From Spartobacteria bacterium (GTDB lineage Bacteria; Verrucomicrobiota; Verrucomicrobiia; Chthoniobacterales; UBA10450), in contig PLCN01000021.1 in assembly GCA_003134785.1 (NCBI GenBank), positions 62,001 through 126,000 on the forward strand: DNA of 64,000 nucleotides. The letters run 5' to 3'. This document shows, piece after piece, positions 1-64,000 of the stretch. Below the pieces are notes generated by a model, which did not search any database, was not told the origin of the DNA, and was given only the letters and a program-made list of their open reading frames with translations. The position numbers and the translations under genes are program-made. Positions within the stretch are counted from its first letter, which is position 1. Every line of letters begins with the position of its first letter.

Positions 1-2
1 GC

Positions 3-2090
3 CTCGTGGTTCAGAGTAACGGCAACACTATTTCCGGCAACTTCATCGGCACCAATCCCGCTGGCACCACCCGGATGCCCAATGGAACGTTCCCTAATTC
101 CGGCGACGGCATTCTCATCCAGAACGCCTCGAATAACGTCATCGGCACCCCTGCTACGGCTGACCGGAACGTTATTTCTGGGAACGCGCTCGGTGGGATT
201 CACATCGCGGGCACTCTCACCACGCCGGCAAGCGGAAACATAATCCAGGGAAACTTTGTCGGCGTTGGCAAGGACGGCGTCAGCAGCGTAGGCAATCGGA
301 CAGAGCCTGCGCCCGCGCCGGGTGCCGCCGAGGGCAACAACCTCTACGGCATCGAGATTTCCGGTGCAAATAATAATACGGTCGGCGGCACCACGGCGGG
401 AGCCCGCAACATCGTCGCCCTCAACGCTGACGGGATTGCGATCGACAACGGAGGCCAGGGCAACCTCATTCAGGGGAACTTCGCCGGAGTGGGCGCCAAT
501 GGCGTGACCCCGGTAGGAAACCTCCTACACGGCATCGCTCTGCGCAGCTCTAACGGCTTCTCTGCTCCCCTCGGCCCCCCGCAGCCCAATGAACCGGGCG
601 TTTCCTTCAACCTGATCGGTGGCACAGCCGCCGGGGCTGGCAACCTTGTCGAGTTCAATGGCACCGGCGGCATCGCCGTCTTCGGTAACCCAGTGTCGGC
701 TTCCGGACAGCCGAATCTCGACAACGCGATCCAGGGCAACTCCTTCTTCGAGAATGGCCGAAGCAACGCCAGCCCCGCCCCGCTCGGCATCGACCTGACA
801 AACCAGTTCGTCTACCCCAAGGATGACGGCGTGACGCCCAACGACTCCAACGGGCACGGCGCACCCAACGATCCTAACAACTTCCAAAACTTTCCGGTGT
901 TGACGACCGCGACATCGAGCGGCGGCATGACGAACATTGCCGGTACGCTCAGCAGCGACCCGAACTCAACATTCCGCATCGAGTTCTTCGCCAGCGATCC
1001 CGATCCGCTCGGTCTCCCCGCCGAGGGAGAGGAGTTCCTTGGCTTCACTAACGGGAGCACAGACGCTAGCGGCAACGTCTCGTTTAACGTGTCTCTGAAC
1101 GTGCCGGTAGCCAACGGCCGCGTCGTGACGGCCACTGCTACCGAAGCCGCTGGAAACACCTCGGAGTTCTCCACCGGCATTGTGGTGCCGACCCAGGCGC
1201 CTACACCCACCCCTACACCTACACCCACACCTACCGCTACACCTACACCTACTCCTGCATCTACATCTACACCCACACCCACACCAACAGCCACGCCCAC
1301 CCCCCCACCTACCGACGCTCTGAACCTATCCACGCGCGCGCGGGTCGACCTTGGAGACAGGGTGGTGATCGGCGGCTTTATCATCACTGGCAACGCTCCC
1401 AAGAAAGTGGTAGTGCGCGGGCTGGGACCGTCGCTCACCAGGTTCAACCTCAGCGGCGTGTTGCTCGACCCAGTCCTGGAGCTGCGCCAGGCGAATGGCT
1501 CCTTGATCCTAAGGACTGATAATTGGAAGGACAACCAGCGCGCGCAAATTGAAGGTAGCGTCTACCAACCCACCGATGACCGGGAATCGGTGATCCTGGC
1601 CACTCTTCAACCGGCAGCTTACACGGCGACCCTAAGCGGGAAGGACCAGACGACTGGCATAGGAACGGTAGAAGTTTACGATAACGATCAAGAGGCTGAC
1701 TCACAATTGGCCAACATCAGCACCCGCGGTTTCGTCCAGACCGGCGACAATGTGATGATCGGTGGATTCATGCTCGGCTTGGGCAGCAGCAATGTGCAAG
1801 TAGCAGTGCGCGGCTTAGGACCTTCGCTCAGCCAATTTGGACTAAGCAGCGTGCTCGCTGATCCTACTCTGGAATTGCACGACTCTAACGGGGCTACTCT
1901 GGCTGCGAACGACGACTGGCTAAGCGACCCGGTTTCGGCCGCACAGTTAACCGCGAATGGCCTCGCGTTGCCGGACTCAAAAGAATCCGGCATTTTCACT
2001 TCCCTGCCGCCTGGAGCGTTCACCGCGATCCTGGCCGGAAAGAACGGCGGCGTCGGCATAGGTCTGGTAGAGATTTATAACTTGCATTAG
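3..2090 (+). CDS. right-handed beta-helix surface protein, 5' truncated by window edge
   Basis: The reading frame is open from the window edge, so the true start lies upstream; the GTG at position 6 is only the first possible start codon. About 260 residues carry parallel beta-helix repeats with recurring 'NVISGN', 'GNFIGT' and 'GGTTAGARN' motifs, followed by a region resembling a bacterial Ig-like fold. A Pro/Thr-rich linker of 'TPTPTP' type (nt about 1198-1315) follows. The C-terminus has two tandem copies of a domain of about 120 residues with 'GGFIITG' and 'VVVRGLGPSL' motifs. A single such domain sits inside the DUF4331 protein at 39-41 kb. An exported, probably cell-surface protein is inferred from the architecture; ligand and role are unknown. 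Confidence 0.85.
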   Translation, partial: LVVQSNGNTISGNFIGTNPAGTTRMPNGTFPNSGDGILIQNASNNVIGTPATADRNVISGNALGGIHIAGTLTTPASGNIIQGNFVGVGKDGVSSVGNRTEPAPAPGAAEGNNLYGIEISGANNNTVGGTTAGARNIVALNADGIAIDNGGQGNLIQGNFAGVGANGVTPVGNLLHGIALRSSNGFSAPLGPPQPNEPGVSFNLIGGTAAGAGNLVEFNGTGGIAVFGNPVSASGQPNLDNAIQGNSFFENGRSNASPAPLGIDLTNQFVYPKDDGVTPNDSNGHGAPNDPNNFQNFPVLTTATSSGGMTNIAGTLSSDPNSTFRIEFFASDPDPLGLPAEGEEFLGFTNGSTDASGNVSFNVSLNVPVANGRVVTATATEAAGNTSEFSTGIVVPTQAPTPTPTPTPTPTATPTPTPASTSTPTPTPTATPTPPPTDALNLSTRARVDLGDRVVIGGFIITGNAPKKVVVRGLGPSLTRFNLSGVLLDPVLELRQANGSLILRTDNWKDNQRAQIEGSVYQPTDDRESVILATLQPAAYTATLSGKDQTTGIGTVEVYDNDQEADSQLANISTRGFVQTGDNVMIGGFMLGLGSSNVQVAVRGLGPSLSQFGLSSVLADPTLELHDSNGATLAANDDWLSDPVSAAQLTANGLALPDSKESGIFTSLPPGAFTAILAGKNGGVGIGLVEIYNLH

Positions 2091-2137
2091 CCCTCGCCTC
2101 ATCCGAAAATACATCAACCCGCAGTTAATCCGATCCT

Positions 2138-2440
2138 ATGAAAAAGAAATCATCACTACTCATTGCCATGCTAGTCACCGTCATGCTCGGCCTCGTGCCG
2201 TCGTTTGCGCAAAACGCGGAGACCTTCCGCGGCGCCGGCCAGAGCGTCAGTGGCTCCGTTCTTACCGTCTCGGGAGGCGGCGAGACGCACCGGTTCCAGG
2301 TGACCGGTTCAACAAAAATTGTCGATTCGAATGGTAAGCCGACCCAGCTGGCTCACGCCTTGAACCAATCCGTTGAAGTCACCTATACGGGGAAGAAAGA
2401 GCCGTTCAATGCTCTGAAGGTTGAATGCCTCGAGCAATAA
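2138..2440 (+). CDS. small secreted protein of unknown function
   Basis: This is a 100-residue protein starting MKKKSSLLIAML with a clear Sec signal peptide whose likely cleavage site follows 'PSFAQ'. The mature part is short and beta-rich ('GSVLTVSGGGETHRFQVTGST', read as overlapping short strands) and resembles small single-domain periplasmic beta-barrel proteins. The ATG lies 47 nt after the beta-helix gene on the same strand. I recognise no catalytic motif. It is probably periplasmic or extracellular. Confidence 0.7.
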   Translation: MKKKSSLLIAMLVTVMLGLVPSFAQNAETFRGAGQSVSGSVLTVSGGGETHRFQVTGSTKIVDSNGKPTQLAHALNQSVEVTYTGKKEPFNALKVECLEQ

Positions 2441-2678
2441 ATCGCGGTGCCGACTTGGCTGCACTTTCCCTCGCGCGCGGAGAATGGTTGCAACCATCTT
2501 CTGTAGTTCGATCACCGCGTGCACTTGTAGTCACGACCGCCGACAACACCTCCGAACTCGGCGCGGTATCTTAGCGTCTTAGCTTTTCGGAACTGAAATG
2601 GCAAATCTGCTCGCGAACGTTTTTTGGGGCATGGATACGACCCCATATCGGTGCCACACCGATTCGATTGCACACACG

Positions 2679-3095
2679 ATGAAAACAACTTTATCCATTC
2701 TCTTCCTGGTCCTTTTTCCGTTGGGACTTTTCGCCAAAGATAAATCGGCTCCGACCAAGGAAAAACTCACCGTCGCGACCGAGGCTTGGACGGGCCAGAA
2801 GCTTCCGGCCTATCCTTCCGGGCAACCGGAGATCAGCGTGTTGAAGATCACCATCCCGCCGGGCCAGCGTCTGCCCATGCACAAACATCCGGTCATCAAC
2901 GCGGCCGTCGTGCTCAGGGGCGAGCTCACAATCACCACCGGCAAAGGCAAAGTCCTCCACGTCAAAGCCGGCCACCCGATGATCGAAGTCGTCAACGAAT
3001 GGCACTACGGGGCGAACCATGGGACCGAGCCGGTCGAAATGATCGTCTTCTACGCCGGCGTTAAAGGCACACCCATCACCATTCCGCAGAAGTAA
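2679..3095 (+). CDS. secreted cupin-domain protein
   Basis: The protein has 138 residues. The ATG at 2679 is chosen because it begins a typical signal peptide (MKTTLSILFLVLFPLGLFA), whereas the upstream extension does not look like protein. The mature part is a single small cupin barrel with the first metal-binding motif visible as 'LPMHKHP', the glycine-rich turn 'VLRGELTITTGKG' and a later 'EWHYGAN'. Cupins of this size bind a metal or small ligand and often act as sensors or simple enzymes; no substrate can be named. Periplasmic location is inferred from the signal peptide. Confidence 0.8.
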   Translation: MKTTLSILFLVLFPLGLFAKDKSAPTKEKLTVATEAWTGQKLPAYPSGQPEISVLKITIPPGQRLPMHKHPVINAAVVLRGELTITTGKGKVLHVKAGHPMIEVVNEWHYGANHGTEPVEMIVFYAGVKGTPITIPQK

Positions 3096-3103
3096 CGGAC
3101 TGC

Positions 3104-3345
3104 TGTAGCGGCGCTCTATGAGCGCCGACGCCTTAGGTTTGAACCCCGAACTGGATCGTTTTCGCTAACAGATGGAACTCATGGCTAGCAAAGGATTGCC
3201 GTTGTACTTGCACGCCTTTCTCCTGTAGCGCCTTCCACTGTAGCCGCGTCCCTGTGGGACGCGTTCTAAGTCTTCCCAAGCGCTCGCTGTAGCCGCTTCC
3301 CGAGCGCTCCACAGGAGCGCTGCTACAGCTAAGATCGACGGCCAT
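3104..3345. repeat. intergenic palindromic repeat cluster
   Basis: Several short inverted repeats are packed here: GGCGCTC-tat-GAGCGCC just after the cupin gene, then a hairpin of the type gcgtccctgtgggacgcg, then 'gagcgctccacaggagcgctgctacagct'-type sequence (quoted in pieces: agcgctccacaggagcgct, then gctacagct). The last two elements recur in the same order at 5645-5725. The cluster starts with CTGTAGCGGC, the signature of a repeat family found throughout the window. No gene is visible. Confidence 0.75.
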
Positions 3346-3359
3346 CCTCCTTTGCTCTA

Positions 3360-3746
3360 CTACGGCGGGCGCGTGCTACGCTCGCTTTCGATCCATTGCT
3401 CAGCGGATTGCCGCGTCGGGAAAACAGCGATCCGCCGGTTGAGCCGGCGCGACTGGGAGACGAACTCCATTATGCGGGCGAGAGCTTTCGGCGACATGCT
3501 CACGACCACCGCCCGCGAGATGTCACCGACAAAAGGCGACTTCTCAACCAAACGCGCGATCGCCTCCTCGCTGACCTGCTCCGAGATCACGGCGCTGAAA
3601 TCCCACAGCCGATCGAAGCACGGATCAAACGTGGGATCTGCCAGAACCTGCTTCCTGGCTTCCAGGAACTCTTCATCCGTGACCGTCCCGGAGCAGACCG
3701 TGATCACGAGCTTTCGTTCCCTATCGACCGTGACATGGGCAGGCAT
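3360..3746 (-). CDS. STAS/SpoIIAA-like protein
   Basis: The protein has 128 residues. The N-terminal pattern 'VTVDRERKLVITVCSGTVTDEEFLEARKQV', read as strand-strand-helix, followed by 'DRLWDFSAV', fits the SpoIIAA/STAS-like fold in which a hydrophobic strand precedes a short helix. Proteins of this type are soluble single-domain modules, sometimes lipid-binding or regulatory. The gene stands alone between repeat clusters on the strand opposite to its neighbours. No phosphorylatable serine motif of a true anti-sigma antagonist is evident, so a specific role cannot be given. Confidence 0.6.
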   Translation of the reverse strand: MPAHVTVDRERKLVITVCSGTVTDEEFLEARKQVLADPTFDPCFDRLWDFSAVISEQVSEEAIARLVEKSPFVGDISRAVVVSMSPKALARIMEFVSQSRRLNRRIAVFPTRQSAEQWIESERSTRPP

Positions 3747-3796
3747 GACTGCCTAGACTACGCAGCTTTTTTCGGGCCGCACCCACATTGTCACCC

Positions 3797-3852
3797 TCCT
3801 TCGCTCGACTACGGCGGAGAAGCGAAGATCGACGGTCATAGACCGCCGCTAC
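3797..3852. repeat. copy of the TGTAGCGGC / GCCGCTACA repeat family
   Basis: The sequence holds the hairpin half 'gactacggcggagaagc' followed by 'gatcgacggtcatagaccg' and 'ccgctacaat'. The same order of words recurs at 5740-5813, and the second half at 10302-10332. It lies just after the start of the STAS-like gene and before the csbD-like gene. Confidence 0.7.
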
Positions 3853-3957
3853 AATATCTCAGCAATCCGCCATCCGCCGGTGCGGCTCGCACCTAGTACG
3901 AATTTCTGATTGGCGGAAAAGTCCGTCCGCACACTCTGCGCGCAGCGTATTATATTC

Positions 3958-4137
3958 ATGAAATCGAGCACAAAAGACAAAATCAAAGGCACCCTCCGGG
4001 AAGCCAAAGGCAAAGTTAAAGAGGAGAGCGGAAAAGCCATCGGCAATCCCAACTTAAGAGATCGTGGCACCGACGAAAAAGTAGCCGGCAAGGTTCAGAA
4101 GAAGATCGGTGATGTAAAGAAGGTCTTCGGCAAATAG
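3958..4137 (+). CDS. CsbD-family stress protein
   Basis: This 59-residue, highly charged protein starts MKSSTKDKIKGTLREAKGK. The lysine/glutamate-rich repeats 'GKVKEESGKAIGNP' and 'EKVAGKVQKKIGDVKKVF' are the CsbD-family signature. CsbD proteins are small cytoplasmic, largely disordered stress-induced proteins with no known enzymatic activity. The ATG at 3958 is preferred over an upstream in-frame ATG because the family begins at this point. No regulator can be assigned from the sequence. Confidence 0.85.
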   Translation: MKSSTKDKIKGTLREAKGKVKEESGKAIGNPNLRDRGTDEKVAGKVQKKIGDVKKVFGK

Positions 4138-4163
4138 CACGACCAGTCGTGCCTCACCCAATT

Positions 4164-5288
4164 TTACCCAACGATTTGTTGGATCGTGATGGTGACAAAC
4201 TCCGCCGGCCTGATCGAAGCGAACCCAATTCGAATGTTCATGATACCGTCCTCAACGTCGTCGGGGCCGGTAGTTGTCTGGTCGCAATTAACGAAGTAAG
4301 CATTCTCCGGGGTCGATCCCAAAAACGCGTCTTTGAGGAAAAGATCGTGCATGAACGCGCCGACGATGAGGCGGATCTTAGCCCAGAGCGGCTCCTCATT
4401 CGCTTCGAACGTGGCCCAACGCGTGCACCGGCCGATACTCTCCTCGAGGAATAACCCCAGCCGGCGAACGGGAATGTATTTCCAGTCTAAAACGAAATCG
4501 TCGGTCCCGGCTAACGTCCGCGCGCCCCAAGCTACCGGGCCATGCGGTGCAATAACTCGGAGCACATTGATCCCCAGCAAGGCCAGCTTTCGGACCTTGT
4601 CGTCGGTGACCGCATAATCCAGCGTTTCCACGCCAACCAAATTCGCTTCTATCCCAGCGGGGGCCTCCCATACGCCCCGTGTCGAATCGGTCCGTGCGTA
4701 AAGACCGGCCAGGGTGCCGCCGGGCGCCGACCGTCTCGGCAAGGGTGGATTCAACGGATCCGCAATGTTGATCCACGGAAAATAGACTGCGGCGTTTAAC
4801 GAGCGCAGCGACGTCTCGGTTTCGATCCACTCTAGAAGCTGTTCCGGTGTGTTCGCCTCCTTTGGCGGATCCAGAATCAGAAAAGCATGCCGCTTCACGC
4901 AATACTCAAGAGCTGGGATCACGACCGATGGGACGGTAACGCCTGGCAGGACAAGGAGATTGAAAAGGTCCACGGCATCCAAGGCGTTGATCGTACCGAT
5001 CCACTCAACGTCCGTGGGTGAATCGGACACCCGCACCACCCAGGCGCTGGTTCCGCCATTGCGAAAAAACTGCAGGACCGAATAGCCCAGTTCGCAGGCG
5101 GCGGCCAGCGCCCCGAACTTCTCCTCAAACTCGGCAAAGCTACCGACCTGCGCCGGCACGTAGAGTTCGCCTGTTGCCGCGGTGCCGATGAACGCTGTTA
5201 TGCTTGTCGGCACGCCCGCGATGGGAGCCATGCCGCCATCACCCGTAGTCTCCAAATACACTCCGGGATAGGTCCGGTCGAGAGTCAT
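4164..5288 (-). CDS. contractile tail sheath-like protein (orphan)
   Basis: The protein has 374 residues. The N-terminus MTLDRTYPGVYLE matches the start of phage and phage-like tail sheath proteins. The C-terminus has the sheath hallmark 'FASIRPAEFVTITIQQI'. In between are 'SITAFIGTA' and 'SAWVVRVSD', also typical of sheath subunits. Sheath proteins polymerise around a tail tube and contract to drive it into a target. No tube, baseplate, spike or ATPase gene lies within the window, so this gene is isolated. It could be a relic of a tailocin or extracellular contractile injection system, or a sheath whose partners are elsewhere. I place the start at 5288, not at the upstream in-frame ATG, on family grounds. 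Confidence 0.85.
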   Translation of the reverse strand: MTLDRTYPGVYLETTGDGGMAPIAGVPTSITAFIGTAATGELYVPAQVGSFAEFEEKFGALAAACELGYSVLQFFRNGGTSAWVVRVSDSPTDVEWIGTINALDAVDLFNLLVLPGVTVPSVVIPALEYCVKRHAFLILDPPKEANTPEQLLEWIETETSLRSLNAAVYFPWINIADPLNPPLPRRSAPGGTLAGLYARTDSTRGVWEAPAGIEANLVGVETLDYAVTDDKVRKLALLGINVLRVIAPHGPVAWGARTLAGTDDFVLDWKYIPVRRLGLFLEESIGRCTRWATFEANEEPLWAKIRLIVGAFMHDLFLKDAFLGSTPENAYFVNCDQTTTGPDDVEDGIMNIRIGFASIRPAEFVTITIQQIVG

Positions 5289-5513
5289 GGAAATCAGCCA
5301 ATCAGTTTTTCGAATCCACCGCAATCTCGCAACGGGACTGCCCTTGCTCCGACTTGTCCAAATTGTAGGACAATCGACCCGATTGCTAATCACGTTCCAG
5401 CCTCCTTTTCGGCAAATTCATACCGAAGTAATTGAATTGGGAAAGCCGGGCTGGTCCAATGTCGGGCCGCGCACCGCGTCACTTTTCGGCGTGAAGAAGC
5501 GATCGGCATTTTT

Positions 5514-5611
5514 TGTAGGGCGTTTGAAAGCCCGGCCTCGCGCTGCTGCGCTGCGTTACGGGTGTCAGACGCCGTTAGTCTCGGATCGGCGTTTGGCACA
5601 AACGCCCTACA
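5514..5611. repeat. 98-bp inverted-repeat element
   Basis: Perfect 12-bp terminal inverted repeats, TGTAGGGCGTTT at 5514-5525 and AAACGCCCTACA at 5600-5611, flank a GC-rich core. No open frame of interest is present. It has the size and shape of a REP/BIME-like or miniature non-coding element. Confidence 0.7.
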
Positions 5612-5644
5612 ATTCCGACTTAATCTTGCAACGCCGCCTATTTG

Positions 5645-5813
5645 AGCTGTAGCTGCGTCCCTGTGGGACGCGTCCTAGCCGTTTCCCAAGCGCTCCACAG
5701 GAGCGCTGCTACAGCTAAAGATCGGCGGTCATCCGCCTTCGCTCGACTACGGCGGAGAAGCTAGACCGACCGCGACAGGCCGGGGTCGACGGTCATAGAC
5801 CGCCGCTACAGTT
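5645..5813. repeat. palindromic repeat cluster, second copy
   Basis: It begins with AGCTGTAGC and contains gtccctgtgggac and agcgctccacaggagcgct hairpins followed by gctacagct, matching 3239-3336. It then continues with cgactacggcggagaagc and gacggtcatagaccgccg, matching 3797-3852. The two composite repeats flank the tail sheath gene on either side. Confidence 0.7.
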
Positions 5814-6639
5814 CAATTCACCAGGATGGTGGCGGGATCGCTCCAGGGGCAGGGACCGCAGGGACCGGTGGGCAACGAGGCGGTCGAAGGTCGAACTTGG
5901 CGACGGACTAAGCGAAGAGATGCTATCCGTGAGTCACGTATAGCAGACAACGAAATGGAGAAGCTCGATTGCAAGCGGAGTCCCTGGAGGCGTATCCGTG
6001 ATTCACGTATATCAGCAGAAGAAGCTTGAGGCTTCTTGTTGTAGGTCAGCCGCGATCTGTCGCACTTGACCGCTTAAAGCGGTCAAGTTCCAATGGGATT
6101 GTTCTTGTTCTAGCGATCTGAAATTTAACGCGTCAGATTGGCCGATTCGTTTTCTGATCCACACGAGTCATTTTCTAGTCGCGCTGATCGTTTTCAGATC
6201 CAGACGGATTGTCTTGCCATTGATGCCGATCCATATCGCTATTTCCGCGGAATTGGCCGCTCAATGGCGCGGGGATTGCGGCGCCTTCGCCTTCTTAACG
6301 AAGTCCGAGTAGACCGTAAGCCCGCTCTGATCAAGCTGTTTGCCAGCGTCGTCATGGGAACGCGACGCGCTTTCGTTTCATGATACAGCGCGCGCACAAG
6401 GGCGCGCTCCAACTGCGGTGAATGCAACGTGCCGGGCGGCCGTTGAATAGACGGTCAGGGCCGCAAGGGTGGCGGCCGAGGAGTGCGCACCGACGAGTCA
6501 ATAACATTTTGGTTTGGACATGCGCCGAGCTTGAACAGCGCCGAGTCCTGATCCTCATACGCTTCCTGTCGTATGGGACCGACCGATCGCTCCGTGCCAA
6601 TTGCGCGCACAATCCTCAAGAGTTCGATTGCATGTCGGT
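5814..6639. other. gene-poor stretch
   Basis: I see no convincing gene here. Short open frames exist, but their translations are arginine-rich and lack domain character. Two imperfect copies of a word of the type gtga(g/t)tcacgtata lie at about 5931 and 5999. Otherwise there is nothing recognisable. Confidence 0.4.
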
Positions 6640-7359
6640 ATGGGAGCCGCTTCATTAGCGGTGGTGCAGGCTCGCGAACTCAACCTCCTAAACACCGGCC
6701 TTTACACTGTGCCGGAAGCATCGCGATTGACGCGGATCTCCACCGGGAAAATTCGACGGTGGATTAAGGGATATGATTTTCGCGCAGGCCGATCGATTCG
6801 GCATTCCGATGCTGTCTGGCAAGGAGAAATTAAGCCGCTTGGTAACAAGATCTCCCTGAGCTTTCGCGACCTCCTCGAGCTGCGATTTGTAGATGCGTTC
6901 ATCCGGGCAGGCGTAAGCTGGCGGACCATGCGGCGCGCGCACACGAAGGCGCAGGAAGAACTTCAGACCACGCATCCGTTTTGCTCCAATCGCATCGCGA
7001 CCGATGGAAAGAACATTCTCATGCGACAAGCCGAGGAAGACTCCGACGAGGCGCTGATAAACCTCGTCACGGATCAGAAGGAGTTCTCGCGTATCGTCGA
7101 AACATTCCTCAAAGAACTCGAATTTTCAGGCAGCGACATTATCTGGTGGCCGCTCGGCAAGCGACGGCAAATCGTTCTCGATCCGAAACGTAATTTTGGG
7201 CAACCGACGCTGACGAAATCAGGGGTCCCGGCGGCAACATTGGCTCGCAGTGCGAAAGCGAATTCCTCCCAGGAGATCGTCGCGCGGTGGTATGAGGTCC
7301 ACCCGGACGAGGTCCGTGACGCGGTGGAATTCGAGGAATCGCTCGCGAAAGCGGCGTGA
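6640..7359 (+). CDS. DUF433-type antitoxin with N-terminal HTH
   Basis: The protein has 239 residues. Residues about 20-75 ('YTVPEASRLTRISTGKIRRW') look like a MerR-type winged HTH, followed by a helical dimerisation part ('LLELRFVDAFIRAGVSWRTM'). The C-terminal 45 residues ('SSQEIVARWYEVHPDEVRDA') match the DUF433 module. This is the usual layout of antitoxins paired with a DUF5615/VapC45-type PIN-like toxin, which is the next gene. The stop overlaps the toxin start by 4 nt, indicating translational coupling. The antitoxin probably binds both toxin and operator DNA. The start codon is uncertain: ATG at 6640 lacks a good Shine-Dalgarno, and an upstream TTG at 6601 is possible. Confidence 0.8.
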   Translation: MGAASLAVVQARELNLLNTGLYTVPEASRLTRISTGKIRRWIKGYDFRAGRSIRHSDAVWQGEIKPLGNKISLSFRDLLELRFVDAFIRAGVSWRTMRRAHTKAQEELQTTHPFCSNRIATDGKNILMRQAEEDSDEALINLVTDQKEFSRIVETFLKELEFSGSDIIWWPLGKRRQIVLDPKRNFGQPTLTKSGVPAATLARSAKANSSQEIVARWYEVHPDEVRDAVEFEESLAKAA

Positions 7360-7865
7360 GATTCTTCTTCGATAACAACCTATCCACGAAACTCGCGAAG
7401 AGCTTGCACCTCCTGGTCGAGCCGGAGCATCAGGTCGTTCATCTAAAGGAACGGTTCGCAGCAAACACGCCTGATGAGACCTGGATGGCAGCACTCGCCG
7501 GAGAACCAGACTGGATAATCGTGTCCGGCGACTTACGGATCCGGAAAAACCCGCACGAAATTCACGCTTGGGAGGCCGCGGGCCACACTACGTTTTTCCT
7601 CAAAGCAGGATGGATCAATCTCCCGTCCTGGACCCAGACCTGGAAGTTAGTGAAATGCTTTCCCGATATCGTCGCCACCGCCGGACGCGCGAAGAAAGGC
7701 ACCTTCTTCATGGTATCCACGATGGGAAAGGTCGAGAAATACCGGCACGCCTTCGACAGCTTCGTGGCGAGTCAGGCGCACATCGTCACGTGGCTCCGGC
7801 GCAGACATCACAATTTCATGACGCAGACACTGGAAGGAGCGAAACGCGTTCGTGCGGCGCGGTGA
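7356..7865 (+). CDS. PIN-like (VapC45/DUF5615-type) toxin
   Basis: The protein has 169 residues and starts at a GTG that overlaps the antitoxin stop (GTGA). The N-terminal 'RFFFDNNLSTKLAKSL' with an acidic residue after the first strand, then 'DETWMAAL' and 'DWIIVSGDLRIRKNP', give the PIN-like pattern of scattered acidic residues expected in a metal-dependent RNase. VapC45-like PIN proteins act as ribonuclease toxins. The last 50 bases overlap the end of the convergent membrane gene. RNase activity is inferred from family only. Confidence 0.8.
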   Translation: MRFFFDNNLSTKLAKSLHLLVEPEHQVVHLKERFAANTPDETWMAALAGEPDWIIVSGDLRIRKNPHEIHAWEAAGHTTFFLKAGWINLPSWTQTWKLVKCFPDIVATAGRAKKGTFFMVSTMGKVEKYRHAFDSFVASQAHIVTWLRRRHHNFMTQTLEGAKRVRAAR

Positions 7866-8469
7866 TGAAGGGGATCGCGCGACTGGCCACAAGCCACGAA
7901 ATTCCAAACGCAACGAGTCCAGCCCATTCGCCGTACAACGTCAGGCGCGGCAGCTTTGAGCCAAGATGCTGGCCGCTGAAATTGTCGATTCCCAATACCG
8001 CGATAACGAGAATGATCGTGATCGCGCAAGCCGCGTATATGTAGGATCGCCACCTTGCCTGGCGGTGGCCTTTTGCCTGAGCGCGCCTGTAGAAGATGCT
8101 ACAGAAGCCCGCCAGGACGACGAACATGATCGCTGCCGAGGTAAAGTGGACGTACGTCGTTATGTTGGGGGTTTGGCCGCAGCGGCACGGAAACAAGACT
8201 ACTCCGACCGCAGCCAGCGCAGCGATCTTACTTAGTATCATCTCAGCGACACTATCTCCGTTGTAGGCAAACAGGAACGAACTAATCGCGAACAAAAACC
8301 CGATAAAAAAATCGCGTGCCCAGCCATCCTCATAATATGACGCGCTGATCGACCCGATAATGTCATGTGACAACCAGGCTGTCACGTTAGCCAGCGACAA
8401 TGCGACCAATCCGACGATGAGCTTGAGAACGTGGTCGTCGATCTCTTTTAGTTTGAATGACACCTTCAT
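7816..8469 (-). CDS. six-helix membrane protein, DUF998-like
   Basis: The protein has 217 residues with about six hydrophobic segments (for example around residues 15-35, 52-68, 80-93, 107-126, 142-160 and 180-197). The pattern resembles DUF998-type integral membrane proteins of unknown function. Its 3' end overlaps the 3' end of the toxin gene by 50 bp in convergent orientation, which is unusual and would let the two transcripts pair. No catalytic residues stand out. Confidence 0.65.
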   Translation of the reverse strand: MKVSFKLKEIDDHVLKLIVGLVALSLANVTAWLSHDIIGSISASYYEDGWARDFFIGFLFAISSFLFAYNGDSVAEMILSKIAALAAVGVVLFPCRCGQTPNITTYVHFTSAAIMFVVLAGFCSIFYRRAQAKGHRQARWRSYIYAACAITIILVIAVLGIDNFSGQHLGSKLPRLTLYGEWAGLVAFGISWLVASRAIPFITAPHERVSLLPVSAS

Positions 8470-8743
8470 GACTGTCGTGAATTCATTCGTATTCGTATTT
8501 CATAATGAGATGGGCGCTGCCGGTCGAGACGCAACTTCACCTCACTAAATACGGTGTTCGTTAGGGCAAGTTCTCCAAATCTTCCCGGCTTTTCGCCGAC
8601 CAAAAGGCCGCGACATCTTACTTCCTCCTTCTTCCTTCTTCCTTTAGACGCAAAACCGCGGGGAAGCTCGCGTCCAGTCGTCGCTGGCGAAATGGCCTCG
8701 AAGTGGCACCCGGCGAAAGGCGTGAAGTAGCCGGGCGCCCCGG

Positions 8744-8914
8744 TTACACCCAGCGAAGAATCACACAGACGAGAATCGCCACCACCAGGGCGAGAGCAAT
8801 TTCCACCGTGGCGACCACTGACCCGGCATGCGCCGGCTGATATCCGATGGCGACCAGGTTGATCGCGACCCAGAGCAGCGCTCCCGCCACGATCGCCTTG
8901 AGTAAACCTTTCAT
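8744..8914 (-). CDS. small two-helix membrane protein
   Basis: This is a 56-residue protein with two hydrophobic segments, 'LLKAIVAGALLWVAINLV' and 'IALALVVAILVCVIL'. The ATG at 8914 is supported by a strong Shine-Dalgarno (AGGAAGG, 5 nt upstream on the minus strand), so the longer open frame upstream is not used. Function unknown; inner-membrane location is inferred. Confidence 0.65.
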   Translation of the reverse strand: MKGLLKAIVAGALLWVAINLVAIGYQPAHAGSVVATVEIALALVVAILVCVILRWV

Positions 8915-9010
8915 CGATTCCTTCCTAGCGGACAAAATGCATCTCGTCGAGGCCGCGGATTTCCTCGAGACAATAAAATGTGCAGACAACCGCAGTTGGG
9001 ATCGCAGGTG

Positions 9011-9084
9011 GATCGAGCGCTCCGCCGCTCGATGATTGCCGGCAATGCAAGTCTAAGACGCACCGCGCGGCGGAGCGCTCGATC
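9011..9084. repeat. inverted repeat with central palindrome
   Basis: Perfect 18-bp arms, GATCGAGCGCTCCGCCGC at 9011-9028 and its complement at 9067-9084, enclose a 12-bp perfect palindrome ATTGCCGGCAAT at 9035-9046. It lies immediately after the stop of the LuxR-type gene and could act as a bidirectional terminator or REP-like element. Confidence 0.8.
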
Positions 9085-9089
9085 CCAAG

Positions 9090-9569
9090 TTATTCTTCGG
9101 CGGTGAAGAAGCGGTCGGCGTAGAAGGCGGCGGCGGTTCGATTGTCTACGCCGAGTTTATCGTAAATCCGGCCCAGGTGTTTCTTCACCGTTCCGACTTT
9201 CAGGCCCATGATCTTTCCTATTTCTTCGCTCGTCTTCCCTTTCCTCAGCCAACACACCACCAACACTTCCTGCGGGGTCAGCTTCTTCTCCTCGACCACG
9301 CGTTCTTCCAGCAGAAAACATTGCGCGCCTTTCCGGCTGCGATCGACTAGACGGACGAAAACGATCCGCCCATTTCGCACCAGGCAGAAAGGAGTTTCCG
9401 GCCTGGTCCGGGCCCAGGAGCCGAGCGCTTCCGGGAGGCGATACCTGTCCGGGCGCGGCTCGAAATGTTCCTTCAAATAGCGCGCAGCTACCCGGCTGAG
9501 AAACCGGATACGGCCACCCGGCGCTACGATGAGCGCTCCGCAAACCTGTTCTGGGCGAGATTTCTTCAA
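9090..9569 (-). CDS. LuxR-type transcriptional regulator
   Basis: The protein has 159 residues. The C-terminal half holds a GerE/LuxR helix-turn-helix ('LTPQEVLVVCWLRKGKTSEE', 'GLKVGTVKKHLGRIYDKLGV'). The N-terminal half ('GALIVAPGGRIRFLSRVAARYL') looks like a small PAS-like sensor and has no receiver aspartate. The start is a TTG supported by GGAGGA five bases upstream. It stands alone, so its targets are unknown. Confidence 0.85.
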   Translation of the reverse strand: MKKSRPEQVCGALIVAPGGRIRFLSRVAARYLKEHFEPRPDRYRLPEALGSWARTRPETPFCLVRNGRIVFVRLVDRSRKGAQCFLLEERVVEEKKLTPQEVLVVCWLRKGKTSEEIGKIMGLKVGTVKKHLGRIYDKLGVDNRTAAAFYADRFFTAEE

Positions 9570-9899
9570 GGGGGTCCTCCGCTGCTGCCGAGCGATGTAT
9601 CGTGGAGTCCGTCAAAAGTCCGCAAGAATTTTCGCTCTTCCACCAGACGCAGCCACGCGAATGAACACATTCCCGAAGGGAAAAAGTGCCCTTCCGGACT
9701 GCGAAAAAGGAAGATTCACGAGGGAAAACCCGCGGGAGCGCCATCATTAGCCGCGGCTACTCCTTAAGGCGGTAGCGGATCAACCCCCCGTTTTGACAGA
9801 CTCGACTTCGTGAAGCCTCTCCCCTGGGACATCAGCGCACCTCCGCGAGAAGCGGTCAGCGCGCGATCAAAAGCCCGGAAGCCTCGGTCCTCTGCGGCT

Positions 9900-10214
9900 G
9901 CTCCCTCCAGAAACGGGCTGTCTCCCCGGGGAAATGGTGCGTTTCCTCAGAGAAACGTCGCGTCGCCTCGGAGAAATGCAGGGTCTCTCCGGGACGACGT
10001 CACTTCTCGTCAGGGAAAAGTCGCGTCGCCTCGGAGAAATGCCACGTCTCCTCGGAGAAATGCCGCTTCCCCCCGGCGAATTGGGCCGTCTCCTTGCGGA
10101 AACGCCACGTTCCCTCGGAGCAACGTCACATATCCTCGCAGCGACACCGCGATTCCCCGAGGCACCGTCGCGAATCGCCGGGGAAAAGGCGAACGCCACG
10201 AGGGAACGCCCCAT
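9900..10214. repeat. 21-bp tandem array, 15 imperfect units
   Basis: The block divides exactly into fifteen 21-base units with no indels. A typical unit is tcgcctcggagaaatgccac plus one base. Each unit keeps a small dyad such as TCTCC-tc-GGAGA or CCCCGGGG and a following 'gaaa' run. Because 21 is divisible by three, frames stay open on both strands and give low-complexity heptads such as 'SPRRNAT'. The array ends about 90 bp before a REP-type repeat and about 190 bp before the fibronectin-type gene. Either a repetitive low-complexity coding region or a structured non-coding array is possible; I favour non-coding. Confidence 0.8.
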
Positions 10215-10301
10215 TTTCACGATGTCAGAGGTCCGAAGGCAGAGATCAGACGGCGCTGGGACAACAAATGGATATCGCTTCCAGAGTCCCCGGAGGGACG
10301 A

Positions 10302-10371
10302 AAGATCGACGGTCATAGACCGCCGCTACAACTAAACCAGAAAGACGACGGCCAGAGGCCGCCGCTACAGA
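10302..10371. repeat. two copies of the GCCGCTACA repeat
   Basis: Two consecutive words, gatcgacggtcatagaccg followed by ccgctacaac, and then gacgacggccagaggccg followed by ccgctacag, show the dispersed repeat as a direct pair immediately upstream of the fibronectin-type gene. Confidence 0.7.
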
Positions 10372-10406
10372 AGAACAACAACCACAACGACAGGAGATAA
10401 ACAGGA

Positions 10407-11045
10407 ATGGATTACTTCAAAGCACGCGTCGATTACTCGAAGGACCCCGATGGGGCCTTGAGCGGTCCGGCGCATAACATCCACGACAAGCTGGTCCTTA
10501 ATGCGGCCAGTTTCCCCGCTCTGCCCATCACGATAGCGGCGTTTCTCGCCCTCATCACGACGTGGGACACCGCGCTGGGAGAATCGCTTAAAGGCGGCAG
10601 CGACCGCACCACCATCAAGAACGACGCGAGAGACGCGCTCGAGAACGCCCTCTTCAAGCTCGGCACCTACGTGAACCTGGTGGCCGATGGCAACAAAGCC
10701 ACCATCGACCTGAGCGGGTTCGACAGTTACAACACCACGCACGCGGTTGGCGGTGGCGGGGTCAGCTTCGTCCCGCAAAACGTGCGTTGGGAAGACGGGA
10801 ACGTGGCCGGCGCCGCGACCCTGCGCTGGAAAGGGGACGGCAAAGGCTCCCTCTACGAAGTGCAAACCTGCACCGCCGACCCCACCGTGGAAGCGAACTG
10901 GACCTACCGCGGTTCTTTTAGCGGCGGCCGGGCCGAGCTAAGCGGGTTCACGCCCGGCACGATCATTTGGGGCCGGGTGCGCAAGATCGGCACCGGCGGC
11001 GAAGTGGGCGGCTGGAGCGACCCCGCGCAAATACGAGTCGGCTGA
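10407..11045 (+). CDS. fibronectin type III-like domain protein
   Basis: The protein has 212 residues. The N-terminal half is helical ('NIHDKLVLNAASFPALPITI', 'RDALENALFKLGTYVNLVAD'). The C-terminal half (from about residue 120) reads as a fibronectin type III sandwich: 'VSFVPQNVRW', 'AATLRWKGDGKGSLYEVQTC', 'LSGFTPGTIIWGRVRKIG'. There is no signal peptide, so cytoplasmic or non-classical location is likely. A Shine-Dalgarno (AGGAG) precedes the ATG. A strong terminator follows, so it is monocistronic. Function unknown; binding or scaffolding is a guess from the fold. Confidence 0.75.
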   Translation: MDYFKARVDYSKDPDGALSGPAHNIHDKLVLNAASFPALPITIAAFLALITTWDTALGESLKGGSDRTTIKNDARDALENALFKLGTYVNLVADGNKATIDLSGFDSYNTTHAVGGGGVSFVPQNVRWEDGNVAGAATLRWKGDGKGSLYEVQTCTADPTVEANWTYRGSFSGGRAELSGFTPGTIIWGRVRKIGTGGEVGGWSDPAQIRVG

Positions 11046-11068
11046 TTCCTTGACCTAACGAGTGAAGA

Positions 11069-11103
11069 ACGGGCGGGAATAATTTTCCCGCCCGTTTCTT
11101 TTC
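11069..11103 (+). terminator. rho-independent terminator
   Basis: An 11-bp perfect stem (ACGGGCGGGAA / TTCCCGCCCGT) with a 5-nt loop is followed by TTCTTTT. It lies 23 nt after the fibronectin-type gene stop. Confidence 0.85.
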
Positions 11104-11495
11104 CGGTGGTTGAAACTCGACTGCTTTGGGATCGATGCTCGTTCTGATGCGTCAATGGCTTGCGCTTTTCGTGTGCGATTTCTGCTTGGCTGGGCGAGGC
11201 CGATTAAATATTGTGGCAGCAGTTCTGGGGGGAACAAAGATTGGGCACCGCGGACTTCTGTCCCGGTGCCCAATTCATTTCCCGCGTCGCGGAAAAGAAT
11301 CTGGCCGAGCATTAGCCTCCAGGTCCACCGGGATTTGAAAGCCCCGGCCGGTGCTTCGCATCCGTTGCGGCGGTGAGCTGGGCGATCTGAAAGCATTCGC
11401 GAGCAAGCGGTAGCCTCTGGGTCTTCGGTGATTTTAGTGCTAGGATTCCGGGGTCGGGGAGATTGGCGCTGTCTTCCAGGTTTTCGTCTCTTTGC
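11104..11495. other. intergenic region with a strong hairpin
   Basis: No gene is recognisable. A hairpin at 11241-11273 has a 10-bp perfect outer stem (TTGGGCACCG / CGGTGCCCAA) and an inner GGAC-TTCT-GTCC stem-loop. No T-tract follows on either strand. It could be a small structured RNA, a repeat relic or a weak terminator for the operon that ends at 11496. Confidence 0.5.
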
Positions 11496-12554
11496 CTAAG
11501 GGCTCCGCCACTTGTCAGGGCCGCCCTGATCAGTATGTCTGACGCGTTCCACATGCGGGGTTGCATCGGGCTCTAGCTCTTTTGCTCGCTCGATGGCCTC
11601 TTTTTGTGTGGGAAGGACATCGCTGGCTCTTTCCGAGCCGGCCCTTCTTACTGCCCAATCACCCTCGTCCCGCTGTTCAATGTATATTCTTTTGTCGCTC
11701 ATAGGATTTCCTTCGACTGCGTGCTTCTGAATCTCAAGAGCAAAATTTTCTGAGAAGGCGCTGGCATTGCGTTCCCGCACGATTTCATTTTCCACGGGCA
11801 CCTTTCCCAAGATACTTACCGCCTTGTCGAACGCGGAACGGAGTTCTTCTTCCTGCGGCTCGCCAAGCAACAAATAAAGCTTAAATGGCTCGGAGGTCTC
11901 AGAGACGCTCTGTATTTGTCCCAGCCACTCGTGCGCCTTGCGTTTGATGCTGTCACCAGAGCTTAGATCGAAAGAAAGCGGCTCAAGGCAATGCCAGACA
12001 CCATTCTTCCAAGCATACTGAAACTCCACCTCGTCATCCTGAACAACGATCTTCTTTGGCTTCAAGTGCTGCAGTACATGACGCGACTCGAGATTCCTCT
12101 TGTACTTTCTCCAAACGTCTTCATCTGAACGGCGCTCAACTGGCGGTCGCTCATCGTAGCGCATGACGAGTCGATCAAAGAGCGTCTCAAGTGTCGCGGA
12201 AACGTCATCAGCCAGTCCCCCTCCCGCTGGCGACCATTGGAGTGAGCTGTCATCCCGAGCAAGAACGGTCTGCGCGAGATCGAGCGCTGACTTCGGCAAT
12301 TTCTCTAGCGGAAGCTCACTCCTGTAACGGTCTCCCAATTCTTCGAAACGCGACTGGATGTGGCGCATCAGTCCGCGGAACGATTCGCCATCAATTCCGG
12401 GGAATGTTTTCGACAGTCGACCGTAGGTCGTACGACAGAGCGCGCTGGCGTAGCGGGCTTCGGGCGCGTAGAGCGCGACACCGACGTTTACGAATTCACC
12501 GGTCGTCGTGTCATGGACGTACCGCAAGACTGTGTATGTGTAGGCCGTCTTCAT
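11496..12554 (-). CDS. DUF3037 protein fused to a C-terminal DUF2188 domain
   Basis: The protein has 352 residues. The start MKTAYTYTVLRYVHDTTTGE followed by 'FVNVGVALYAPE' is the DUF3037 signature, and the ATG has AAGGAG 8 nt upstream. The last 68 residues, from 'MSDKRIYIEQRDEGDWAVRR', match the small DUF2188 module ('EAIERAKEL'). That internal Met at 11702 also has its own GAAGGA Shine-Dalgarno, so a short separate product is possible. The gene overlaps the upstream HipA-like kinase by ATGA. DUF3037 and HipA-like genes are commonly neighbours; their joint function is not established. It is the last gene of the defence-type operon. Confidence 0.8.
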   Translation of the reverse strand: MKTAYTYTVLRYVHDTTTGEFVNVGVALYAPEARYASALCRTTYGRLSKTFPGIDGESFRGLMRHIQSRFEELGDRYRSELPLEKLPKSALDLAQTVLARDDSSLQWSPAGGGLADDVSATLETLFDRLVMRYDERPPVERRSDEDVWRKYKRNLESRHVLQHLKPKKIVVQDDEVEFQYAWKNGVWHCLEPLSFDLSSGDSIKRKAHEWLGQIQSVSETSEPFKLYLLLGEPQEEELRSAFDKAVSILGKVPVENEIVRERNASAFSENFALEIQKHAVEGNPMSDKRIYIEQRDEGDWAVRRAGSERASDVLPTQKEAIERAKELEPDATPHVERVRHTDQGGPDKWRSP

Positions 12555-13348
12555 GCGAGTGCTCCTTGAAGCTGATTTATTGCCAAAGGAAGATGTTCTT
12601 TCAATGCGCGAATATAGTCGATAATCCGATTCACGCTTGTCGCATCCGAAATCCATTCTTGAGGTAGCGCTGCGCGGTATTCATCGATCCGCTTGTCCGC
12701 GATCGCTTCGAACGCTCCGGCCAGGCGATTCAAATCGAGAGTCCGTCCCCGCAGTTCTTCTTGGAATACATGGACGCTTTGAGGATTGCCCGGCGGGAAA
12801 TGCGCAGCACCAGGTTCCCACGGCGGTCGCCAGCCGAGAACTCCTTCTGTGATAAAGGCGAGCTCGTGATCATAGATACCGAATTCACGCCCGTTGAAGA
12901 GGAGGTTCGGATTCGCCACAGTTCTGTCGGGGTTAGCGATCAGATAGTCGAAGGCGAAGATTTCGGCCGCCAATCCGAGGAGGGAGCGGGGTATCGGTTT
13001 TTCGACCGGATAAGTCGCAAACCCCGGCGGCAGCTTCTTCGATCCGAATGCCAGGCGCGGACTCTTCAGCGCCTGTGCCTTTGCGGTCGCGTCGGGAATG
13101 GCCTGAACAAAATCCACCTCGACTACAACGACGAATGGCTCTGGCACGGGCAAGTCGAGATCGGCTGCGAGCATTGCACCGATAGCCTCTCTCACGAGCG
13201 CGAGTTCCCTCGCTTCGCAGCCCGCGACGAATTTTGCGACAACCTCGACTTCGCTTCCGTCATCACAAACGCATGCCATCAATGATGGCCGCGTCTTGCC
13301 GGTGCCGATCAGGCGATCGAATCGAATGGCGTTGACGCTCTGCAGCAT
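12551..13348 (-). CDS. HipA-like kinase domain protein
   Basis: The protein has 265 residues. The kinase-like pattern is visible: 'VVAKF' with Lys39 in the ATP-binding position, a catalytic-loop-like 'NPDRTVANPNLL' (Asp141, Asn146) and 'IYDHELAF' with Asp160 in the metal-binding position. It lacks the N-terminal subdomain of the persistence kinase HipA, as in the smaller HipA-like family that accompanies DUF3037. The start at 13348 (MLQSVNAIRFDR) is chosen on family grounds. The stop overlaps the DUF3037 start (ATGA), so the pair is translationally coupled. Substrate unknown. Confidence 0.8.
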   Translation of the reverse strand: MLQSVNAIRFDRLIGTGKTRPSLMACVCDDGSEVEVVAKFVAGCEARELALVREAIGAMLAADLDLPVPEPFVVVVEVDFVQAIPDATAKAQALKSPRLAFGSKKLPPGFATYPVEKPIPRSLLGLAAEIFAFDYLIANPDRTVANPNLLFNGREFGIYDHELAFITEGVLGWRPPWEPGAAHFPPGNPQSVHVFQEELRGRTLDLNRLAGAFEAIADKRIDEYRAALPQEWISDATSVNRIIDYIRALKEHLPLAINQLQGALA

Positions 13349-13356
13349 TCTGAATG

Positions 13357-14550
13357 TTACCTGGGAAGAACTTCGTCTGCGGTTCTGGCGATGTATCGAA
13401 CGAAAGCACTGATACGGTCCACCCAGTAAAGGCATTCTCGCTCGCTCAACTCAGAACTGGTGGCCTGGCCGTGGCGAACATCGGGATAGAGCTCATGAAT
13501 ATGGTTCCATATCGTTAACCCGTCTTTGACAATGCGATCTTCGCCCCAGCGCCCACCCACCCTAAGTGCCGTCGTCGCGTCTTTGATATCTTTTGTTGCG
13601 GTAGCCGTCTTGAGCAGGGACTCCATAGCAGAGAGGCAGTCGCGAAGGCCGTCCTTTCGCGCCCTTGCCGAATCAGGCGATCGAAGGTGTTCCAAAGCTT
13701 GCTTGAGATGCTCGAAAGCTTGATCGAACGAGGTTGCGAGGACGGAAACGGCGTCTTCCACCGTCTGTGTTCCGCCATCTACGGTGGTGCCCCGGATGAC
13801 CGGATCGAATATCGGCAACACCGGGCTTCGGGCGCGGTCTCGTTTAAGATGATCTATGAGACGGCGAACCTCGTCATCAAGACCGCGTTCTCGCAACCTC
13901 TCCAATTGCTCGTGAAATGCAGCTAGGGCCTGCCGCGCACCGACAACCGAATGCCAATCGACGCTCGCATAGTGGCGTTGAATTAACTGACGACGCTGGC
14001 CGACAAGCGCGTCGCCTTGTCGCGGCGGCTGTGGCTCGATACCAGCATCCGCAAAATCATGTGAGATATCGCGGAGAACGCCGTTCTGGACGTAGGAGTC
14101 TTCAAAGGCGTTCCGCGTCGCCGACGAGATAATCGGCCCTATGGTGCGCAGTTGTTCGATCATGGCTGAGGGAATTCCGCCGTCCTTGATCGCCCAATGA
14201 GTATGACCGTGTTCTAACCCATCGATACCGAGCCGGCTTGAGAATTCCTCAAGAATAGTCCGGTCGAGACGCCCAGCTTCAGCGAAGCGGAATACCAACT
14301 CCTTCCGCACAACCTGAACACTGCGGATCTGCCCATAGCGCACGACTTCGCTGTTCGCGCACTCCGTTCGACGCTCATACATCAACAAAGCCGGCGCGGT
14401 TTCGAGAAGTTTCAGTGACTCGGGATTCTCTACAGTCACCGACCCCGCTTCAGATCCCGGGCTGAAACTCTTGAAGCGCCCGAGTTCCATTCGCATCAAC
14501 TGATCCGTTTCCCACGCGTTAGGCCTGCCTGAAACAAGGAGACTAAACAC
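13357..14550 (-). CDS. unknown 397-residue protein in RM operon
   Basis: I do not recognise this protein with confidence. It starts at GTG just 3 nt after the hsdS stop and ends 8 nt before the HipA-like start, so it is part of the operon. The N-terminal 180 residues are mixed alpha/beta. The C-terminal third is all-helical ('FEHLKQALEHL', 'LRDCLSAMESLLKTATAT') and ends with 'LYPDVRHGQATSSELSERE', which resembles the helical C-terminal domains of abortive-infection proteins (Abi_C/HEPN-like). That resemblance is weak. A regulatory or effector role beside the kinase is an inference from position. Confidence 0.6.
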   Translation of the reverse strand: MFSLLVSGRPNAWETDQLMRMELGRFKSFSPGSEAGSVTVENPESLKLLETAPALLMYERRTECANSEVVRYGQIRSVQVVRKELVFRFAEAGRLDRTILEEFSSRLGIDGLEHGHTHWAIKDGGIPSAMIEQLRTIGPIISSATRNAFEDSYVQNGVLRDISHDFADAGIEPQPPRQGDALVGQRRQLIQRHYASVDWHSVVGARQALAAFHEQLERLRERGLDDEVRRLIDHLKRDRARSPVLPIFDPVIRGTTVDGGTQTVEDAVSVLATSFDQAFEHLKQALEHLRSPDSARARKDGLRDCLSAMESLLKTATATKDIKDATTALRVGGRWGEDRIVKDGLTIWNHIHELYPDVRHGQATSSELSERECLYWVDRISAFVRYIARTADEVLPR

Positions 14551-14553
14551 AGG

Positions 14554-15757
14554 TTAGAGCTCTCCTTTGAAAGCTTTGTCGAGGATGGCGGGGAGGAGGG
14601 CGTCGAGTTCGGCGGCAGTCTCGGCTTGCAGGCCCTTCAGCCCGTCCATTTCCGCTTGCAATGTGTCCAGTTCCGCCACGATTCGGCATTGCTCAGAAAC
14701 GGGAGGAACCGGCACCCTAAACGACTTAGCGTTTGCTCCGCTGATTCCGATATTGCCGGCGGTTGTCTTGCCGATCTCTTCGATTTGAGATCGGACACTG
14801 CGAGAACTTAGCGCGAACACCAAAAAGTCCGGCGTCATCTTCAAAGGATCGGGACGCAGCCGCATAAGTTTATCCGGATACACGATGCGAGTGCGGTTCT
14901 CACCTTTGTAGATCGCTGGCTTAGCCACGCGATCAATGTCGCCATTGTATCTAACGATAAAAACGTCGTCGTTTTGCAGTACAAAAGGCTGTGCATCTTC
15001 TTCGTCCACATCGACGTTCTTCACTGCAAGCGTATCGACGAATCGAGTAGGAGAACTCGATACTGCGTTAATACGCAGCATACCCCGGCCGCCGGTTTCC
15101 ACTCGTGCCTTCGGGGATAAACCATTGCGTGGAGATGTGGACAGCACGTCCGAAAGCGATTTAATCGACCAATCGCTTTCGTCGAGAAGCTTCGAAATTG
15201 CACGGTTCATCAGCGCCGCGGCTTCCTCAACGGCGTCGCGGCGGAGGGTGCGGGCCTCATCGATTTGGGCGGCCAGTTTTTCAACCTGTGTCACTACCCG
15301 TCGCTGTTCGGCCAACGGCGGCAGTGAAATTTCAAGCGCAAGAAAGCGATCTTCCTTTCAACCGAACTCGATTTGTTGTGCCTTCACTAGCACGTTGGCA
15401 AAGTTCGATGAATGGTGCAGTACGGCAGAGCCACTTGAGAAACGATGGATCGAGGTGTTGAGTGTTTACCTCGAACAGAGGAAAATCGTTAGTAACGAGA
15501 GCTCCATCGAGCGCGTCGGGTACAATTCCCATCGCGCCATTTCGGGCGTCAATCCGCGATGTGATGAATTGGCCAGCTCTGGCAACAAAACGTCGGCCCG
15601 CAAGGTCCGCGCCGACCGCACGGCCTCGTTCGATCACGCCCTTTCCCCAAAGGCGTACCGTGATCTCGCGATACTCCGCATCAATGCTCGGACTAATTGT
15701 TTCCCGCGACCGTTTGAGTAAGTCGTAGAGCTTAACTGCGGGCTGAACGTTACTCAT
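14554..15757 (-). pseudogene. hsdS: type I restriction specificity subunit HsdS, one-base frameshift
   Basis: Two partial frames make up one HsdS. The first (15757 to about 15360) starts MSNVQPAVKLYDLLKRSR and holds the first target-recognition domain. The second (from about 15355) holds the central conserved helix 'PLAEQRRVVTQVEKLAAQID', the second target-recognition domain and the C-terminal 'PVSEQCRIVAELDTLQAEMD' repeat. The frames join cleanly if one base is removed from the A-run opposite 15356-15358, giving 'RVRLKEDRFLALE'. The start overlaps the hsdM stop by 8 nt. HsdS chooses the DNA sequence; as read, only half-subunits would be made. It may be a true mutation, a phase-variable run or a sequencing error. 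Confidence 0.85.
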
Positions 15758-17282
15758 ATGTTGGAGGTGCAAGAAGATTTCTGATGTTTTCGATGATCTG
15801 CGTAATGCGCTGCTCTTTGTTTAGGATGTTAGCGGCTAGTTGGTCAGGTGAAAGATGCGTGATGTCTTCTTTGCCCCGTGTGTTCTTGCGATCAAGGTTG
15901 CAGCCGTTAGCCAGCAGTTCGGCCGTGGATACTTTCCATGCGCAGTCAGTTTCTTGACGGTCATTCCACCACTGCAAACAAGGAGTAAACTCCTCGAATT
16001 TCAGAGGGTTTGTTTTCGTGTAGCTCTTCCTGCCTTCGGGCAGTGGGTGTTCGTAGTACCACAGGTGTTCGGCAGGATTGGTCCTGTCAAAAAATAGGAT
16101 GTTTGTTGCGATATCAGCATAAGGTGAGAACACTCCTTTTGGCAGTCGGACAATTGTGTGGAAGTTGAACTCCTTGAGCAGCTCTTCTTTGATGCGTCCG
16201 CAAACGCCGTCGCCAAAGAGTGTGCCGTTTGGAACCACGACTGCAGCGCGTCCGCCTATGGGCGTGCGACGCAGCTTCCGCATGATCAGTTGCAGGAAGA
16301 GCAACGCTGTCTCCGCCGTTTGCTTATCGCTGGGGAAGTTCGCGAGAATTCCGCGTTCTTCCTCACCTCCAAACGGTGGATTGGTCAAAATGATATCCAC
16401 GCGATCACGATCGCCAATCTCCGTTATGCGGACGGCGAGCGAGTTTCCCGGGTTGATCTGCGGCGACTCAAGACCGTGCAGAAGCAGATTCATCTGCGCC
16501 AGTAGATACGGCAATGGCTTCGCTTCGCCACCAAAGATGCTGCGGGTCTGAACTGTCTCGCGATCCTCCACGGTTTTGCATTGCTTCTGTAGATTCGAAA
16601 ACGTTTCGACGAGAAAGCCACCGGTCCCGCAGGCCGGATCGAGGATGGTTTCGCCAAGCCGCGGATTGGTGACGGTTACGATAAAGCGGACGACCGCGCG
16701 CGGTGTGTAAAATTCCCCAGCATCGCCCGCAGCATCGCGCATCTCGCGTAGCATCGATTCGTAAAGGGCGCCGAGCGTGTGCAGTTCGTCGCTCGATCCG
16801 AAGTGAATGCCCGCGACCTTGTTGACCACATCGCGCAGCAGGTAGCCGTTGATCATGCGGTTGATCGTGCCTTTGAACACCGTCGCGATTACATCGCGCC
16901 GATCTCCGCCATCGCGTCCGACCAGGCTCTTCAGATAAGCGAACAATCCTGGCCCGCGGGTGCCATCCGGCCGGACTGCCTCTTCATTGTTCACGAACGA
17001 AATTAACTCATCGCCTGTTATACCCGCAGGGTTATTTGCCCAATCGCGCCAGCGATAAGGCTCATCAATCGCCCGCCGAAACTTCTTCCCTGCAAGCGTC
17101 GCTTCTTCCTCCCGCTGAAGCTCGAGATCATCAAGGAACTTCAGGAACATAATCCACGTCAGCATTGGCAACCGATCCAGGTCACCATTCAGTCCCTTAT
17201 CCTTGCGCATAATATCCCGCGCGGACTTCACGAGGGAGCCGAGGGATTGCGTAGTGGTCGCTGTCTTGAGAGCCCGCTTCAT
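15750..17282 (-). CDS. hsdM: type I restriction-modification DNA methyltransferase subunit HsdM
   Basis: The protein has 510 residues. It has the HsdM N-terminal helical domain ('LPMLTWIMFLKFLDDLE'), the AdoMet-binding motif DPACGTGG at residues 215-222 and the N6-adenine catalytic motif NPPF at 301-304. 'GEFYTPRAVVRFIV' is also classic HsdM. It methylates adenine in the sequence set by HsdS and forms the M2S core of the enzyme. Its start overlaps the TIR gene stop by ATGA, and its end overlaps hsdS. Full length for the family. Confidence 0.95.
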   Translation of the reverse strand: MKRALKTATTTQSLGSLVKSARDIMRKDKGLNGDLDRLPMLTWIMFLKFLDDLELQREEEATLAGKKFRRAIDEPYRWRDWANNPAGITGDELISFVNNEEAVRPDGTRGPGLFAYLKSLVGRDGGDRRDVIATVFKGTINRMINGYLLRDVVNKVAGIHFGSSDELHTLGALYESMLREMRDAAGDAGEFYTPRAVVRFIVTVTNPRLGETILDPACGTGGFLVETFSNLQKQCKTVEDRETVQTRSIFGGEAKPLPYLLAQMNLLLHGLESPQINPGNSLAVRITEIGDRDRVDIILTNPPFGGEEERGILANFPSDKQTAETALLFLQLIMRKLRRTPIGGRAAVVVPNGTLFGDGVCGRIKEELLKEFNFHTIVRLPKGVFSPYADIATNILFFDRTNPAEHLWYYEHPLPEGRKSYTKTNPLKFEEFTPCLQWWNDRQETDCAWKVSTAELLANGCNLDRKNTRGKEDITHLSPDQLAANILNKEQRITQIIENIRNLLAPPTYE

Positions 17283-18199
17283 CTCGATTTTTTGTCGCGT
17301 GCCATGTTGCTGCGGACAATCGCAGCCACTCTCTGCTGTTCTTCGGGAGTGAGCGGTCGCACCCTACCTCGCGTTGCATCGGAGACCCTGCGAAGCTCTT
17401 CCTCACCGTGCATCAGGATGTCTAGGCCAGTATCGGTGCCAAGCCGTCGGCTTTCCATGTGGATTGAATACCCAACGCCGATGTTACGATCATAGATATC
17501 CATCCGGTTATGCTTGGCATGCGCGTCTTCGAGTAGAACGAAAAACTCGTGATCTTGCAGCCCAACTAATATCGATTCGCTTATCATCAGCTGGCCCACC
17601 TCTTCGAAGCCGGCTTCTTGATAGGCCTTGTAACGCGCAGTCGCTTCTTTGGAGCCGATTATCGTGATCTGAACCAGCACCGAATACGGCAACTTAATCG
17701 AGTGCTTTACGATCGTTAGGTGAAGAATAACGAGATCGTCGATGAAGCCCCAATCGAGACTCCAATCGATGTGGTAGTCATCTTTCTCAATTCGCCCTAG
17801 ATGCGGACTCGTGAACTTAGCGATAGCTGTTCGGAGGGTCCCCAAGCCTGCGTCGAAGTCCATACGAAAATCGGCGAACTTCTTGTCTCGAAGGAACAGC
17901 GGAATAAGGCAATCTTCGATTAGTGCAGGGACGACAACGACCCGTCTCTCCTCAAGCTCTCGTTGAATACCTGCGGTCACTTCACGTTTGCACCAGATGC
18001 TCTCAACGGCCGACTTAGAGAACACCGCGACCAAGACTGAAGCGCCTTGGATGGCCGTCTGAATCCGTTCGATCAGCGATTCGCCAGCGGCAATTTCCCA
18101 TTCATCGAGCCACACCCAAGTTTTATCTCGAATAAGATTGAACGCGAGTTTGGTAACGAACTCTTTGTCTTTGTGGCTGTAACTGATGAAGACAGGCAT
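17279..18199 (-). CDS. TIR-domain protein inside the RM operon
   Basis: The protein has 306 residues. The N-terminal TIR domain begins 'PVFISYSHKDKEFVTKLAF', continues with 'VWLDEWEIAAGESLIERI' and carries 'SIWCKREV' with Glu73 in the position of the catalytic glutamate of TIR NADases. The C-terminal 170 residues are not recognised and may be a sensor or partner-binding part. Bacterial TIR proteins in defence systems deplete NAD or make signalling nucleotides. The stop overlaps the hsdM start by ATGA. The upstream 183-aa gene is 22 nt away. An abortive back-up to restriction is inferred, not shown. Confidence 0.85.
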   Translation of the reverse strand: MPVFISYSHKDKEFVTKLAFNLIRDKTWVWLDEWEIAAGESLIERIQTAIQGASVLVAVFSKSAVESIWCKREVTAGIQRELEERRVVVVPALIEDCLIPLFLRDKKFADFRMDFDAGLGTLRTAIAKFTSPHLGRIEKDDYHIDWSLDWGFIDDLVILHLTIVKHSIKLPYSVLVQITIIGSKEATARYKAYQEAGFEEVGQLMISESILVGLQDHEFFVLLEDAHAKHNRMDIYDRNIGVGYSIHMESRRLGTDTGLDILMHGEEELRRVSDATRGRVRPLTPEEQQRVAAIVRSNMARDKKSR

Positions 18200-18221
18200 T
18201 GTTGACGACTCTGGCCAGAAG

Positions 18222-18773
18222 CTACTTGTCCACCAAGCGAACCCCTACTTCTTCAATGCGAACTGGAGATCGTGCCAGCCACTCCGAGGTGCGTTTCAAC
18301 GGAACGTGACCATGTCGCTCAGCAATCTTTTGAGCCGCTTGATGTTCCGTGAGTGGAAAGGGATAGCCACGCTCCTTTTCGAGTCTTTCATGCTCCATCC
18401 TGAGATTTTCGATTTCAAGCCGAAGCTTTTCGCGATTTTGCGGCTTCATTTCGATGTAGTCAGCCATCTGAACAAGCGCCCACATCGCACTGATTGCCGC
18501 TGCCGTACACGTAATCTTTGCGATCAACTTGGTTGGAGATTCGTGCGACAAGTAATCGAGAATCAGTCTGTCGGCGTCAGCCAATGCGGAGGGCTGGCGG
18601 CGATAGGACCAAAATAATGGAGGCGGCGGGAGATCGATTTGCGCGTAGCTGTCGTCGGTGCCGAGACGCCCAATTTCGTAAATAAGATTTACGTTGTCGA
18701 GATAGGCTAACACCTCTACTAGAAGTGGATCCGGTCTTTCGCGTCCTATTATTGTGATTTCGATAGCATTCAT
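18222..18773 (-). CDS. unknown protein with membrane segment and coiled coil
   Basis: The protein has 183 residues and is not recognised. After an N-terminal alpha/beta part ('NAIEITIIGRERPDPLLVEV') there is one hydrophobic segment around residues 83-105 ('IAKITCTAAAISAMWALVQM'). A charged helix likely to form a coiled coil follows ('REKLRLEIENLRMEHERLEK'). It lies 7 nt after the hsdR stop and 22 nt before the TIR gene, so it is co-transcribed. The membrane segment plus helix suggests an anchoring, sensing or effector role with the TIR protein; this is speculation from context. Confidence 0.6.
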   Translation of the reverse strand: MNAIEITIIGRERPDPLLVEVLAYLDNVNLIYEIGRLGTDDSYAQIDLPPPPLFWSYRRQPSALADADRLILDYLSHESPTKLIAKITCTAAAISAMWALVQMADYIEMKPQNREKLRLEIENLRMEHERLEKERGYPFPLTEHQAAQKIAERHGHVPLKRTSEWLARSPVRIEEVGVRLVDK

Positions 18774-18780
18774 GATTCAG

Positions 18781-21150
18781 TTACGCTGCGTATAGTAACG
18801 TTTGTAGTTGATTGACCGCTTCTCGGAGCTTGTCTGCCCCACCGAATAACTTCCCGATTTCTATCACGTTCCCACGGTTAGAGATCGGTGGAACTTGAAG
18901 CGCGCCAGGCAAAACAAACTCGGCCGTTCCGTAGACTGCGTACTTCTCGACAAGCTGGTCTAATATCTCGCGAGCCTCGGGTCCGTACTGTTCGAAGAAG
19001 TCTTTGCGATCTTCCCGCAAGCGCTGGGCGCGTTCCCGTCTTGTGCGGAGGGGCGCGTTGAACGCTACGTGACATAGCAAGTCGAAGGGGTCGGCATCCG
19101 GCTGGTTCGCCGAAGCGGCCAACTCATCGAAGCTAATGCCGCGTTCTGCCAGCTTCTGAATAATCTCCGAGCGCGCTGAGGGGTTCGCCCACTGGTCGCG
19201 TAGTTCTAGAACGGACGGATATAACGTGCGGACTTTCTCGGCCGCGTAGTCGGAAAACTTTATAACGCGAAGCTGCTTGCCATCTGGATCGAGTTCGTAA
19301 ACAAGATGGGACGCGATCTCCACTTGTCCTCCATCAAAGTAGTACTTTCGCCTCTGGACTTCCGGGCCTTCGTTGATGATCGGATCGCTGAAGAGTTTGC
19401 CCTCGTCGGCCGCAACTTCTTCGTCAGGATCATCTTCACGGATGACGGTTGTTGTTCCTCCTGGCTTTAGTTCTTCCTCGGTGATCAGCGCCGGCTCGCC
19501 GTCAAAATCGGGATCAGCGAACAACCGCGTAGCGGAGCCGGTGTAGTCAAGAATGTTGAACCAGAGCTTGCCGTAGTCGTCGCGAACGCGCGTGCCGCGT
19601 CCGATAATCTGCTTGAACTCCGTCATTGAGCCGACGACGCGAGCAAGCACGATGTTCTTGCACGTGGGCGCATCGACGCCCGTTGTGAGCAGTTGCGACG
19701 TGGTGAGAATCACCGGTGTCTTCGTTTCCACATCTTGGAACCGCGAGAGGTGACCGCGGCCGATGTCTGCTTCGTCCGAAGTGACACGACAGACGTAGTC
19801 GGGAAACTGCTTCACCAGATCGGTGTTCAAATTGTTCAGCGCCTGCCGCATTTCGGAGGCGTGTTCCTGATCGACGCAGAAGATGATCGTCTTCGCGAAA
19901 CGATCGGTCTTCTTAAGGAAATCGGTGAGATGGCGCGCGATCGCTTCGGTGCGGGCGCGCAATGCTACGGCGCGCTCGAAGTCTTTCGTCTGGTATTCCT
20001 CATCAGGAATTGCGCGACCGTAGCGATCCAGTTCGTCTTTGCTGGGCCGCCAACCGGCTGCATCCCATTCTGATATGATGCGGTGGACCCGGTAAGGAGC
20101 CAGGAAGCCGTCTTCGATGCCTTGGCGCAGGCTGTATTGGTAAATGGGATTGCCGAAGTATTCGTAGGTGTCGCGGTTGTCGTCCCGAAGCGGCGTGGCC
20201 GTCATTCCCAGCTGCGAGGCGGGCTGGAAATATTCCAAAATCTCACGCCACGCGCTGTCTTCGCGTGCGCTGCCGCGGTGGCATTCGTCGACGATGATGA
20301 GATCGAAGAAATCAGGCGCGTATTCCTTGTAGAGACCGGGACGCCGCTCGTCTTTCGTGAGCGCCTGGTAGATCGCGAAATAAATTTCGCGGCTCTGAAT
20401 GAGTTTGCCGCCCTCGATCTTTGCCCGCGCGTCTCCGAACGCCGCAAAGATCTTATCCTTCGGGTCATCGATGAGAATGTTGCGATCAGCGAGATAAAGA
20501 ATCTTTGGCCGGCGGTGCTCGCGGTTGCGATTCCAACGTGCGCTCCATAGCTTCCAGCAGATTTGGAATGCGACAGGCGTCTTACCTGTGCCGGTCGCCA
20601 TTGTGAGAAGAACGCGGTGCTTGCCCGTCACAATCGCTTCGACAGCGCGGCTGATTGCGATTTGTTGGTAGTAACGTTCGCCTTGGCGCAGAGCGAAGTT
20701 GATTGGCGTGAGAAGCTGCTCAACCGCTGTGTCGTTCTTCAGGTTTTTGCCATCGCGAAACCGCTGCCACAGCGACCCCGGTGTCGGGTAGCTGGTTACG
20801 AGCTTCTCCGTTCCGGTGAAGTAATCGAACTCGATAATCTCGGGTCCGTTACTTGCGTAGGCGAACTTCAATCCGAGCATCTCCGCGTAGTTCTTCGCCT
20901 GCTGAAGACCGTCGGCCGCCGTCTTGTATTCTGGCTTCGCTTCCACGACAGCGAGTGGGAAGTCACGCCGGTAGCGCAGTAAGTAATCGACGCGCTTTGA
21001 CGGCCGGCGAATGAAGCTCTTTCCGACGGGAACGATTCGCCCGTCGGTGATTGTCCGCTGCTCCGCGATCGAATAGGGCTCGTTGTCCCAACCGGCAGCT
21101 TGCAGCTTGGGGACTACGAACTTGCGACAGGTATCAGCTTCAGAAGGCAT
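18781..21150 (-). CDS. hsdR: type I restriction enzyme endonuclease/translocase subunit HsdR
   Basis: The protein has 789 residues. The N-terminal nuclease has the PD-(D/E)xK pattern: Asp55 in 'RVDYLL' and 'VVEAK' at 68-72. The SF2 translocase follows with Walker A TGTGKT at 186-191 and DECH at 288-291, then the second RecA domain ('GRGTRVRDDYGKLWF'). The C-terminal helical part docks to the methylase core in this family. It translocates DNA and cleaves at a distance when the HsdS site is unmethylated. It is the first gene of the minus-strand operon. Full length for the shorter HsdR class. Confidence 0.95.
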   Translation of the reverse strand: MPSEADTCRKFVVPKLQAAGWDNEPYSIAEQRTITDGRIVPVGKSFIRRPSKRVDYLLRYRRDFPLAVVEAKPEYKTAADGLQQAKNYAEMLGLKFAYASNGPEIIEFDYFTGTEKLVTSYPTPGSLWQRFRDGKNLKNDTAVEQLLTPINFALRQGERYYQQIAISRAVEAIVTGKHRVLLTMATGTGKTPVAFQICWKLWSARWNRNREHRRPKILYLADRNILIDDPKDKIFAAFGDARAKIEGGKLIQSREIYFAIYQALTKDERRPGLYKEYAPDFFDLIIVDECHRGSAREDSAWREILEYFQPASQLGMTATPLRDDNRDTYEYFGNPIYQYSLRQGIEDGFLAPYRVHRIISEWDAAGWRPSKDELDRYGRAIPDEEYQTKDFERAVALRARTEAIARHLTDFLKKTDRFAKTIIFCVDQEHASEMRQALNNLNTDLVKQFPDYVCRVTSDEADIGRGHLSRFQDVETKTPVILTTSQLLTTGVDAPTCKNIVLARVVGSMTEFKQIIGRGTRVRDDYGKLWFNILDYTGSATRLFADPDFDGEPALITEEELKPGGTTTVIREDDPDEEVAADEGKLFSDPIINEGPEVQRRKYYFDGGQVEIASHLVYELDPDGKQLRVIKFSDYAAEKVRTLYPSVLELRDQWANPSARSEIIQKLAERGISFDELAASANQPDADPFDLLCHVAFNAPLRTRRERAQRLREDRKDFFEQYGPEAREILDQLVEKYAVYGTAEFVLPGALQVPPISNRGNVIEIGKLFGGADKLREAVNQLQTLLYAA

Positions 21151-21414
21151 GGGGAACGCGTGGTTTTATCCGGCGAGCGGTGAATTTTCCAGTGTAATCT
21201 CGTTTCGTCGTCAGCGCTGGCACGAAATTGACTCGTTCACTCCCGCTCGCTCGGCGTGTCGACTCGCCCATCTATGTCGCTCGGGACGGACCATTGACTC
21301 GCGAATTGCCCATTCGCTCGGTCTACGACCTTTCGTCTATGTCGCTCGCATCCTGCGGCTCCATTCGCAGCAGTTGGCGGAAATGCGTGGCACGGATTTA
21401 GCAGCAGAAGCGGT

Positions 21415-22176
21415 ATGATGTTCCCCAAGAAGAACAAAAATCAGCCGGCATTGAAGGTGCGCCGCCGCCCCGGACAATCGATACGAGACGAAAAGGAGCG
21501 GCTCCTGGAAGATCGCTTGATGCCTTACGTCTTTGTCCCCTCGTTTCTGTGGGTGATTTGCTTAATCGAGTCGGCGCACGCGTGGTTGAATCAGCCGCCA
21601 ATGCCACGTTTCTGGCTTTGCGTTGCTATCGCGGCGACCGGGTTTTCCTGGATCGGCTTTCGCCGGTTGTTTCCCAAGTTCCGTAATCTGAATCGCGGGG
21701 AGCGCGGCGAATTGTGCGTTGCTGAAATCCTCGACGAGCTGCGCAGCTCTGGATATCGCGCCTTCCATGATTTACCCGGCGATGGCTACAATATCGATCA
21801 CGTGGTCGTCGGACCGGCTGGCGTTTTCGCAATCGAGACGAAATTTCGGAGCGGTTACGGCGAAATTGAATTTCGAAACGGTGAAGGCCTCTTCATCGGC
21901 GGCAGGCCAGAAGAAAAGGATTCTCTCAAACAAGCGCGTGGGAATGCGAGGGAGGTTAACCGAATCATCAAGGAAAACTGCAGCTTCGACGAGTGGGTCT
22001 GGCCGATCGTGGTGTTCGTCGGCGATTGGCGAGTCAAGAACGATTGGCAAACCACCGATGCGCGGGTGTTCACGACGAACGGGTTAGTGAGCCATATCGT
22101 GAATCAGCAGCCGCGACTCAGGCAGAGCGAGATCGAACTGATCGCATCACATCTCGAGCGCTCGGTGAAGAATTGA
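21415..22176 (+). CDS. NERD (nuclease-related) domain membrane protein
   Basis: The protein has 253 residues. Two hydrophobic segments (about 36-52 and 66-82) precede a NERD domain with 'RGERGELCVAEILDEL', Asp128 in 'NIDHVVVGPAGVFAIETK' and the ExK pair Glu141/Lys143. These are the residues of a PD-(D/E)xK-like nuclease core. It is divergent from hsdR, with about 264 bp between them. NERD proteins are found in DNA processing and defence contexts; activity here is not known. The start may be either of two adjacent ATG codons. Confidence 0.8.
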   Translation: MMFPKKNKNQPALKVRRRPGQSIRDEKERLLEDRLMPYVFVPSFLWVICLIESAHAWLNQPPMPRFWLCVAIAATGFSWIGFRRLFPKFRNLNRGERGELCVAEILDELRSSGYRAFHDLPGDGYNIDHVVVGPAGVFAIETKFRSGYGEIEFRNGEGLFIGGRPEEKDSLKQARGNAREVNRIIKENCSFDEWVWPIVVFVGDWRVKNDWQTTDARVFTTNGLVSHIVNQQPRLRQSEIELIASHLERSVKN

Positions 22177-22280
22177 CGAAGCACTGCCAGAGTCGAACTC
22201 CGAAGCTGGGAGAATGGCGCGCACGTGGCCGTCGTGTTGAATATACTTCCATGAACAGAGCCCGGACTGACTTTTAGCTC

Positions 22281-23039
22281 ATGAAACTCCTGCATTGCAT
22301 GAAGCGGCGCGAGTATCTGGAGCAGGCCCTTCGAACAGGCCTAATGTTTACGGGACACGATGTGAGGTTTGCTCCAACTGAAGATCCAAAAGTGTTCGCA
22401 GGTCTCTTCGAACAAATCCTTCCGTTGCTGCACCAAAAACTCGCATCGCTCGGTCGTTCCTTCGATTTCCTGAGTGAAGGAGAGCGACAGGTGCTCATGA
22501 TGGGTTTAGGCGCAATGAGCGGATCTGTGCCGATGATCTGCTTAACCGAAGTTCCTGCTGGACGATCGATCGATGTCCATCAGGCGACGTTTGGCGGTTA
22601 TGGCCTAGTCATATCTCGTCGGTGGGTCGAATTGAACGGCGGAGACAAAGTTCTTTACGTCGGCCATAATTCCACAGCATCACGTCGACTTTTCCTATTA
22701 CTGGCCACGTTAAAAATATTTAGCCTGCATCTCGGGGCTAATGGCCAAGTGCTTTTCGAGAACAATGCATTCCGAGCCTCGCTCGATTTGCTTTGCTACG
22801 TCGAACGACGCGACTACCTAGAGGAAGCCGAATGGCGTCAAACCGGCAATCCCGGCTGGATGGGAGGAACGGTCGCGAATGGAACGAGGCTTCATCTGCC
22901 GATCGACGAAATCGAATTTGTGCTCGTTACGAATGACGCCGACGTCAAAGCGACGTCAACCCTCGTGCAAGAGCTAGCGGTTAAACAGAAATCGAAAAGT
23001 ATGCCAAAGACGATAGTCTTTCCCCGGCAACTCCCTTAG
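22281..23039 (+). CDS. AbiGi-like abortive infection protein
   Basis: The protein has 252 residues. The pattern 'VPMICLTEVPAGRSIDVHQA' followed by 'GGYGLVISRRWVELNGGDKV' resembles the AbiGi family, where a short N-terminal segment leads to 'CFTDIP' and 'YG..G' motifs. AbiGi belongs to an abortive-infection pair with AbiGii; no AbiGii-like nucleotidyltransferase is seen next to it. The gene follows the NERD gene by about 100 nt and flanks the restriction operon. Family assignment is by motif impression only. Confidence 0.55.
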   Translation: MKLLHCMKRREYLEQALRTGLMFTGHDVRFAPTEDPKVFAGLFEQILPLLHQKLASLGRSFDFLSEGERQVLMMGLGAMSGSVPMICLTEVPAGRSIDVHQATFGGYGLVISRRWVELNGGDKVLYVGHNSTASRRLFLLLATLKIFSLHLGANGQVLFENNAFRASLDLLCYVERRDYLEEAEWRQTGNPGWMGGTVANGTRLHLPIDEIEFVLVTNDADVKATSTLVQELAVKQKSKSMPKTIVFPRQLP

Positions 23040-23340
23040 ATATGGAAGCGACGTAAACGTCGAATCCAACGCTCAACGTCCAATGACGAGTAGGTAGACG
23101 GCAAACACGTAAGAGAACGTCCAACTCCGGACGCGTCGCGAGCACGGTCCAACATCCAAGGTCCAATGAACAGAAATTTTCCTGCATCCGTGCCAACACG
23201 CAAGGGGTCGGGGCGCGAATTGAATGAGAGTGAAAGCCAGGAAACCAAAAGCATCGTGAACGACCTCGCGCCGGCTCGGCGGTTGCGGCCTGGCGGCGGC
23301 GATCGTTTTGTTCGGCGGTTCGCGCCGAGTTATTGAAAGA
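23040..23340. repeat. degenerate CAACGTC-type repeats, no gene
   Basis: The stretch contains several imperfect copies of a heptamer of the type CAACGTC / CAACGCT ('tccaacgctcaacgtccaat', 'aacgtccaactcc', 'gtccaacatccaaggtccaa'). The same words recur in the intergenic DNA up to 31 kb. I see no open frame of coding character. Confidence 0.65.
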
Positions 23341-23784
23341 TCAGCTATTGGTTCCTGGGAGCAACACCGGCGTTATTCGGCGGGCTTGATCAGGGCGACG
23401 ATGGGATCGGCGCCGCCGTTCATCGAGAACATGGAGAAATATTTTTTCCCGTCGGGTGTGAAGATGGCGTAGAACATCGGGCCCAGGCCGGTCGTGACCA
23501 TCGTGCCCAGAGCTTTGTGACCGGGCGACGGTCTTCTCTTCCACATCGCCGCACTTGGTCGGCTCCAGGGTTTTCATGTCGGCCAACGCGACCTTGCTGA
23601 AGTTGGCTTTGGCGCTGGCTTCGTCGGTGATTCCCGCGTCGGCCCGCTCCGCTTTGCTGACCAGCGGAATCTCTTGAGGACGGGTGAATAGGGAGAGACC
23701 CGGCAGCAACTCCTGTAGTAACTGCGTCCAGGTCTCCAGAGCGAATGGTTTGGTCAGTTCGCTTTCGAGATCACGTGGGGACAT
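23341..23784 (-). pseudogene. chimera: methylase N-terminus joined to a duplicated gene tail
   Basis: The frame starts MSPRDLESELTKPFALETW and 'TQLLQELLPGLSLFTRPQEI', which resembles the extreme N-terminus of Eco57I-type restriction-modification methylases. At about 23640 it switches to 'ADAGITDEASAKANFSKVAL', which is the tail of the secreted protein at 25104-25643. The rest (to about 23341) is a near-copy of 25074-25375 at DNA level. One extra G in 'gaccgggcgacgg' shifts the frame after 'GDVEEKTVA', so even the copied tail is broken. It is non-functional as read and marks a recombination joint. Confidence 0.7.
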
Positions 23785-23802
23785 CGTTTGACGGGAACAG
23801 GA

Positions 23803-24198
23803 TTACCACAGCGTCGGCACATCCGCATAGTCTCGCATTTTGCGGTCGCTCGTGATGATCGTCAGGTTGTGTCTGCGCGCTGTGGCGACGATCAGGCGAT
23901 CGGCGGGATCGCCGTGGAATTCGCCCGGGAGTTCATTCGCTTCGCGCGCAATCTCCGCATCGATGGGTATGACGCGAACGAAATTGGAGCGCAAGGCCAT
24001 CGCAAGCCAGCGATCGATGGGGAGCGAGAGAGCGAGCTTCCCTTTGCGAGCTTTCTGTCCGATTTCATAGATGCTGATGGCAGAAAGGCCGAATGGGGCC
24101 GTCCCAAGCGTCAGAATCAGGGACGATGCCGAGCTCGTGAGCTCCTCAGGCCGTTCGATCGAGCGGAGCCACGCATTGGTATCAAAGAGGTGTGTCAT
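23803..24198 (-). CDS. VapC-family PIN toxin
   Basis: The protein has 131 residues. The PIN signature is complete: 'THLFDTNAWLRS' with the first aspartate, 'GLSAISIYEIGQKA' with the conserved glutamate, and 'GDPADRLIVATARRHNLTII' with the last acidic cluster, then 'TSD'. VapC toxins are Mg-dependent RNases that cut tRNA or rRNA. The start at 24198 (ATG) overlaps the VapB-like gene by 17 nt. The pair sits between fragments of a decayed restriction locus and appears intact. Confidence 0.85.
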   Translation of the reverse strand: MTHLFDTNAWLRSIERPEELTSSASSLILTLGTAPFGLSAISIYEIGQKARKGKLALSLPIDRWLAMALRSNFVRVIPIDAEIAREANELPGEFHGDPADRLIVATARRHNLTIITSDRKMRDYADVPTLW

Positions 24199-24412
24199 CG
24201 CGCTCTGCGTTCCACTGCTCGAGTGGCTCGTCATCGTCGTCCCATCCGGGTTTTAAGATGATGGTGCCGCGCATGGAGCCAAGGTATTCAGCCATGTTCG
24301 CAGGAGCGCTCGTTTGCTTCTTCGTCAGCTCGGCTTCAATAGTTTGACGCAACGCTTCCAGTTCATTTACGGAGAGCTGCGTGATTTCGGCTTTGATCTC
24401 AGCGACTGACAT
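24182..24412 (-). CDS. VapB-like antitoxin
   Basis: The protein has 76 residues. The helical N-terminus 'MSVAEIKAEITQLSVNELEA' is followed by a flexible acidic tail ('GWDDDDEPLEQW') of the kind that wraps around a PIN toxin. It overlaps the start of the VapC gene. It would neutralise the toxin and probably repress the operon. The antitoxin class is inferred mainly from position and size. Confidence 0.75.
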   Translation of the reverse strand: MSVAEIKAEITQLSVNELEALRQTIEAELTKKQTSAPANMAEYLGSMRGTIILKPGWDDDDEPLEQWNAERDDTPL

Positions 24413-24449
24413 GGCTGTAGTTTAACATTGGGCGGCGCGCTGACAATGC

Positions 24450-24904
24450 TTAGGCATCGATGAAGGACTCCGAGAGGATGATCTTCGGCTCGAAGCCGCT
24501 GAACTCCATCGGCGTTTCCGGCCGGTCCACCTCTTGTTCCTCAACTTCTAACGGGTAGGAGCGCACGATCGCGAGGACGCTATCGAGGTAGGCGGCGGTG
24601 GTGATGCGCGTTGCACTTGTTTTTGGCTTCGCGACAGATTTTTGGAGGGATCCCCGAGATGCAAAAGCCCTTTGCTGTGACTTCGGGCGAGAAGGGCATC
24701 GACGTCGATGCCCACAAGTATCCGAATCAACGGAACTTTCTTTAGGTGAGGGATCAGCGCGAAGTAGCCCGAAGAGCGAAGATAGCCTACGAGGGCATCG
24801 AAACGCTCGATGTCGGCATTGCTAGCGAAAACGCCAGCGAATTTTTTGAGCAGTGTGTTTTCGCCATCATTGGTGAAGAAGCGGGTGACATCCGTGGTCA
24901 GCAA
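24450..24904 (-). pseudogene. internally deleted PLD/helicase gene of a restriction system
   Basis: The N-terminal frame (from a TTG at 24904) reads 'LTTDVTRFFTNDGENTLLKK' and 'IERFDALVGYLRSSGYFALI', which I associate with the phospholipase-D-like N-terminus of large helicases in restriction and defence loci. It runs to 'HSKGLLHLGDPSKN' and then degenerates. In another frame the end of a protein follows, 'ITTAAYLDSVLAIVRSYPLE' to 'SFIDA' and stop at 24450. The body of the gene is missing, with the scar at about 24600-24665. With the methylase fragment at 23640-23784 it marks a lost two-gene system. Confidence 0.6.
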
Positions 24905-25103
24905 TGAGTATGCGGTGAGTGGCGCCAGCTTTAAAGAAGCTTTTTGATCGTTACGCCGAGAACCCGACGTGTCCGTTCTTCTAAGGCGAGCATAGGGGAA
25001 CGCGTGATTTTAGCGAGACGCGTCGCAGAGGCCAGTTATTTGTTCGGCGCGCGACGCCGAGTTACTGGAGATCAGTTATTGGTTCCCGGGAGCAACACCG
25101 GCG

Positions 25104-25643
25104 TTATTCGGCGGACTTGATCAGGGCGACGATGGGGTCGGCGCCGCCGTTCATCGAGAACATGGAGAAATATTTTTTCCCGTCGGCAGTGAAGATGGCG
25201 TAGAACATCGGGCCCAGGCCGGTCGTGACCATCGTGCCGAAGGCTTTGTGACCGGCGATGGTCTTCTCTTCCACGTCGCCGCACTTGGTCGGCTCCAGGG
25301 TTTTCATGTCGGCCAACGCGACCTTGCTGAAGTTGGCTTTGGCGCTTTCTTCGTCGGTGATTCCCGCGTCGGCCGGTAATTCTTTGATCGAGAGATCGGC
25401 GGCGGCGTTGTCGGTCGAAAACTGAAGGCGTTCGCCTCCCAGCTTGGCGGCGTCGCCCGTGACCCATTCGGATTTCCAGCCGCTCGGGAGATCGACGCTG
25501 ACCGCGGGGTTGTCTTTCGGGAATTTAATGGTGTCCGCCCGGAGAGAGAGCGGAAAAGCGAGGGCCAGAAGGAAGGCAAAGGTGAAAATGGGGAATGAGC
25601 GGAGAGCGACGGCAGGACGACGAGCGGACGACAGGTGGTTCAT
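25104..25643 (-). CDS. secreted protein of unknown function
   Basis: The protein has 179 residues. The ATG at 25643 begins a long signal peptide (MNHLSSARRPAVALRSFPIF then a hydrophobic run ending 'PLSLRAD'). The mature part includes 'NPAVSVDLPSGWKSEWVTGD', 'ADMKTLEPTKCGD' and 'GKKYFSMFSMNGGADPIVAL'. It resembles small periplasmic proteins with a PsbP/MOG1-like alpha-beta layout. Its 3' half is duplicated in a broken form at 23341-23640. No catalytic residues are evident. Confidence 0.7.
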   Translation of the reverse strand: MNHLSSARRPAVALRSFPIFTFAFLLALAFPLSLRADTIKFPKDNPAVSVDLPSGWKSEWVTGDAAKLGGERLQFSTDNAAADLSIKELPADAGITDEESAKANFSKVALADMKTLEPTKCGDVEEKTIAGHKAFGTMVTTGLGPMFYAIFTADGKKYFSMFSMNGGADPIVALIKSAE

Positions 25644-25869
25644 GGATGCAATTGAAAGCAGAAAGCGGAAATTAGGAAGTAGAAAACGAGCGGACGGGAG
25701 CAATGCTGGCGCGAGCGCGGGAAGCGCGGACCCGCCTTCGCCGAGCCTGCGGCGTGGCAAGGGTCGGACCCGCCTTCGCCGGGCTTCCGCCGCCGCCAGA
25801 GCTTTGGCGTGACGGGACGGCGTGGCAGGAGGTCGGCGATTGGGCAATAAAATTGCTTTTATTCTGCGC

Positions 25870-26157
25870 ATGCCCAACCCGCAGCTGGAGCAGTTCATGC
25901 ACGCGCTGGCGTGGAGGGCGGTGCCCGTCATCGTCCTTGCCGGAGGCGGCGCAATCGTGTTACGCGAATTGCTGCGCCGGATCGGGCGCCGAGCCACCCG
26001 GACTGTTCGTGCACCGCGAACGGACCGGGGAAGGCCTCATTGCCCGTCGTGCAACCGCAAAATGGTGAAGCGAACGGTGCGTCGCGGCGCGCGCGCTGGT
26101 GCTGAGTTTTGGGGTTGCAGTGGCTATCCGGACTGTAGCGATACACGGGGGATCTGA
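25870..26157 (+). CDS. membrane-anchored protein with topoisomerase-type zinc finger
   Basis: The protein has 95 residues. A hydrophobic segment ('WRAVPVIVLAGGGAIVLREL') is followed by a C-terminal zinc-ribbon of the topoisomerase I C4 type: 'CPSCNRKM' and 'FWGCSGYPDC'. Small proteins with one transmembrane helix and this finger are common, and their function is unknown; nucleic acid binding at the membrane is a possibility. The start at 25870 is taken because upstream residues are arginine-rich repeat sequence. Confidence 0.65.
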   Translation: MPNPQLEQFMHALAWRAVPVIVLAGGGAIVLRELLRRIGRRATRTVRAPRTDRGRPHCPSCNRKMVKRTVRRGARAGAEFWGCSGYPDCSDTRGI

Positions 26158-26167
26158 ATGGGTGAGA

Positions 26168-26202
26168 AGCAACGTCCAACGCTCAACGTCCAACGTCCAA
26201 CG
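26168..26202. repeat. CAACGTC heptamer repeat
   Basis: Five successive heptamers of the type CAACGTC / CAACGCT form a clean tandem run (acgtccaacgctcaacgtcc onward). The same block recurs at 28376-28400, 28465-28497 and 29236-29265. Confidence 0.75.
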
Positions 26203-26247
26203 AAAAGGGAGCGAAGGCCGGGTATTGGCTCAATTTGATTTCGTCTT

Positions 26248-26416
26248 CTGAAAATAGCCCAGCGTTTTAACGCTGGGCTTCCATGGTGATGGAGTCCAAA
26301 GCCCCTTTAGGGACGGCAGACCCGGTTCTCTTCCCTGGCGCTCCTGTCGTCCCTAAAGGGACTCAATGTCTTGATTATGCGATTTTCCCAGCGTTAAAAC
26401 GCTGGGCTATTTTCAG
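26248..26416. repeat. 169-bp element with perfect 30-bp inverted repeats
   Basis: The arms at 26248-26277 and 26387-26416 are perfect complements over 30 bp. Each arm itself contains the near-palindrome CCCAGCGTTTTAACGCTGGG. A nested inverted pair, cctttagggacg and cgtccctaaagg, lies inside. The core is short and non-coding. The shape is that of a MITE or BIME; no direct target duplication is evident. The rest of 26158-26567 holds no recognisable gene. Confidence 0.85.
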
Positions 26417-26567
26417 CGAACACGGACGCAAATACGACCATATCTCTCCAAGGGTTTTGAAACTGAGCCACTACCGAAGCCGGTAAAGCCGGGATGTCGG
26501 CGGTGACACACCGCCGCTACAGGCGACGAAAGCGTGCGCGAGCAGGGTGATGTTGTATAAATAGGGT

Positions 26568-26774
26568 GTGAGCACAAAGGAAGTTCTCCTGCAGGTGGCA
26601 GAGAAGCTTCCGCCCGACGCAACTCTGGTGGACGCTATCTACGAGCTTGAGTTCCGTCAGGCCGTCGAGGAAGGATTGGTTCCGCTGGATAGGGGCGAAC
26701 GCATCTCATTGGAAGAAGCTCGCAAACGGATCCCCCAATGGACTTCAAGGTCTTCCTCTCCTCCGACGCCTTAA
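26568..26774 (+). CDS. antitoxin-like protein of a ParE module
   Basis: The protein has 68 residues starting at GTG (read as Met) with 'STKEVLLQVAEKLPPDATLV' and 'DAIYELEFRQAVEEGL'. This is the pattern of small antitoxins that precede RelE/ParE toxins. It overlaps the next frame by 37 nt, as such pairs often do. Since the toxin is truncated, the module is probably inactive; the antitoxin itself looks intact. Confidence 0.65.
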   Translation: MSTKEVLLQVAEKLPPDATLVDAIYELEFRQAVEEGLVPLDRGERISLEEARKRIPQWTSRSSSPPTP

Positions 26775-26881
26775 CCGATTTGGAGCGGATCGTCGCTTAC
26801 GTCGCGCGCTTCTGGCACGGCCCCGATGTTTCCCCGAACTCATCGCAATTTGCGATGAGTTGGCCATTCCTTCCGTTTTGA
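26738..26881 (+). pseudogene. truncated RelE/ParE-family toxin
   Basis: The frame reads MDFKVFLSSDALTDLERIV then 'AYVARFW', the start of a RelE/ParE toxin. After about 27 residues the sequence runs into an inverted repeat (actcatcgcaatttgcgatg) and stops at residue 47. The conserved C-terminal basic residues are lost. A copy of the GGCGGTGACACACCGCC-type repeat follows at 26929-26950. It looks like a repeat insertion or deletion that killed the toxin. Confidence 0.65.
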
Positions 26882-27136
26882 CATCGCAGTTTGCGATTTC
26901 AAAGTCTCGAACTCGGCTCGCTGGTCGGCGGTGACACACCGCCGCTACAGACGTCCTCGCACTGGCTCGCCGATTGCGGCGTGGCCTGGTATCGAGCGGT
27001 AATCTTGCCGGCGGGGGGAACCGAATGGGTGCGCTAGCACGAACTGTAGTCGTTAGGCGATCAACGCCCCACGCGGGGCAGAAAGCGCTCCGGCGTTTGA
27101 ATAGATCGCGCTCGTTTACGACCAAAGCACATCAAC

Positions 27137-28234
27137 ATGAAAAAATTCACCAACTTACTGATCGTCTGTTCGCTGGCACTGGTTGGAGCCGTGATGGCTC
27201 AACAGCCACAACCGGAGGAGACACCAAGCAAAAAGCAGGGCCCTGAAAAAAAGCATCCGGCGGAAGTGAAGCCCGGACCGACGCATGCGCCGAAGCCTGA
27301 GGCCACGGCCGTGAAAGAGCCGGCGGCGACCCACACGCCGGCTGTGCCAAAGCAGGAGAAGAAGGCTTCCGGTGAAGAACCGGCCGCCGGCACGACGCCT
27401 CCCGCGAAGAAGCAGCAGCCGCCGCAGCGCACCAAAGAGAAGACGCCGGCCGCCAACGCGACGGCTTCGCCGAGTGCTACTCCGGCAGCACCCAAGACGA
27501 CGACTGCTACTCCGCCAGCAGCTAAGACGACGACTGCTACTCCCGCAGCAGCCAAGACGACTGCCACTCCGCCAGCAGCTAAGACGACGACTGCTACTCC
27601 CGCAGCAGCCAAGGCGACCGCTACCCCGGCAGCGACGGCATCGGTCAGCGCGGCTCCGTCCGTTTCGCCAACCAGCCAGACAAAGCCGCAGGTTAATCCA
27701 GCCGCAGCCAAGAAGCCGGATCCGCAGCAGGTGCAGCAGATCAAGACGCAGCACCAGAACTTTCACGCGCAGCCAAAGCCGGATAAGGTTCCGGCGGTCA
27801 CGTTCAGCGCGAGCTATCGGGTCCAGGGAAGCGAGCACTGGCAGGGGCCGCAATATGAAGTCTATCGCTCCTACCATCCGGAACGGCACGATCAGGGTTG
27901 GTATCGCTCGCATTACAATCGGGTGGAGCTAATCGGTGGCGGTTACTACTACTGGAACAACGGCTACTGGTATCCGGCGTGGGGCTACAGTCCTGCCGCC
28001 GAGTATTATGCTTACGATGCCCCGATCTATGTCGGTCAGAAGGCGGAGCCGCCGGACAAGGTGATCGCGGACGTGCAGGCCGTGCTCCAGGAGATGGGCT
28101 ACTACAAGGGTGACGTGGATGGATTGCTCGGGCCGTTGACCCGGGAGGCGCTTACCGCCTATCAGGCCGACCAAGGGCTCGTCGCGACACAGGTGATCGA
28201 CGAACCGACGCTCGACTCGCTCGGGATGGGATAA
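27137..28234 (+). CDS. secreted peptidoglycan-binding protein with Ala/Pro/Thr-rich linker
   Basis: The protein has 365 residues. A signal peptide (MKKFTNLLIVCSLALVGAVMAQ) leads to a long Lys/Pro/Ala/Thr-rich region containing tandem 'AAKTTTATP' repeats (nt about 27480-27630). A Tyr/Trp-rich block follows ('GGGYYYWNNGYWYPAWGY'). The C-terminal 60 residues form a PG_binding_1 domain ('VQAVLQEMGYYKGDVDGLLG'). It probably sits in the periplasm with the linker spanning or extending along the wall. A paralogue with a different linker is at 32887-33753. A terminator follows. Confidence 0.8.
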   Translation: MKKFTNLLIVCSLALVGAVMAQQPQPEETPSKKQGPEKKHPAEVKPGPTHAPKPEATAVKEPAATHTPAVPKQEKKASGEEPAAGTTPPAKKQQPPQRTKEKTPAANATASPSATPAAPKTTTATPPAAKTTTATPAAAKTTATPPAAKTTTATPAAAKATATPAATASVSAAPSVSPTSQTKPQVNPAAAKKPDPQQVQQIKTQHQNFHAQPKPDKVPAVTFSASYRVQGSEHWQGPQYEVYRSYHPERHDQGWYRSHYNRVELIGGGYYYWNNGYWYPAWGYSPAAEYYAYDAPIYVGQKAEPPDKVIADVQAVLQEMGYYKGDVDGLLGPLTREALTAYQADQGLVATQVIDEPTLDSLGMG

Positions 28235-28256
28235 GGCTGGCCAAACTTTCGACGAG

Positions 28257-28296
28257 AAGCCGCCGGAGCGAACAATGCCTCGGCGGCTTTCTCTTT
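28257..28296 (+). terminator. rho-independent terminator
   Basis: A 9-bp stem AAGCCGCCG / CGGCGGCTT with a 15-nt loop is followed by TCTCTTTT. It lies 23 nt after the peptidoglycan-binding gene. Confidence 0.75.
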
Positions 28297-28367
28297 TAGG
28301 CGGGAGGAATTAAAGTGAACGCCGGGAAACCGAAAGACTAACGTCTAACGCCTAGTTGAAGAAGGGA

Positions 28368-28500
28368 GGCAACGTAAACGTCCAACGTCCAACGTCCAAC
28401 GGGGGAAGAGAGCGAAGGATGGAAGCTAACGCGGAGGGGACGAGGATTGAAGGCAGACAAGGCAAACGTCCAACGCTCAACGTCCAACGTCCAACGGCGA
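28368..28500. repeat. CAACGTC heptamer repeats, two blocks
   Basis: Two blocks (about 28376-28400 and 28465-28497) each hold several tandem heptamers CAACGTC, CAACGCT, CAACGTC. The sequence between them is purine-rich and has no gene. Confidence 0.7.
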
Positions 28501-28577
28501 GCGGGGAGGGAGATCGGCGAATGGAGCAGAACGGGCGAAGGTTTGACGGCACGGTCTGCAAGGAGCATTCTGCGGAG

Positions 28578-28771
28578 ATGAGCGCGCAAGAAATCATCGA
28601 GTAAATTAAGGCTCTTTCCGCGAAGGAACGAGCGCAGGTTGCGAAGTTCGTCGTGGAAAATGATGATTCCTGGATTCCCGAATCCTTCAAGCAAGGGATG
28701 GCCGACGCTGAAGCGGGACGGCTGGTGGACTTGGACACTGCACTCAACGAACCGTATGCCGGTGATCAATG
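28578..28771 (+). pseudogene. antitoxin of a RelE-type pair, nonsense mutation
   Basis: From ATG at 28578 the frame reads MSAQEIIE, then TAA at 28602, then continues without further stops as 'IKALSAKERAQVAKFVVEND' and 'LDTALNEPYAGDQ' to a TGA overlapping the next gene's ATG (ATGA). The pattern is that of small antitoxins upstream of RelE toxins. One base change (for example CAA or GAA to TAA) explains the stop. It is inactive as read unless translation restarts downstream. Confidence 0.7.
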
Positions 28772-29073
28772 AAGTATCGCTTCAACGCCTCTCGCGCGTT
28801 CTGGCGAAATTTCGGTAAGCTCTCGATCAAACAGCAGCAGAGCACTCGAACGCGTTTGAAAGCCCGGCCGCTCCTTCACCCGCGTTACGGCGATATTTTC
28901 AAGGAGAACCCGTTCGACGCTCGTCTGCATCTCACAAGATTCACAAGCTGTCCGCGCGTTATGGACAGACGATCTACTCGACTGAGATCGAAGCTGATTT
29001 GCGCGCTGTGTTCTACGTTGAAGGCGACCTGATCGTGACGGTGGATATCGGTTCGCACAGCATCTACCGTTGA
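28769..29073 (+). pseudogene. RelE-family toxin, frameshifted
   Basis: The frame starts MKYRFNASRAFWRNFGKLSI and runs to 'KENPFDARLHL' at about 28935. The downstream half continues in another frame as 'KIHKLSARYGQTIYSTEIEA' and 'VFYVEGDLIVTVDIGSHSIYR', with stop at 29071-29073. Together they form a complete small RelE-type toxin. The lesion lies at about 28934-28945. With the stop in its antitoxin, both halves of this module are disabled. Confidence 0.7.
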
Positions 29074-29510
29074 TGTTAAAGCGGCCGGAAATAATGTGGC
29101 ACGAAATCGACTGATCTGATCGCATCTCAAGCGCTCAGTGAAAAGCTAGATCCAGAGTTCCGAGATCAGATATTAGAGAGCCCGCAGGTGCGAACGCCTA
29201 ACGACGGGGGAAGAGGGCGACGGAGGAGCAGGGAAACGTCCAACGCTCAACGTTCAACGTTCAACGGTGGAGAAGAAGTCGAGGGAAGGTAGGGGCGAGG
29301 ACAGAGGATTGAAGGCAGACAAGGCAAACGTCCAACTCCGAAAGCTTTGACTCGTGTGCCCCCCCACTCGGTCGTTTGACTTGCCCATCTATGTCGCACC
29401 GCTTCCCGCGGGCTCCATTCGCGAGCAGGCGTTCAACGTCCAATTGGAAAGGGAACCGAACGCCTAACGTCTAAGGCCTAACGTTTAACGCGAAGGGAAT
29501 CGGAAAGCGA
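29074..29510. other. gene-free repeat-rich stretch
   Basis: It contains heptamer repeats (29236-29265, 29324-29338, 29432), a segment 'tgcccatctatgtcgc' shared with 21268-21280, and a short segment (about 29115-29140) similar to the 3' end of the NERD gene. It appears to be a patchwork of fragments with no intact gene. Confidence 0.55.
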
Positions 29511-29945
29511 TTAGACGGAGAAGCGGGAGCGAATTTCGGCTGGGACACGGGTGGGCTTTCCAGTCTCGGGATTAATCGGAACCCAGAGCGTGCGAGCTTG
29601 CGCCTGTAAGGTGCAATCGCTTTTGCGCCGTATCTCGGTGAAACGCTCGAAGGTAATTCGCGTGGCTTCGCCCACCCAGGTGCGGAGCACGATTTCGTCC
29701 CCGAGACAGGCGGGCATCTTGTAATCGATCTCGTGGCGCAAGACGACCCAACCGATCGCATCGCGCATGGTCGCCGGCGCGGTCGCGTCCCAGTGCTCGG
29801 TCGCGACCTCCTGAACCCAGCGGAGGTAGACGGTGTTATTGACGTGGTTCTGCTGGTCGATATCCGCCCGCTGAACGGTGACGATGATCTCGAACGGAGG
29901 AGACGCGGGCTTGGTCACGAGAGACGCTACGGCAAAGCGACGCAA
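29511..29945 (-). CDS. acyl-CoA thioesterase of the hotdog (4HBT) family
   Basis: The protein has up to 144 residues. 'QRADIDQQNHVNNTVYLRWV' is the 4HBT signature, with the catalytic acid in 'ADIDQQNHVNN'. 'DYKMPACLGDEIVLRTWVGE' and 'CTLQAQARTLWVPINPETGK' complete a hotdog fold. It hydrolyses acyl-CoA thioesters in the cytoplasm; the chain preference is not readable. The start is uncertain: TTG at 29945 or GTG at 29918, which trims nine residues. Confidence 0.85.
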   Translation of the reverse strand: MRRFAVASLVTKPASPPFEIIVTVQRADIDQQNHVNNTVYLRWVQEVATEHWDATAPATMRDAIGWVVLRHEIDYKMPACLGDEIVLRTWVGEATRITFERFTEIRRKSDCTLQAQARTLWVPINPETGKPTRVPAEIRSRFSV

Positions 29946-30106
29946 GTGACGAGCGAGGAAGGCGGAGAGAGGCAGACAGGGAAACGTCCAATTGGGAAAG
30001 AAGAGAAAGGCAGCCTTAGCCTAGGCGGGATGCCACGGACGACTGGGAAAATTACCTTTACTGCGCGGGTAAAGTTTTTTATACGCGGCGCCGGAGTTAC
30101 TAATTT

Positions 30107-30982
30107 ATGGAAAGCTCAAAAGCATTTTTGCAGAGGAAGAATCGATGGCGGATTGCCTCCTCGATCGCGGTCGTGGTGTCGGTCCCAGCAATAATCTGGA
30201 GTTCGGTCGTGCTCGCCCACCTCGCCCACAGTGGGAGCAAAGGCGCGGTCCTTTTGTTCCCGCTCTTAACGTTCACCGTTGCGGTTCTCGCGCTCATAAT
30301 AGGCGGAGGCATGCTTTATACGGTGCAATCCCAGATTAATTCCTACGGCAAGATCACGAGCAGCGACCATCCAGTGTTGCTGCGTTGGCAATGCACGGGT
30401 GACGAGGCCAGCCGGTTCATTGCCGCGGAAGCGATCCGGTTGCGGGTTTCGCGCATGGCAACGCTCTATTTTATTCTCGCCCTCATCGCCGCCGGTATCA
30501 TGATTGCATACATCCAGCGGGAGCATTTTGAGTGGGGAGCGTTCTTCATAGGGTATGGGATCCTCGGCGGCTTTCTCACTTTCCTTTACATTACCTGGCG
30601 GGCATCGAACACGGCCGAATTGCGAGCGGCGAAAACAAGGGCGACTTCTGAAGTAGTCATCGACGCCGAAGGACTCCTGACAGGCACCGATGTTTTTAAA
30701 TGGCGTAGTCTCGGCTGGGGACTAGAGGAGGCTACCTGCGAGAGCGGTCAGCCGGACGTTTTAAACCTGGTGTTTCTAGCGGGAACGCTGCCGGGGAGCG
30801 CTACGGTTGGCATGCTGAGGACCGCGGCTTATGCAGCGGGGGCGGCGAGCTCACCAGGAGGGTCCACCCAAACACACGTTAATGTTCGAATCCCGGTGAC
30901 GGCGAGCAAAGCCGATGACGTTCGCCATCTGCTTTCCACCACGATTGCCCGGCACTTACTTACGCCGCCAGTCATTCCATAA
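30107..30982 (+). CDS. membrane protein of unknown function
   Basis: The protein has 291 residues with four hydrophobic segments: 'IASSIAVVVSVPAIIWSSVV', 'LLFPLLTFTVAVLALIIGGG', 'MATLYFILALIAAGIMIAYI' and 'GAFFIGYGILGGFLTFLYIT'. A soluble C-terminal part of about 120 residues follows with 'SEVVIDAEGLLTGTDVFKWR', the arrangement of YcxB-like proteins. I cannot assign a substrate or role. It stands alone on the plus strand. Confidence 0.65.
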   Translation: MESSKAFLQRKNRWRIASSIAVVVSVPAIIWSSVVLAHLAHSGSKGAVLLFPLLTFTVAVLALIIGGGMLYTVQSQINSYGKITSSDHPVLLRWQCTGDEASRFIAAEAIRLRVSRMATLYFILALIAAGIMIAYIQREHFEWGAFFIGYGILGGFLTFLYITWRASNTAELRAAKTRATSEVVIDAEGLLTGTDVFKWRSLGWGLEEATCESGQPDVLNLVFLAGTLPGSATVGMLRTAAYAAGAASSPGGSTQTHVNVRIPVTASKADDVRHLLSTTIARHLLTPPVIP

Positions 30983-31054
30983 ACGCGCGAAGGACATCCG
31001 CGCCGTTCTCAACGTCCAATGGAAGAGGAGGCGAAGGACCGGCAAAGAATTCCC

Positions 31055-31086
31055 TTGACCCTGGAACGGGTTACACACCGTAACCT
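31055..31086 (+). promoter_or_regulatory. MerR-type promoter with 20-bp spacer
   Basis: TTGACC at 31055-31060 and TAACCT at 31081-31086 are separated by 20 bp, longer than the usual 17 and typical of promoters distorted by MerR-family activators. The spacer CTGGAACGGGTTACACACCG would hold the operator. The predicted transcript starts at or next to the ATG at 31093, so the mRNA may be leaderless. Confidence 0.6.
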
Positions 31087-31092
31087 GCGAGC

Positions 31093-31599
31093 ATGGATGA
31101 GAAAGCGCGCACGAAAGCGTTAACCGCGGGGGAGCTGGCGAGCGCCGTGGGTGTGAGCACCGACACGCTGCGTCACTATGAACGCAAAGGCGTGATCAGC
31201 CGCGCGCAACGCAGCGCGAATGGATATCGGCAATATCTCCCCGCGACGTTGGATCGGGTTCGCCTGGTCCGACGCGCTTTGGCCATCGGCTTCACCTTGG
31301 ATGAGCTGGCCGCAATTTTGAACCTGCGAGATCGGGGCGGGATGCCTTGCCGGGAAGTGCGCCGTCTGGCCGGGGAGAAGCTGGCCAGCACGGAGGAACG
31401 CCTGCGGGAGTTAGTAGCACTGCGCGATCAACTCCGGGCCACGCTCCAGGAATGGGACGCGCGTCTCGCCAAGACATCGAAAGGAAAGCGGGCCGCGCTC
31501 CTCGATGCCTTGCCCCCACGATCGCCGGCCGGAAGTCGCGCCGGGTCCAAATTTTCTACGAACGACAACCGCAAAAAGAAAAAGGAAAAACTGAAATGA
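31093..31599 (+). CDS. MerR-family transcriptional regulator
   Basis: The protein has 168 residues. The HTH 'TAGELASAVGVSTDTLRHYE' and wing 'RAQRSANGYRQYL' are classic MerR, followed by the dimerisation helix and 'GMPCREVRRLAGEKLASTEE', in which a single cysteine is in the effector-loop region. The C-terminal tail is lysine-rich and poorly conserved. Metal or thiol sensing is plausible but only one cysteine is present. It overlaps the next gene by ATGA and is probably autoregulated through the promoter just upstream. Confidence 0.85.
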   Translation: MDEKARTKALTAGELASAVGVSTDTLRHYERKGVISRAQRSANGYRQYLPATLDRVRLVRRALAIGFTLDELAAILNLRDRGGMPCREVRRLAGEKLASTEERLRELVALRDQLRATLQEWDARLAKTSKGKRAALLDALPPRSPAGSRAGSKFSTNDNRKKKKEKLK

Positions 31600-32129
31600 A
31601 AAATCACACAACGATCGCACTGGCAATAACACTAATGACCGCGCCGGCGCTCCGGGCCGAGGATGCGCCGCACGAGAAATCATCCATGGCTGATTGCCCG
31701 ATGATGAAGGAACACACAACCGCGGTTAACGAACGTGGGGACAAGGCGATGGGATTTTCGCATGAGAAGACGACGCATCATTTCCGCCTGCTGATTGACG
31801 GCGGCGCGATAGAAGTCACGGCGAATGACACCGCCGATACATTGAGCCGCGAGCAAATTCGTGGACATCTCGGGCATATCGCGAAACTTTTTGCCGAAGG
31901 GAATTTCGCCATTCCGATGCTGGTGCACGCGCAGAAGCCGCCGGGGAGCGAGGTGATGCAAAAATCCCACGGTCAAATCCAATACAAATATGAGGAGATG
32001 CCGGCAGGCGGTCGTGTGCGGATTACGACGAAGAACTTGAAGGCGTTAAGAGCGGTGCATGAGTTCTTGCGCTTCCAAATCAAGGACCATCAAACAGGGG
32101 ATCTAATCGAGGTGGAGAAAGCGCCTTGA
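31596..32129 (+). CDS. secreted protein coupled to a MerR regulator
   Basis: The protein has 177 residues. A signal peptide (MKNHTTIALAITLMTAPALRA) is followed by a histidine/methionine-containing stretch ('HEKSSMADCPMMKEHTTAV') that could bind a soft metal. A compact domain then reads 'HHFRLLIDGGAIEVTANDTA' and 'LRAVHEFLRFQIKDHQTGD'. The ATG overlaps the MerR stop (ATGA) and has an AAGGA Shine-Dalgarno. Coupling to a MerR regulator and the His/Met segment suggest periplasmic metal handling; this is inference. Confidence 0.75.
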   Translation: MKNHTTIALAITLMTAPALRAEDAPHEKSSMADCPMMKEHTTAVNERGDKAMGFSHEKTTHHFRLLIDGGAIEVTANDTADTLSREQIRGHLGHIAKLFAEGNFAIPMLVHAQKPPGSEVMQKSHGQIQYKYEEMPAGGRVRITTKNLKALRAVHEFLRFQIKDHQTGDLIEVEKAP

Positions 32130-32403
32130 AGTGAATCGGCGCGCGGCGCTGAGTTATCCCGCCGGCGCTGAGCCGCCTTTGCGGTAGCTACGGCGAGCCA
32201 GGAGCCACTCCGACAGCGTTCGCGCGCAGGCGGCGTGGCATGCAATTGTTAGTCATCGAGGGCAGAAGACGGAGATCATCTGTCAGAAGTCAGTCATGAG
32301 TGGGAGGAGTTTAGTGAGCACGCAGGCGGTTCTTCGCCGGAACGTGGGCGCGCGAGGATGCGGAGCGCGCGCGATGCGCGCCCCGCACAAGAACGAAACG
32401 CCG
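32130..32403. other. intergenic stretch without a gene
   Basis: It contains a gcgcgcgatgcgcgc-type self-complementary word near 32368 and GC-rich sequence of repeat character. Nothing else is recognised. Confidence 0.35.
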
Positions 32404-32634
32404 TTACCGGCCGGCGGCGATGCCGGCTTCGACTTCGGCGATCGCGCGGTTGACCAACTCCACGGCGCGCTCGCGATGCCCGCCTTTGTTCCGCTCCGCA
32501 TTCTGCAGGGCGGTGCGTGCGTCACGCAAATGCGCCAGCGCATTTCTCATCCGCGGCTGATCCGCGCGAACCGATTGAAGACCCATGGCCGCGATCGCGG
32601 TCACGAGCACCAGGCTTGTTTTCAATGTTTTCAT
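32404..32634 (-). CDS. small secreted helical protein
   Basis: The protein has 76 residues. The signal peptide (MKTLKTSLVLVTAIAAMGLQ, then 'SVRA') is followed by a short helical domain: 'MRNALAHLRDARTALQNAER', 'ERAVELVNRAIAEVEAGIAA'. It is likely a periplasmic helical hairpin of unknown role. The ATG at 32634 is chosen for the signal peptide; upstream sequence is arginine-rich and looks non-coding. Confidence 0.75.
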   Translation of the reverse strand: MKTLKTSLVLVTAIAAMGLQSVRADQPRMRNALAHLRDARTALQNAERNKGGHRERAVELVNRAIAEVEAGIAAGR

Positions 32635-32825
32635 GTTTCCGTCTAACGAGATCACGGCTGGCCTGTCAAGAAGCGTCATCCTCTTTCGCGGGCTACTCTG
32701 AAAGCGTTCGCGAGCAGGCGGCAGGAGGCGTTGAGTTATTGGACGCGTGGGCAAAACGTCGACGGTCATCCTCCTTCGCCAGACCACGGCCGAGAAGCTA
32801 GAGCGCCGCAACAGGTTTGCTTAAA

Positions 32826-32861
32826 ACAGAAAAGCCGCCACGCATCTCATCGTGGCGGCTT
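32826..32861 (-). terminator. rho-independent terminator (minus strand)
   Basis: An 11-bp perfect stem AAGCCGCCACG / CGTGGCGGCTT with an 8-nt loop is followed on the minus strand by TTCTGTTTT. It lies downstream of the peptidoglycan-binding gene ending at 32887. Confidence 0.8.
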
Positions 32862-32886
32862 CCTGTTCGTCGAAATCTGTTTGAGT

Positions 32887-33753
32887 CTAACCTGCCAGGC
32901 CAAGTGCGGCTAACGTCGGCTCATCGATCGCGGCGGTCGCCTCAAGACCCTGGGCGCTTTGGTAAGAGGCCAGCGCCTCCTGGGTCATGGGGCCGAGCAA
33001 GCCGTCCACTTCCCCCTTGTAGTAACCCTGCTCCTGCAAGGCGGATTGCACATCGGCAATGACCTGATCGAGCGGTGTGGCGTTTGGGCCCGAATAAATA
33101 GGACCATCGTATGGATAATAGGCCGCGGAGTTATCATAACCCCAGGCCGGATACCAATATCCACCATCCCAGTAGTAATATCCGCCGCCGATCAGGACGA
33201 TGCGATTGTGGTGCGAGTGCCACCAACCCTGGTCGTGCCATTGGGGATGATACGATTTGAAGACCTGGTAATGAGGGCCCTTCCAATTGTTGGCCCCATG
33301 AATGTGGAAGTTCTTATTGAACTGGACGCTGGCAACCGTCGACTTCGGTTGGGAGTGGAAGTTCTGATGCTGAGGATGAAAGGTCTTCGCTAGTTTCTGG
33401 TTCGACTGGACCTTGTTCGATTGGACCGCTGGCAGCGTGTTCGTTTTGTTCGTCTGAACCGCATGCAACTTGTCTGACTTGTTCGACTGGACTGCGGGCA
33501 ACGTGTTGACATGCTGCTTCGGCGCGTGGTTGTCGTGGATCTTCGCAGTGTCGTGAATGATGGGGCCTTTGTGCTGCGTGTGGACGTTCTGCACAGGGGT
33601 TTTCGTCACGACGTGCTGTTGTCTTGGGGCGAAATTCTGCTTCACCACCGGTTTTCTTTGCACCGGCTTTTTCTTCGGGTCTACCTGTTCCGCCCGGACG
33701 CTGACTGCGAGCGTAAGGGAACAGCCTATCAATAATGTGATGAATTTTATCAT
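32887..33753 (-). CDS. secreted peptidoglycan-binding protein, paralogue
   Basis: The protein has 288 residues. A signal peptide (MIKFITLLIGCSLTLAVSVR) with a GAGGAG Shine-Dalgarno precedes a Gln/Asn/Lys/Thr-rich linker with 'LPAVQSNKSDKLHAVQTNKT' repeats. The same Tyr/Trp block ('GGGYYYWDGGYWYPAWGYD') and a C-terminal PG_binding_1 domain ('VQSALQEQGYYKGEVDGLLG') follow. It shares both ends with the protein at 27137-28234 but has a different linker. Probably wall-associated in the periplasm. Confidence 0.8.
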   Translation of the reverse strand: MIKFITLLIGCSLTLAVSVRAEQVDPKKKPVQRKPVVKQNFAPRQQHVVTKTPVQNVHTQHKGPIIHDTAKIHDNHAPKQHVNTLPAVQSNKSDKLHAVQTNKTNTLPAVQSNKVQSNQKLAKTFHPQHQNFHSQPKSTVASVQFNKNFHIHGANNWKGPHYQVFKSYHPQWHDQGWWHSHHNRIVLIGGGYYYWDGGYWYPAWGYDNSAAYYPYDGPIYSGPNATPLDQVIADVQSALQEQGYYKGEVDGLLGPMTQEALASYQSAQGLEATAAIDEPTLAALGLAG

Positions 33754-33915
33754 TCTTGCTCCTCGGTTAATTTGATTTCCCTGGTTCCTCCAACGGTATT
33801 TCTTACCGGGAGTAGGGGCTTCATTATCCTCTATTATGGCCGCCACGCCAATGAGGGATTGGTAATGGTTATCGGTTATCCGGAGGTGGACGGCTGATCG
33901 CTATTCAACAGGCTC

Positions 33916-34479
33916 CTAGGTCTTGTTCTGCAGATGGAAGCCGATGCGAGGTTTTTGCGAGGGCGGCGGACCTGCCATCAATTCGCGAATCGCGTCGAAC
34001 ACGATTCTAAAATGGGCATCGTATTTATTTTCGAGCGCCAGGAGTTTCCGAGCGAGATCCGCGTTCGACATCAGCATCTCGCGCAGCCGGACAAACGCGC
34101 GCATGATGGCAATGTTCACCTGCACGGCGCGCGGACTGCGCAGAACGCCAGAAAGCATGGCAACACCCTGCTCGGTGAAGGCGTAGGGCCGATAATGGCG
34201 ACCGCGATACTTCCGTGAACTCATCACAGTTTGTGATGAGTCGCGCTTTTTCCCTTCCAATGTGGTCACAAATTCTGACCGGATGTTTTCGTATTCCGCG
34301 TCGGAGAGTTGAAACATAAAATCCGCCGGGAACCGCTGACGATTTCTCGCTACGGCTTGGTTCAGACTGCGCGCTTCTACCCCATAAAGCATGGCGAGGT
34401 CCGCATCGAGCATGACCTTTTGACCACGGATGAGAAAGATCCGTTGCTCGACCTGGATCAGGAGTGTTTTGGATCTCAC
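33916..34479 (-). CDS. ORF6N-domain protein
   Basis: The protein has 187 residues from a GTG start. '[20 protein letters not shown]', '[20 protein letters not shown]' and '[20 protein letters not shown]' define the ORF6N (KilA-N-related) domain, known from phage and bacterial mobile DNA. A coiled helical tail follows. A palindromic stretch (actcatcacagtttgtgatg) lies within the coding region, encoding 'SSQTVMSSR'. The GTG overlaps the stop of the 82-residue gene upstream (GTGA). DNA binding is presumed. Confidence 0.75.
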
Positions 34480-34724
34480 GGGGCGATCCAGATCCCAATC
34501 GCCCGGGTGGGTCTGGCTTCGCGGTCGGCTGCAAGCCAATCGAGCTGATTGAGCTGCTCTTCCGTGATCGGCGGTAACTCCAGCAAGCGGAATAGCCGGC
34601 GCAGTCGTTTTCGCCGCGCACGTTTCCTGGCGAAACAGCGCCAAACGGCTTCATCGTCGTTAAATCGCTGGACGTTTTCCTGCACGCTGTGAAGGGGCGA
34701 AATCACAGGGCCGCGGAAAACCAC
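34476..34724 (-). CDS. small protein upstream of ORF6N gene
   Basis: This 82-residue protein is not recognised. It is rich in arginine and leucine ('[20 protein letters not shown]', then '[15 protein letters not shown]'). It overlaps the ORF6N GTG start by 4 nt, which argues that both are translated. It could be a helical partner or DNA-binding peptide; there is no direct evidence. Confidence 0.45.
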
Positions 34725-34765
34725 GACTGGCGAAGATCCTCGGACATCATCCGATGGCGCTCCGT

Positions 34766-35425
34766 CTATTCAGATTGCACCGGAGCGGCGTCGGTCGGCT
34801 CCGGCTCCACGGATGGTTCCGGAGATTCCGGTGGCGGGGCGGGTTTGGCGGAGCCGGCTGATGGCAGATATCTGCGTCGCAGCTCCTCGGCATTTGGAAG
34901 CTCGTCGAGATCGCGCAAACCGAAATGCTCGAGGAAAAATTGCGTTGTCTCGTACAAAAGCGGGCGGCCCGGCACTTCCGCGCGTCCGGCGATTTTGACC
35001 AGCCCGCGTTCCATCAAGCTTTGCAGCACGCCATCCACGGCTACACCGCGGACCGCTTCGACATCGGCGCGAGTGATCGGCTGCCGGTAGGCGACGATCG
35101 CGAGAGTTTCGAGAGACGGCGGCGTGAGTCGCGCTGGCTTCGTCGCGGGAAATAATTGCCGGACCCACGGCGCATAGGCCGAATCGCTGACCAGTTGCCA
35201 GCCTTCGGATTTCTCCACCAGTTGAAACGCGCGACGCTGCTCGATGTATTCGATTTTCAACTGCTCGAGCGCGGCCGCCACGTGCGCTTCGGTCGCGCGC
35301 GAGAACTCGTTAGGCACGAGCTCATCCGCGTCACCCGCGCCTTTGATTGCGCCCACCAGCTCGCGCGCTGAAAGCGGTTTCTGCGCGCTGAACAGGAGGG
35401 CTTCAACAACCTGAGATAAAGTCAT
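34766..35425 (-). CDS. scpB: segregation and condensation protein B
   Basis: The protein has 219 residues. The start MTLSQVVEALLFSAQKPLSA and the second winged helix 'PPSLETLAIVAYRQPITRAD', 'GVAVDGVLQSLMERGLVKIA' and 'GRPLLYETTQFFLEHFGLRD' are ScpB signatures. The C-terminal 35 residues are a Pro/Glu-rich tail. ScpB dimers bind ScpA and the SMC heads to organise and segregate the chromosome. It lies 90 bp after glmM on the same strand; no scpA is seen in the window. Confidence 0.95.
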   Translation of the reverse strand: MTLSQVVEALLFSAQKPLSARELVGAIKGAGDADELVPNEFSRATEAHVAAALEQLKIEYIEQRRAFQLVEKSEGWQLVSDSAYAPWVRQLFPATKPARLTPPSLETLAIVAYRQPITRADVEAVRGVAVDGVLQSLMERGLVKIAGRAEVPGRPLLYETTQFFLEHFGLRDLDELPNAEELRRRYLPSAGSAKPAPPPESPEPSVEPEPTDAAPVQSE

Positions 35426-35442
35426 GCTGGCGAAACTATTTT

Positions 35443-35512
35443 ACCGCAGAGGACGCAGAGCGCGCAGAGGTTTGATAAATTTTCTCTCCGCGAGCTCTGC
35501 GTTCTTTGCGGT
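35443..35512. repeat. intergenic inverted repeat between glmM and scpB
   Basis: ACCGCAGAGGACGCAGAG (35443-35460) pairs with ctctgcgttctttgcggt (35495-35512) with two mismatches. A related pair occurs at 49031-49125. It could form a hairpin in the glmM-scpB transcript. Confidence 0.65.
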
Positions 35513-35515
35513 TCA

Positions 35516-36901
35516 TCAAGCCACTCCGATCGCGCTTTGAATCGCTTCCGCGATCCGATTCGCCTGCCGGTCGATTTGCGCCAGCTCTCGTCCCTCGATC
35601 AGGAGCCGGATCTTCGGCTCCGTGCCCGAATATCGCAACAGCACGCGGCCTTTGCCCGAAAGCTCCTTCTCCGCATCCCCCACCAGTCTCATCACTCCCG
35701 GCAATTCTTCCAGCGGGCGTTTCTCCTTCACCTTCAAATTCCGTTGCGCTTGCGGATATTTCTTGAGGCACTGTTTCAGCTCACTCAATGGCTTCTCCAT
35801 CGCTTTCATGATCCGCAGGATCTGCAACGCGCTGATGATTCCATCGCCGGTTGTCGTGAAGTCGCGGAAAATCATGTGACCGCTTTGCTCGCCGCCCAGG
35901 TTCAAATTTCGCTCCACCATTTCCTCGATCACGTAGCGGTCGCCCACCTTCGCGCGCACTACCTTGCCGCCAGCCGCGGCGAGCGTTTCGTCCAATCCGA
36001 AATTGCTCATGACCGTGGCGACGAGCGTTTTGTCCTGGAGCTGGCCCGACTTCAAGAGATCGACCGCCGCGATCGCCAGAATCTCATCGCCGTCCACCAG
36101 CTCGCCATTTTCGTCGCAGAGCAGAACACGATCGGCATCGCCATCATGCGTGATGCCGATCTGCGCGCCGCTTTCCTTCACTGCGCGCTGAATCTCCGAG
36201 GGGAAAGTGCTGCCGCATTGTGCGTTGATGTTCGTGCCGTTCGGTTCGTCGTGCACCACTGTGAGGGCCGCGCCGAGTTCGCGCAGAATGCAGGGCGTCG
36301 ATTTGTAAGCGGCGCCATTCGCCACATCCACCGCGATACGCATTTTCTCGAGCGACATTCCGCGAGGGAAGCTCGCTTTTGCGAATTCGACATAACGCCC
36401 AAGCGCGTCATCGATTCGGGTCGCGCGCCCGATCTTCCCCGCGATCGGGCGAATGGAATCGATTTCGCCGCTGAAGACAAGTTCCTCGATCTGTTGCTCG
36501 ATCTGATCGTCGAGCTTGTAGCCGTCGTGCCGGAAAAATTTGATGCCGTTGTCTTCGTAGGAATTGTGCGACGCGGAGAGAACGATCCCCGCGTCCGCCC
36601 GCAACGATCGTGTGATGTAGGCCACGCCGGGTGTCGGCAACGGGCCGATCAAAAGCACATCCACGCCGAGCGAGGTGATGCCGGCCACGAGCGCGTTCTC
36701 GAGCATGTAACCGGAGAGCCGCGTGTCTTTGCCCAACACAATTTTCGGCCGCGCGCCGCTCGGGTGTTCGCGCGGATTGAGCTGCGTGAAAATATGGGCT
36801 GCGGCGCGCCCAAGTTTCAACGCGGTCTCCGCGGTGACAGGCTCCACGTTCGCGACTCCGCGCACGCCGTCCGTCCCAAAGATTCTCTTTTCCTGCGCCA
36901 C
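35516..36901 (-). CDS. glmM: phosphoglucosamine mutase
   Basis: The protein has 461 residues, normal for the family. The N-terminus 'RIFGTDGVRGVAN' is characteristic of GlmM. The catalytic phosphoserine loop 'SASHN' is at 109-113 (Ser111), the metal loop reads 'THDGDADRVL', and the phosphate-binding loop 'RYSGTEPKIRLL' is near the C-terminus. It converts glucosamine-6-phosphate to glucosamine-1-phosphate for UDP-GlcNAc, hence peptidoglycan and LPS precursors, in the cytoplasm. Confidence 0.97.
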   Translation of the reverse strand: MAQEKRIFGTDGVRGVANVEPVTAETALKLGRAAAHIFTQLNPREHPSGARPKIVLGKDTRLSGYMLENALVAGITSLGVDVLLIGPLPTPGVAYITRSLRADAGIVLSASHNSYEDNGIKFFRHDGYKLDDQIEQQIEELVFSGEIDSIRPIAGKIGRATRIDDALGRYVEFAKASFPRGMSLEKMRIAVDVANGAAYKSTPCILRELGAALTVVHDEPNGTNINAQCGSTFPSEIQRAVKESGAQIGITHDGDADRVLLCDENGELVDGDEILAIAAVDLLKSGQLQDKTLVATVMSNFGLDETLAAAGGKVVRAKVGDRYVIEEMVERNLNLGGEQSGHMIFRDFTTTGDGIISALQILRIMKAMEKPLSELKQCLKKYPQAQRNLKVKEKRPLEELPGVMRLVGDAEKELSGKGRVLLRYSGTEPKIRLLIEGRELAQIDRQANRIAEAIQSAIGVA

Positions 36902-36950
36902 GTCGGTTATTCAAAGGCCGCGAGTGCCATTCGTAAACGGGTAAATTCCC

Positions 36951-37021
36951 TGTAGCGGCAGTCTTGACCGCCGAAGACGGAGTTCAGTTGCGGCGCTCGG
37001 CGCTCATAGACCGCCGCTACA
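36951..37021. repeat. TGTAGCGGC ... GCCGCTACA inverted-repeat element
   Basis: TGTAGCGGC at 36951-36959 and its complement at 37013-37021 bound a 71-bp GC-rich element. It contains 'gctcatagaccgccgctaca'. Its right end supplies the stop codon of the acetyltransferase gene that ends at 37017. Confidence 0.75.
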
Positions 37022-37598
37022 ATGGCCGCTCGCCAATCTTTCTCGCCGGCACGCCTGCCCAAATTTCATAAGGCGGAATGGAATGTCGGACTACTGCGCC
37101 GGCGGCCACGATCGCGCCGCGTCCTATCGTCACGCCCTTCAACACCACGACGTTTGTGCCGAGCCAAACATCATCCTCGAGCGTGACCGACGCTTCGGGG
37201 CCATCCGTCTGCGTCTTCACCGGAACATCGCGCCGAGCCAACTGATGATCGTGATCCACGAAGCGGCAGCCCGACGCGATCAGGCAATGCGAACCGATCG
37301 TGATCCCCCGCTTGAAGTTGAATTCGCAACCGGCTCCGAGGAAAACATCATCGCCGATCAAGAGCTTCGGCCCGGGTGCCCAGATGCCATCGTATTTGAA
37401 ATAGTTGAGCTGCTCGATCGCGCAGTGCTCGCCTAACGAGACCTGATGCGGCCAGGTCACGTAGATTTTCGGCAGCCGCGTGCCTGCGCCCACGCGCATG
37501 CCGAGCGTCCGCCACCAGAAGGTCCGGACCGTGCCCGCGACCTGGTCGAGCCAGGACCGCACCCGGAACACCGCCCGCGCAAAAAGCGAGTTGTTCAT
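37017..37598 (-). CDS. left-handed beta-helix acetyltransferase (WcaF/LacA-like)
   Basis: The protein has 193 residues. Hexapeptide repeats are visible: '[20 protein letters not shown]', '[20 protein letters not shown]', '[20 protein letters not shown]', '[10 protein letters not shown]' and '[11 protein letters not shown]'-like '[15 protein letters not shown]'. The catalytic His is in 'VDHDHQ'. The family transfers acetyl groups from acetyl-CoA to sugars of exopolysaccharide or LPS. It overlaps the response regulator gene upstream by 4 nt, so they are co-transcribed. Confidence 0.9.
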
Positions 37599-39019
37599 GA
37601 TTTCACTTCGTCGTTCGCGCTTTGCCCTTCGGATTTCTCCGCGTTCATCTCGTTAATTTTCCGATGCAAAGTGCGGCGGCTGATCCCGAGCTTCTTCGCG
37701 GCGGCGGTGACGTTGCCGTTCGTCGTCGCGAGCGCCTGCATCATGAGCCGCCGTTCGGTTTGGCGCAGGTCGAGCGCGCTCGCTTTTTCGCCAAACGCTT
37801 TCGCCGGCGTAATGCCCCCGGGAAGAGTGGGGCCGGCAGCCTGGCGCACATTGGTTGGCAGATCGCGCAACGTAATCTTCGATCCCGTGGCCATGACCAC
37901 GCCATGCTCGATCGCCGTGCGCAACTCGCGCACATTCCCCGGCCAATTGTAAGTGAGCAGCGTGTTCATCGCGTCGGCCGTGAGGTCGAGGAGCGGCTTC
38001 TCGTTCACCTTGCAGAAATGGCGCAAGAAGACGCGGACGAGCATCGGGATGTCTTCCTTCCGCTCGCGCAATGGCGGCATCGTGATGTGGACGACGTTGA
38101 GACGAAAGAACAGGTCGTCTCGAAATTTCCCCTCCGCGACGAGCTGCTCGAGATTTTTGTTCGTTGCCGCAATCAATCGCACGTCCGCGCGCAGCGTCTG
38201 ATTGCCGCCGACCCGCTCAAAAGCGCGCTCTTCGCTGATCACGCGCAGCAATTTCACCTGCGTGCTCGCATCGATCTCGCCGATCTCATCCAGGAAAATC
38301 GTGCCGCCATTCGCCTGCTCGAACCGGCCGATCCGACGTTCGTGCGCGCCGGTGAATGCGCCGCGCTCGTGCCCGAACAATTCGCTCTCGAGCAATTGAG
38401 GCGAGAGCGCCGCGCAGTGCACGGTGACAAATTTCGCCTTGTTCCGCCGGCTCAAATTATGGATCGCATGCGCGGCCAGTTCCTTGCCTGTACCACTTTC
38501 GCCCTCGATCAAAACGTTCGCCGAAGAGGGCGCGACCTGCCGGACGGTATCGAGCACCTCGTGCAACGCCGGTGATTCTCCGATGATATTCTCGAGTCCG
38601 TAACGCTCGTCCACCTGCTGCCGGAGCGTCCGGTTTTCCTGCTCCATCCGTCGGCTGGCGAGCGCGCGAGCGATCAGGATTTCCACCTTGTCCAGATTGA
38701 GCGGCTTCGTCACGAAATCGTAGGCGCCACGCTTCATCGCTTCCACCGCGGTGTCGACCGAACCGTAGGCCGTCATCATGATGGAGATCGGCGGATGCGG
38801 CAATTTCAGCGCGCGCTCGATCAGTATCATCCCGTCATCGCCGCCGAGCCGCAGATCGGTGATCATCAGATCGATCGGTTCGCGTTCGAGCACATCCATG
38901 GCGCCACGGATGTCCTCCGCCAGGTAGGTATCGTATTCGTCTTCGAGCAACCGCCGCAGTCCATCGCGCGTGTGCTTTTCGTCGTCGACGATCAGGATCG
39001 TGGGCTGAAGAGAATCCAT
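37595..39019 (-). CDS. NtrC-family sigma-54 response regulator
   Basis: The protein has 474 residues. A receiver domain has '[13 protein letters not shown]' and the phospho-acceptor Asp55 in '[10 protein letters not shown]'. The AAA+ domain has Walker A GESGTGKE (173-180) and the sigma-54 contact loop GAFTGA (220-225). The C-terminal Fis-type HTH is '[20 protein letters not shown]'. It drives open-complex formation by sigma-54 RNA polymerase when phosphorylated. No cognate kinase is adjacent; the PAS kinase at 51583-52833 is a candidate. The coupled acetyltransferase hints at envelope-polysaccharide control. Confidence 0.93.
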
Positions 39020-39233
39020 TGAGTAAGCGCTTGCATTTCGCGCCTGAACCTTCTGCCAAGGGCCCTATCACTCAATCTCTAAATCGCGCCGGCGCCGAAA
39101 ATTCGTGCGCTTCTGCCCAAAGGCGAATAGAGCGATCGATTGCATCAGATGAAGATGGAAGACGGCGTTTCCTGAGGCTTCGAGATTGACTTCAAGCTTC
39201 ACATTTTCAAAAATCGGGCAACGGGCTTCCAAA
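39020..39233. other. divergent promoter region
   Basis: About 210 bp separate the divergently transcribed response regulator and DUF4331 gene. No clear sigma-70 or sigma-54 consensus could be fixed by eye. Confidence 0.4.
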
Positions 39234-40799
39234 ATGAAAAAGAACATCTCGGCAGTAATCCTTCTTGCGGTTTACAGCATCATTTTCCTGTCCTATCGCA
39301 GCGCCCGCGCCGCAGATCATGGCGACAGCCCTACTGCTTCCAACGACCCATCCGCCGATATCAATGACGTCTTTTTCTTTCTCGATCCAAACGACAATAG
39401 CCGCGTCGTTCTCTGCATGACCACCCGCGGTTTCCTCGTCCCGAGCGAAGCCGTTAACATGGGAATCTTCGATCCAAAGGTGGTTTACCGGTTCTTGATC
39501 GAAGAAACCGGGGACGTAATTCCTGACGCGCGGATCGATGTGACTTTTGCGCCGCGCACCACCACTAGCGCCGGCCAGGTGGCAACGATCCGCATGGACC
39601 AGGGAGCCACAAACGTTTTCGAATTCAGTGCGCCCGCGACTAATCCAACCCTCAATCCCGACCCACCCGCGCAAGTGATCACGACGGATTCCGCGTCCGG
39701 CGTCACCTTTTTCGCCGGAGAAGTGGACGATCCATTCTTCTTCGATATTCCCGCGTTTTCGCGGTTCACAGCGGCGGTCCGCGCCGGCTCGCCCAATCCT
39801 GCCGCCGCATTCACTCGCGCCCGCGATTCTTTTGCCGGCTACAATACGATGTCGATCGCTCTCAGTTTACCGAAGAGTATTTTGCCCAATGCAAATGGTG
39901 TCGTCGGCGTCGAGGGGATGACGCTGCGCGCTGTTCCGCAATTCGGATCGACTCTCGGGAATCTCGCCACCCGCGGCCCGGTCGAAGGAGGCAGCAAAGT
40001 GCTGATCGGGGGCCTCATCATCTCGGGGACCGAGCCGAAGCAAATAATTGTTCGCGGGATTGGACCGAGCCTGGCGGCGAGCAATGTCCCCGGACCGCTG
40101 CCGGATCCGACACTCAGGCTTTTCAATAGCCAGGCGCAACTCGTGGCCAGCAACGACAATTGGCAGGATACCCAGGCGGCGGAAATTTCCGCCACTCAAT
40201 TCGCGCCGACCAATCCCAAGGAATCGGCCATCCTGGCCACGCTTCAGCCGGGCGCCTACACCGTGATCTTGGACGACGCTGCGGGCGCGACTGGAATTGG
40301 AGTGGTGGAAACCTACGACCTGGATGTCGCCAACGCGACAGTTCAACTGCATACCGTGGATCGCATGGGCGTTCCCGCCGTCAACGTCGCTTTGATCCCG
40401 TTCGCGCGTAAGGATGAATACAATCTCGGAACTCCGGAGGAGGATGCGAATGGCCGGTTTGCGGGTGACATCGTGGCCACTCTCAAGGCGCTCGGCACTG
40501 ACGATACGAACATCGCTATCCTGGCGGAAGTCGCCGTGAATCATGGAGATTACCTGCGGCTGAATTTGAACACTGCTAATACGGGCCCGGGCGGCGGTAA
40601 CAATAGCGGGGCGGGGTTCCCCAACGGCCGGCGCCTCGGAGACGACGTGATCGATACGCTCCTCTTTTTCATCCTGAATCAGAAGTCGCTGCCCGACAAC
40701 GTCAACGCCAACGACGTTCCGCTGCAGGATACTTTTCCCTTCTTCGCCAAGGCGCAGCAGCCGCGTGACTCCGGAGTTGACGACAACACTCGCAACTAA
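39234..40799 (+). CDS. secreted DUF4331 protein with an inserted surface domain
   Basis: The protein has 521 residues. The signal peptide (MKKNISAVILLAVYSIIFLS, cleavage near 'ARA') is followed by 'ADHGDSPTASNDPSADINDV' and 'FFFLDPND', the DUF4331 signature. At about residues 250-364 the DUF4331 fold is interrupted by a full 'GGLIISGTEPKQIIVRGIGP'-type domain as in the 3-2090 protein. DUF4331 resumes with 'VDRMGVPAVNVALIPFARKD' and ends with 'GRRLGDDVIDTLLFFI'. Extracellular or periplasmic; function unknown. The ATG at 39234 is chosen for the signal peptide. Confidence 0.85.
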   Translation: MKKNISAVILLAVYSIIFLSYRSARAADHGDSPTASNDPSADINDVFFFLDPNDNSRVVLCMTTRGFLVPSEAVNMGIFDPKVVYRFLIEETGDVIPDARIDVTFAPRTTTSAGQVATIRMDQGATNVFEFSAPATNPTLNPDPPAQVITTDSASGVTFFAGEVDDPFFFDIPAFSRFTAAVRAGSPNPAAAFTRARDSFAGYNTMSIALSLPKSILPNANGVVGVEGMTLRAVPQFGSTLGNLATRGPVEGGSKVLIGGLIISGTEPKQIIVRGIGPSLAASNVPGPLPDPTLRLFNSQAQLVASNDNWQDTQAAEISATQFAPTNPKESAILATLQPGAYTVILDDAAGATGIGVVETYDLDVANATVQLHTVDRMGVPAVNVALIPFARKDEYNLGTPEEDANGRFAGDIVATLKALGTDDTNIAILAEVAVNHGDYLRLNLNTANTGPGGGNNSGAGFPNGRRLGDDVIDTLLFFILNQKSLPDNVNANDVPLQDTFPFFAKAQQPRDSGVDDNTRN

Positions 40800-40805
40800 C
40801 TGCGA

Positions 40806-42107
40806 GTGGAACGCTTCTCACGCTCGCCGGCAGAGAAAATCAAAATCGCACTATGCCTCGCGGCATACCTCGCGATTATCCCGAGCAGTCCAATTGCTGC
40901 GGAGCCGAAAACTGTCGCGGCGGACGCAGCCTCCGTCGATCCCGAGACCGAGCGCGTCCGGCGGTTCCTGGAGGATCGTGTGCAACGTGACCCGGACGAC
41001 ATCCTTGCGCAAAATCGGCTGGCCGAGATCGATCTTCAGCGCCTCCGCGAAACTGGCGACTACGAATGGCTGCGCCGCGCGGGGGAGGCGGCGCGCCGAT
41101 CGCTGGCTTCGGTGCCGGCCGAGCAGAATCCGAACGGCCTCTTCATGCAAGCGCGAGTCGAGTATGAATCGCATCACTTCGCCGCGGCGCGAGATTGCGC
41201 TTTGTCCCTGACGAAAATCCAACCGGGTAAGAGTCGCACGTTCGCGCTGCTCGGGGACGCTCTGCTGGAGTTCGGCGAGATCGACCAGGCTGCGGCGGCT
41301 TATCAGGAAATGCAGAAACGCAAAGGCGATCCGGTTGAATCCGAAACGCGGCTCGCGCGGCTCGATCTGGCGCGTGGCGCCCTCGACTCGGCGCAGGAAC
41401 ATTTTACGAAAGCATTGGCAGCGGCGCAGGCCTTATCGCCCGCTTCTTCTGAAATAATCGCATGGTGTCTGGTTCAATCAGGGCAATTGGAGTTCAACCG
41501 CGGTCAATGGGAGGCGGCCGAAAGAGATTTTCAAACCGCGATCGCGGAGCGGCCGGGGGATGTGGGCGCGCTCGAGCACTTGGGAGAATTGCGAGCCGCG
41601 CAGGAAAAATACAGTGAAGCCATTCTTCTCTATGACCAAGTGATTGCGCGAATGCCGCGTCCTGAATTTTACCAGGCGCTGGGAGATGTATACGCGGCGA
41701 TGGGCAAACAGAGCGAGGCGGCGACCTGGCACGCCCGGGCGCGCGATGCCTATTTGAAAAATGCCGGTGCCGGCAACGCGCATTATTTTCATCATCTGGC
41801 CGGATTTTTCTCCGACACGGAAGAAGACCCGGGGGAAGCGCTAAAATGGGCGCGGCTGGATTTGGAATTGCGCCACACCGCGGCCGCGGAAGACACGCTG
41901 GCCTGGTCGCTTTATCGCGGAGGCGAGTTCGCCCAGGCCGTAGAAATCGAAAAGAAAGTTCTCGCGCAGGAAAACAAAGATGCGCACATCCTCTTCCACG
42001 CCGGCATGATTTTTTTGGCGGCTGGTGATTCTGCCCGCGGAAAGGAACTCCTGGCTCAAGCGGCGCGAATCAATCCGCGCCATATGGCTTTCCATGTCCA
42101 CCGTTAG
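40806..42107 (+). CDS. TPR-repeat protein
   Basis: The protein has 433 residues starting at GTG with a signal peptide ('IKIALCLAAYLAIIPSSPIA'). At least eight TPR-like helix pairs follow ('ALLGDALLEFGEIDQAAAAY', 'GALEHLGELRAAQEKYSEAI', 'YQALGDVYAAMGKQSEAATW', 'EDTLAWSLYRGGEFAQAVEI'). TPRs mediate protein-protein contacts in the periplasm here. It starts 7 nt after the DUF4331 stop and overlaps the HupE-like gene by 14 nt, so the three genes form an operon. Confidence 0.85.
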   Translation: MERFSRSPAEKIKIALCLAAYLAIIPSSPIAAEPKTVAADAASVDPETERVRRFLEDRVQRDPDDILAQNRLAEIDLQRLRETGDYEWLRRAGEAARRSLASVPAEQNPNGLFMQARVEYESHHFAAARDCALSLTKIQPGKSRTFALLGDALLEFGEIDQAAAAYQEMQKRKGDPVESETRLARLDLARGALDSAQEHFTKALAAAQALSPASSEIIAWCLVQSGQLEFNRGQWEAAERDFQTAIAERPGDVGALEHLGELRAAQEKYSEAILLYDQVIARMPRPEFYQALGDVYAAMGKQSEAATWHARARDAYLKNAGAGNAHYFHHLAGFFSDTEEDPGEALKWARLDLELRHTAAAEDTLAWSLYRGGEFAQAVEIEKKVLAQENKDAHILFHAGMIFLAAGDSARGKELLAQAARINPRHMAFHVHR

Positions 42108-43275
42108 TGAAAACTCGGTGCCGCCGCGCCCGTCCTCTCTGCCCGGCATCCTTTTCGGTTTTCTTCTGCTCTCGTTGATGCCCGTCGCGGCTGGCGCGCA
42201 TCCCGTTGCGCAAGGCGCGATGTTCGTCACGATCTCGCCGAAGGAACTCACCGTTCGGTTTACCGTTTCGCTCGAGGAAGTGCTCGTCGCCGACGCTTAC
42301 GGACCCGAATCTGCGCGAGCAAAATCGCCGGCCGAGGCGGGACAGCGTCACGGCGCCTATTTGCTCGAACACTTGCGGATAAGCGCGGATGGGCGGCGCC
42401 TCAGCGGTCGCCTCGTTCAAACGGGAACCGAAGAGAAACCGAGCCGCTTCGTTTACGAGTTCGCTTTCGCTTTGGACAAGCCGGCATCGGAATTTCGCTT
42501 CGAGGAGGATGTGCTCAACGAGTTCGAATTTGCTCCCGGAAACCGGTGGGAAGCCAGTTATGTGGTCCAGGTCATCGAGAATGGATCTGTTTCGCGCGAA
42601 GGTCTGCTCCTTACCAGCCGCCAATCGCTCACGGTTAGGCCCGAAGATCATTCCGCATCTCGGAACGCGGCGCCGCGGATCGATCGCCTGCGGGTGCTTC
42701 GAGATTATTTTCATCATGGACTGCTTCACATCCTCACCGGGTACGATCATCTGCTTTTCATTACCGCGCTCGTGCTGAGCGTGCGCAGCCTGTGGGAATT
42801 GGTAAAGGTCGTCACCGCCTTTACCCTGGCGCATTCGATCACTCTGGCGCTCTCCGCCTTCGATCTCTTCCGGCTCTCTTCGCGCACCGTCGAACCGATG
42901 ATTGCGGCCAGCATTATTTTCGTCGCGCTGCAAAATGTCTTTTGGCCCAGGCAAACGCGCGGCTGGACCCGCCTCGGCGTCGCGTTTTTCTTTGGACTAT
43001 TTCACGGGCTCGGTTTTGCGGGTGGTCTCCTGGAAGCCATGCAAGGCATGTCCTCGCGCGCTCTTCTCCTCGCGATCCTGGGATTCAGCGCCGGAGTTGA
43101 AGCCGGCCACCAGGTGGTGGTGCTCCCAACTTTTTGCGCGCTGAAACTCGTGCGGAGCTGGCGCCGCGATCCCAGTCAAAACGAGGCACGCGTGGCCCTT
43201 GTTTCGCGTTGGGGATCGGCCGCGATTTCGCTGGCGGGAATGGTTTACCTCGCGGCCGCCTTGCGCCGCTGGTGA
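42094..43275 (+). CDS. HupE/UreJ-like membrane protein
   Basis: The protein has 393 residues. A signal peptide leads to a periplasmic beta domain ('AQGAMFVTISPKELTVRFTV'). The C-terminal 200 residues are a HupE/UreJ-type membrane domain: 'YFHHGLLHILTGYDHLLFIT', 'VVTAFTLAHSITLALSAF', 'FGLFHGLGFAGGLLEAM' with conserved histidines that could bind nickel or another metal. ATG at 42094 lies inside the TPR gene end, so translation is probably coupled. Transport of a metal ion is a family-based suggestion. Confidence 0.85.
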   Translation: MSTVSENSVPPRPSSLPGILFGFLLLSLMPVAAGAHPVAQGAMFVTISPKELTVRFTVSLEEVLVADAYGPESARAKSPAEAGQRHGAYLLEHLRISADGRRLSGRLVQTGTEEKPSRFVYEFAFALDKPASEFRFEEDVLNEFEFAPGNRWEASYVVQVIENGSVSREGLLLTSRQSLTVRPEDHSASRNAAPRIDRLRVLRDYFHHGLLHILTGYDHLLFITALVLSVRSLWELVKVVTAFTLAHSITLALSAFDLFRLSSRTVEPMIAASIIFVALQNVFWPRQTRGWTRLGVAFFFGLFHGLGFAGGLLEAMQGMSSRALLLAILGFSAGVEAGHQVVVLPTFCALKLVRSWRRDPSQNEARVALVSRWGSAAISLAGMVYLAAALRRW

Positions 43276-43367
43276 GGTAGCGGTTCTTCACTTTCTCTAA
43301 TAGCGCGAAGCGTCTTCCTCTGAAATCCATTGCCAAGTCTCCGGCGTAACGGGCAGTCTCTTCCGCC

Positions 43368-45512
43368 ATGAAAATGAATCGTTTGCTCTTTTTGATCGCA
43401 GCTTTGTTCGTGCTGTCGCATTACCGTGCCGCGGTAGCCGAGCCGGATTCGAAGACAGCGAAGAAGCCGGTGACGGATGAGTATCAAGGAATCAAAGTCG
43501 AAGATCCGTATCAATGGCTCGAGCAGGATGATGCGGCGGAAGTCAAAGCGTGGTCGGATGCGCAGAATGCGCGGACGCGCGCTTATCTCGACAAGCTGCC
43601 GGACCGGGCGGTGGTCGAGAAAACTTTGACAGAGTGGTTCGCGAAAACTTCGCCGAGCTATTCCTCGCTCGTCTCGCGGCCGGGCGTTTTGTTCGCAATG
43701 AAATTTCAACCGCCGAAGCAGCAACCGATGCTGGTGACGCTCGCTTCGGCTGACGATGTGAAATCGGAGAAGATGCTGCTCGATCCGAATGCGATGGATG
43801 CCAAGGGGATGACGACGATCGATTGGTTTGTGCCGTCACTCGACGGCAAGATGGTCGCGGTCTCGCTTTCGCAAGGCGGCAGTGAGGATGGGACGCTGCA
43901 TTTCTACGAGGTCGCGACGGGGAAGGCGCTGCCGGATACAATCGCGCACGCGCAGTATCCGACGGCCAGCGGCAGCGCGGCGTGGAACGCCGATGGCTCG
44001 GGAGTTTACTACACGCGTTATCCCAGAAAGGGCGAGCGGCCCGATAGCGACCTAAATTTTTATCAGCAGATTTATTTTCATAAACTCGGGACGCCGGATA
44101 CGAGCGATACTTATTCCGCCGGCAAAGACCTTCCGCGGATCGCCGAAATCGCACTGGAGAGTTCGCGCGACGGGAAAACCATCGTGGCCGAGGTCAAGAA
44201 TGGTGATGGCGGCGAGGTAGCGCACTATTTGGTTGGCTCCGATGGAACCTGGAAGCAACTCACGCAATTCAGCGACCAGATCAAACAGGCGCGGATCGGA
44301 CGCGATAACGCGCTCTATCTGCTTTCGCGAGCGGATGCGCCGCACGGCAAGATCCTCCGGATGCCGCTCGATAAGCCGGAACTCGCGAGCGCGACGACGA
44401 TCGTGCCGACGAGCGAGGCGGTGATCGAGCAAATCGTGCCGACCGCAAACGCGCTTTATGTCGGCGATCTGCTCGGTGGGCCTTCGCAAATCCGGCGCTT
44501 TGGCCTCGACGGCAAGGGCGAACAACTGGTCGCGATTCCAAAAATTTCCACCGTGCAGCAGATGCTCGCGCTGGAGGATAATTCGCTGCTCTTCAGCGAT
44601 GTCAGCTTTACCCAGCCGGCGGCCTGGTTTCATTACGTGGAAGGAAAACCAGAAGTCGTCAAGACAGCGCTCGTCGGCACGTCACCGGTTTCGTTCGACG
44701 ATATCGAAGTGACGCGCGAATTCGCGACCGCGAAGGATGGCACCAGGATTCCGCTCAACATCGTGCGCAAGAAAGGGACGAAGCTGGATGGGCTGAATCC
44801 GACGCTGCTCTACGGTTATGGCGGCTACGGCATCAGCGAATCGCCCGGCTTCAGTTTCCCGCGGCGGCTCTGGTTCGATCGCGGCGGCGTTTATGTGGTG
44901 GCGAACATCCGAGGCGGCGGCGAGTTCGGCGAAGCGTGGCACAAGGCGGGGAACCTGACGAAGAAGCAGACTGTGTTCGATGATTTCGCGACGACGGCGG
45001 ATTACTTGATCAAGCAAAAATGGACGAGCCTGCAAAAGCTCGCGCTTCAAGGCGGGAGCAACGGCGGCCTGCTCATGGGCGCGTTGATCACGCAACATCC
45101 CGAGCTAATGCGCGCGGTCGTATCATCGGTTGGCATTTACGATATGCTGCGGGTGGAACTGGCGCCGAACGGGGCCTTCAACGTGACGGAATTCGGAACG
45201 GTGAAGGACCCGGAGCAGTTCAAGGCGCTCTACGCTTACTCGCCATATCATCACGTCGTCGACGGAACCAAATATCCGGCGATCCTGATGATGACTGGGG
45301 CGAATGACGGACGCGTCGCTCCTTATCATTCGCGCAAGATGGTCGCGCGCTTGCAAGAAGCGAACAAGTCCGACAAACCGATTCTGCTTCGCACCAGCTC
45401 GAGCGCCGGTCACGGGATTGGCACGGCGCTGAGTGAGCGGATCAAGCAGCTATCGGACGTTTATTCGTTTCTCTTCGCCCAGCTCGGAATGCCGGCAAGC
45501 GCGCATAAATAA
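43368..45512 (+). CDS. prolyl oligopeptidase (S9A family), secreted
   Basis: The protein has 714 residues. A signal peptide (MKMNRLLFLIAALFVLSHYR) precedes the typical N-terminus 'YQGIKVEDPYQWLEQDDAAE'. A seven-bladed beta-propeller spans about 80-440. The alpha/beta-hydrolase has Ser564 in GGSNGG, Asp647 in 'GANDGRV' and His682 in 'SAGHG', the complete triad. It cleaves short peptides after proline, in the periplasm. Full length. The gene is 92 nt after the HupE-like gene and may be separate. Confidence 0.95.
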   Translation: MKMNRLLFLIAALFVLSHYRAAVAEPDSKTAKKPVTDEYQGIKVEDPYQWLEQDDAAEVKAWSDAQNARTRAYLDKLPDRAVVEKTLTEWFAKTSPSYSSLVSRPGVLFAMKFQPPKQQPMLVTLASADDVKSEKMLLDPNAMDAKGMTTIDWFVPSLDGKMVAVSLSQGGSEDGTLHFYEVATGKALPDTIAHAQYPTASGSAAWNADGSGVYYTRYPRKGERPDSDLNFYQQIYFHKLGTPDTSDTYSAGKDLPRIAEIALESSRDGKTIVAEVKNGDGGEVAHYLVGSDGTWKQLTQFSDQIKQARIGRDNALYLLSRADAPHGKILRMPLDKPELASATTIVPTSEAVIEQIVPTANALYVGDLLGGPSQIRRFGLDGKGEQLVAIPKISTVQQMLALEDNSLLFSDVSFTQPAAWFHYVEGKPEVVKTALVGTSPVSFDDIEVTREFATAKDGTRIPLNIVRKKGTKLDGLNPTLLYGYGGYGISESPGFSFPRRLWFDRGGVYVVANIRGGGEFGEAWHKAGNLTKKQTVFDDFATTADYLIKQKWTSLQKLALQGGSNGGLLMGALITQHPELMRAVVSSVGIYDMLRVELAPNGAFNVTEFGTVKDPEQFKALYAYSPYHHVVDGTKYPAILMMTGANDGRVAPYHSRKMVARLQEANKSDKPILLRTSSSAGHGIGTALSERIKQLSDVYSFLFAQLGMPASAHK

Positions 45513-45596
45513 GCCGCGACGGATTCGGCGGTGATAGACCGCCCCTACAAGATCGCTTTCGATGCAAGCGATGGGGAGTGTCTCGTATTAGAAGAT

Positions 45597-45782
45597 ATGA
45601 CTGTGAAAGAATTGAGCACAAAAGAGGTTTCGACTGAGCAGGAAGAAGTAAGTGGCCGCTGCCGGGACGTGGAAACTGTTGAATGCCCAAAATGCGGCAT
45701 GGTCACTCCGGTAAGCAGGCATGGCTCGTTGGCGGTTTTTTTCAATTGTCCCTATTGCGGCAACGGCCTGTTTGTCGGCTGA
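45597..45782 (+). CDS. small zinc-ribbon protein
   Basis: This 61-residue protein has two CxxC pairs, 'ECPKCGMVTPV' and 'NCPYCGNGLFVG', forming a zinc ribbon after an acidic N-terminus ('LSTKEVSTEQEEVSG'). A copy of the dispersed repeat (ggtgatagaccgcccctaca) lies just upstream, so the ATG at 45597 is preferred over an earlier one within the repeat. Function unknown; nucleic-acid or protein binding is typical of such ribbons. Confidence 0.6.
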   Translation: MTVKELSTKEVSTEQEEVSGRCRDVETVECPKCGMVTPVSRHGSLAVFFNCPYCGNGLFVG

Positions 45783-45832
45783 CCGAATTCGAGCGGCGGT
45801 GGTTTGGAAACCGCGAATCCCTTTACCGAAAG

Positions 45833-47140
45833 CTAGTGCGTAGCGGCGAGCTGAGCTTCGCGCTTTCTGACTACATTAAGCGTCACCAAAGCGGCGAGGG
45901 CGCAGATGAAGGCCCCGGTCGCAATCGTCACTGGAGTGCCCAGGAAATCGGCCATAAGGCCGGCTTCCAGACTGCCGAGCGGAATCATTCCGCCGAAAAT
46001 CAGGGCCCAGATTCCCATGACGCGACCACGCATTTCATCGGGCACAATGCTTTGCAAGACGGTGTTGGAGGTGGAGAAATAGAGCACGACACCGAAGCCG
46101 ACAATCGCGAGAAGCGCGGTCGCCACATACAGATTCTTGTTGAAGGCAAAGAGCGCGAGCGCCACCGAAAAAATCCCAACACCGCCCAGCGCCATGATTC
46201 GCGTGGGAAGAATGTGGCCCGCGCTCGCGACCGTGAGCGCGGCAGCAAGCGCGCCGACGCCGCTTCCAGCCAATAAGATTCCGTACCCATGCGCCCCCAA
46301 ATGCAAAACATCGCGCGCGAACGCGGGCATGAGCACCGAATAGGACCAGCCGAAAATCCCGACAACCGTGAACAGCGAAAGAATGGTGAGCACGCGCGGA
46401 TGCGTCCAGACGTAACGGAATCCTTCCAGCGCCTGACCGAGCGGACTCGCATCGCTATCAATCTGCGGCTCCTTTTTCGGCAGCCGCATCCGGAGCAGTC
46501 CGGCGATGACGGCGATGAAGCTGAGGCCGTCGATCAGAAAGCAGGCTGCGATGCCGACCTTCGCCATGAGAATACCGGCGATCGATGGACCGACGATGCG
46601 CGCGCAGTTGAAGGCGGAACTGTTGAGCGAGATCGCGTTCATCAAATCTTCGCGGCTGGTCATTTCGATCACGAACGATTGCCGCGCCGGCATGTCAAAA
46701 GCCATCGTGATCCCGCTCAGGATGGCGAGGACGATGATGTGCCACGGCTGCACCACTCCGCTCCAGACTAGCGCCGCCATGGTGAGCGATATCACCATGG
46801 AAGCAGTCTGGGTCGCGACGATGACGGAACGTTTCGGATAACGATCGGCCACCCAGCCGCCCCAAGTCGCGAAGAAGAGCATCGGCGCGGACGCGGCCGC
46901 GGCCACTACCCCGAGCAAGGCTTTCGAGCCGGTGAGTTGATAGACGAGCCAGCCTTGCGCGGTTGTCGTCATCCAGGTGCCGGTGAAGGAGATCAGCTGG
47001 CCAAAAAAGAAGAGGCGGAAATTCCGATGCTTGAGCGCCGAGAAAGTTTTTCGGAACGAGATGCCGCCGGTCGCCACGCGCCGCGGCTGGCCGGTCATAT
47101 CCTGCGGGACGCGAGCGGTGGATTGGTCGGGCGAAATCAT
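45833..47140 (-). CDS. MFS exporter (MFS_3/EntS-like)
   Basis: The protein has 435 residues with about 12 membrane helices. 'FRLFFFGQLISFTGTWMTTT', 'GWVADRYPKRSVIVATQTAS' (motif A) and 'FDMPARQSFVIEMTSREDLM' with 'NAISLNSSAFNCARIVGPSI' are hallmarks of the MFS_3 group that includes enterobactin exporter EntS and related drug or siderophore exporters. The start at 47140 is chosen because upstream residues are arginine-rich and overlap the divergent gene. Substrate unknown. Confidence 0.9.
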   Translation of the reverse strand: MISPDQSTARVPQDMTGQPRRVATGGISFRKTFSALKHRNFRLFFFGQLISFTGTWMTTTAQGWLVYQLTGSKALLGVVAAAASAPMLFFATWGGWVADRYPKRSVIVATQTASMVISLTMAALVWSGVVQPWHIIVLAILSGITMAFDMPARQSFVIEMTSREDLMNAISLNSSAFNCARIVGPSIAGILMAKVGIAACFLIDGLSFIAVIAGLLRMRLPKKEPQIDSDASPLGQALEGFRYVWTHPRVLTILSLFTVVGIFGWSYSVLMPAFARDVLHLGAHGYGILLAGSGVGALAAALTVASAGHILPTRIMALGGVGIFSVALALFAFNKNLYVATALLAIVGFGVVLYFSTSNTVLQSIVPDEMRGRVMGIWALIFGGMIPLGSLEAGLMADFLGTPVTIATGAFICALAALVTLNVVRKREAQLAATH

Positions 47141-47233
47141 CGGGCGGGCGGGTGATCGAAAACGAAAAGACCGAACATAGCAGGGGAAGTAAAATCTCCC
47201 AAAGGCAGGGAAGCGGAATAAGATGGGGCGGCG

Positions 47234-47985
47234 ATGTTGCGAATTTTTCTCCTGGTTTTGATCCCGTATGCGTTGGTCCTTTCGTTTCTCCTGTGGCGCA
47301 AAGCGCCGGCGCGGCGTGACGGAAAAGCGGTGTCGCGCGGATGGGGAAATCGAGTGCGAATCCTCATCATCGGAGCCACGGGCGGCACCGGCCGGCAACT
47401 AGTCCAGCAGGCACTAGATCAGGGTCACCAAGTCACGGCTTTTGTTCGTGGCCCGTCCAAGTTTCACCTCGAGCACGCGAATCTGCGAATAGTGAAAGGT
47501 GATGTGCTTGATTACGCCTCGGTGGAATCGGCGATGCGCGGGCAGAGCGCGGTGCTCTCGGCACTCGGCCACAAGCGCTTCTTTTACCCGAACAAAATTC
47601 AATCGGATGGGATGCGCAATATTCTGCGCGCGATGAAGGCCTGCGACGTGCCGCGACTCATTTGCGAGACGGCTCTCGGAATCGGGAACAGCGTGGGACG
47701 CTGGGATTGCCTCACACGTTCTTCATTCTTCCCGTGATCCTGCCGTTCTACATGTGGGACAAGTTGCGGCAGGAAGAACTCATCATCGCGAGCGACCGGG
47801 ATTGGGTGATCGTGCGCCCGGGCGTGCTGACGAATGGAGAGGCGCGCGGCAGTTATCGTCACGGCCCGGCGGTTGGAAATTATTTTTGGCCGGTGAGAAT
47901 TTCACGCGCCGATGTCGCAGATTTCATGCTGAAGCAATTGACCGCCGATACCTACATTGGCTCCGCGCCCGGCGTTGCCTGTTAA
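47234..47985 (+). pseudogene. NAD(P)-binding epimerase/NmrA-like protein, frameshifted
   Basis: The first frame begins with a membrane-anchor-like segment (MLRIFLLVLIPYALVLSFLL) and the Rossmann motif 'ILIIGATGGTGRQLVQQALD', running to 'ETALGIGNSVG' at about 47695. The rest continues in another frame: 'LGLPHTFFILPVILPFYMWD', 'DRDWVIVRPGVLTNGEARGS' and 'DTYIGSAPGV' to 47985. One extra base near 47695-47703 accounts for it. As read it would be truncated and inactive. A start at GTG 47357 without the anchor is also possible. Confidence 0.75.
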
Positions 47986-48101
47986 AGAAAACGGCGGCGC
48001 GATACGAGCCGGGCCTCGTGCTCGCCGCCACGCGCGATGAGATGGCGCGACGGCCGGCATAATCGTTTCCAAAACGCCGGCAAGCCGACCACTGGTTTGG
48101 C

Positions 48102-49019
48102 GTGAAAGCAGCTTCTTTTTGCGGCATGCCGTTCTTCGCGTCGAACGCCTTGGCTCGCAATCGCACCCTCTTGTTTTGCTCAGCGCTCGCGATCTTCTTT
48201 GTGACGCCACCGAACGTCCAGGCAAGAACATCCAAACATCGAAAGCACACTGCGTTCGCCGTGGCTTTGCAGCCATTCTCGCTTGTTCATGCCGTCGTCC
48301 ATGCGGCAGCGGCGCCCGTAATTTCGAATGCGCCTCGCGTTTTGCGCGCGGCCGCCGTGGTGCCGATCAAACTGGCTTATTACGCACCTCGAGCGATCGC
48401 GGCGTCGGTTCCTCGCCCGGGACGGATCGAGGACGACACCGACGAAGCGCAGGCACAGCCCACACGTGTGGCCTATCAGTCTTCACGTCGAACAGGAAAC
48501 GCCGAGCCGGAAGCGGACTTGGGAGATGACTATGATTTCGGGCAGCGTGTCGAAGAAGAGTCCAATCAGATCGAAAGTCGCGGCGATCATCCGACCGTCG
48601 CCGGCAGCCGCGCGGTCTTGCGCGACGGCATCGCCTATGCGCCATCGCGGGCGCCGCAAAGCGTGAAGAATGCGATCTGGGCGGCGAACACCTTGCGCCG
48701 CAAACCCTACGTTTGGGGTGGCGGGCACGGATCGTTTTACGACCACGGCTACGATTGCTCAGGCTCCGTTTCATTCGCGCTCCATGGCGCTGGAGTGCTC
48801 GCGGCGCCACTGCCTTCAAGCGATTTCACACGCTATGGCGAACGCGGACGCGGGCGGTGGGTCACGATTTACGCACGACCAGGCCACACCTTCGCCGTCA
48901 TCGGCGGCTTGCGATTCGACACGACGGATTTTCGCCGCGGCGGCGACGTTGGTCCTCGGTGGTACACCGACGGCCGCGACTTGCGCGGTTTCGAAGCTCG
49001 GCACCCAGCGGGACTGTAG
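48102..49019 (+). CDS. NlpC/P60-like secreted cell-wall hydrolase
   Basis: The protein has 305 residues. An N-terminal signal-like region ('LLFCSALAIFFVTPPNVQA') is followed by a long low-complexity part. The C-terminal 130 residues have 'KPYVWGGGHGSFYDHGYDCS' with the catalytic cysteine and 'RPGHTFAVIGGLRFDT' with the catalytic histidine, as in NlpC/P60 peptidases. The family cuts peptide stems of peptidoglycan. It stands alone. Substrate bond not inferable. Confidence 0.8.
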   Translation: MKAASFCGMPFFASNALARNRTLLFCSALAIFFVTPPNVQARTSKHRKHTAFAVALQPFSLVHAVVHAAAAPVISNAPRVLRAAAVVPIKLAYYAPRAIAASVPRPGRIEDDTDEAQAQPTRVAYQSSRRTGNAEPEADLGDDYDFGQRVEEESNQIESRGDHPTVAGSRAVLRDGIAYAPSRAPQSVKNAIWAANTLRRKPYVWGGGHGSFYDHGYDCSGSVSFALHGAGVLAAPLPSSDFTRYGERGRGRWVTIYARPGHTFAVIGGLRFDTTDFRRGGDVGPRWYTDGRDLRGFEARHPAGL

Positions 49020-49030
49020 GGAAAGGGTAA

Positions 49031-49125
49031 ACCGCGGATCTCGCGGATAACGCAGATGTAAGGAGCGTTTGACCGAACGCCGGGTTCCTTCCTGTCCGAT
49101 CCTGGAAATCTGCGTCATCCGCGGT
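49031..49125. repeat. inverted repeat of ACCGCGGAT type
   Basis: Left arm accgcggat...aacgcagat (49031-49057) pairs with atctgcgtcatccgcggt (49108-49125) apart from an internal 9-nt insertion. It resembles the glmM-scpB repeat at 35443-35512. Confidence 0.6.
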
Positions 49126-49186
49126 CAATTTTCTTGAATCCAAATAGCCCCGGAACAGCATCTCATTCAAAAGAGATCCTATTCTT

Positions 49187-49849
49187 ATGAACACCATCCC
49201 GATCCGGCCATTCGCGGCCGTAAAACTTTTGACCTTCGCCGCCCTCTCGCTTGGCGGCTGCCACCTCACCGGTATCAGAGGCAATGGCCACATCATCACG
49301 GAGAGCCGCCCCGTGGCAGATTTCACCAGCGTGGAAGCAGACGGCGCGTTCGATATCAAGTGGTCGAACGCACCGGCCGCGTTCAGCATTACGACCGATC
49401 AGAACCTGCTCAGCCACGTCGAGACCAGTGTGAATGGAAAAAAACTGCGGATACATTCGCGCGGACAACTCCGGCCGACAGAGGGAATGAAGGTGACCCT
49501 TTCGAGTTCCGCTCTGAGTGGCGCGGACCTTACCGGCGCCGTCCGTCTGACCGCAGGGAAGCTCGCAGGCAAAGGTTTTTACCTCGAGGGCACGGGAGCG
49601 ACGCGCGTGACGCTGGATGGAGCCGTCGATGAATTACTGGCGAGCATGTCGGGCGCAAGCCGGCTCGATGCGGCGGGATTGCAAACACAAACGGTGCAGC
49701 TATCGATCTCCGGCGCGGGGAAAGCGGACGTGACTGTGAGCAAGACGTTGAAGGTCGCTATTTCCGGAGCTGGCAAGGTAACGTACAGCGGCAATCCGGA
49801 GATCGAAAAACGGATCAGCGGCGCAGGCAGTGTGCGACAGCGGGACTGA
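49187..49849 (+). CDS. DUF2807 (GIN-domain) lipoprotein
   Basis: The protein has 220 residues. The N-terminus ends in the lipobox 'LSLGGC', so it is lipid-anchored. 'VADFTSVEADGAFDIKWSNA' and the repeated beta-solenoid turns 'LTGAVRLTAGKLAGKGFYLE', 'SGASRLDAAGLQTQTVQLSI', 'SGAGKADVTVSKTLKVAISG' define the head GIN/DUF2807 fold. Role in the envelope unknown. Single gene. Confidence 0.88.
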   Translation: MNTIPIRPFAAVKLLTFAALSLGGCHLTGIRGNGHIITESRPVADFTSVEADGAFDIKWSNAPAAFSITTDQNLLSHVETSVNGKKLRIHSRGQLRPTEGMKVTLSSSALSGADLTGAVRLTAGKLAGKGFYLEGTGATRVTLDGAVDELLASMSGASRLDAAGLQTQTVQLSISGAGKADVTVSKTLKVAISGAGKVTYSGNPEIEKRISGAGSVRQRD

Positions 49850-49974
49850 GAAATCAGGTTCTGCCGCGAGCGGTCGCAACAGAGCTTTCAGCCTGTTTCG
49901 TCCAGCGGCGTTCCAGCCCGCTGCAATTCCTGCGCAGACAAAATGTCTGCGTTACAGGACAGGCGAGAACGCCT

Positions 49975-50640
49975 ATGTTACGTCGCATTGTGCGGATTTT
50001 CCTTTGTCCTCTCCTAGCGTTAACGAGCTGCTGGCTCTGCGCGAACATCGAAGCCGCCGAACCTGAAGGGACTTCGGAATGGGCCTCGATCTCCAACAGC
50101 CATGACATCGCGATCTACCGGCGTCCGCGCGCCGGCCCGGGACACAATGAATCCAAAGTAGTTGGGGAGATCGCAGCACCAATCGCGGTCGTCCACGCGG
50201 TAATCGATGACGTGGAGGCCTACTCGAAATTCATGCCATACACGGTGGAATGCCGGGTCTTGAAACGGGAGGCCGATGGAGTCCTGACTTACCAAAGAAT
50301 CTCCGCGCCTTTTGTCAGTGATCGCGACTATACGGTGCGGGTTCGCACGACGACGAAAACGGTCGAGGGCGGAACAAGTTACTTCAGCCGATGGGAGACA
50401 GAGAACGCGCTCGGCCCCGCGGAAAAGCAGGGGGTTGTCCGCGTGAATTTATGCCAGGGCAGTTGGCTGCTCGAGCCTCTCGGTCCGAACGCGACGCGCG
50501 CCACGTACACGATCTATACCGACAGCGGCGGAGTCCTTCCCGCGTTCATCAAAAATACCGGCAGCCAGATCGGCTTGCGAAAAATGTTCGTTGCCATTCG
50601 CAAGCAAGTGCTTGATCCAAAATATGCAGCGAAGCGGTAG
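49975..50640 (+). CDS. secreted START/SRPBCC-domain protein
   Basis: The protein has 221 residues. A signal peptide ('IVRIFLCPLLALTSCWLCA') is followed by a SRPBCC (START-like) domain: 'IAVVHAVIDDVEAYSKFMPY', 'VSDRDYTVRVRTTTKTVEGG', 'RATYTIYTDSGGVLPAFIKN'. The helix-grip cavity binds lipids or other hydrophobic ligands in this superfamily. A hairpin (GCAGACAaaaTGTCTGC) lies 27 nt upstream. Periplasmic location is inferred. Confidence 0.85.
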   Translation: MLRRIVRIFLCPLLALTSCWLCANIEAAEPEGTSEWASISNSHDIAIYRRPRAGPGHNESKVVGEIAAPIAVVHAVIDDVEAYSKFMPYTVECRVLKREADGVLTYQRISAPFVSDRDYTVRVRTTTKTVEGGTSYFSRWETENALGPAEKQGVVRVNLCQGSWLLEPLGPNATRATYTIYTDSGGVLPAFIKNTGSQIGLRKMFVAIRKQVLDPKYAAKR

Positions 50641-50650
50641 TCACGTCGCT

Positions 50651-51148
50651 CTAAGTCTGCCATTTGCGGTCCGCAATCTCCGCGGCGCCATAGGTGCGGA
50701 TCGGCGGTCTCGTCCGTTTGTTCAGACGGCTTAGGTAAAAATTGAGGACGTTCAAGAAAACGATCAAAGCAAAGCAGATCAATAGTATGCGCATTTGCGC
50801 GGTGACCTGGCGGTTTGATCCGGTCTCCAGCCCGGCCTCCGCTGGATTATCGGGTGCGTAGGCCACCAGCACTTCTTTGCCTACGGGATATCGGCTCAGA
50901 ATCGCGTCCGTCTCTCGCGGGGGATAACCTGCGGCGAATGAAATTCGTTGCGAGGTGAAGGGAGCGCCGTTGACGGAATACGAAAAAGTCACGCGCGGCT
51001 GTTTCCGAAACATCACTTTGGCCGACTCCGCCGCGATGATAGTTCCGCTCACTCGCGGCCACGCTGCGCTGGCTTTCGCCATTTCGATATTTTTCCACGC
51101 TTTCCACAGCGCGAATGGGAAGACGATGAGAAAAATCAGCGAGAACAC
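50651..51148 (-). CDS. DUF3592 membrane protein
   Basis: The protein has 165 residues. Two membrane segments, 'MFSLIFLIVFPFALWKAWKN' and 'MRILLICFALIVFLNVLNFY', enclose a soluble DUF3592 domain with 'RVSGTIIAAESA', 'RVTFSYSVNGAPFTSQRISF' and 'YPVGKEVLVAYAPDNPAEAG'. Function unknown. It converges with the START-like gene, 10 nt apart. Confidence 0.85.
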   Translation of the reverse strand: MFSLIFLIVFPFALWKAWKNIEMAKASAAWPRVSGTIIAAESAKVMFRKQPRVTFSYSVNGAPFTSQRISFAAGYPPRETDAILSRYPVGKEVLVAYAPDNPAEAGLETGSNRQVTAQMRILLICFALIVFLNVLNFYLSRLNKRTRPPIRTYGAAEIADRKWQT

Positions 51149-51253
51149 GGGACAGACGTTGTCTAAATGTTTGGCGGCGAGAACAAGCCTAAAAGGAAGG
51201 CGGAGGGCGAAAGGCGGAAATTTACTGTCGCCTGCGCGCTTTAACGTTCTTCG

Positions 51254-51586
51254 TCATGGTAAAAGAATGGCGATCAATTCATTGGGTTCATCACGAAGGG
51301 GATGGACCAACGAGGGCTTCATCACGCCTGAGTCAGCCAGCAGTTCAAGCCACAAGTCGGATTCATCCAGTTCCTGCTGCGCACCCTCGAGTTTGCTGAT
51401 GAAATCGAGATCAGACTTTGCGCGGCATGCTTCACGATAATGCCCCGCGACCGAAGTTGCAGATCGCAGCAATTGTTTTCCCAGGACATCCGCGACTGCG
51501 TCTCTTCGTGGAAGCGCGCGGAATAGTCGAATGACTCTCAGGGCGCATTCCTTCGTTCGTGCTCGCAAATCTCGCGGCGCGTTCAT
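51254..51586 (-). CDS. four-helix bundle protein (23S rRNA IVP-type)
   Basis: The protein has 110 residues. 'LLRSATSVAGHYREACRAKS' and 'DLDFISKLEGAQQELDESDL' followed by 'WLELLADS' are the signature of the S23/four-helix-bundle family. These small proteins occur both inside rRNA intervening sequences and as free genes; role unknown. The start overlaps the histidine kinase stop by 4 nt. Confidence 0.85.
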   Translation of the reverse strand: MNAPRDLRARTKECALRVIRLFRALPRRDAVADVLGKQLLRSATSVAGHYREACRAKSDLDFISKLEGAQQELDESDLWLELLADSGVMKPSLVHPLRDEPNELIAILLP

Positions 51587-52833
51587 TCTGATTCCACCTT
51601 CCGCCCTCCGCCTTCCGCATTCGAAGTCCCCTCTTCCAGCATTCGCACCCGCTTGTCGACATATGGCAAACGAATCGTCAACGTGAGTCCTTTGCCTTCG
51701 TTGCTTTCGATGGCCATTTCGCCGCCGTGTTCGCGAACGATTCGCCGCACGATCAACAGACCAAGCCCTGAGCCGGAACTCTTCGTGGTGAAGTAAGGCT
51801 CGAAGACGCGGCTCAAACTTTCCGCCGACATGCCGCCCCCGGTATCGGTGAAGCTGACGTTCACATGCGTGGCGTCCATGTTGGTCGCGATGCGCAGGAT
51901 GCCGCGGCGCTTCATCGCTTCGAAGCTGTTCTTGATCACGTTGTAAAAGACCTGCTTCATCTGGTCGCGATCGAGCTCGAGCAACGGCAGATCGGAGCGC
52001 AGTTCCTGCTCGACCACGATGTCGCGATCCTCGATTTCCGGCGCAAAAAAGCGCACGGCTTCTTCCACGATCGCGTTCACATTTTCCGGATGGAGCACCG
52101 GCTTCGAGGGCCGGATCGCCTGCAGAAATTGCGTCACGATCGAATCGAGCCGGGTGATCTCTGCGCGGGAAATGGCGATGGCTTCCTGTAGCTCTTCCTT
52201 CACTTTCCCATCAAGCTTGCGCACCTTGCGCTCCATCAATTGCAAATGGATGTGAAGCGAATTGAGCGGGTTGCCAATCTCGTGCGCGACTCCCGCGGCC
52301 AGCAGCGTGAGCGCCTTGAATCGTTCCGACTCGATCGTCTTCTCAGTCGAACGCCGGCTCTCGGTGATATCGCGCAAAATAATCGCGTGTCCCACCGGCT
52401 CGCCGTGACCGTTCACACCGCGCCCGGTAGGGCGAGACTCTGTCGAGCCGTCGTCTTTTGCCGTGCGGCGCTCGATCAGAAGCGGCACGATGTAAAAATT
52501 GAGAAAACGATTGGCCGGATAAAAAATTTCCATGTCCCGGCTGATCGCGCCTTCCGATTGCGAGAGTGATTTCCAATCGAGACCGCGCACGCTTTCGTCG
52601 AGGCGTTTGCCGATCGATCTTTCCGCTTCGAGCCCGAAAAGCTCGCACGCCGCGTCGTTCACATAAGTAATGCGACCGCCGGCGTCGGTCACGATGATGC
52701 CTTCCTGGATCGCATTGAAGACTGTCTCGATCAGTCCCTTCTCCTGCGCCAGTTGCAGAAGATAATTCTGCACGTCCTCCGGCCCGATGCGGCCGAGACG
52801 CTCGATCAACTTGTCCAGGAAGCCGGATTTCAT
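51583..52833 (-). CDS. PAS-domain sensor histidine kinase (NtrB/AtoS-like)
   Basis: The protein has 416 residues. A PAS domain (about 35-160) contains 'NAIQEGIIVTDAGGRITYVN'. HisKA has the phospho-acceptor His184 in 'GVAHEIGNPLNSLH', and the ATPase has 'VFYNVIKNSFEAM', 'DTGGGM' and 'GSGLGLLIVRRIV'. It is soluble, without transmembrane helices, and resembles kinases that feed NtrC-type regulators. The orphan sigma-54 regulator at 37595-39019 is a possible partner. A structured repeat lies just upstream of the start. Confidence 0.93.
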   Translation of the reverse strand: MKSGFLDKLIERLGRIGPEDVQNYLLQLAQEKGLIETVFNAIQEGIIVTDAGGRITYVNDAACELFGLEAERSIGKRLDESVRGLDWKSLSQSEGAISRDMEIFYPANRFLNFYIVPLLIERRTAKDDGSTESRPTGRGVNGHGEPVGHAIILRDITESRRSTEKTIESERFKALTLLAAGVAHEIGNPLNSLHIHLQLMERKVRKLDGKVKEELQEAIAISRAEITRLDSIVTQFLQAIRPSKPVLHPENVNAIVEEAVRFFAPEIEDRDIVVEQELRSDLPLLELDRDQMKQVFYNVIKNSFEAMKRRGILRIATNMDATHVNVSFTDTGGGMSAESLSRVFEPYFTTKSSGSGLGLLIVRRIVREHGGEMAIESNEGKGLTLTIRLPYVDKRVRMLEEGTSNAEGGGRKVESE

Positions 52834-52854
52834 GACGCGCTTCCATTGTAGAGT

Positions 52855-52998
52855 GGGGAGCGCAGGCTGCCAGCCTGCAGTAGCCCCGAAAGCTTTCGGA
52901 GCAACACTTGGTGATGCCCAATGCTCTCCAGTCGCGGCGACTTCAATCAGCGTCTCGGCAAGCTGCTGAGACGGGCAGGCTGGCAGCCTGCGCTCCCC
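52855..52998. repeat. 144-bp element with perfect 24-bp inverted repeats
   Basis: Arms 52855-52878 (GGGGAGCGCAGGCTGCCAGC onward) and 52975-52998 are perfect complements over 24 bp. A perfect palindrome CCGAAAGCTTTCGG sits at 52886-52899, and a smaller CGTCTC/GAGACG hairpin near 52951-52973. Each arm also contains CAGGCTG-CAGCCTG. It lies in the leader of the histidine kinase gene. Confidence 0.85.
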
Positions 52999-53016
52999 GG
53001 AAAAATTCTCGCTCCG

Positions 53017-53874
53017 CTACGGTAGACTACGCGTCGCCTCGTTCCCGCGCGGAGTGCGAGGCTCGTACTTATCGACCGTTTGCCAATGATTCTGACGCAC
53101 GGCGTAGAAGGGAAAACTAACCACCGTTTTTGCGGTCGCCCGGCTCATGCGCAAGAGACGGTTGCCGCCGCGCACGGGCTCGAGTTCGTAATTGAGCTGG
53201 AAGGTCGTCACTCGCGCGATAATCCAAAACAACGAGCAGGGAGACTGAAGCGACGCCTCCGCTTTCAAAACCGTGAAATCGTTCCGGCTCACCCAGAGCT
53301 TGCCCGCGAGCAGACTGAAAAATCTTTCCTCGCGTGATCTTGCATTCTGCTTTGGCTTCGGTTCGAAACTCAAAACGTAGGCGCTTTCGCCGACAGCAGT
53401 TTCATCCGGCAATCGTTTCCAAAGATATCGATCGCGCAGATCATATTTTCGAACCGCGTCCACCGCGGATTCCATCTGATTCCCTTCCGATTCGACCTTG
53501 TTTTTCGGCTGCGGTGTTGCGGAAGCTTTTACCTCCGGCGCCGATTGCTCGGCGCCCTTCTTAAAAAACGACAGCTTCCCTTCCATGCTTTCGGCCGTGT
53601 ATTCCAGCGGCCCCGAATCTCCGGGCCGAACGATCGACTTCCAGGTTCCCTTGGCCACGATTTTTCCCGAGCTATCCAGCTGATGTGTCGTGAGGGTTTG
53701 ATGATACTGCCACTTGCGTAGCGCCACCCGGCTGTCTTCGAATTGCTTGAGAGCCGCGTCGAAAATCCCAAGCGGCGTGAGCTTTTCCTCCTGCTCTGCC
53801 GCGACGGAAAATACCTGGCCCAATGCGGAGAAACAAATGACGAGAAAAGACATCGTCATGCGAAATCGGCGCAT
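53017..53874 (-). CDS. secreted LolA/DUF1571-like protein
   Basis: The protein has 285 residues from ATG 53874 (five more if a GTG at 53889 is used). A signal peptide ('MTMSFLVICFSALGQVFSVA') precedes a large beta-rich domain ('YHQTLTTHQLDSSGKIVAKG', 'YVLSFEPKPKQNARSREERF', 'LAGKLWVSRNDFTVLKAEAS'). This resembles LolA-like outer-membrane lipid-handling proteins or DUF1571. Periplasmic. The family call is tentative. Confidence 0.65.
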   Translation of the reverse strand: MRRFRMTMSFLVICFSALGQVFSVAAEQEEKLTPLGIFDAALKQFEDSRVALRKWQYHQTLTTHQLDSSGKIVAKGTWKSIVRPGDSGPLEYTAESMEGKLSFFKKGAEQSAPEVKASATPQPKNKVESEGNQMESAVDAVRKYDLRDRYLWKRLPDETAVGESAYVLSFEPKPKQNARSREERFFSLLAGKLWVSRNDFTVLKAEASLQSPCSLFWIIARVTTFQLNYELEPVRGGNRLLRMSRATAKTVVSFPFYAVRQNHWQTVDKYEPRTPRGNEATRSLP

Positions 53875-53953
53875 AGAATATTCTGGCACTTTGCTAATTT
53901 ACAAGCGCTCCATTAATGCTGGAGCGGATTAACGCGCAGGTTGCTCGCTGTCT

Positions 53954-54484
53954 CTACGGCTTCACCACTACGGACGTCCCGACGTGCACGGTGTTGTAAA
54001 ATTGTCGCGCTTTCCAATATGGCATCCGGATGCATCCGTGGGACGCAGGAACGCCGGGCAGATAACCCTGGTGCAATCCATAGCCTGGAGAGAATTCCAC
54101 GAAATACGGCATCGACGCGCCCAGGAATTTGGAATGGGCCGGCTTGGGGTCTTTCCTCACGTCCACGTTCGGCCTAACGACTCGGCCCGACCCATCGACG
54201 TAGTCGCCGTAGAGGCTGGAACGATGACCCTCGTCTTTGCGGATGACACTAAACGAACCGATCGGCGTCCGGTGTCCTTCCCGGCCGCTCGAAATTCTGG
54301 ACGCCGCCGTCACATATCGTCCGCGGTAGAGATACGCTTGCTGCTCACGTAGTTTTACCACGATCGACGGACGGCCGGAATGCCTTTGCGGCAGGTTAGC
54401 CGTGACCATCTCTGTCACGGAACTGCAGCTACTCAGGCCAACCGCGAGAACGATAAATAGCGCAAAGCGCGCGACTCGATTCAC
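53954..54484 (-). CDS. L,D-transpeptidase lipoprotein (YkuD family)
   Basis: The protein has 176 residues. The lipobox 'VGLSSC' (Cys20) shows lipid anchoring. The YkuD domain has '[20 protein letters not shown]', His138 in 'GLHQG' and the catalytic Cys151 in 'SHGCIRMP'. It forms 3-3 cross-links in peptidoglycan or attaches proteins to it. It starts 3 nt after the pnp stop on the same strand, so it is probably the last gene of the rpsO-pnp transcript. Confidence 0.93.
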
Positions 54485-54487
54485 GAA

Positions 54488-56650
54488 TCAGCGCGTCGGT
54501 TGTTCGACCCGATCGGGTTCCGAAGTCTGGCCAGTCTCGGTCGCGGCCCGTTCTTTGAGCGCGGCTTTGCGACTCAATTTTACGCGGCCCTTGTCGTCGA
54601 TGCCGATGCATTTCACCCAGATCATCTCACCCATCTTGGCGACGTCTTCGGTGCGATTGACGCGGAAATCCGCCAGCTCGGAAATGTGGACGAGTCCATC
54701 TTTGCCCGGGAACACTTCGACGAAGGCGCCGAATTCCTTGATCGAGACCACACGGCCGTGATAGGTCTGGCCCACTTCGATCTCGCGCGACATGCCGCCG
54801 ATGATTTCCTTCGCACGCGCCATGCTTTCGGGACTGGTCGCGTAGATGTGAACGGAGCCGTCGTCTTCGATGTTAATTTCCGCGCCGGTTTCAGCGACGA
54901 TGCCTTTGATCGTCTTGCCGCCGGGGCCGATGAGCGCGCCGATTTTCTCGGGATTAATCTTAAGCGTCTCGATGCGGGGCGCGTATTTGCTCAGATCGGC
55001 GCGCGGTTTGTCGATCGCTTGCGCCATGATCGCGAGAATTTTGGTGCGCGCTTCTTTCGTGCGCATCGTCGCTTCGGCCATGATCTTGTGGCTGACGCCC
55101 GGTAACTTTAGATCGAGCTGGAATCCGGTGATGCCGGCTTCTGTTCCGCAGACTTTGTAATCCATGTCTCCGAAATGATCTTCGGAGCCGATGATGTCGG
55201 TCAGAAGCTCGTAGCGCTTCATCTCCCCATCCTCGCCCTTCTCCGTGACGAGACCGACACTGATCCCGGCAACCGGGGTCTTGATCGGAACGCCTGCATC
55301 CATGAGCGCAAGCATTCCGCCACAAACGCTCGCCATCGAGCTGGAGCCATTTGATTCCATGATCTCGCTAGTGATGCGGACCGCATACCGGAAGTTCTCG
55401 GTCCCGGGAACAACTGGCTCGAGCGATCGCTCGGCGAGCGCGCCGTGGCCAATCTCACGACGGCTGGCGCCGCCAGTCCGGCCTGTCTCGCCGACGCTGA
55501 ACGGCGGGAAGTTGTAATGCAGGAGAAAGCTCTTCGAGGTTTCGCCACCGCCGTAAGCGTCAATATTTTGCGCTTCCTCGATCGGCGCGAGAGTCACGAG
55601 CGCGAGCGCCTGCGTTTCGCCGCGTTGAAAAATGGCTGAGCCGTGCGCGCGCGGCAGGACGCCCACTTCGCAAGTGATCGGACGCAGGTCCTGATAACCG
55701 CGGCCGTCCATCCGCTTCTGTTTGTCGAGCACGCTGATGCGGAAGGCTTTCTTCTGCACGTAATCGAACGCCTGCGAGATGGCGAACTTGTCGGCGTCCG
55801 GGAATTTCTCGAGGACGGCCGCTTTCACTTCCTCCTTCAACGCGTTCACGGCTTTGCTGCGATCGACTTTCTTTTCGTTGTAGAGCGCGCCTTCGATGCG
55901 ATCGCCCGCCACCCGGTAAGCCACTTCAAGGATTTCCTGGTTGACCGTCATGAGCGGCATCTCGCGCTTCGGTTTTCCGACTTGCGCCGCGAGCTCGCGT
56001 TGAATGCGAATCATTTCCTTGGCGTGTCCGTGCGCGAATTCGAGAGCCTTCACAAAGTCCGCTTCCGGCAGTTCGCGCGCTGAGCCTTCGATCATGATCA
56101 CGTCGTTTTCCGTCCCGACGTAAACAAGGTCCAGATCGCTGTCGTTACGTTGATCGTGAGTTGGATTGGCGATGAATTCGCCATTCACTCGACCGACGCG
56201 AACAGCGCCCACTGGACCAGCAAACGGAATGTCGGAAACGGTCAATGCGGCCGATGCGCCATTGATCGCGAGGATATCGGGATCGTTTTGGCCATCGGCG
56301 CTCAGCAGCATCGAGATGACCTGCGTGTCGTAGAGGTAACCCGCCGGAAAGAGCGGTCGCAAGGGCCGGTCCGTCATCCGCGAGGTGAGCGTCTCTTTTT
56401 CCGAAGGGCGACCCTCGCGTTTGAAATAACCGCCCGGAAATTTCCCGACCGCGGCCGCTTTTTCGCGGTAATCAACGGTGAGCGGGAACCAGTCCTGCCC
56501 CTCTTTAATTTGCGTCGCCGAGACCGCGCTGACGAGCACGATGGTGTCGCCGCTGGAGACGACGACGGAGCCGTCGGCGAGCTTGGCGATTTTGCCTGTT
56601 TCGATTGAGACCTGCGTGGACCCGATTTGGGCCGTGACCTTGTGTTGCAT
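54488..56650 (-). CDS. pnp: polyribonucleotide nucleotidyltransferase (PNPase)
   Basis: The protein has 720 residues, normal length. Two RNase PH-like domains carry '[20 protein letters not shown]' and 'RADLS'-type helical linker, with '[20 protein letters not shown]' in the second. A KH domain ('[20 protein letters not shown]') and an S1 domain ('[20 protein letters not shown]') follow. It degrades RNA 3'-5' with phosphate and is part of the degradosome in many bacteria. rpsO precedes it, the conserved order. Confidence 0.97.
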
Positions 56651-56697
56651 AGCTACTTTCTGGAATTGGCGAATCCCAGGCCGGTCACCCTGATTGT

Positions 56698-56731
56698 AGG
56701 TTTTAATCCGGCAACTGCTGGACTAAAACCT
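56698..56731 (-). promoter_or_regulatory. hairpin between rpsO and pnp
   Basis: AGGTTTTAATCC and GGACTAAAACCT pair over 12 bases with one mismatch, loop 10 nt. It lies in the rpsO-pnp spacer on the minus strand. In other bacteria this spacer holds an attenuating terminator and an RNase III site that controls pnp; the same role is plausible here. Confidence 0.5.
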
Positions 56732-56845
56732 CTAATCAAAGTGGAACGTCGGCCTGAGCGCCGGGTTTACTTTCTATTTAACGATGACGCTGACGGCGGA
56801 AAGGCGAACGAGAGACGGGAGCTGGAACCTGAGATCGGCTTGCGG

Positions 56846-57109
56846 TTACTTCCGCAAGTTGAGTTTTTCGAGCAGGTTTTTATACCGGTCGGACTCCGAC
56901 TTGCTCAGATAATCGAGCAAGCTCCGGCGCATCGCCACCATCTTGAGGAGGCCGCGGCGCGACGAATGATCTTTGGCGTGGCTCTTGAGGTGGTCGGTCA
57001 GCTGCGAGATCCGGCGGGTAAGGAGCGCAATTTGCACATCCGCGCTGCCGGTGTCCTTCTCGTGGAGCTGAAACTCCTTCATGTCCATCGTATCACTGCT
57101 TTCTGCCAT
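56846..57109 (-). CDS. rpsO: 30S ribosomal protein S15
   Basis: The protein has 87 residues. '[20 protein letters not shown]', '[20 protein letters not shown]' and '[20 protein letters not shown]' are diagnostic for S15, which binds 16S rRNA helices 20-22 early in assembly. ATG 57109 adds a few residues before the conserved core; a start at 57088 (MDMKEFQL) is also possible. pnp follows on the same strand after 195 nt. Confidence 0.97.
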
Positions 57110-57170
57110 AAACGAGCCGGTATTGTAGGTGAAGAACCGGCGTTGGCAAGGCGGGAAAATACCCGCTGCG

Positions 57171-57572
57171 CTACTCGCTCTTTTTGCTTCGCATCAATTC
57201 CTTGATCGAGCTGGCCGCTCCCCGGAGCGACACCTTGTTCATTTGCGCGACCCTGCCCCAAGTATTTTCCTTTGTTTTCATGGCCGCGACTTGATCGAAA
57301 CTTTTGTGCGCGGCGAGCGCGATCGAATGCGCCACGTACACTTCGCCGAGGGTGAAACCGCGCGCCTTTTCTTTTTCGAGTGTCTTGCCGGCCACGTCGG
57401 TGTTGATGGTGATGATGCTTAACATGCGCGCCTTGTCGGTCTTCGCCGCAGCGTCGATTTCCGAGATCAGTTTGTTGATGGCGATGGAATCATCAGCCTG
57501 AGCAATCGTTGTCGAAAACAACGTGATCGCGAGGAGAATGAACGAGGGCGCCCTCATACTTCGTTTGTTCAT
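57171..57572 (-). CDS. small secreted protein of unknown function
   Basis: The protein has 133 residues from ATG 57572. A signal peptide ([20 protein letters not shown] then 'TTIAQA') precedes a helical domain ('[20 protein letters not shown]', '[20 protein letters not shown]'). The mature part looks like a soluble periplasmic helical protein. It precedes rpsO on the same strand by 61 nt. No known family. Confidence 0.7.
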
Positions 57573-57688
57573 TAACAAAGAATTGGACGCGGTGCGAGCA
57601 ACAGTGCGGAACAATTACTGACAGCGGCTGCTTTCTCGGAGGGACTCGCCGCGGCGAGTCCGAAAGTGCCGGAAACACGTCCCTCCCG

Positions 57689-58450
57689 CTAACGGACGCG
57701 ATCGGGCCTGGCGACGTTTGAGCACGTGCGGCCTGAGGGCAGGCCGGTTCCAGTTTCGCGTTTGCCGTCGTACCAGAGATCGAGCTTGTCTCGCGATTGC
57801 ACTCCGCGTCTCCCGCGGAATACGATCGCGATCGATTGGGAAAAAATATGTCGCGCGGAATGCATACGCAGCTTCCGGCCGGACGTGACGACCGGCTCGC
57901 GGAGTAATTTGAATCGGCCTAGTTTTTTCAACGCCAGGGTGAAATAGACTTCTTCGCCCGCGAAAAGTTGTTCGTCGAAACCGCCGGCGGCCCGGAAATT
58001 TTCGCGAGTGGTAAAGAGAAAAGCACCGGCGCCAAGCTTGACCGCAAAATAGATGGTGCAGAAGGCCCAGACGAAAATGTGGCCCCACAGAGGAAGCGAG
58101 CCGTCGGTGGTCACGCGCGCGCCTCCGCCGGCGCAGCCATCTGCCAGGGCGCGCAGGGCGCCGGCAACGTGCGCCGCAGAAATCTGCGTGTCCGCATCGA
58201 CGAAAAATAGGATGTCGCCGCGCGCGGCCGCCGCGCCCGCGTTGCGCACCGCCGCGATCTGGCGACGCCGAACCGGAACGACGTTGGCCCCGGCCCGCCG
58301 CGCGATCGCAGCGGTCGCGTCGCTGGAATCATCATCGACTACGATGATTTCGTACGGCCGTCCCGATTTCTCCGCGGCCACGCGCAAAGCCGCGAGCGCT
58401 CGCGGCAACTCATGCTCTTCATTGTAGGCAGGAACGATAAACGAGAGCAT
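57689..58450 (-). CDS. family 2 glycosyltransferase
   Basis: The protein has 253 residues. The GT-A fold starts 'LSFIVPAYNEEHELPRALAA', with 'IIVVDDDSSDATAAIARRAG' and the DxD motif in 'ILFFVDADTQIS'. A hydrophobic segment ('WGHIFVWAFCTIYFAVKLGA') probably associates with the membrane. The C-terminal 40 residues are basic and not typical. It transfers a sugar from a nucleotide donor; acceptor unknown. Confidence 0.9.
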   Translation of the reverse strand: MLSFIVPAYNEEHELPRALAALRVAAEKSGRPYEIIVVDDDSSDATAAIARRAGANVVPVRRRQIAAVRNAGAAAARGDILFFVDADTQISAAHVAGALRALADGCAGGGARVTTDGSLPLWGHIFVWAFCTIYFAVKLGAGAFLFTTRENFRAAGGFDEQLFAGEEVYFTLALKKLGRFKLLREPVVTSGRKLRMHSARHIFSQSIAIVFRGRRGVQSRDKLDLWYDGKRETGTGLPSGRTCSNVARPDRVR

Positions 58451-58462
58451 GACGTTCCGAAG

Positions 58463-58527
58463 TGTAGAGGCGCTTGTGCCAAGCGCCTAACCAACAACAG
58501 GCGCTCGCCACGTTGAGCGCCTCTACA
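58463..58527. repeat. 65-bp inverted-repeat element
   Basis: TGTAGAGGCGCT (58463-58474) and AGCGCCTCTACA (58516-58527) are perfect complements. The core has a further AGGCGCTtgtgccAAGCGCCT hairpin. It lies between convergently spaced small genes and has no coding content. It belongs to the same TGTAG...CTACA-ended class as others in the window. Confidence 0.75.
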
Positions 58528-58542
58528 GTCCTGATCGAGCCG

Positions 58543-58812
58543 TTAGCCGACCAAATGAAATTTGCCGCAGACGTACAAGAGAATCAAAGCGCCGATGATC
58601 GACATGATGAAACCGGCCGCATGAAAGGACGTGCCCGGCTCTGGTTTCGAAAAGAGGCGCGCGATTAATCCGCCCACAATCGAGCCGCCGATACCGAGAA
58701 GCGTCGTCCACAAAAAACTCAAGTGTTCGATGCCCATCGCGCTACCCATGATTTTCTTCGCGACCCAACCGACGATAAAACCGACGATGATTGACCAGAT
58801 GATGTGCAGCAT
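58543..58812 (-). CDS. GlsB/YeaQ/YmgE-family membrane protein
   Basis: The protein has 89 residues and three hydrophobic segments ('IIWSIIVGFIVGWVAKKIMG', 'LLGIGGSIVGGLIARLF', 'GFIMSIIGALILLYVCGKF'), which is the transglycosylase-associated (GlsB/YeaQ/YmgE) pattern. Such proteins are stress-linked inner-membrane proteins with no proven activity. Confidence 0.88.
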   Translation of the reverse strand: MLHIIWSIIVGFIVGWVAKKIMGSAMGIEHLSFLWTTLLGIGGSIVGGLIARLFSKPEPGTSFHAAGFIMSIIGALILLYVCGKFHLVG

Positions 58813-58900
58813 AAGTAATCCTGTTAGTTAAGTTTCCAAGCGGGCGAGAGTAGCACCCTCGCAAAACGGAACGCCACACATTTCTGCGCGGCCAGCACGA

Positions 58901-59248
58901 TCAGGTCGCCCGAGCCTTCTCGTCCAGCGCGAGATAATCGTCCCGCGGCGGACTGAAGGTATCGAGCACCATGCTGTCTTCGATCGTTTCGATCCCGTGC
59001 GGGACGTTGCTCGCGAGATAAAAGGATTCGCCGCCACGCATCTCATGCGGCACGCCGGAAACGATCAATCGCGCGTGACCCTCAAGAATGTGCACGATCT
59101 GTTCCTGCGGATGCTTGTGCTCGGGCATGCGGCTGCCGGCATCGAGTTTCGCGATCATCTGGTACATTGAAGCGCCGTGCGTGATCGTCCGCCGCCGAAT
59201 GCCAGGCGCGATGTCGATCCATGGACTTTGGTTCGCTGGTTCGCTCAC
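58901..59248 (-). CDS. cupin-domain protein
   Basis: The protein has 115 residues. 'MPEHKHPQEQIVHILEGHAR' with metal-binding His/His/Glu and 'VPHGIETIEDSMVLDTFSPP' form a complete small cupin. It is cytoplasmic, with no signal peptide. It begins 9 nt after the AI-2E exporter gene, so the two are likely co-transcribed. Ligand unknown. Confidence 0.85.
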   Translation of the reverse strand: MSEPANQSPWIDIAPGIRRRTITHGASMYQMIAKLDAGSRMPEHKHPQEQIVHILEGHARLIVSGVPHEMRGGESFYLASNVPHGIETIEDSMVLDTFSPPRDDYLALDEKARAT

Positions 59249-59257
59249 AATGTTGTT

Positions 59258-60286
59258 TTAGCGGGAAGGACCCGTCGGATCAACCACGATGTGCTCGGAG
59301 CGCGCCGCCACCGACGGCGCCACTTCTATTTTCGACATCTCGACGCGAAGATAATTCAAGATCACGGGCGAGAGAATCATGCCGGGAACGCCCATCAATT
59401 TCTCGCCCACGATCAATCCGAATAGAGTCAGCCAGATCGGATTGCGGATGCGGGCGCCGACGATCTGGCTATTCAGAAAATATTCGAACTTGTGGACCAC
59501 GACCAGGAAGATGAGCGCGCCAATCGCCACTTTGGGCGAAACAAGAAAGCCGATGAAGACGATCACGGTGTTGCTGATGACGTTGCCCACGATCGGGAGA
59601 AGCCCGCACAGAAAGGTCAACCCGATCACCACCGGCGCATACGGAAGCTTAACCGTGAAAACGAAGATCGCGGTGAGGATCGTGTTGATGCAGGAAATCG
59701 TCATCTGCGCGCCGATCACAGTCGCGAAGCTGCGATAAAATTCGCTGAAGCGCGCGGTGATTTCATCGCAGGAGACCGAGTAAAGGTTGTTGCGCAGCCT
59801 GTGCGATTCGCGAAAGAGATCGAGCTGGCTGTTAAAGAAGAGACTGACCGCCGCGACGACGCCGATCACGAGGAAGATGAAGGTGGTCGACGCGTTGCGC
59901 GCGAAATTGGCGACGTTACCCAAGTAATGCGCTTCATCTTTCACCGCATTCATCGCTGTCGCCTTCAGCCCCTCGAAGTCGGTAAAGGGCAGGCGTAGGT
60001 CCCGGGCCTGCGCCCAGGCGGTCGCCGCGGGAATGGAGTTGTCGGCGATCTTGGGCAACGCGGCTATCGCCGCGCGAATGAAATGGCCGGCTGTGTAAGA
60101 AATTGCCGCGACGACGAGGATGAAGACGGCGAGCGCGAGCCATTTGTTGTGAATGAAGCGGCCCAATTTTGTCAGGACGAAGTAGGAGAAAAGCAGCGCC
60201 AGAAGCGGCGCGCCCAACTGAAGCAATCCCACGAGGATCAGCGTGGCGGCAAGCACGGCATAGGAGAAGCGCGCGGGATTCGTCAT
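59258..60286 (-). CDS. AI-2E family transporter
   Basis: The protein has 342 residues with about eight membrane helices. 'APVVIGLTFLCGLLPIVGNV', 'IGALIFLVVVHKFEYFLNSQ' and 'GARIRNPIWLTLFGLIVGEK' match the conserved C-terminal half of the AI-2E/TqsA family of exporters and Na+/H+ antiporter-like proteins. Despite the name, most members do not move autoinducer-2. Substrate unknown. A cupin gene follows. Confidence 0.9.
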   Translation of the reverse strand: MTNPARFSYAVLAATLILVGLLQLGAPLLALLFSYFVLTKLGRFIHNKWLALAVFILVVAAISYTAGHFIRAAIAALPKIADNSIPAATAWAQARDLRLPFTDFEGLKATAMNAVKDEAHYLGNVANFARNASTTFIFLVIGVVAAVSLFFNSQLDLFRESHRLRNNLYSVSCDEITARFSEFYRSFATVIGAQMTISCINTILTAIFVFTVKLPYAPVVIGLTFLCGLLPIVGNVISNTVIVFIGFLVSPKVAIGALIFLVVVHKFEYFLNSQIVGARIRNPIWLTLFGLIVGEKLMGVPGMILSPVILNYLRVEMSKIEVAPSVAARSEHIVVDPTGPSR

Positions 60287-60388
60287 TCAGTTCAAGGTGC
60301 GTTTCAGGAGTTTCTTGTCCAGCGAAGTCTGCGGAAGTGCGGGGACTTGAGTGACGGAGTGATGGGGAAAGGAAATTACATCACTCCA

Positions 60389-60850
60389 TTACTCCATCAC
60401 CTCCCTTGCAATCCGCCGGGCTTCTTCCTCCAGCGAGCCAAACGGATAACCGGCAGTCAGGCATTCGTGAAGATACTGCTCCAGAAAGGGGCGAACGCCG
60501 CCGAAGCGCTCATATTGCGAAGTGTGGACCAACTCGTGCAGCAATAGTCTGCGATCGTCCGCATAACGCGCCTGGATGAAGATCCCGTAACCGAACGTAA
60601 TTCCAACCGTGTCGGATGGAAACGATCGGAATTTCTCCGCCGCTTTGCGCAGGAGCGGAAACAACGGCAATGGAACTTTCTCGACGAACTTCAATCGTAC
60701 TCGGTCGGGGTGTATTAGTCCGATTTTGCGCGCGTCCGCCATCTGGGCCCCGCTCAAGGCCGTGCCGGTCTCGAGAATCAGAGCTTCCTTCTTTCGCACC
60801 CAGGCGCAAGCCAGCGGCAAAATCACTTTCACGGTGGCGCGCGCGATCAT
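60389..60850 (-). CDS. HExxH metalloprotease-like protein
   Basis: The protein has 153 residues. The motif 'LLHELVHTSQYERFGG' gives an HExxH zinc site, and a glutamate in 'YPFGSLEEEARRIAREVME' could be the third ligand. This is the pattern of small DUF4157-like proteins. No signal peptide is clear, though the N-terminus is hydrophobic ('VKVILPLACAWV'). Proteolytic activity is a guess from the motif. Confidence 0.65.
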   Translation of the reverse strand: MIARATVKVILPLACAWVRKKEALILETGTALSGAQMADARKIGLIHPDRVRLKFVEKVPLPLFPLLRKAAEKFRSFPSDTVGITFGYGIFIQARYADDRRLLLHELVHTSQYERFGGVRPFLEQYLHECLTAGYPFGSLEEEARRIAREVME

Positions 60851-60868
60851 GATGAGATCGCGCCCGCT

Positions 60869-61333
60869 TCAATGGCGGCGATCAATTTCATAAATTAAAA
60901 GAGGCAGCTCGCGGCGTTCGCCTTCAACCTTCGTCACGCTTACTCCAACGCGCTTCGCGCCCATGCGCTGGTAAAAGCCTTCCGCGTTCGGATCGGCTTC
61001 GATCTTGATGACTTGGAATCCCAAATCTCTTGCTTGTCCAGCCGCATGCTGGAACAAGGCTCGTCCGATGCCGCGACCCATCGCGCCAGGAAGGATCCAG
61101 AGATGGTCGAGATGCAACCCGTCGTTTTCGGTGGTCAGAACATAAAATCCAACGGCGCGATCGCCTTCCATCGCGCAATAGGTCGCATTCGCGGCAATGA
61201 ATTCAGGACGCATCGTGAGGATCTCCCGCCAACTTTGGATCCAGTGCTCGGGATAACCCCAATGCCGTTTCGCGGCGAAAGCGATCTCAGTCAGCACGGC
61301 TGTGTCTTCGGGTTTGGCGCGAATTATTTCCAT
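60869..61333 (-). CDS. GNAT-family N-acetyltransferase
   Basis: The protein has 154 residues. 'LWILPGAMGRGIGRALFQHA' is the acetyl-CoA-binding loop, and 'IKIEADPNAEGFYQRMGAKR' is motif B. It would acetylate an amine on an unknown substrate in the cytoplasm. It starts 15 nt after the sirtuin gene, so an acetylase and a deacylase are likely co-expressed. Confidence 0.92.
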   Translation of the reverse strand: MEIIRAKPEDTAVLTEIAFAAKRHWGYPEHWIQSWREILTMRPEFIAANATYCAMEGDRAVGFYVLTTENDGLHLDHLWILPGAMGRGIGRALFQHAAGQARDLGFQVIKIEADPNAEGFYQRMGAKRVGVSVTKVEGERRELPLLIYEIDRRH

Positions 61334-61348
61334 GAAGGCAAGGAAGGC

Positions 61349-62167
61349 CTAACGAGTAGATCGGATGCCATCTTCAACCGCGGCAGGGAAGATCTCGCTT
61401 ACTTCGCCTTCTAACCGCAGCGTTACGCATTCTTCACCATCGTGGTCAGTCGCTCCGCGATTGATCACGACGTAAGGAACGCCTCGTTTCGCCGCCAGGA
61501 GTGGAAATGACGCGGCGGGATAGACTGACAAAGTCGAACCCAGTGCCACCACGAGGTCGGTTTCCATGGCTGCGTCGCCCGCTCGCTCCAGCTCTGCCTG
61601 GTCAAGACTTTGGCCGAAGCTTATTGTTGCGGGTTTTAGGAATCCGCCACACTGGCAGAGTGGCGGCTTGCGCGTGCGACGGAAGTATTCGAAATGCGGC
61701 TCCGGATCTCCGCGCGATTGACAACTCTGACACTCCACGAGCGCATTAGAGCCGTGAAGTTCCACCAAACGTTCCGCGCTGGTGCCGGCCAGGCTGTGCA
61801 GTCCGTCGATGTTTTGGGTAACGACGCAGAGAAGTCTTCCCGCGCGTTCCAATCGGACGATAGCCTGATGAACTGTGTTGGGCTGGGCATCGCGAAAGGC
61901 GTCTCTCCCTTCGAGCTTGTAATCCCAATGCTCGATCCGCGCCGCTTCCGAAGTCATGAAATCCTGGTAGTAGACCGGCTTCCGCTTGGTCCAGACACCT
62001 TGCGGTCCGCGGAAGTCCGGAATGCCGCTCCCAGTTGAAACGCCGGCGCCGGTGAAGATCAGCGCCTTATTCGAGTTTCGAAGGTGGTCCGCGAGTGTCA
62101 CCCACAAAGCGTATAGGAATTCTCCTACTTTACGAACGACGATCGAGCCCCATTGAACTATCGCCAT
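61349..62167 (-). CDS. SIR2-family NAD-dependent protein deacylase
   Basis: The protein has 272 residues. 'ALIFTGAGVSTGSGIPDFRG' binds NAD, 'TQNIDGLHSLAG' and 'LVELHG' carry the catalytic Asn/Asp and His, and two Cys pairs ('CQSC', 'CQCG') bind zinc. It removes acyl groups from lysines using NAD. It has no transmembrane helix. The first 30 residues may be over-extended. It pairs with the downstream GNAT gene. Confidence 0.92.
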   Translation of the reverse strand: MAIVQWGSIVVRKVGEFLYALWVTLADHLRNSNKALIFTGAGVSTGSGIPDFRGPQGVWTKRKPVYYQDFMTSEAARIEHWDYKLEGRDAFRDAQPNTVHQAIVRLERAGRLLCVVTQNIDGLHSLAGTSAERLVELHGSNALVECQSCQSRGDPEPHFEYFRRTRKPPLCQCGGFLKPATISFGQSLDQAELERAGDAAMETDLVVALGSTLSVYPAASFPLLAAKRGVPYVVINRGATDHDGEECVTLRLEGEVSEIFPAAVEDGIRSTR

Positions 62168-62188
62168 TCCGAGGAAACAATTAGAGTT

Positions 62189-62725
62189 ATGAAAACGATG
62201 CTTGGATTATTCTGGTTGATTGCGCTCCCGACACTGGCTCTTGGCCTTGCCCAAGCTCAAGCTGCATCCACTCCCGCCTCACTTAAAGTAACTAGCCGAG
62301 TATTTGCACAAGGCGGGAAGATTCCGAAACGATATACGTGCGACGGCGCCAACGTAAGTCCACCATTGCGGATCGAAAATGCGCCCAAGACCGCCAGGAG
62401 CTTGGTCTTGATCGTAGACGATCCTGATGCACCAGGCCGGACCTGGACTCATTGACTCTTTTGGAATGTCGATCCGAAAGTGAGTGAGATTTGGGAGGAT
62501 AGTCCGCCGCAAAATGCCGTCCAGGGAACGAACGATTTTGGTAACGAGAAATATGGCGGCCCATGTCCACCCTCGGGCAGGCACCGATATTATTTCAAAG
62601 CTTACGCGCTCGATACAACTCTCTACCTGCCTAGCTCGACCACGAAAGCGGCGCTGGAGAAAGCGATGGCCGGCCACATCGTAGCGGAAGGAAGTTTAAT
62701 GGGGACTTACTCGCACGAGAAGTGA
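62189..62725 (+). pseudogene. YbhB/YbcL (PEBP)-like secreted protein with in-frame TGA
   Basis: From ATG 62189 a signal peptide (MKTMLGLFWLIALPTLALGL) leads into 'KVTSRVFAQGGKIPKRYTCD' and 'SLVLIVDDPDAPGRTWTH', the PEBP fold. TGA at 62453-62455 interrupts it. The same frame then continues as 'LFWNVDPKVSEIWEDSPPQN' and 'GRHRYYFKAYALDTTLYLPS' to 62725, a complete family member of 178 residues. The stop replaces a tryptophan of the family motif 'THW', one base away (TGG to TGA). It is either a nonsense mutation or a sequence error. Confidence 0.85.
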
Positions 62726-62735
62726 TCGGGCGGTC

Positions 62736-63398
62736 TTAAGAGGATAGCTTGGGTAACACGTTACCTACAAAGTCGACCAGGAAGTGACCGATCATGTTGG
62801 CGGCCAGGTCGCGGCGCCAGAGGTAAGAGACGGCCAGGATCCCGCCGAGCGCCAAAGCAATGACGATGTTTGCCCAACCACCGGTCCAGTGACCGACGCC
62901 GAAGATGGCCAGCGGAATAGCAGCGGAGAGCCCCCCCGGGAGGCCCACTGCTTGCAGTCGTTCGATCGCATAGCCCCGATAACAGAGTTCCTCCACCGCT
63001 CCCGCTCTTATCACAATCAAGATAATCAACCAGAGCGGTAGTTTCCCCAAAGCCTTTCCTGCTTCACCGCCGTTGTAACCGGTCAACGCGATCAGGACGC
63101 CGGCCACGCCAAAGCAGATTACCGCAATCAACAATCCCCAAAGAATCGACTTCCACCAGCGAGTCGTGCCCAGGCCAATCGAACTAAAGGGCAGACCTTC
63201 GCCGCATCTCACGATAACGAGAAGAACCAGCGCGATAACCCACATGCCCAGTTCTTTCGCAATCGCCGACGTGATCGTTGAAGTCGGCCAGACGTAATTG
63301 ACCATCTGCCGAGCCAGCAACATTCCAAAAAGCGATAGAAACAGGCCGACCCAAGTGGCGGATGAAGTCTTTGGCGCAATGGCGGGTTCGTCATTCAT
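62736..63398 (-). CDS. CPBP intramembrane metalloprotease-family protein
   Basis: The protein has 220 residues with about six to eight membrane helices. The signature motifs are 'GAVEELCYRGYAIERLQ' (EExxxR), 'AIFGVGHWTGGWANI' and 'NMIGHFLVDFVGN', which bring together the metal-binding Glu and His. It belongs to the CAAX/Abi (CPBP) group, which contains both prenyl endopeptidases and bacteriocin-immunity proteins. Substrate unknown. It converges with the YbhB-like gene. Confidence 0.9.
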   Translation of the reverse strand: MNDEPAIAPKTSSATWVGLFLSLFGMLLARQMVNYVWPTSTITSAIAKELGMWVIALVLLVIVRCGEGLPFSSIGLGTTRWWKSILWGLLIAVICFGVAGVLIALTGYNGGEAGKALGKLPLWLIILIVIRAGAVEELCYRGYAIERLQAVGLPGGLSAAIPLAIFGVGHWTGGWANIVIALALGGILAVSYLWRRDLAANMIGHFLVDFVGNVLPKLSS

Positions 63399-63511
63399 AG
63401 TCTGTAGGTAGGATGCGAGAACGGGCCACTTGGATTCAACATCATTCGCACCGCTCGCATTAAGTAGCCTTCCGCCTTCGTCTGCGTCGTATCGCGACGC
63501 GCAGCTTCCAC

Positions 63512-63602
63512 TGTAGCGGCGGTCTAGCCTCTCCGCCGTAGCTCATCGAAGGAGGATGACCGCCGGCGCCTTGGGTTTCGGCGGTGACACAGCGTCGCCA
63601 CA
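63512..63602. repeat. TGTAGCGGCGGT repeat cluster
   Basis: CTGTAGCGGCGGTCTAGCCT is followed by ccgccgtagctcatcgaagg, the complement of the 'cttcgctcgactacggcgg' word at 3800 and 5750, and then by tcggcggtgacacagcgtcg. It belongs to the dispersed repeat family. No gene is seen in 63399-63731 besides this. Confidence 0.7.
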
Positions 63603-63731
63603 ACTAAATTGAAGACCAGCGGTGATAGATTGATTCGAGTTCTTGACTTACCGCGCGGTATCCGACAGAGAATGGATGAACAGACAACTCCTAATCGCGC
63701 CCTGATCCATCTTGTGACGATTTCAAATTCC

Positions 63732-64000
63732 ATGCTGCGTGAGCGCACCCGACGCAATTTTCTAGTGCTCGCCGGCAAAGGCCTCGGTCTGGCCGCGCTT
63801 TCTTCTGCCACGGTCGCGTCGTTGCTAAGAACCGTCGAAGCAGCGACGAAGAGCGTGGCGCATTTGACGCCGGAGGAGGCGGCCATGGATGAAGACTACT
63901 GGGCCATCATTCAAAACTCTTTCAGCGTCACGCGTGGCATCATCAATCTGAACAATGGTGGCGTTTCGCCCAGCCCGCGGATCGTGACCGAGGCGCTGGT
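63732..64000 (+). CDS. Tat-exported aminotransferase class V-like protein, 3' truncated by window edge
   Basis: The frame is open to the window end. ATG 63732 starts 'MLRERTRRNFLVLAGKGLGL', with a twin-arginine motif (TRRNFL) and hydrophobic segment. The mature part begins 'LTPEEAAMDEDYWAIIQNSF' and 'GIINLNNGGVSPSPRIVTEA', the N-terminus of PLP-dependent class V aminotransferase-fold (isopenicillin epimerase-like) proteins. An in-frame upstream ATG at 63672 would add 20 residues and bury the Tat motif, so it is less likely. A PLP enzyme exported folded would fit the Tat route. Confidence 0.75.
   Translation, partial: MLRERTRRNFLVLAGKGLGLAALSSATVASLLRTVEAATKSVAHLTPEEAAMDEDYWAIIQNSFSVTRGIINLNNGGVSPSPRIVTEAL

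Follow-up and report, generated by a model that had tools for sequence, protein, structure and literature searches.

Within the window, i.e., the whole stretch of 64,000 nucleotides that was analyzed, a tandem array of 21-bp units is located between two divergent genes. The first of them, on the minus strand at positions 9090–9569, encodes a luxR-type HTH regulator of 159 aa (Pfam GerE, E 7.5e-14) and is preceded by its own upstream region (9570–9834). The second, on the plus strand at positions 10407–11045, encodes a 212-aa member of the array-associated family, which is predicted to consist of an N-terminal helical bundle and a C-terminal fibronectin-III domain. The leader that separates the array from this gene (10215–10406, plus strand) contains two dispersed-repeat palindromes, at 10307–10325 and 10345–10365. 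The dispersed palindrome, ending GACCGCCGCTACA / GGCCGCCGCTACA, is found in the window at positions 3834, 5791, 10311, 10350, and 37002 (five copies vs. 0.2 expected, two of the five within the leader of the fn3 gene), and sequences similar to it were spotted by eye in genomes G005 and G073.

In G005, which belongs to the same genus, the luxR-type gene has a syntenic copy (79% identical), and blastn gives one 79% DNA match that runs from this gene through its upstream region and ends just before the array. At the syntenic locus a 21-bp array occupies the same place, and its sequence is different from that of the window array. Searches for the DNA of the window array in 7 further genomes of the genus, and for its unit-pair pattern in 82 others of the taxonomic family, gave no match. 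Only the window locus and the G005 loci were found to have a relative of the luxR-type protein next to the fn3-family gene, no luxR-type gene was listed near the other array loci found in the window's genus, and a search of the genome contigs with the luxR-type protein returned generic HTH matches only. The luxR-type neighbor was rejected as a general binder of the arrays, and the array as a LuxR-type operator, since most array loci have no luxR-type gene.

The array, claimed by the earlier note at positions 9900–10214, is borne out by autocorrelation, shuffling and TRF. Identity over this interval is 0.595 at lag 21, 0.582 at lag 42 and 0.571 at lag 63, most other lags giving 0.13–0.36, and among 2000 dinucleotide shuffles the maximum identity at lags 5–69 never exceeded 0.397. 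TRF reported a period of 21 at positions 9920–10120, with 9.6 copies, 63% matches and 2% indels. The core, delimited by lag-21 identity and unit alignment (9921–10193), comprises 13 perfectly registered 21-bp units with the consensus TCTCCTCGGGGAAACGCCGCG; over 14 units, 84 mismatches to the consensus were counted. Unit alignment also places a degenerate unit at each edge: the 5′ one (9900–9920) matches the consensus at 11 of 21 positions, and the 3′ one (10194–10214) is 1 bp off register and matches at 14 of 21 when shifted by −1. The description of fifteen indel-free units was thus slightly generous: the array exists and has almost no indels, but it is somewhat shorter than had been stated. 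Other tandem repeats are present in the window as well. Clusters of a 7-bp repeat (AACGTCC / AACGTTC) lie at 26170–26202, 28377–28401, 28465–28499, and 29235–29269, its two-unit pattern giving 18 matches vs. 0.6 expected (21 equals 3 × 7, with no link shown). Further repeats lie at 1200–1312 (period 6/18) and 27471–27633 (period 30/57), the latter covered by a long ORF and resembling coding low complexity.

The profile of the 212-aa protein revealed a family whose members occur sporadically across the order (30 of 213 genomes at E ≤ 1e-15), with as many as 14 matches per genome, and which is rare in the phylum (7/383 genomes at a stricter cut-off). In the AlphaFold2 model of the paralog L174 (pLDDT 95.5) the protein starts with a helical bundle and continues into a fibronectin-III fold; Pfam fn3 is recognized in 14 of 23 members, and the structural matches cover residues 112–203. 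When the helical N-domain was used for a structure search, only generic helical bundles were retrieved, the best Z of 8.9 falling short of what is stated to be reliable for this kind of fold. With an acidic N-domain (median pI 5.4), the fn3-family protein is itself a doubtful binder of the array. Single-sequence tblastn against plasmid and phage collections returned no match to the family. The gene seems to decay often; fragments or disrupted copies are located at G005:C19:166180-168640 and on contigs C12, C20, and C24 of G002, and at the G005 site a luxR-type gene runs into the disrupted copy.

One check proposed in the earlier note was to search related genomes for arrays with the same period, and such arrays were indeed found. 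The survey covered 74 full-length family copies with at least 250 bp of upstream DNA, with a period threshold of 0.42 that was chosen after the first arrays had been seen. The best upstream period is exactly 21, 42 or 63 bp in 57 of the 74 copies, it is 20, 22, 32, 41, 44, 52 or 62 (the last one twice) in eight, and nine copies have no period above the threshold. The periods that deviate from 21 cluster near multiples of 10–11 bp, not of 3. Downstream of the family genes, 37 control stretches gave 4 weak matches, and of 774 control chunks taken from the genus, 13 were above the same threshold, two of which are family arrays; on inspection, the 11 non-family chunks all proved to overlap with long open reading frames and, with few exceptions, to look like low-complexity coding sequence, L150 being less clear. 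Higher-order repeats of 42 and 63 bp and recently homogenized arrays exist, some arrays alternate A and B units at 42 bp, and TRF units are more than 90% identical throughout in L195, L200, L207, L212, L219, and L220. At L182, a separate 82-bp tandem repeat (ACCTGTAGGGCAACGATTCCTCGTTGCC...) occupies the stretch from 394 to 187 bp ahead of the gene and separates the gene from a 21-bp array.

The unit sequences are strongly different between loci, and the units are barely similar even where the paralogs are 70–80% identical. The paralogs L216 and L219 of genome G113 share flanking DNA that is 76% identical upstream and 72% identical from the leader through the gene, and blastn aligned no part of their arrays between these matching flanks. 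In a comparison anchored on the leader, in-register similarity exceeded background in 9 of 15 related pairs; for this reason the arrays probably diverged in place, and wholesale replacement of arrays between paralogs is weakened as an explanation. Paralogs retain the dyad register to the extent that their arrays are still homologous in sequence, and this retention does not count as independent evidence; the proposal that the register is kept independently of sequence was rejected, as it is absent in pairs without residual similarity. A weak profile, GAA-N5-TTC-like, is common to the arrays (coherence 3326 vs. 2401, s.d. 54, for permuted columns), and its palindromy was not significant. Taken at the level of the family, these results establish that non-coding arrays between genes exist as a class in which the period is fixed at 21 bp while the sequence is particular to each locus, and that this class is enriched upstream of a family of fn3-domain genes.

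Symmetry within the units was the other property claimed for the array. In the window array alone the dyad is real but weak, weaker than the earlier note suggested: it is visible as whole-unit symmetry (z = 2.9), but 5-bp stems, even the best one, do not surpass those of permuted columns (p = 0.43). Self-folding of this array gave z of −2.1 (sense) and −2.8 (antisense) against permuted columns and −1.96 against dinucleotide shuffles. Among 52 arrays, 18 have a significant dyad (column permutation, p < 0.05), where about 2.6 would be expected, and the pair layers that had not been used to choose the center show excess complementarity, with z of about 3.4 in three layers and 1.3 in the innermost one. 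A dyad-symmetric unit consensus, as in an array of dimer sites, is hence found at the family level, with a mixed picture for the window array alone, and spacing near whole helical turns is found with 21, 42, and 63 bp dominant. The units have no fixed orientation with respect to the gene; when both orientations are allowed, 25 of the 52 arrays flip. Purine content has a strong 21-bp harmonic and a weaker 10.5-bp one, whereas for AT steps in the unit columns of the 52 arrays the 7-bp harmonic (z 9) exceeds that at 10.5 bp (z 5.9), which is unpredicted by helical phasing alone.

The reading that we prefer, with a probability of about one half, is that the array is a duplex row of weak dyad sites, one every 21 bp, to which dimers would bind cooperatively as to an operator or an architectural element. 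It is likely that the units are dyad sites in helical phase, to be recognized by a DNA-binding protein that acts as a dimer. Weak palindromic sites repeated every 21 bp would each face the same side of the helix, and this spacing and symmetry would be kept within the order while the unit sequence drifts. Most probably, dimers of a DNA-binding protein would then occupy the row cooperatively, and the occupied row would serve the fn3-family gene at 10407–11045 as a multi-site operator or an architectural element. The earlier note had left the choice between protein-binding sites two helical turns apart and a structured RNA. The former fits better, because the 21-bp period is kept in unrelated sequences, the exceptions fall near multiples of 10–11 bp and the consensuses are dyad-symmetric, while protein binding, dimers, cooperativity and regulation by the array are what we infer from the sequence. 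The fast divergence of the units beside proteins that are 70–80% identical implies that either the binder changes too or its recognition is loose. A more far-reaching version, which we regard as tentative, would be a class of phased satellites in which each locus has its own dyad unit and a co-evolving binder at an invariant 21-bp spacing, so that the nucleoprotein row controls or marks genes for small proteins of the helical plus fibronectin-III type.

The arrays are not exclusive to the fn3 family. A restriction to it, suggested by the first 1.25 Mb, was rejected after two genomes of other genera, G107 and G112, had been sampled, where about half of the strong arrays do not adjoin the family. 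The whole sample comprised about 1.9 Mb of five genomes, and at a stronger threshold 17 of 17 strong non-coding tandem arrays had a period of 21 or 41/42. In 0.8 Mb of G107 and G112, further 21-bp arrays were found beside L265 and L288, which are distant matches to the family profile, as well as beside other small proteins (L272, L295, and L297), dnaK (L260) and a penicillin-binding-like gene (L270), the identities of all but L265 and L288 being read from the sequence; others are located in intergenic gaps near the 3′ ends of genes, e.g., L261 and L268. One unit type is present at five G112 contigs, some of which are contig ends and could belong to one array. The array upstream of dnaK in G107 (L260, 16457–16893) has the unit CCTTCGAAGG; the family gene L189, likewise in G107, has an array built of this same unit. 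The link between arrays and family is thus one of enrichment, not exclusivity.

These observations lend weight to the main rival, a satellite without function, in which copying or recombination in the lineage favors 21 bp, making and homogenizing the units, which persist at tolerant intergenic sites. The uniform period of the strong arrays whatever their neighbor, the positions next to dnaK, other genes or 3′ ends, the higher-order repeats of 42 and 63 bp together with recently homogenized arrays, and the recurrence of one unit type at several places in G112 would all be consistent with it. However, the strong enrichment upstream of one family (57/74 exact), the near absence of arrays away from that family in the window's genus, and a dyad symmetry in excess of composition argue against it, and it names no process that yields exactly 21 bp. 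We regard it as less likely than the preferred reading but as the strongest of the rivals.

A transcribed RNA, with the array in the 5′ leader of the gene or in a separate transcript and forming a row of hairpins, is less probable still. In its favor, the array precedes the gene on the same side, and it folds better than column-permuted arrays. However, the fold z averages −2.50 in the sense and −2.41 in the antisense direction, a difference of −0.09 (s.e. 0.15) that indicates no strand preference, the orientation of the units is arbitrary, and no excess of G-U over A-C was detected in the arrays. An early covariation signal disappeared when stems were chosen from the column marginals and partners were displaced as a control; under these conditions within-unit covariation is nil (local excess −0.003, the same as for displaced partners), as expected of half-sites that each match a motif and do not pair with each other. 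The Rfam search of the array gave no family above the gathering score, the best matches being far below it. The structured-RNA alternative offered in the earlier note is in consequence unsupported.

The two remaining explanations are very improbable. A low-complexity heptad-repeat protein could be imagined from the window locus, where all three sense frames of the core array are open, a GTG ORF of 196 aa (9810–10400) and a minus-strand ATG ORF of 149 aa are open, and differences by codon position in the 196-aa frame (220, 283, and 326) suggest a mild third-position excess. Both ORFs are unsupported as genes, in agreement with the earlier view that there is no convincing gene start, and the only Pfam match of the 196-aa ORF is below the cut-off. 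Across the family the heptad-coding reading fails: of 52 arrays, 15 have stops that block every sense frame and 10 have stops in all six frames, and periods of 22, 41, 44, 62, and 64 bp, which are not multiples of 3, occur; at this level the arrays do not encode protein. A TIGR-Tas or CRISPR-like guide-RNA array, suggested by tandem units that adjoin a gene family and by an A/B alternation at 42 bp superficially like TIGR dual repeats, was rejected, since a Nop-domain protein is present in 0/8 array-bearing genomes while positive controls were detected, several arrays with units more than 90% identical leave no variable spacers, and no second copy of the window array was found in its own genome.

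Phased rows of protein sites are known in principle. Iteron arrays at plasmid and phage replication origins consist of direct repeats of about two helical turns that form a row of protein sites. The arrays described here share such direct repeats, but they are chromosomal, with many loci per genome and a unit that differs at each locus, and they lie beside an fn3-domain gene whose family gave no single-sequence tblastn match in the plasmid and phage collections. In multi-site operators and enhancer arrays, helically phased dyad sites lie upstream of a gene. In contrast, the present arrays share the period across loci and not the sequence, they face either way, and some of them are found apart from the family. 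Bacterial VNTRs (tandem repeats between genes) and REP palindromes are likewise intergenic, repeated and partly palindromic, but REPs are one sequence throughout a genome, whereas the present arrays have the period in common and a sequence peculiar to each locus. TIGR arrays are tandem arrays next to a specific gene family with repeats that vary across loci (TIGR-Tas; PMC12045711). The arrays reported here likewise adjoin one gene family and have locus-variable repeats, although they have no Nop protein and no fixed repeats with hypervariable spacers. No description of such arrays was found in the open-access literature, and a categorically new system is possible.

The gene family and the wider class of arrays, both absent from the earlier note, are the main finding. 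Tandem arrays are normally recognized by a common sequence, while here the spacing is the common feature, with dozens of arrays that differ in sequence but stay at exactly two helical turns. If proteins do not bind them, then some process makes 21-bp units. If they do, the arrays would be a case in nature of selection on helical phase and dyad symmetry separately from sequence, connected with a gene family that has not been described before and reaches 14 copies in a genome.

What the first reader, a model, noticed from the sequence alone, without database searches (positions are those of the whole stretch)
11496..21150. Type I RM operon carrying TIR, HipA-like kinase and DUF3037 modules
Eight same-strand genes run hsdR, unknown 183 aa, TIR, hsdM, hsdS, unknown 397 aa, HipA-like, DUF3037/DUF2188 with gaps of 3-22 nt or overlaps (ATGA at TIR-hsdM and HipA-DUF3037). 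Two extra modules are embedded in a restriction system rather than beside it. This suggests a composite defence in which restriction failure or a recognised phage component releases TIR or kinase effectors. Gene order and overlaps are seen; the coupled mechanism is inference.
Basis: partly seen in the sequence, partly recalled or inferred. Interest (0 to 1): 0.82.

Follow-up and report, generated by a model that had tools for sequence, protein, structure and literature searches.

The report
Restriction operon carrying swappable defence cargo
A bacterial DNA-restriction operon carries extra anti-virus modules (a TIR protein with an unknown partner, and a known kinase toxin with its antidote) which look like exchangeable passengers rather than parts of one new machine.

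Summary
The gene run is real: minus strand, 21150-11496, hsdR, a 183-aa orphan (u183), TIR, hsdM, hsdS, a 397-aa protein, HipA_2 kinase, DUF3037-DUF2188, with 3-22 nt gaps or 4-8 nt overlaps. One correction: hsdS lies in two frames, so the RM system is not intact as assembled. HipA+DUF3037 is not new: it matches PADLOC PDC-M66, and published pairs of this kind (HipAD/DS-6; beside retron-Sda1) defend against phage, probably as toxin and antitoxin. The RM core is of the EcoAI/FtnUII family. Of 32 relatives examined with hsdR-hsdM order, 18 have at most 266 bp between R and M and 14 hold a different gene there; none has u183 or this TIR. A same-family genome with 87% identical HsdR has another gene at that place. 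HipA-DUF3037 recurs in unrelated RM gene runs and also with no RM in view. Two same-genus genomes hold other defence genes at this site. Best reading: a carrier type I operon in a defence hotspot with interchangeable modules on one transcript, each probably acting on its own. PrrC-like release of TIR or kinase on restriction failure has precedent but no support here. What is new is the u183/TIR pair.

The parts
18781..21150 (-). hsdR, EcoAI/FtnUII-family type I restriction subunit, 789 aa
   Evidence: NF046051 1039 bits, cut-off 550; PADLOC REase_I 1.1e-212; 87% identical copy in G411
18222..18773 (-). u183: orphan 183-aa protein, first cargo gene in the R|M slot
   Evidence: No Pfam family at 0.05, no PADLOC or NCBIfam family at 0.01 (at E 1 only a weak coiled-coil match, 0.054); no relative in 386 other phylum genomes, 57 close relatives, plasmids, phages or viral contigs (close relatives only)
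17279..18199 (-). TIR-domain protein, 306 aa: TIR at 3-122, orphan C-terminal region 128-306; second cargo gene in the R|M slot
   Evidence: TIR_2 9.7e-28; E73 aligns with the Glu two to three residues behind the Trp of AbTIR and other TIR structures; C-terminal part has no relative in 386 other phylum genomes or 57 close relatives
15750..17282 (-). hsdM, type I methyltransferase subunit, 510 aa
   Evidence: N6_Mtase 2.8e-63; PADLOC MTase_I 4.5e-189
14554..15757 (-). hsdS in two frames (15757-15332, then frame open from 15357 to 14554): disrupted as assembled
   Evidence: PADLOC Specificity_I for both halves; phase change and 26-nt overlap
13357..14550 (-). u397: post-S cargo; N-terminal part shared with other defence-linked proteins, C-terminal half PDC-S32-like
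   Evidence: PDC-S32 3.8e-6; N-part matches a Sinorhizobium protein three genes ahead of an RM M subunit and an FRG protein beside Drt2; C-part matches two proteins that hit PDC-S32; none in 57 close relatives
12551..13348 (-). HipA_2-family kinase (PDC-M66A), toxin of the HipAD-like pair
   Evidence: HipA_2 1e-18; PDC-M66A 2.5e-67; start 13348
11496..12554 (-). DUF3037 (PDC-M66B) fused to DUF2188 (PDC-S16-like): putative antitoxin of the HipAD-like pair
   Evidence: DUF3037 1.4e-18, DUF2188 2e-10; PDC-M66B 2.4e-91; start 12554
21415..22176 (+). NERD-domain gene, divergent neighbour that marks one side of the defence hotspot
   Evidence: NERD 4.4e-17; 65% identical copy beside a different type I RM in G390

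Best explanation
An EcoAI/FtnUII-family type I RM operon (order R-M-S) in a chromosomal defence hotspot, which has taken up interchangeable defence cargo in two slots: u183+TIR between hsdR and hsdM, and u397 plus a HipA_2/DUF3037 pair behind hsdS. Shown: gene order, tight or overlapping junctions, family membership, a different cargo gene beside a near-identical hsdR, recurrence of HipA-DUF3037 in other RM gene runs, and different defence genes at the same site in two same-genus genomes. Inferred: one transcript; HipA-DUF3037 is a stand-alone toxin-antitoxin abortive-infection module (kinase toxin restrained by DUF3037); the TIR protein is an NAD-degrading effector with u183 as its partner (sensor, activator or restrainer); u397 is a further accessory. 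The modules complement restriction and travel with it; no physical dependence on HsdRMS is required. With hsdS frameshifted as assembled, restriction and modification may be off while the cargo could still work.
For: Gene and family identity; junctions. Cargo exchange: hsdR 87% identical in G411 but followed by an unrelated 231-aa gene, and G411 lacks u183, the TIR C-terminal region and u397; of 32 relatives in R-M order, 14 hold a same-strand gene of at least 174 aa between R and M, none of them u183 or this TIR, and 18 have at most 266 bp (families). Post-S module: a Pseudorhodobacter plasmid has R-M-S-HipA-DUF3037 (HsdR 62%, HipA 34%, DUF3037 41%), the only HipA match among 72,556 plasmids at 1e-10. 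In 387 phylum genomes there are 11 other HipA places: 4 lie on one strand in or at the end of a type I RM gene run, 1 abuts a DNA methylase gene on the same strand, 2 stand beside RM or methylase genes on the other strand, 4 have no RM gene in view; 10 of 11 have DUF3037 next door. Hotspot: G390 has the NERD neighbour, then another type I RM with its own extra genes; G393 has a helicase, a IIG-like methylase and an AAA protein. Published function of related pairs.
Against: No expression or phage data. Only one genome was found with this composite, so independence of the modules is inferred from relatives. u183 and the TIR C-terminal region have no relatives found, so their pairing rests on adjacency alone. 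The broken hsdS could mean that the whole operon is decaying. The overlaps TIR/hsdM and HipA/DUF3037 would also fit functional coupling. In the same 386 other phylum genomes HipA relatives are rare (9 genomes) and several matches are weak (E up to 5e-4).
Confidence: 0.66

Rival explanations
1. PrrC-like coupled second line: the HsdRMS complex holds the TIR (with u183) or the HipA kinase inactive, and phage anti-restriction factors or failed restriction release it.
For: PrrC is silenced by EcoprrI and activated by T4 Stp (PMC2610378, passages); cargo sits inside the operon with an overlap at TIR/hsdM.
Against: The same hsd family occurs with other cargo or none; HipA-DUF3037 occurs with no RM gene in view and a related pair defends with its host retron disabled; hsdS is frameshifted as assembled, so the complex may not form.
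Confidence: 0.15
2. Decaying island: the frameshifted hsdS shows an inactivated RM operon whose remaining genes are passengers without current function.
For: hsdS in two frames; hsdS of the Pseudorhodobacter relative is interrupted by what looks like a transposase gene (by eye); orphan cargo genes.
Against: The other seven frames are intact over 9.6 kb, and catalytic motifs of TIR and kinase are present; a single-base assembly error would give the same picture.
Confidence: 0.12
3. TIR, u183 and u397 serve the RM system itself (sensor or regulator of restriction) rather than being separate effectors.
For: Position between R and M, short gaps.
Against: The R|M place is filled in relatives by toxin-like or nuclease-like genes such as Zeta_toxin, OLD-like ATPases, PDDEXK_3, FRG and RhuM-Fic, and is empty in others.
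Confidence: 0.07

Closest known systems
HipAD / DS-6 / PADLOC PDC-M66 (HipA-like kinase + DUF3037)
   Same: Same two families as neighbours (order seen here, with a 4-nt overlap); PDC-M66A 2.5e-67 and PDC-M66B 2.4e-91
   Different: DS-6B carries DUF1829 with DUF3037 (PMC13092281, passages); here DUF2188 is fused instead, and the pair sits behind hsdS and u397
RRDM island of EPEC, DarTG2 embedded in a type I RM (PMC12255303, passages)
   Same: A toxin-antitoxin defence module inside a type I RM operon
   Different: DarTG2 lies between hsdS and hsdR, a different toxin, with a RptR repressor gene at the head; no such regulator was identified here
PrrC-EcoprrI (PMC2610378, passages)
   Same: Effector genetically linked to a type I RM; the model for coupled release
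   Different: PrrC is an anticodon nuclease; no such domain was found in this run and there is no evidence of contact with Hsd proteins
Embedded defence candidates, 'guilt by embedding' (Payne et al. 2024 preprint; not held, not read; seen cited)
   Same: Finding new defence genes inside known systems is this pattern; PDC families come from that work
   Different: u183 and the TIR C-terminal region match no PADLOC family
TIR effectors such as AbTIR, Thoeris ThsB, CRISPR-associated Cat1
   Same: TIR domain with the aligned glutamate
   Different: No Thoeris, CBASS or CRISPR partner among the operon genes; own orphan C-terminal region

Membership tests
Type I RM, EcoAI/FtnUII family | HsdR equivalog score above cut-off | tested here: met
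   NF046051 1039 bits, cut-off 550
Type I RM, EcoAI/FtnUII family | Intact HsdM and HsdS giving a complete enzyme | tested here: not met
   HsdM intact; HsdS split over two frames, so a complete working system is not claimed as assembled
HipAD / PDC-M66 | HipA_2 kinase beside a DUF3037 protein | tested here: met
HipAD / PDC-M66 | Kinase catalytic residues present | tested here: inconclusive
   D170 (NPDR) and D189 (IYDHE) lie in the HipA_2 match; their catalytic role is recalled, not tested
HipAD / PDC-M66 | Kinase toxic, DUF3037 neutralises, phage protection | not testable with these tools
   Reported for a related pair in PMC12548924 (passages)
Thoeris | TIR ThsB with ThsA effector | tested here: not met
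   ThsB-like matches of about 1e-5 or weaker; no ThsA match among the operon genes
PrrC-type coupled anticodon nuclease | PrrC-like ATPase/anticodon nuclease in the hsd operon | tested here: not met
   No such domain in any gene of the run
PDC-S32 | Full-length profile match | tested here: inconclusive
   3.8e-6 over residues 156-391 only

The most novel reading that the evidence does not exclude
u183 and TIR form a new two-gene TIR immune system carried between hsdR and hsdM and held in check by the type I RM complex, so that phage anti-restriction proteins trigger NAD depletion: a TIR counterpart of PrrC/EcoprrI.
Probability: 0.1. Interest if true: 0.8.

Novelty: new variant of a known kind. 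Interest (0 to 1): 0.45.

Why it matters
It shows one type I RM family acting as a carrier with a busy cargo slot between hsdR and hsdM (14 of 32 relatives examined), which gives a direct way to find new defence genes, and it names one such undescribed pair (u183 + TIR). It also tempers the idea that genes inside an RM operon must be mechanistically coupled to it.

Tried and rejected
Conserved composite: rejected. u397 has none in those 57 either. For u183 also none in plasmids, phages or, with a scan that finds close relatives only, viral contigs. None of the 39 loci had TIR or u183. The genome-contig scan with the TIR protein gave one locus, matching in the TIR domain only (residues 4-79, 32%). 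In plasmids the TIR protein gave 17 records: 16 match up to residue 136 at most and one Nostoc match spans 12-206 at 27%. u397 gave no relative in viral contigs.

HEPN for the 231-aa gene in G411: suspected by eye, no Pfam match even at E 1, so not claimed. AlphaFold2 without alignment for u183 (pLDDT 44.6) and TIR (33.7) is useless; no fold search was made. Neither u397 nor the kinase finds a solved relative by sequence. Thoeris: no partner gene.

Rows and choices: of the first 28 hsdM places listed, 25 were fetched (left out: own, G145 at a contig end, a second place in G159). Of 53 plasmid records, the 9 with at least 60% identity were considered and 7 fetched (two near-duplicates left). 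So the 32 are the nearest relatives found, not a random sample. In one search, 39 loci were examined: 32 counted, 5 with M before R set aside, 1 without hsdM on its contig (G411), 1 without hsdR in view. R-M gaps are between tblastn alignment ends. Two other fetched loci with distant hsdR (L040, L041) were not in that count. Of the seven other same-genus genomes, two were read at the matching site; stretches of G391 and G392 (L137, L138) gave only partial matches to the flanks and were not taken further.

Papers: a search for TIR domain + type I restriction-modification + embedded + hsdR in the held library gave 0 papers; other searches. Only passages found by term were seen of PMC12548924, PMC13092281, PMC12255303, PMC2610378 and PMC12988326; the Payne preprint was not read.
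Full report
WHAT IS THERE. In order of transcription: hsdR 21150-18781; u183 18773-18222; TIR 18199-17279; hsdM 17282-15750; hsdS from 15757 to 14554; u397 14550-13357 (GTG start); HipA_2 kinase 13348-12551; DUF3037-DUF2188 12554-11496. Families rest on Pfam, PADLOC and NCBIfam. Junctions are gaps of 3 to 22 nt or overlaps of 4, 8 and 4 nt. On the minus strand the only terminator-like site of the scan lies upstream of hsdR; one promoter-like site was found, inside hsdM, against 4.6 in shuffles. A single transcript is likely but not shown.

A CORRECTION. hsdS is not one gene as assembled. Its N-half ends at 15332; the C-half is open from 15357 in another phase. The halves align one after the other to a single HsdS of a relative, most clearly that of Vibrio: N-half to residues 5-134 at 52%, C-half to 163-382 at 26%. 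No long homopolymer is seen. It is either a frameshift mutation or a sequence error; the genome is a 25-contig assembly.

THE KINASE PAIR IS KNOWN. HipA_2 plus DUF3037 matches PADLOC candidate PDC-M66 strongly. In PMC12548924 (passages) such a pair beside a retron protected against phage Bas51 with the retron RNA deleted or the reverse transcriptase inactivated; deleting the kinase removed protection and deleting DUF3037 was toxic. PMC13092281 (passages) validates DS-6, renamed HipAD, where a kinase mutation removes defence.

THE PAIR OFTEN RIDES WITH RM GENES. A search of 387 phylum genomes gave 11 places in 9 genomes besides the window's, several of them weak. Read with 9-17 kb of context: R, M-S fusion, HipA, DUF3037 in G371; M, S, R, HipA, DUF3037 in G211 contig 1; S, HipA, DUF3037, M in G327 (with spacers of about 0.3-0.5 kb around the pair); S part, other genes, HipA, DUF3037, HsdR in G240 contig 7. 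These four are on one strand in type I gene runs. In G314 the pair abuts an N6_N4 DNA methylase gene on the same strand; no restriction gene was verified there. In G238 (type I R and M) and G284 (Eco57I-type methylase) the pair stands beside such genes on the other strand. In G243, G383, G211 contig 2 and G240 contig 6 no RM gene was seen; the last also lacks DUF3037. In plasmids the single HipA match is on a Pseudorhodobacter plasmid directly behind an R-M-S set of the same family as the window's, with hsdS interrupted by what looks by eye like a transposase gene.

THE SLOT BETWEEN hsdR AND hsdM. Nearest relatives of hsdR and hsdM were fetched from plasmids and genomes. In 39 loci examined, 32 have R then M on one strand. 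In 18 the gap between aligned ends is at most 266 bp. In 14 it is 486 to 1892 bp (the window: about 1.5 kb), and each holds at least one same-strand ORF of 174 aa or more. By Pfam nine of these are Zeta_toxin, AAA_15, AAA_21 with OLD-like TOPRIM, DUF4143 with AAA_14, RhuM with Fic, DUF3800, PDDEXK_3, FRG and ORF6N; five loci (L039, L143, L145, L146, L147) have no match or only a weak one. None is u183 or TIR. The sharpest case is G411, same family: HsdR is 87% identical, but the next gene is an unrelated 231-aa protein, and u183, the TIR C-terminal region and u397 are not found in that genome, which is 90% complete; its matching hsdM was not found, only distant ones. M|S also takes genes (YhcG nuclease in Azotobacter, RhuM in G158).

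THE SITE IS A HOTSPOT. Of seven other same-genus genomes, two were read at the matching site. G390 has the NERD neighbour (65% identical) and then another type I RM, HsdM-HsdS-unknown 380 aa-HsdR-unknown 249 aa. G393 has a PLD/SNF2 helicase, a IIG-like methylase and an AAA protein between matches to both flanks of the window's operon. In G411 the neighbour of hsdR matches window 27137-28234 (78% over 172 aa), which suggests the same region, though that gene has a paralogue in the window.

THE NEW PART. [quoted passage not shown] The TIR domain itself is ordinary, with E73 aligned to the glutamate that is catalytic in AbTIR (alignment; catalytic role recalled). Two genes 22 nt apart in a cargo slot are a fair candidate for a two-gene TIR system; which of them senses is unknown.

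HOW IT MOST LIKELY WORKS. Restriction, if hsdS is intact in the living strain, cuts unmodified DNA early. The kinase pair would act as an abortive toxin-antitoxin unit and the TIR pair as a second abortive effector by NAD loss. Shared transcription and co-transfer explain the layout. Direct control of the effectors by the Hsd complex, as in PrrC/EcoprrI (passages), is possible but unsupported: cargo and core are exchanged, and the kinase pair is found without RM genes in view.

KNOWN OR NEW. Embedding of defence genes in RM operons is in print (RRDM island; guilt-by-embedding). HipAD is in print. A search for TIR with type I RM and embedding found no paper in the held library, which lacks bioRxiv preprints as such and most subscription journals. 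So: a new variant of a known kind, with one undescribed cargo pair and a counted cargo slot.

Noticed in passing
L087 (G238 contig 92) 3186-3248, 6488-6553, 7840-7971: Three copies of the hsdS 3' end (75-86% identical over 21-45 residues to the window's HsdS tail) separated by other genes, as if each post-S insertion duplicated the hsdS tail. A possible clue to how cargo is inserted.
   Followed up: no
window 22281-23039 (+) and 23803-24234 (-): AbiGi-like protein (Pfam 3.2e-6) and a PIN-domain protein (1.4e-17) beside the RM operon: further defence or toxin-antitoxin genes in the same hotspot.
   Followed up: partly
window about 26220-26480: A roughly 260-bp element found in many copies in the same-genus genome G389 and at least once more in the own genome (93%), with matches on both strands: a dispersed repeat or miniature element.
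   Followed up: no
L080 13810-16360: hsdS of the Pseudorhodobacter R-M-S-HipA-DUF3037 plasmid locus is interrupted by what looks by eye like a transposase gene, so a second locus also has a broken hsdS with open cargo frames.
   Followed up: partly
L156 1255-5476: A relative with R-M-S followed by further genes and a DUF3037 protein next to a DUF1828-like protein (weak, 0.0019) instead of HipA: possibly DUF3037 with another toxin.
   Followed up: no
L134 9418-17965 (G390): A different type I RM at the same chromosomal site with its own unknown genes, 380 aa between S and R and 249 aa behind R, without PADLOC match at 1e-5.
   Followed up: partly
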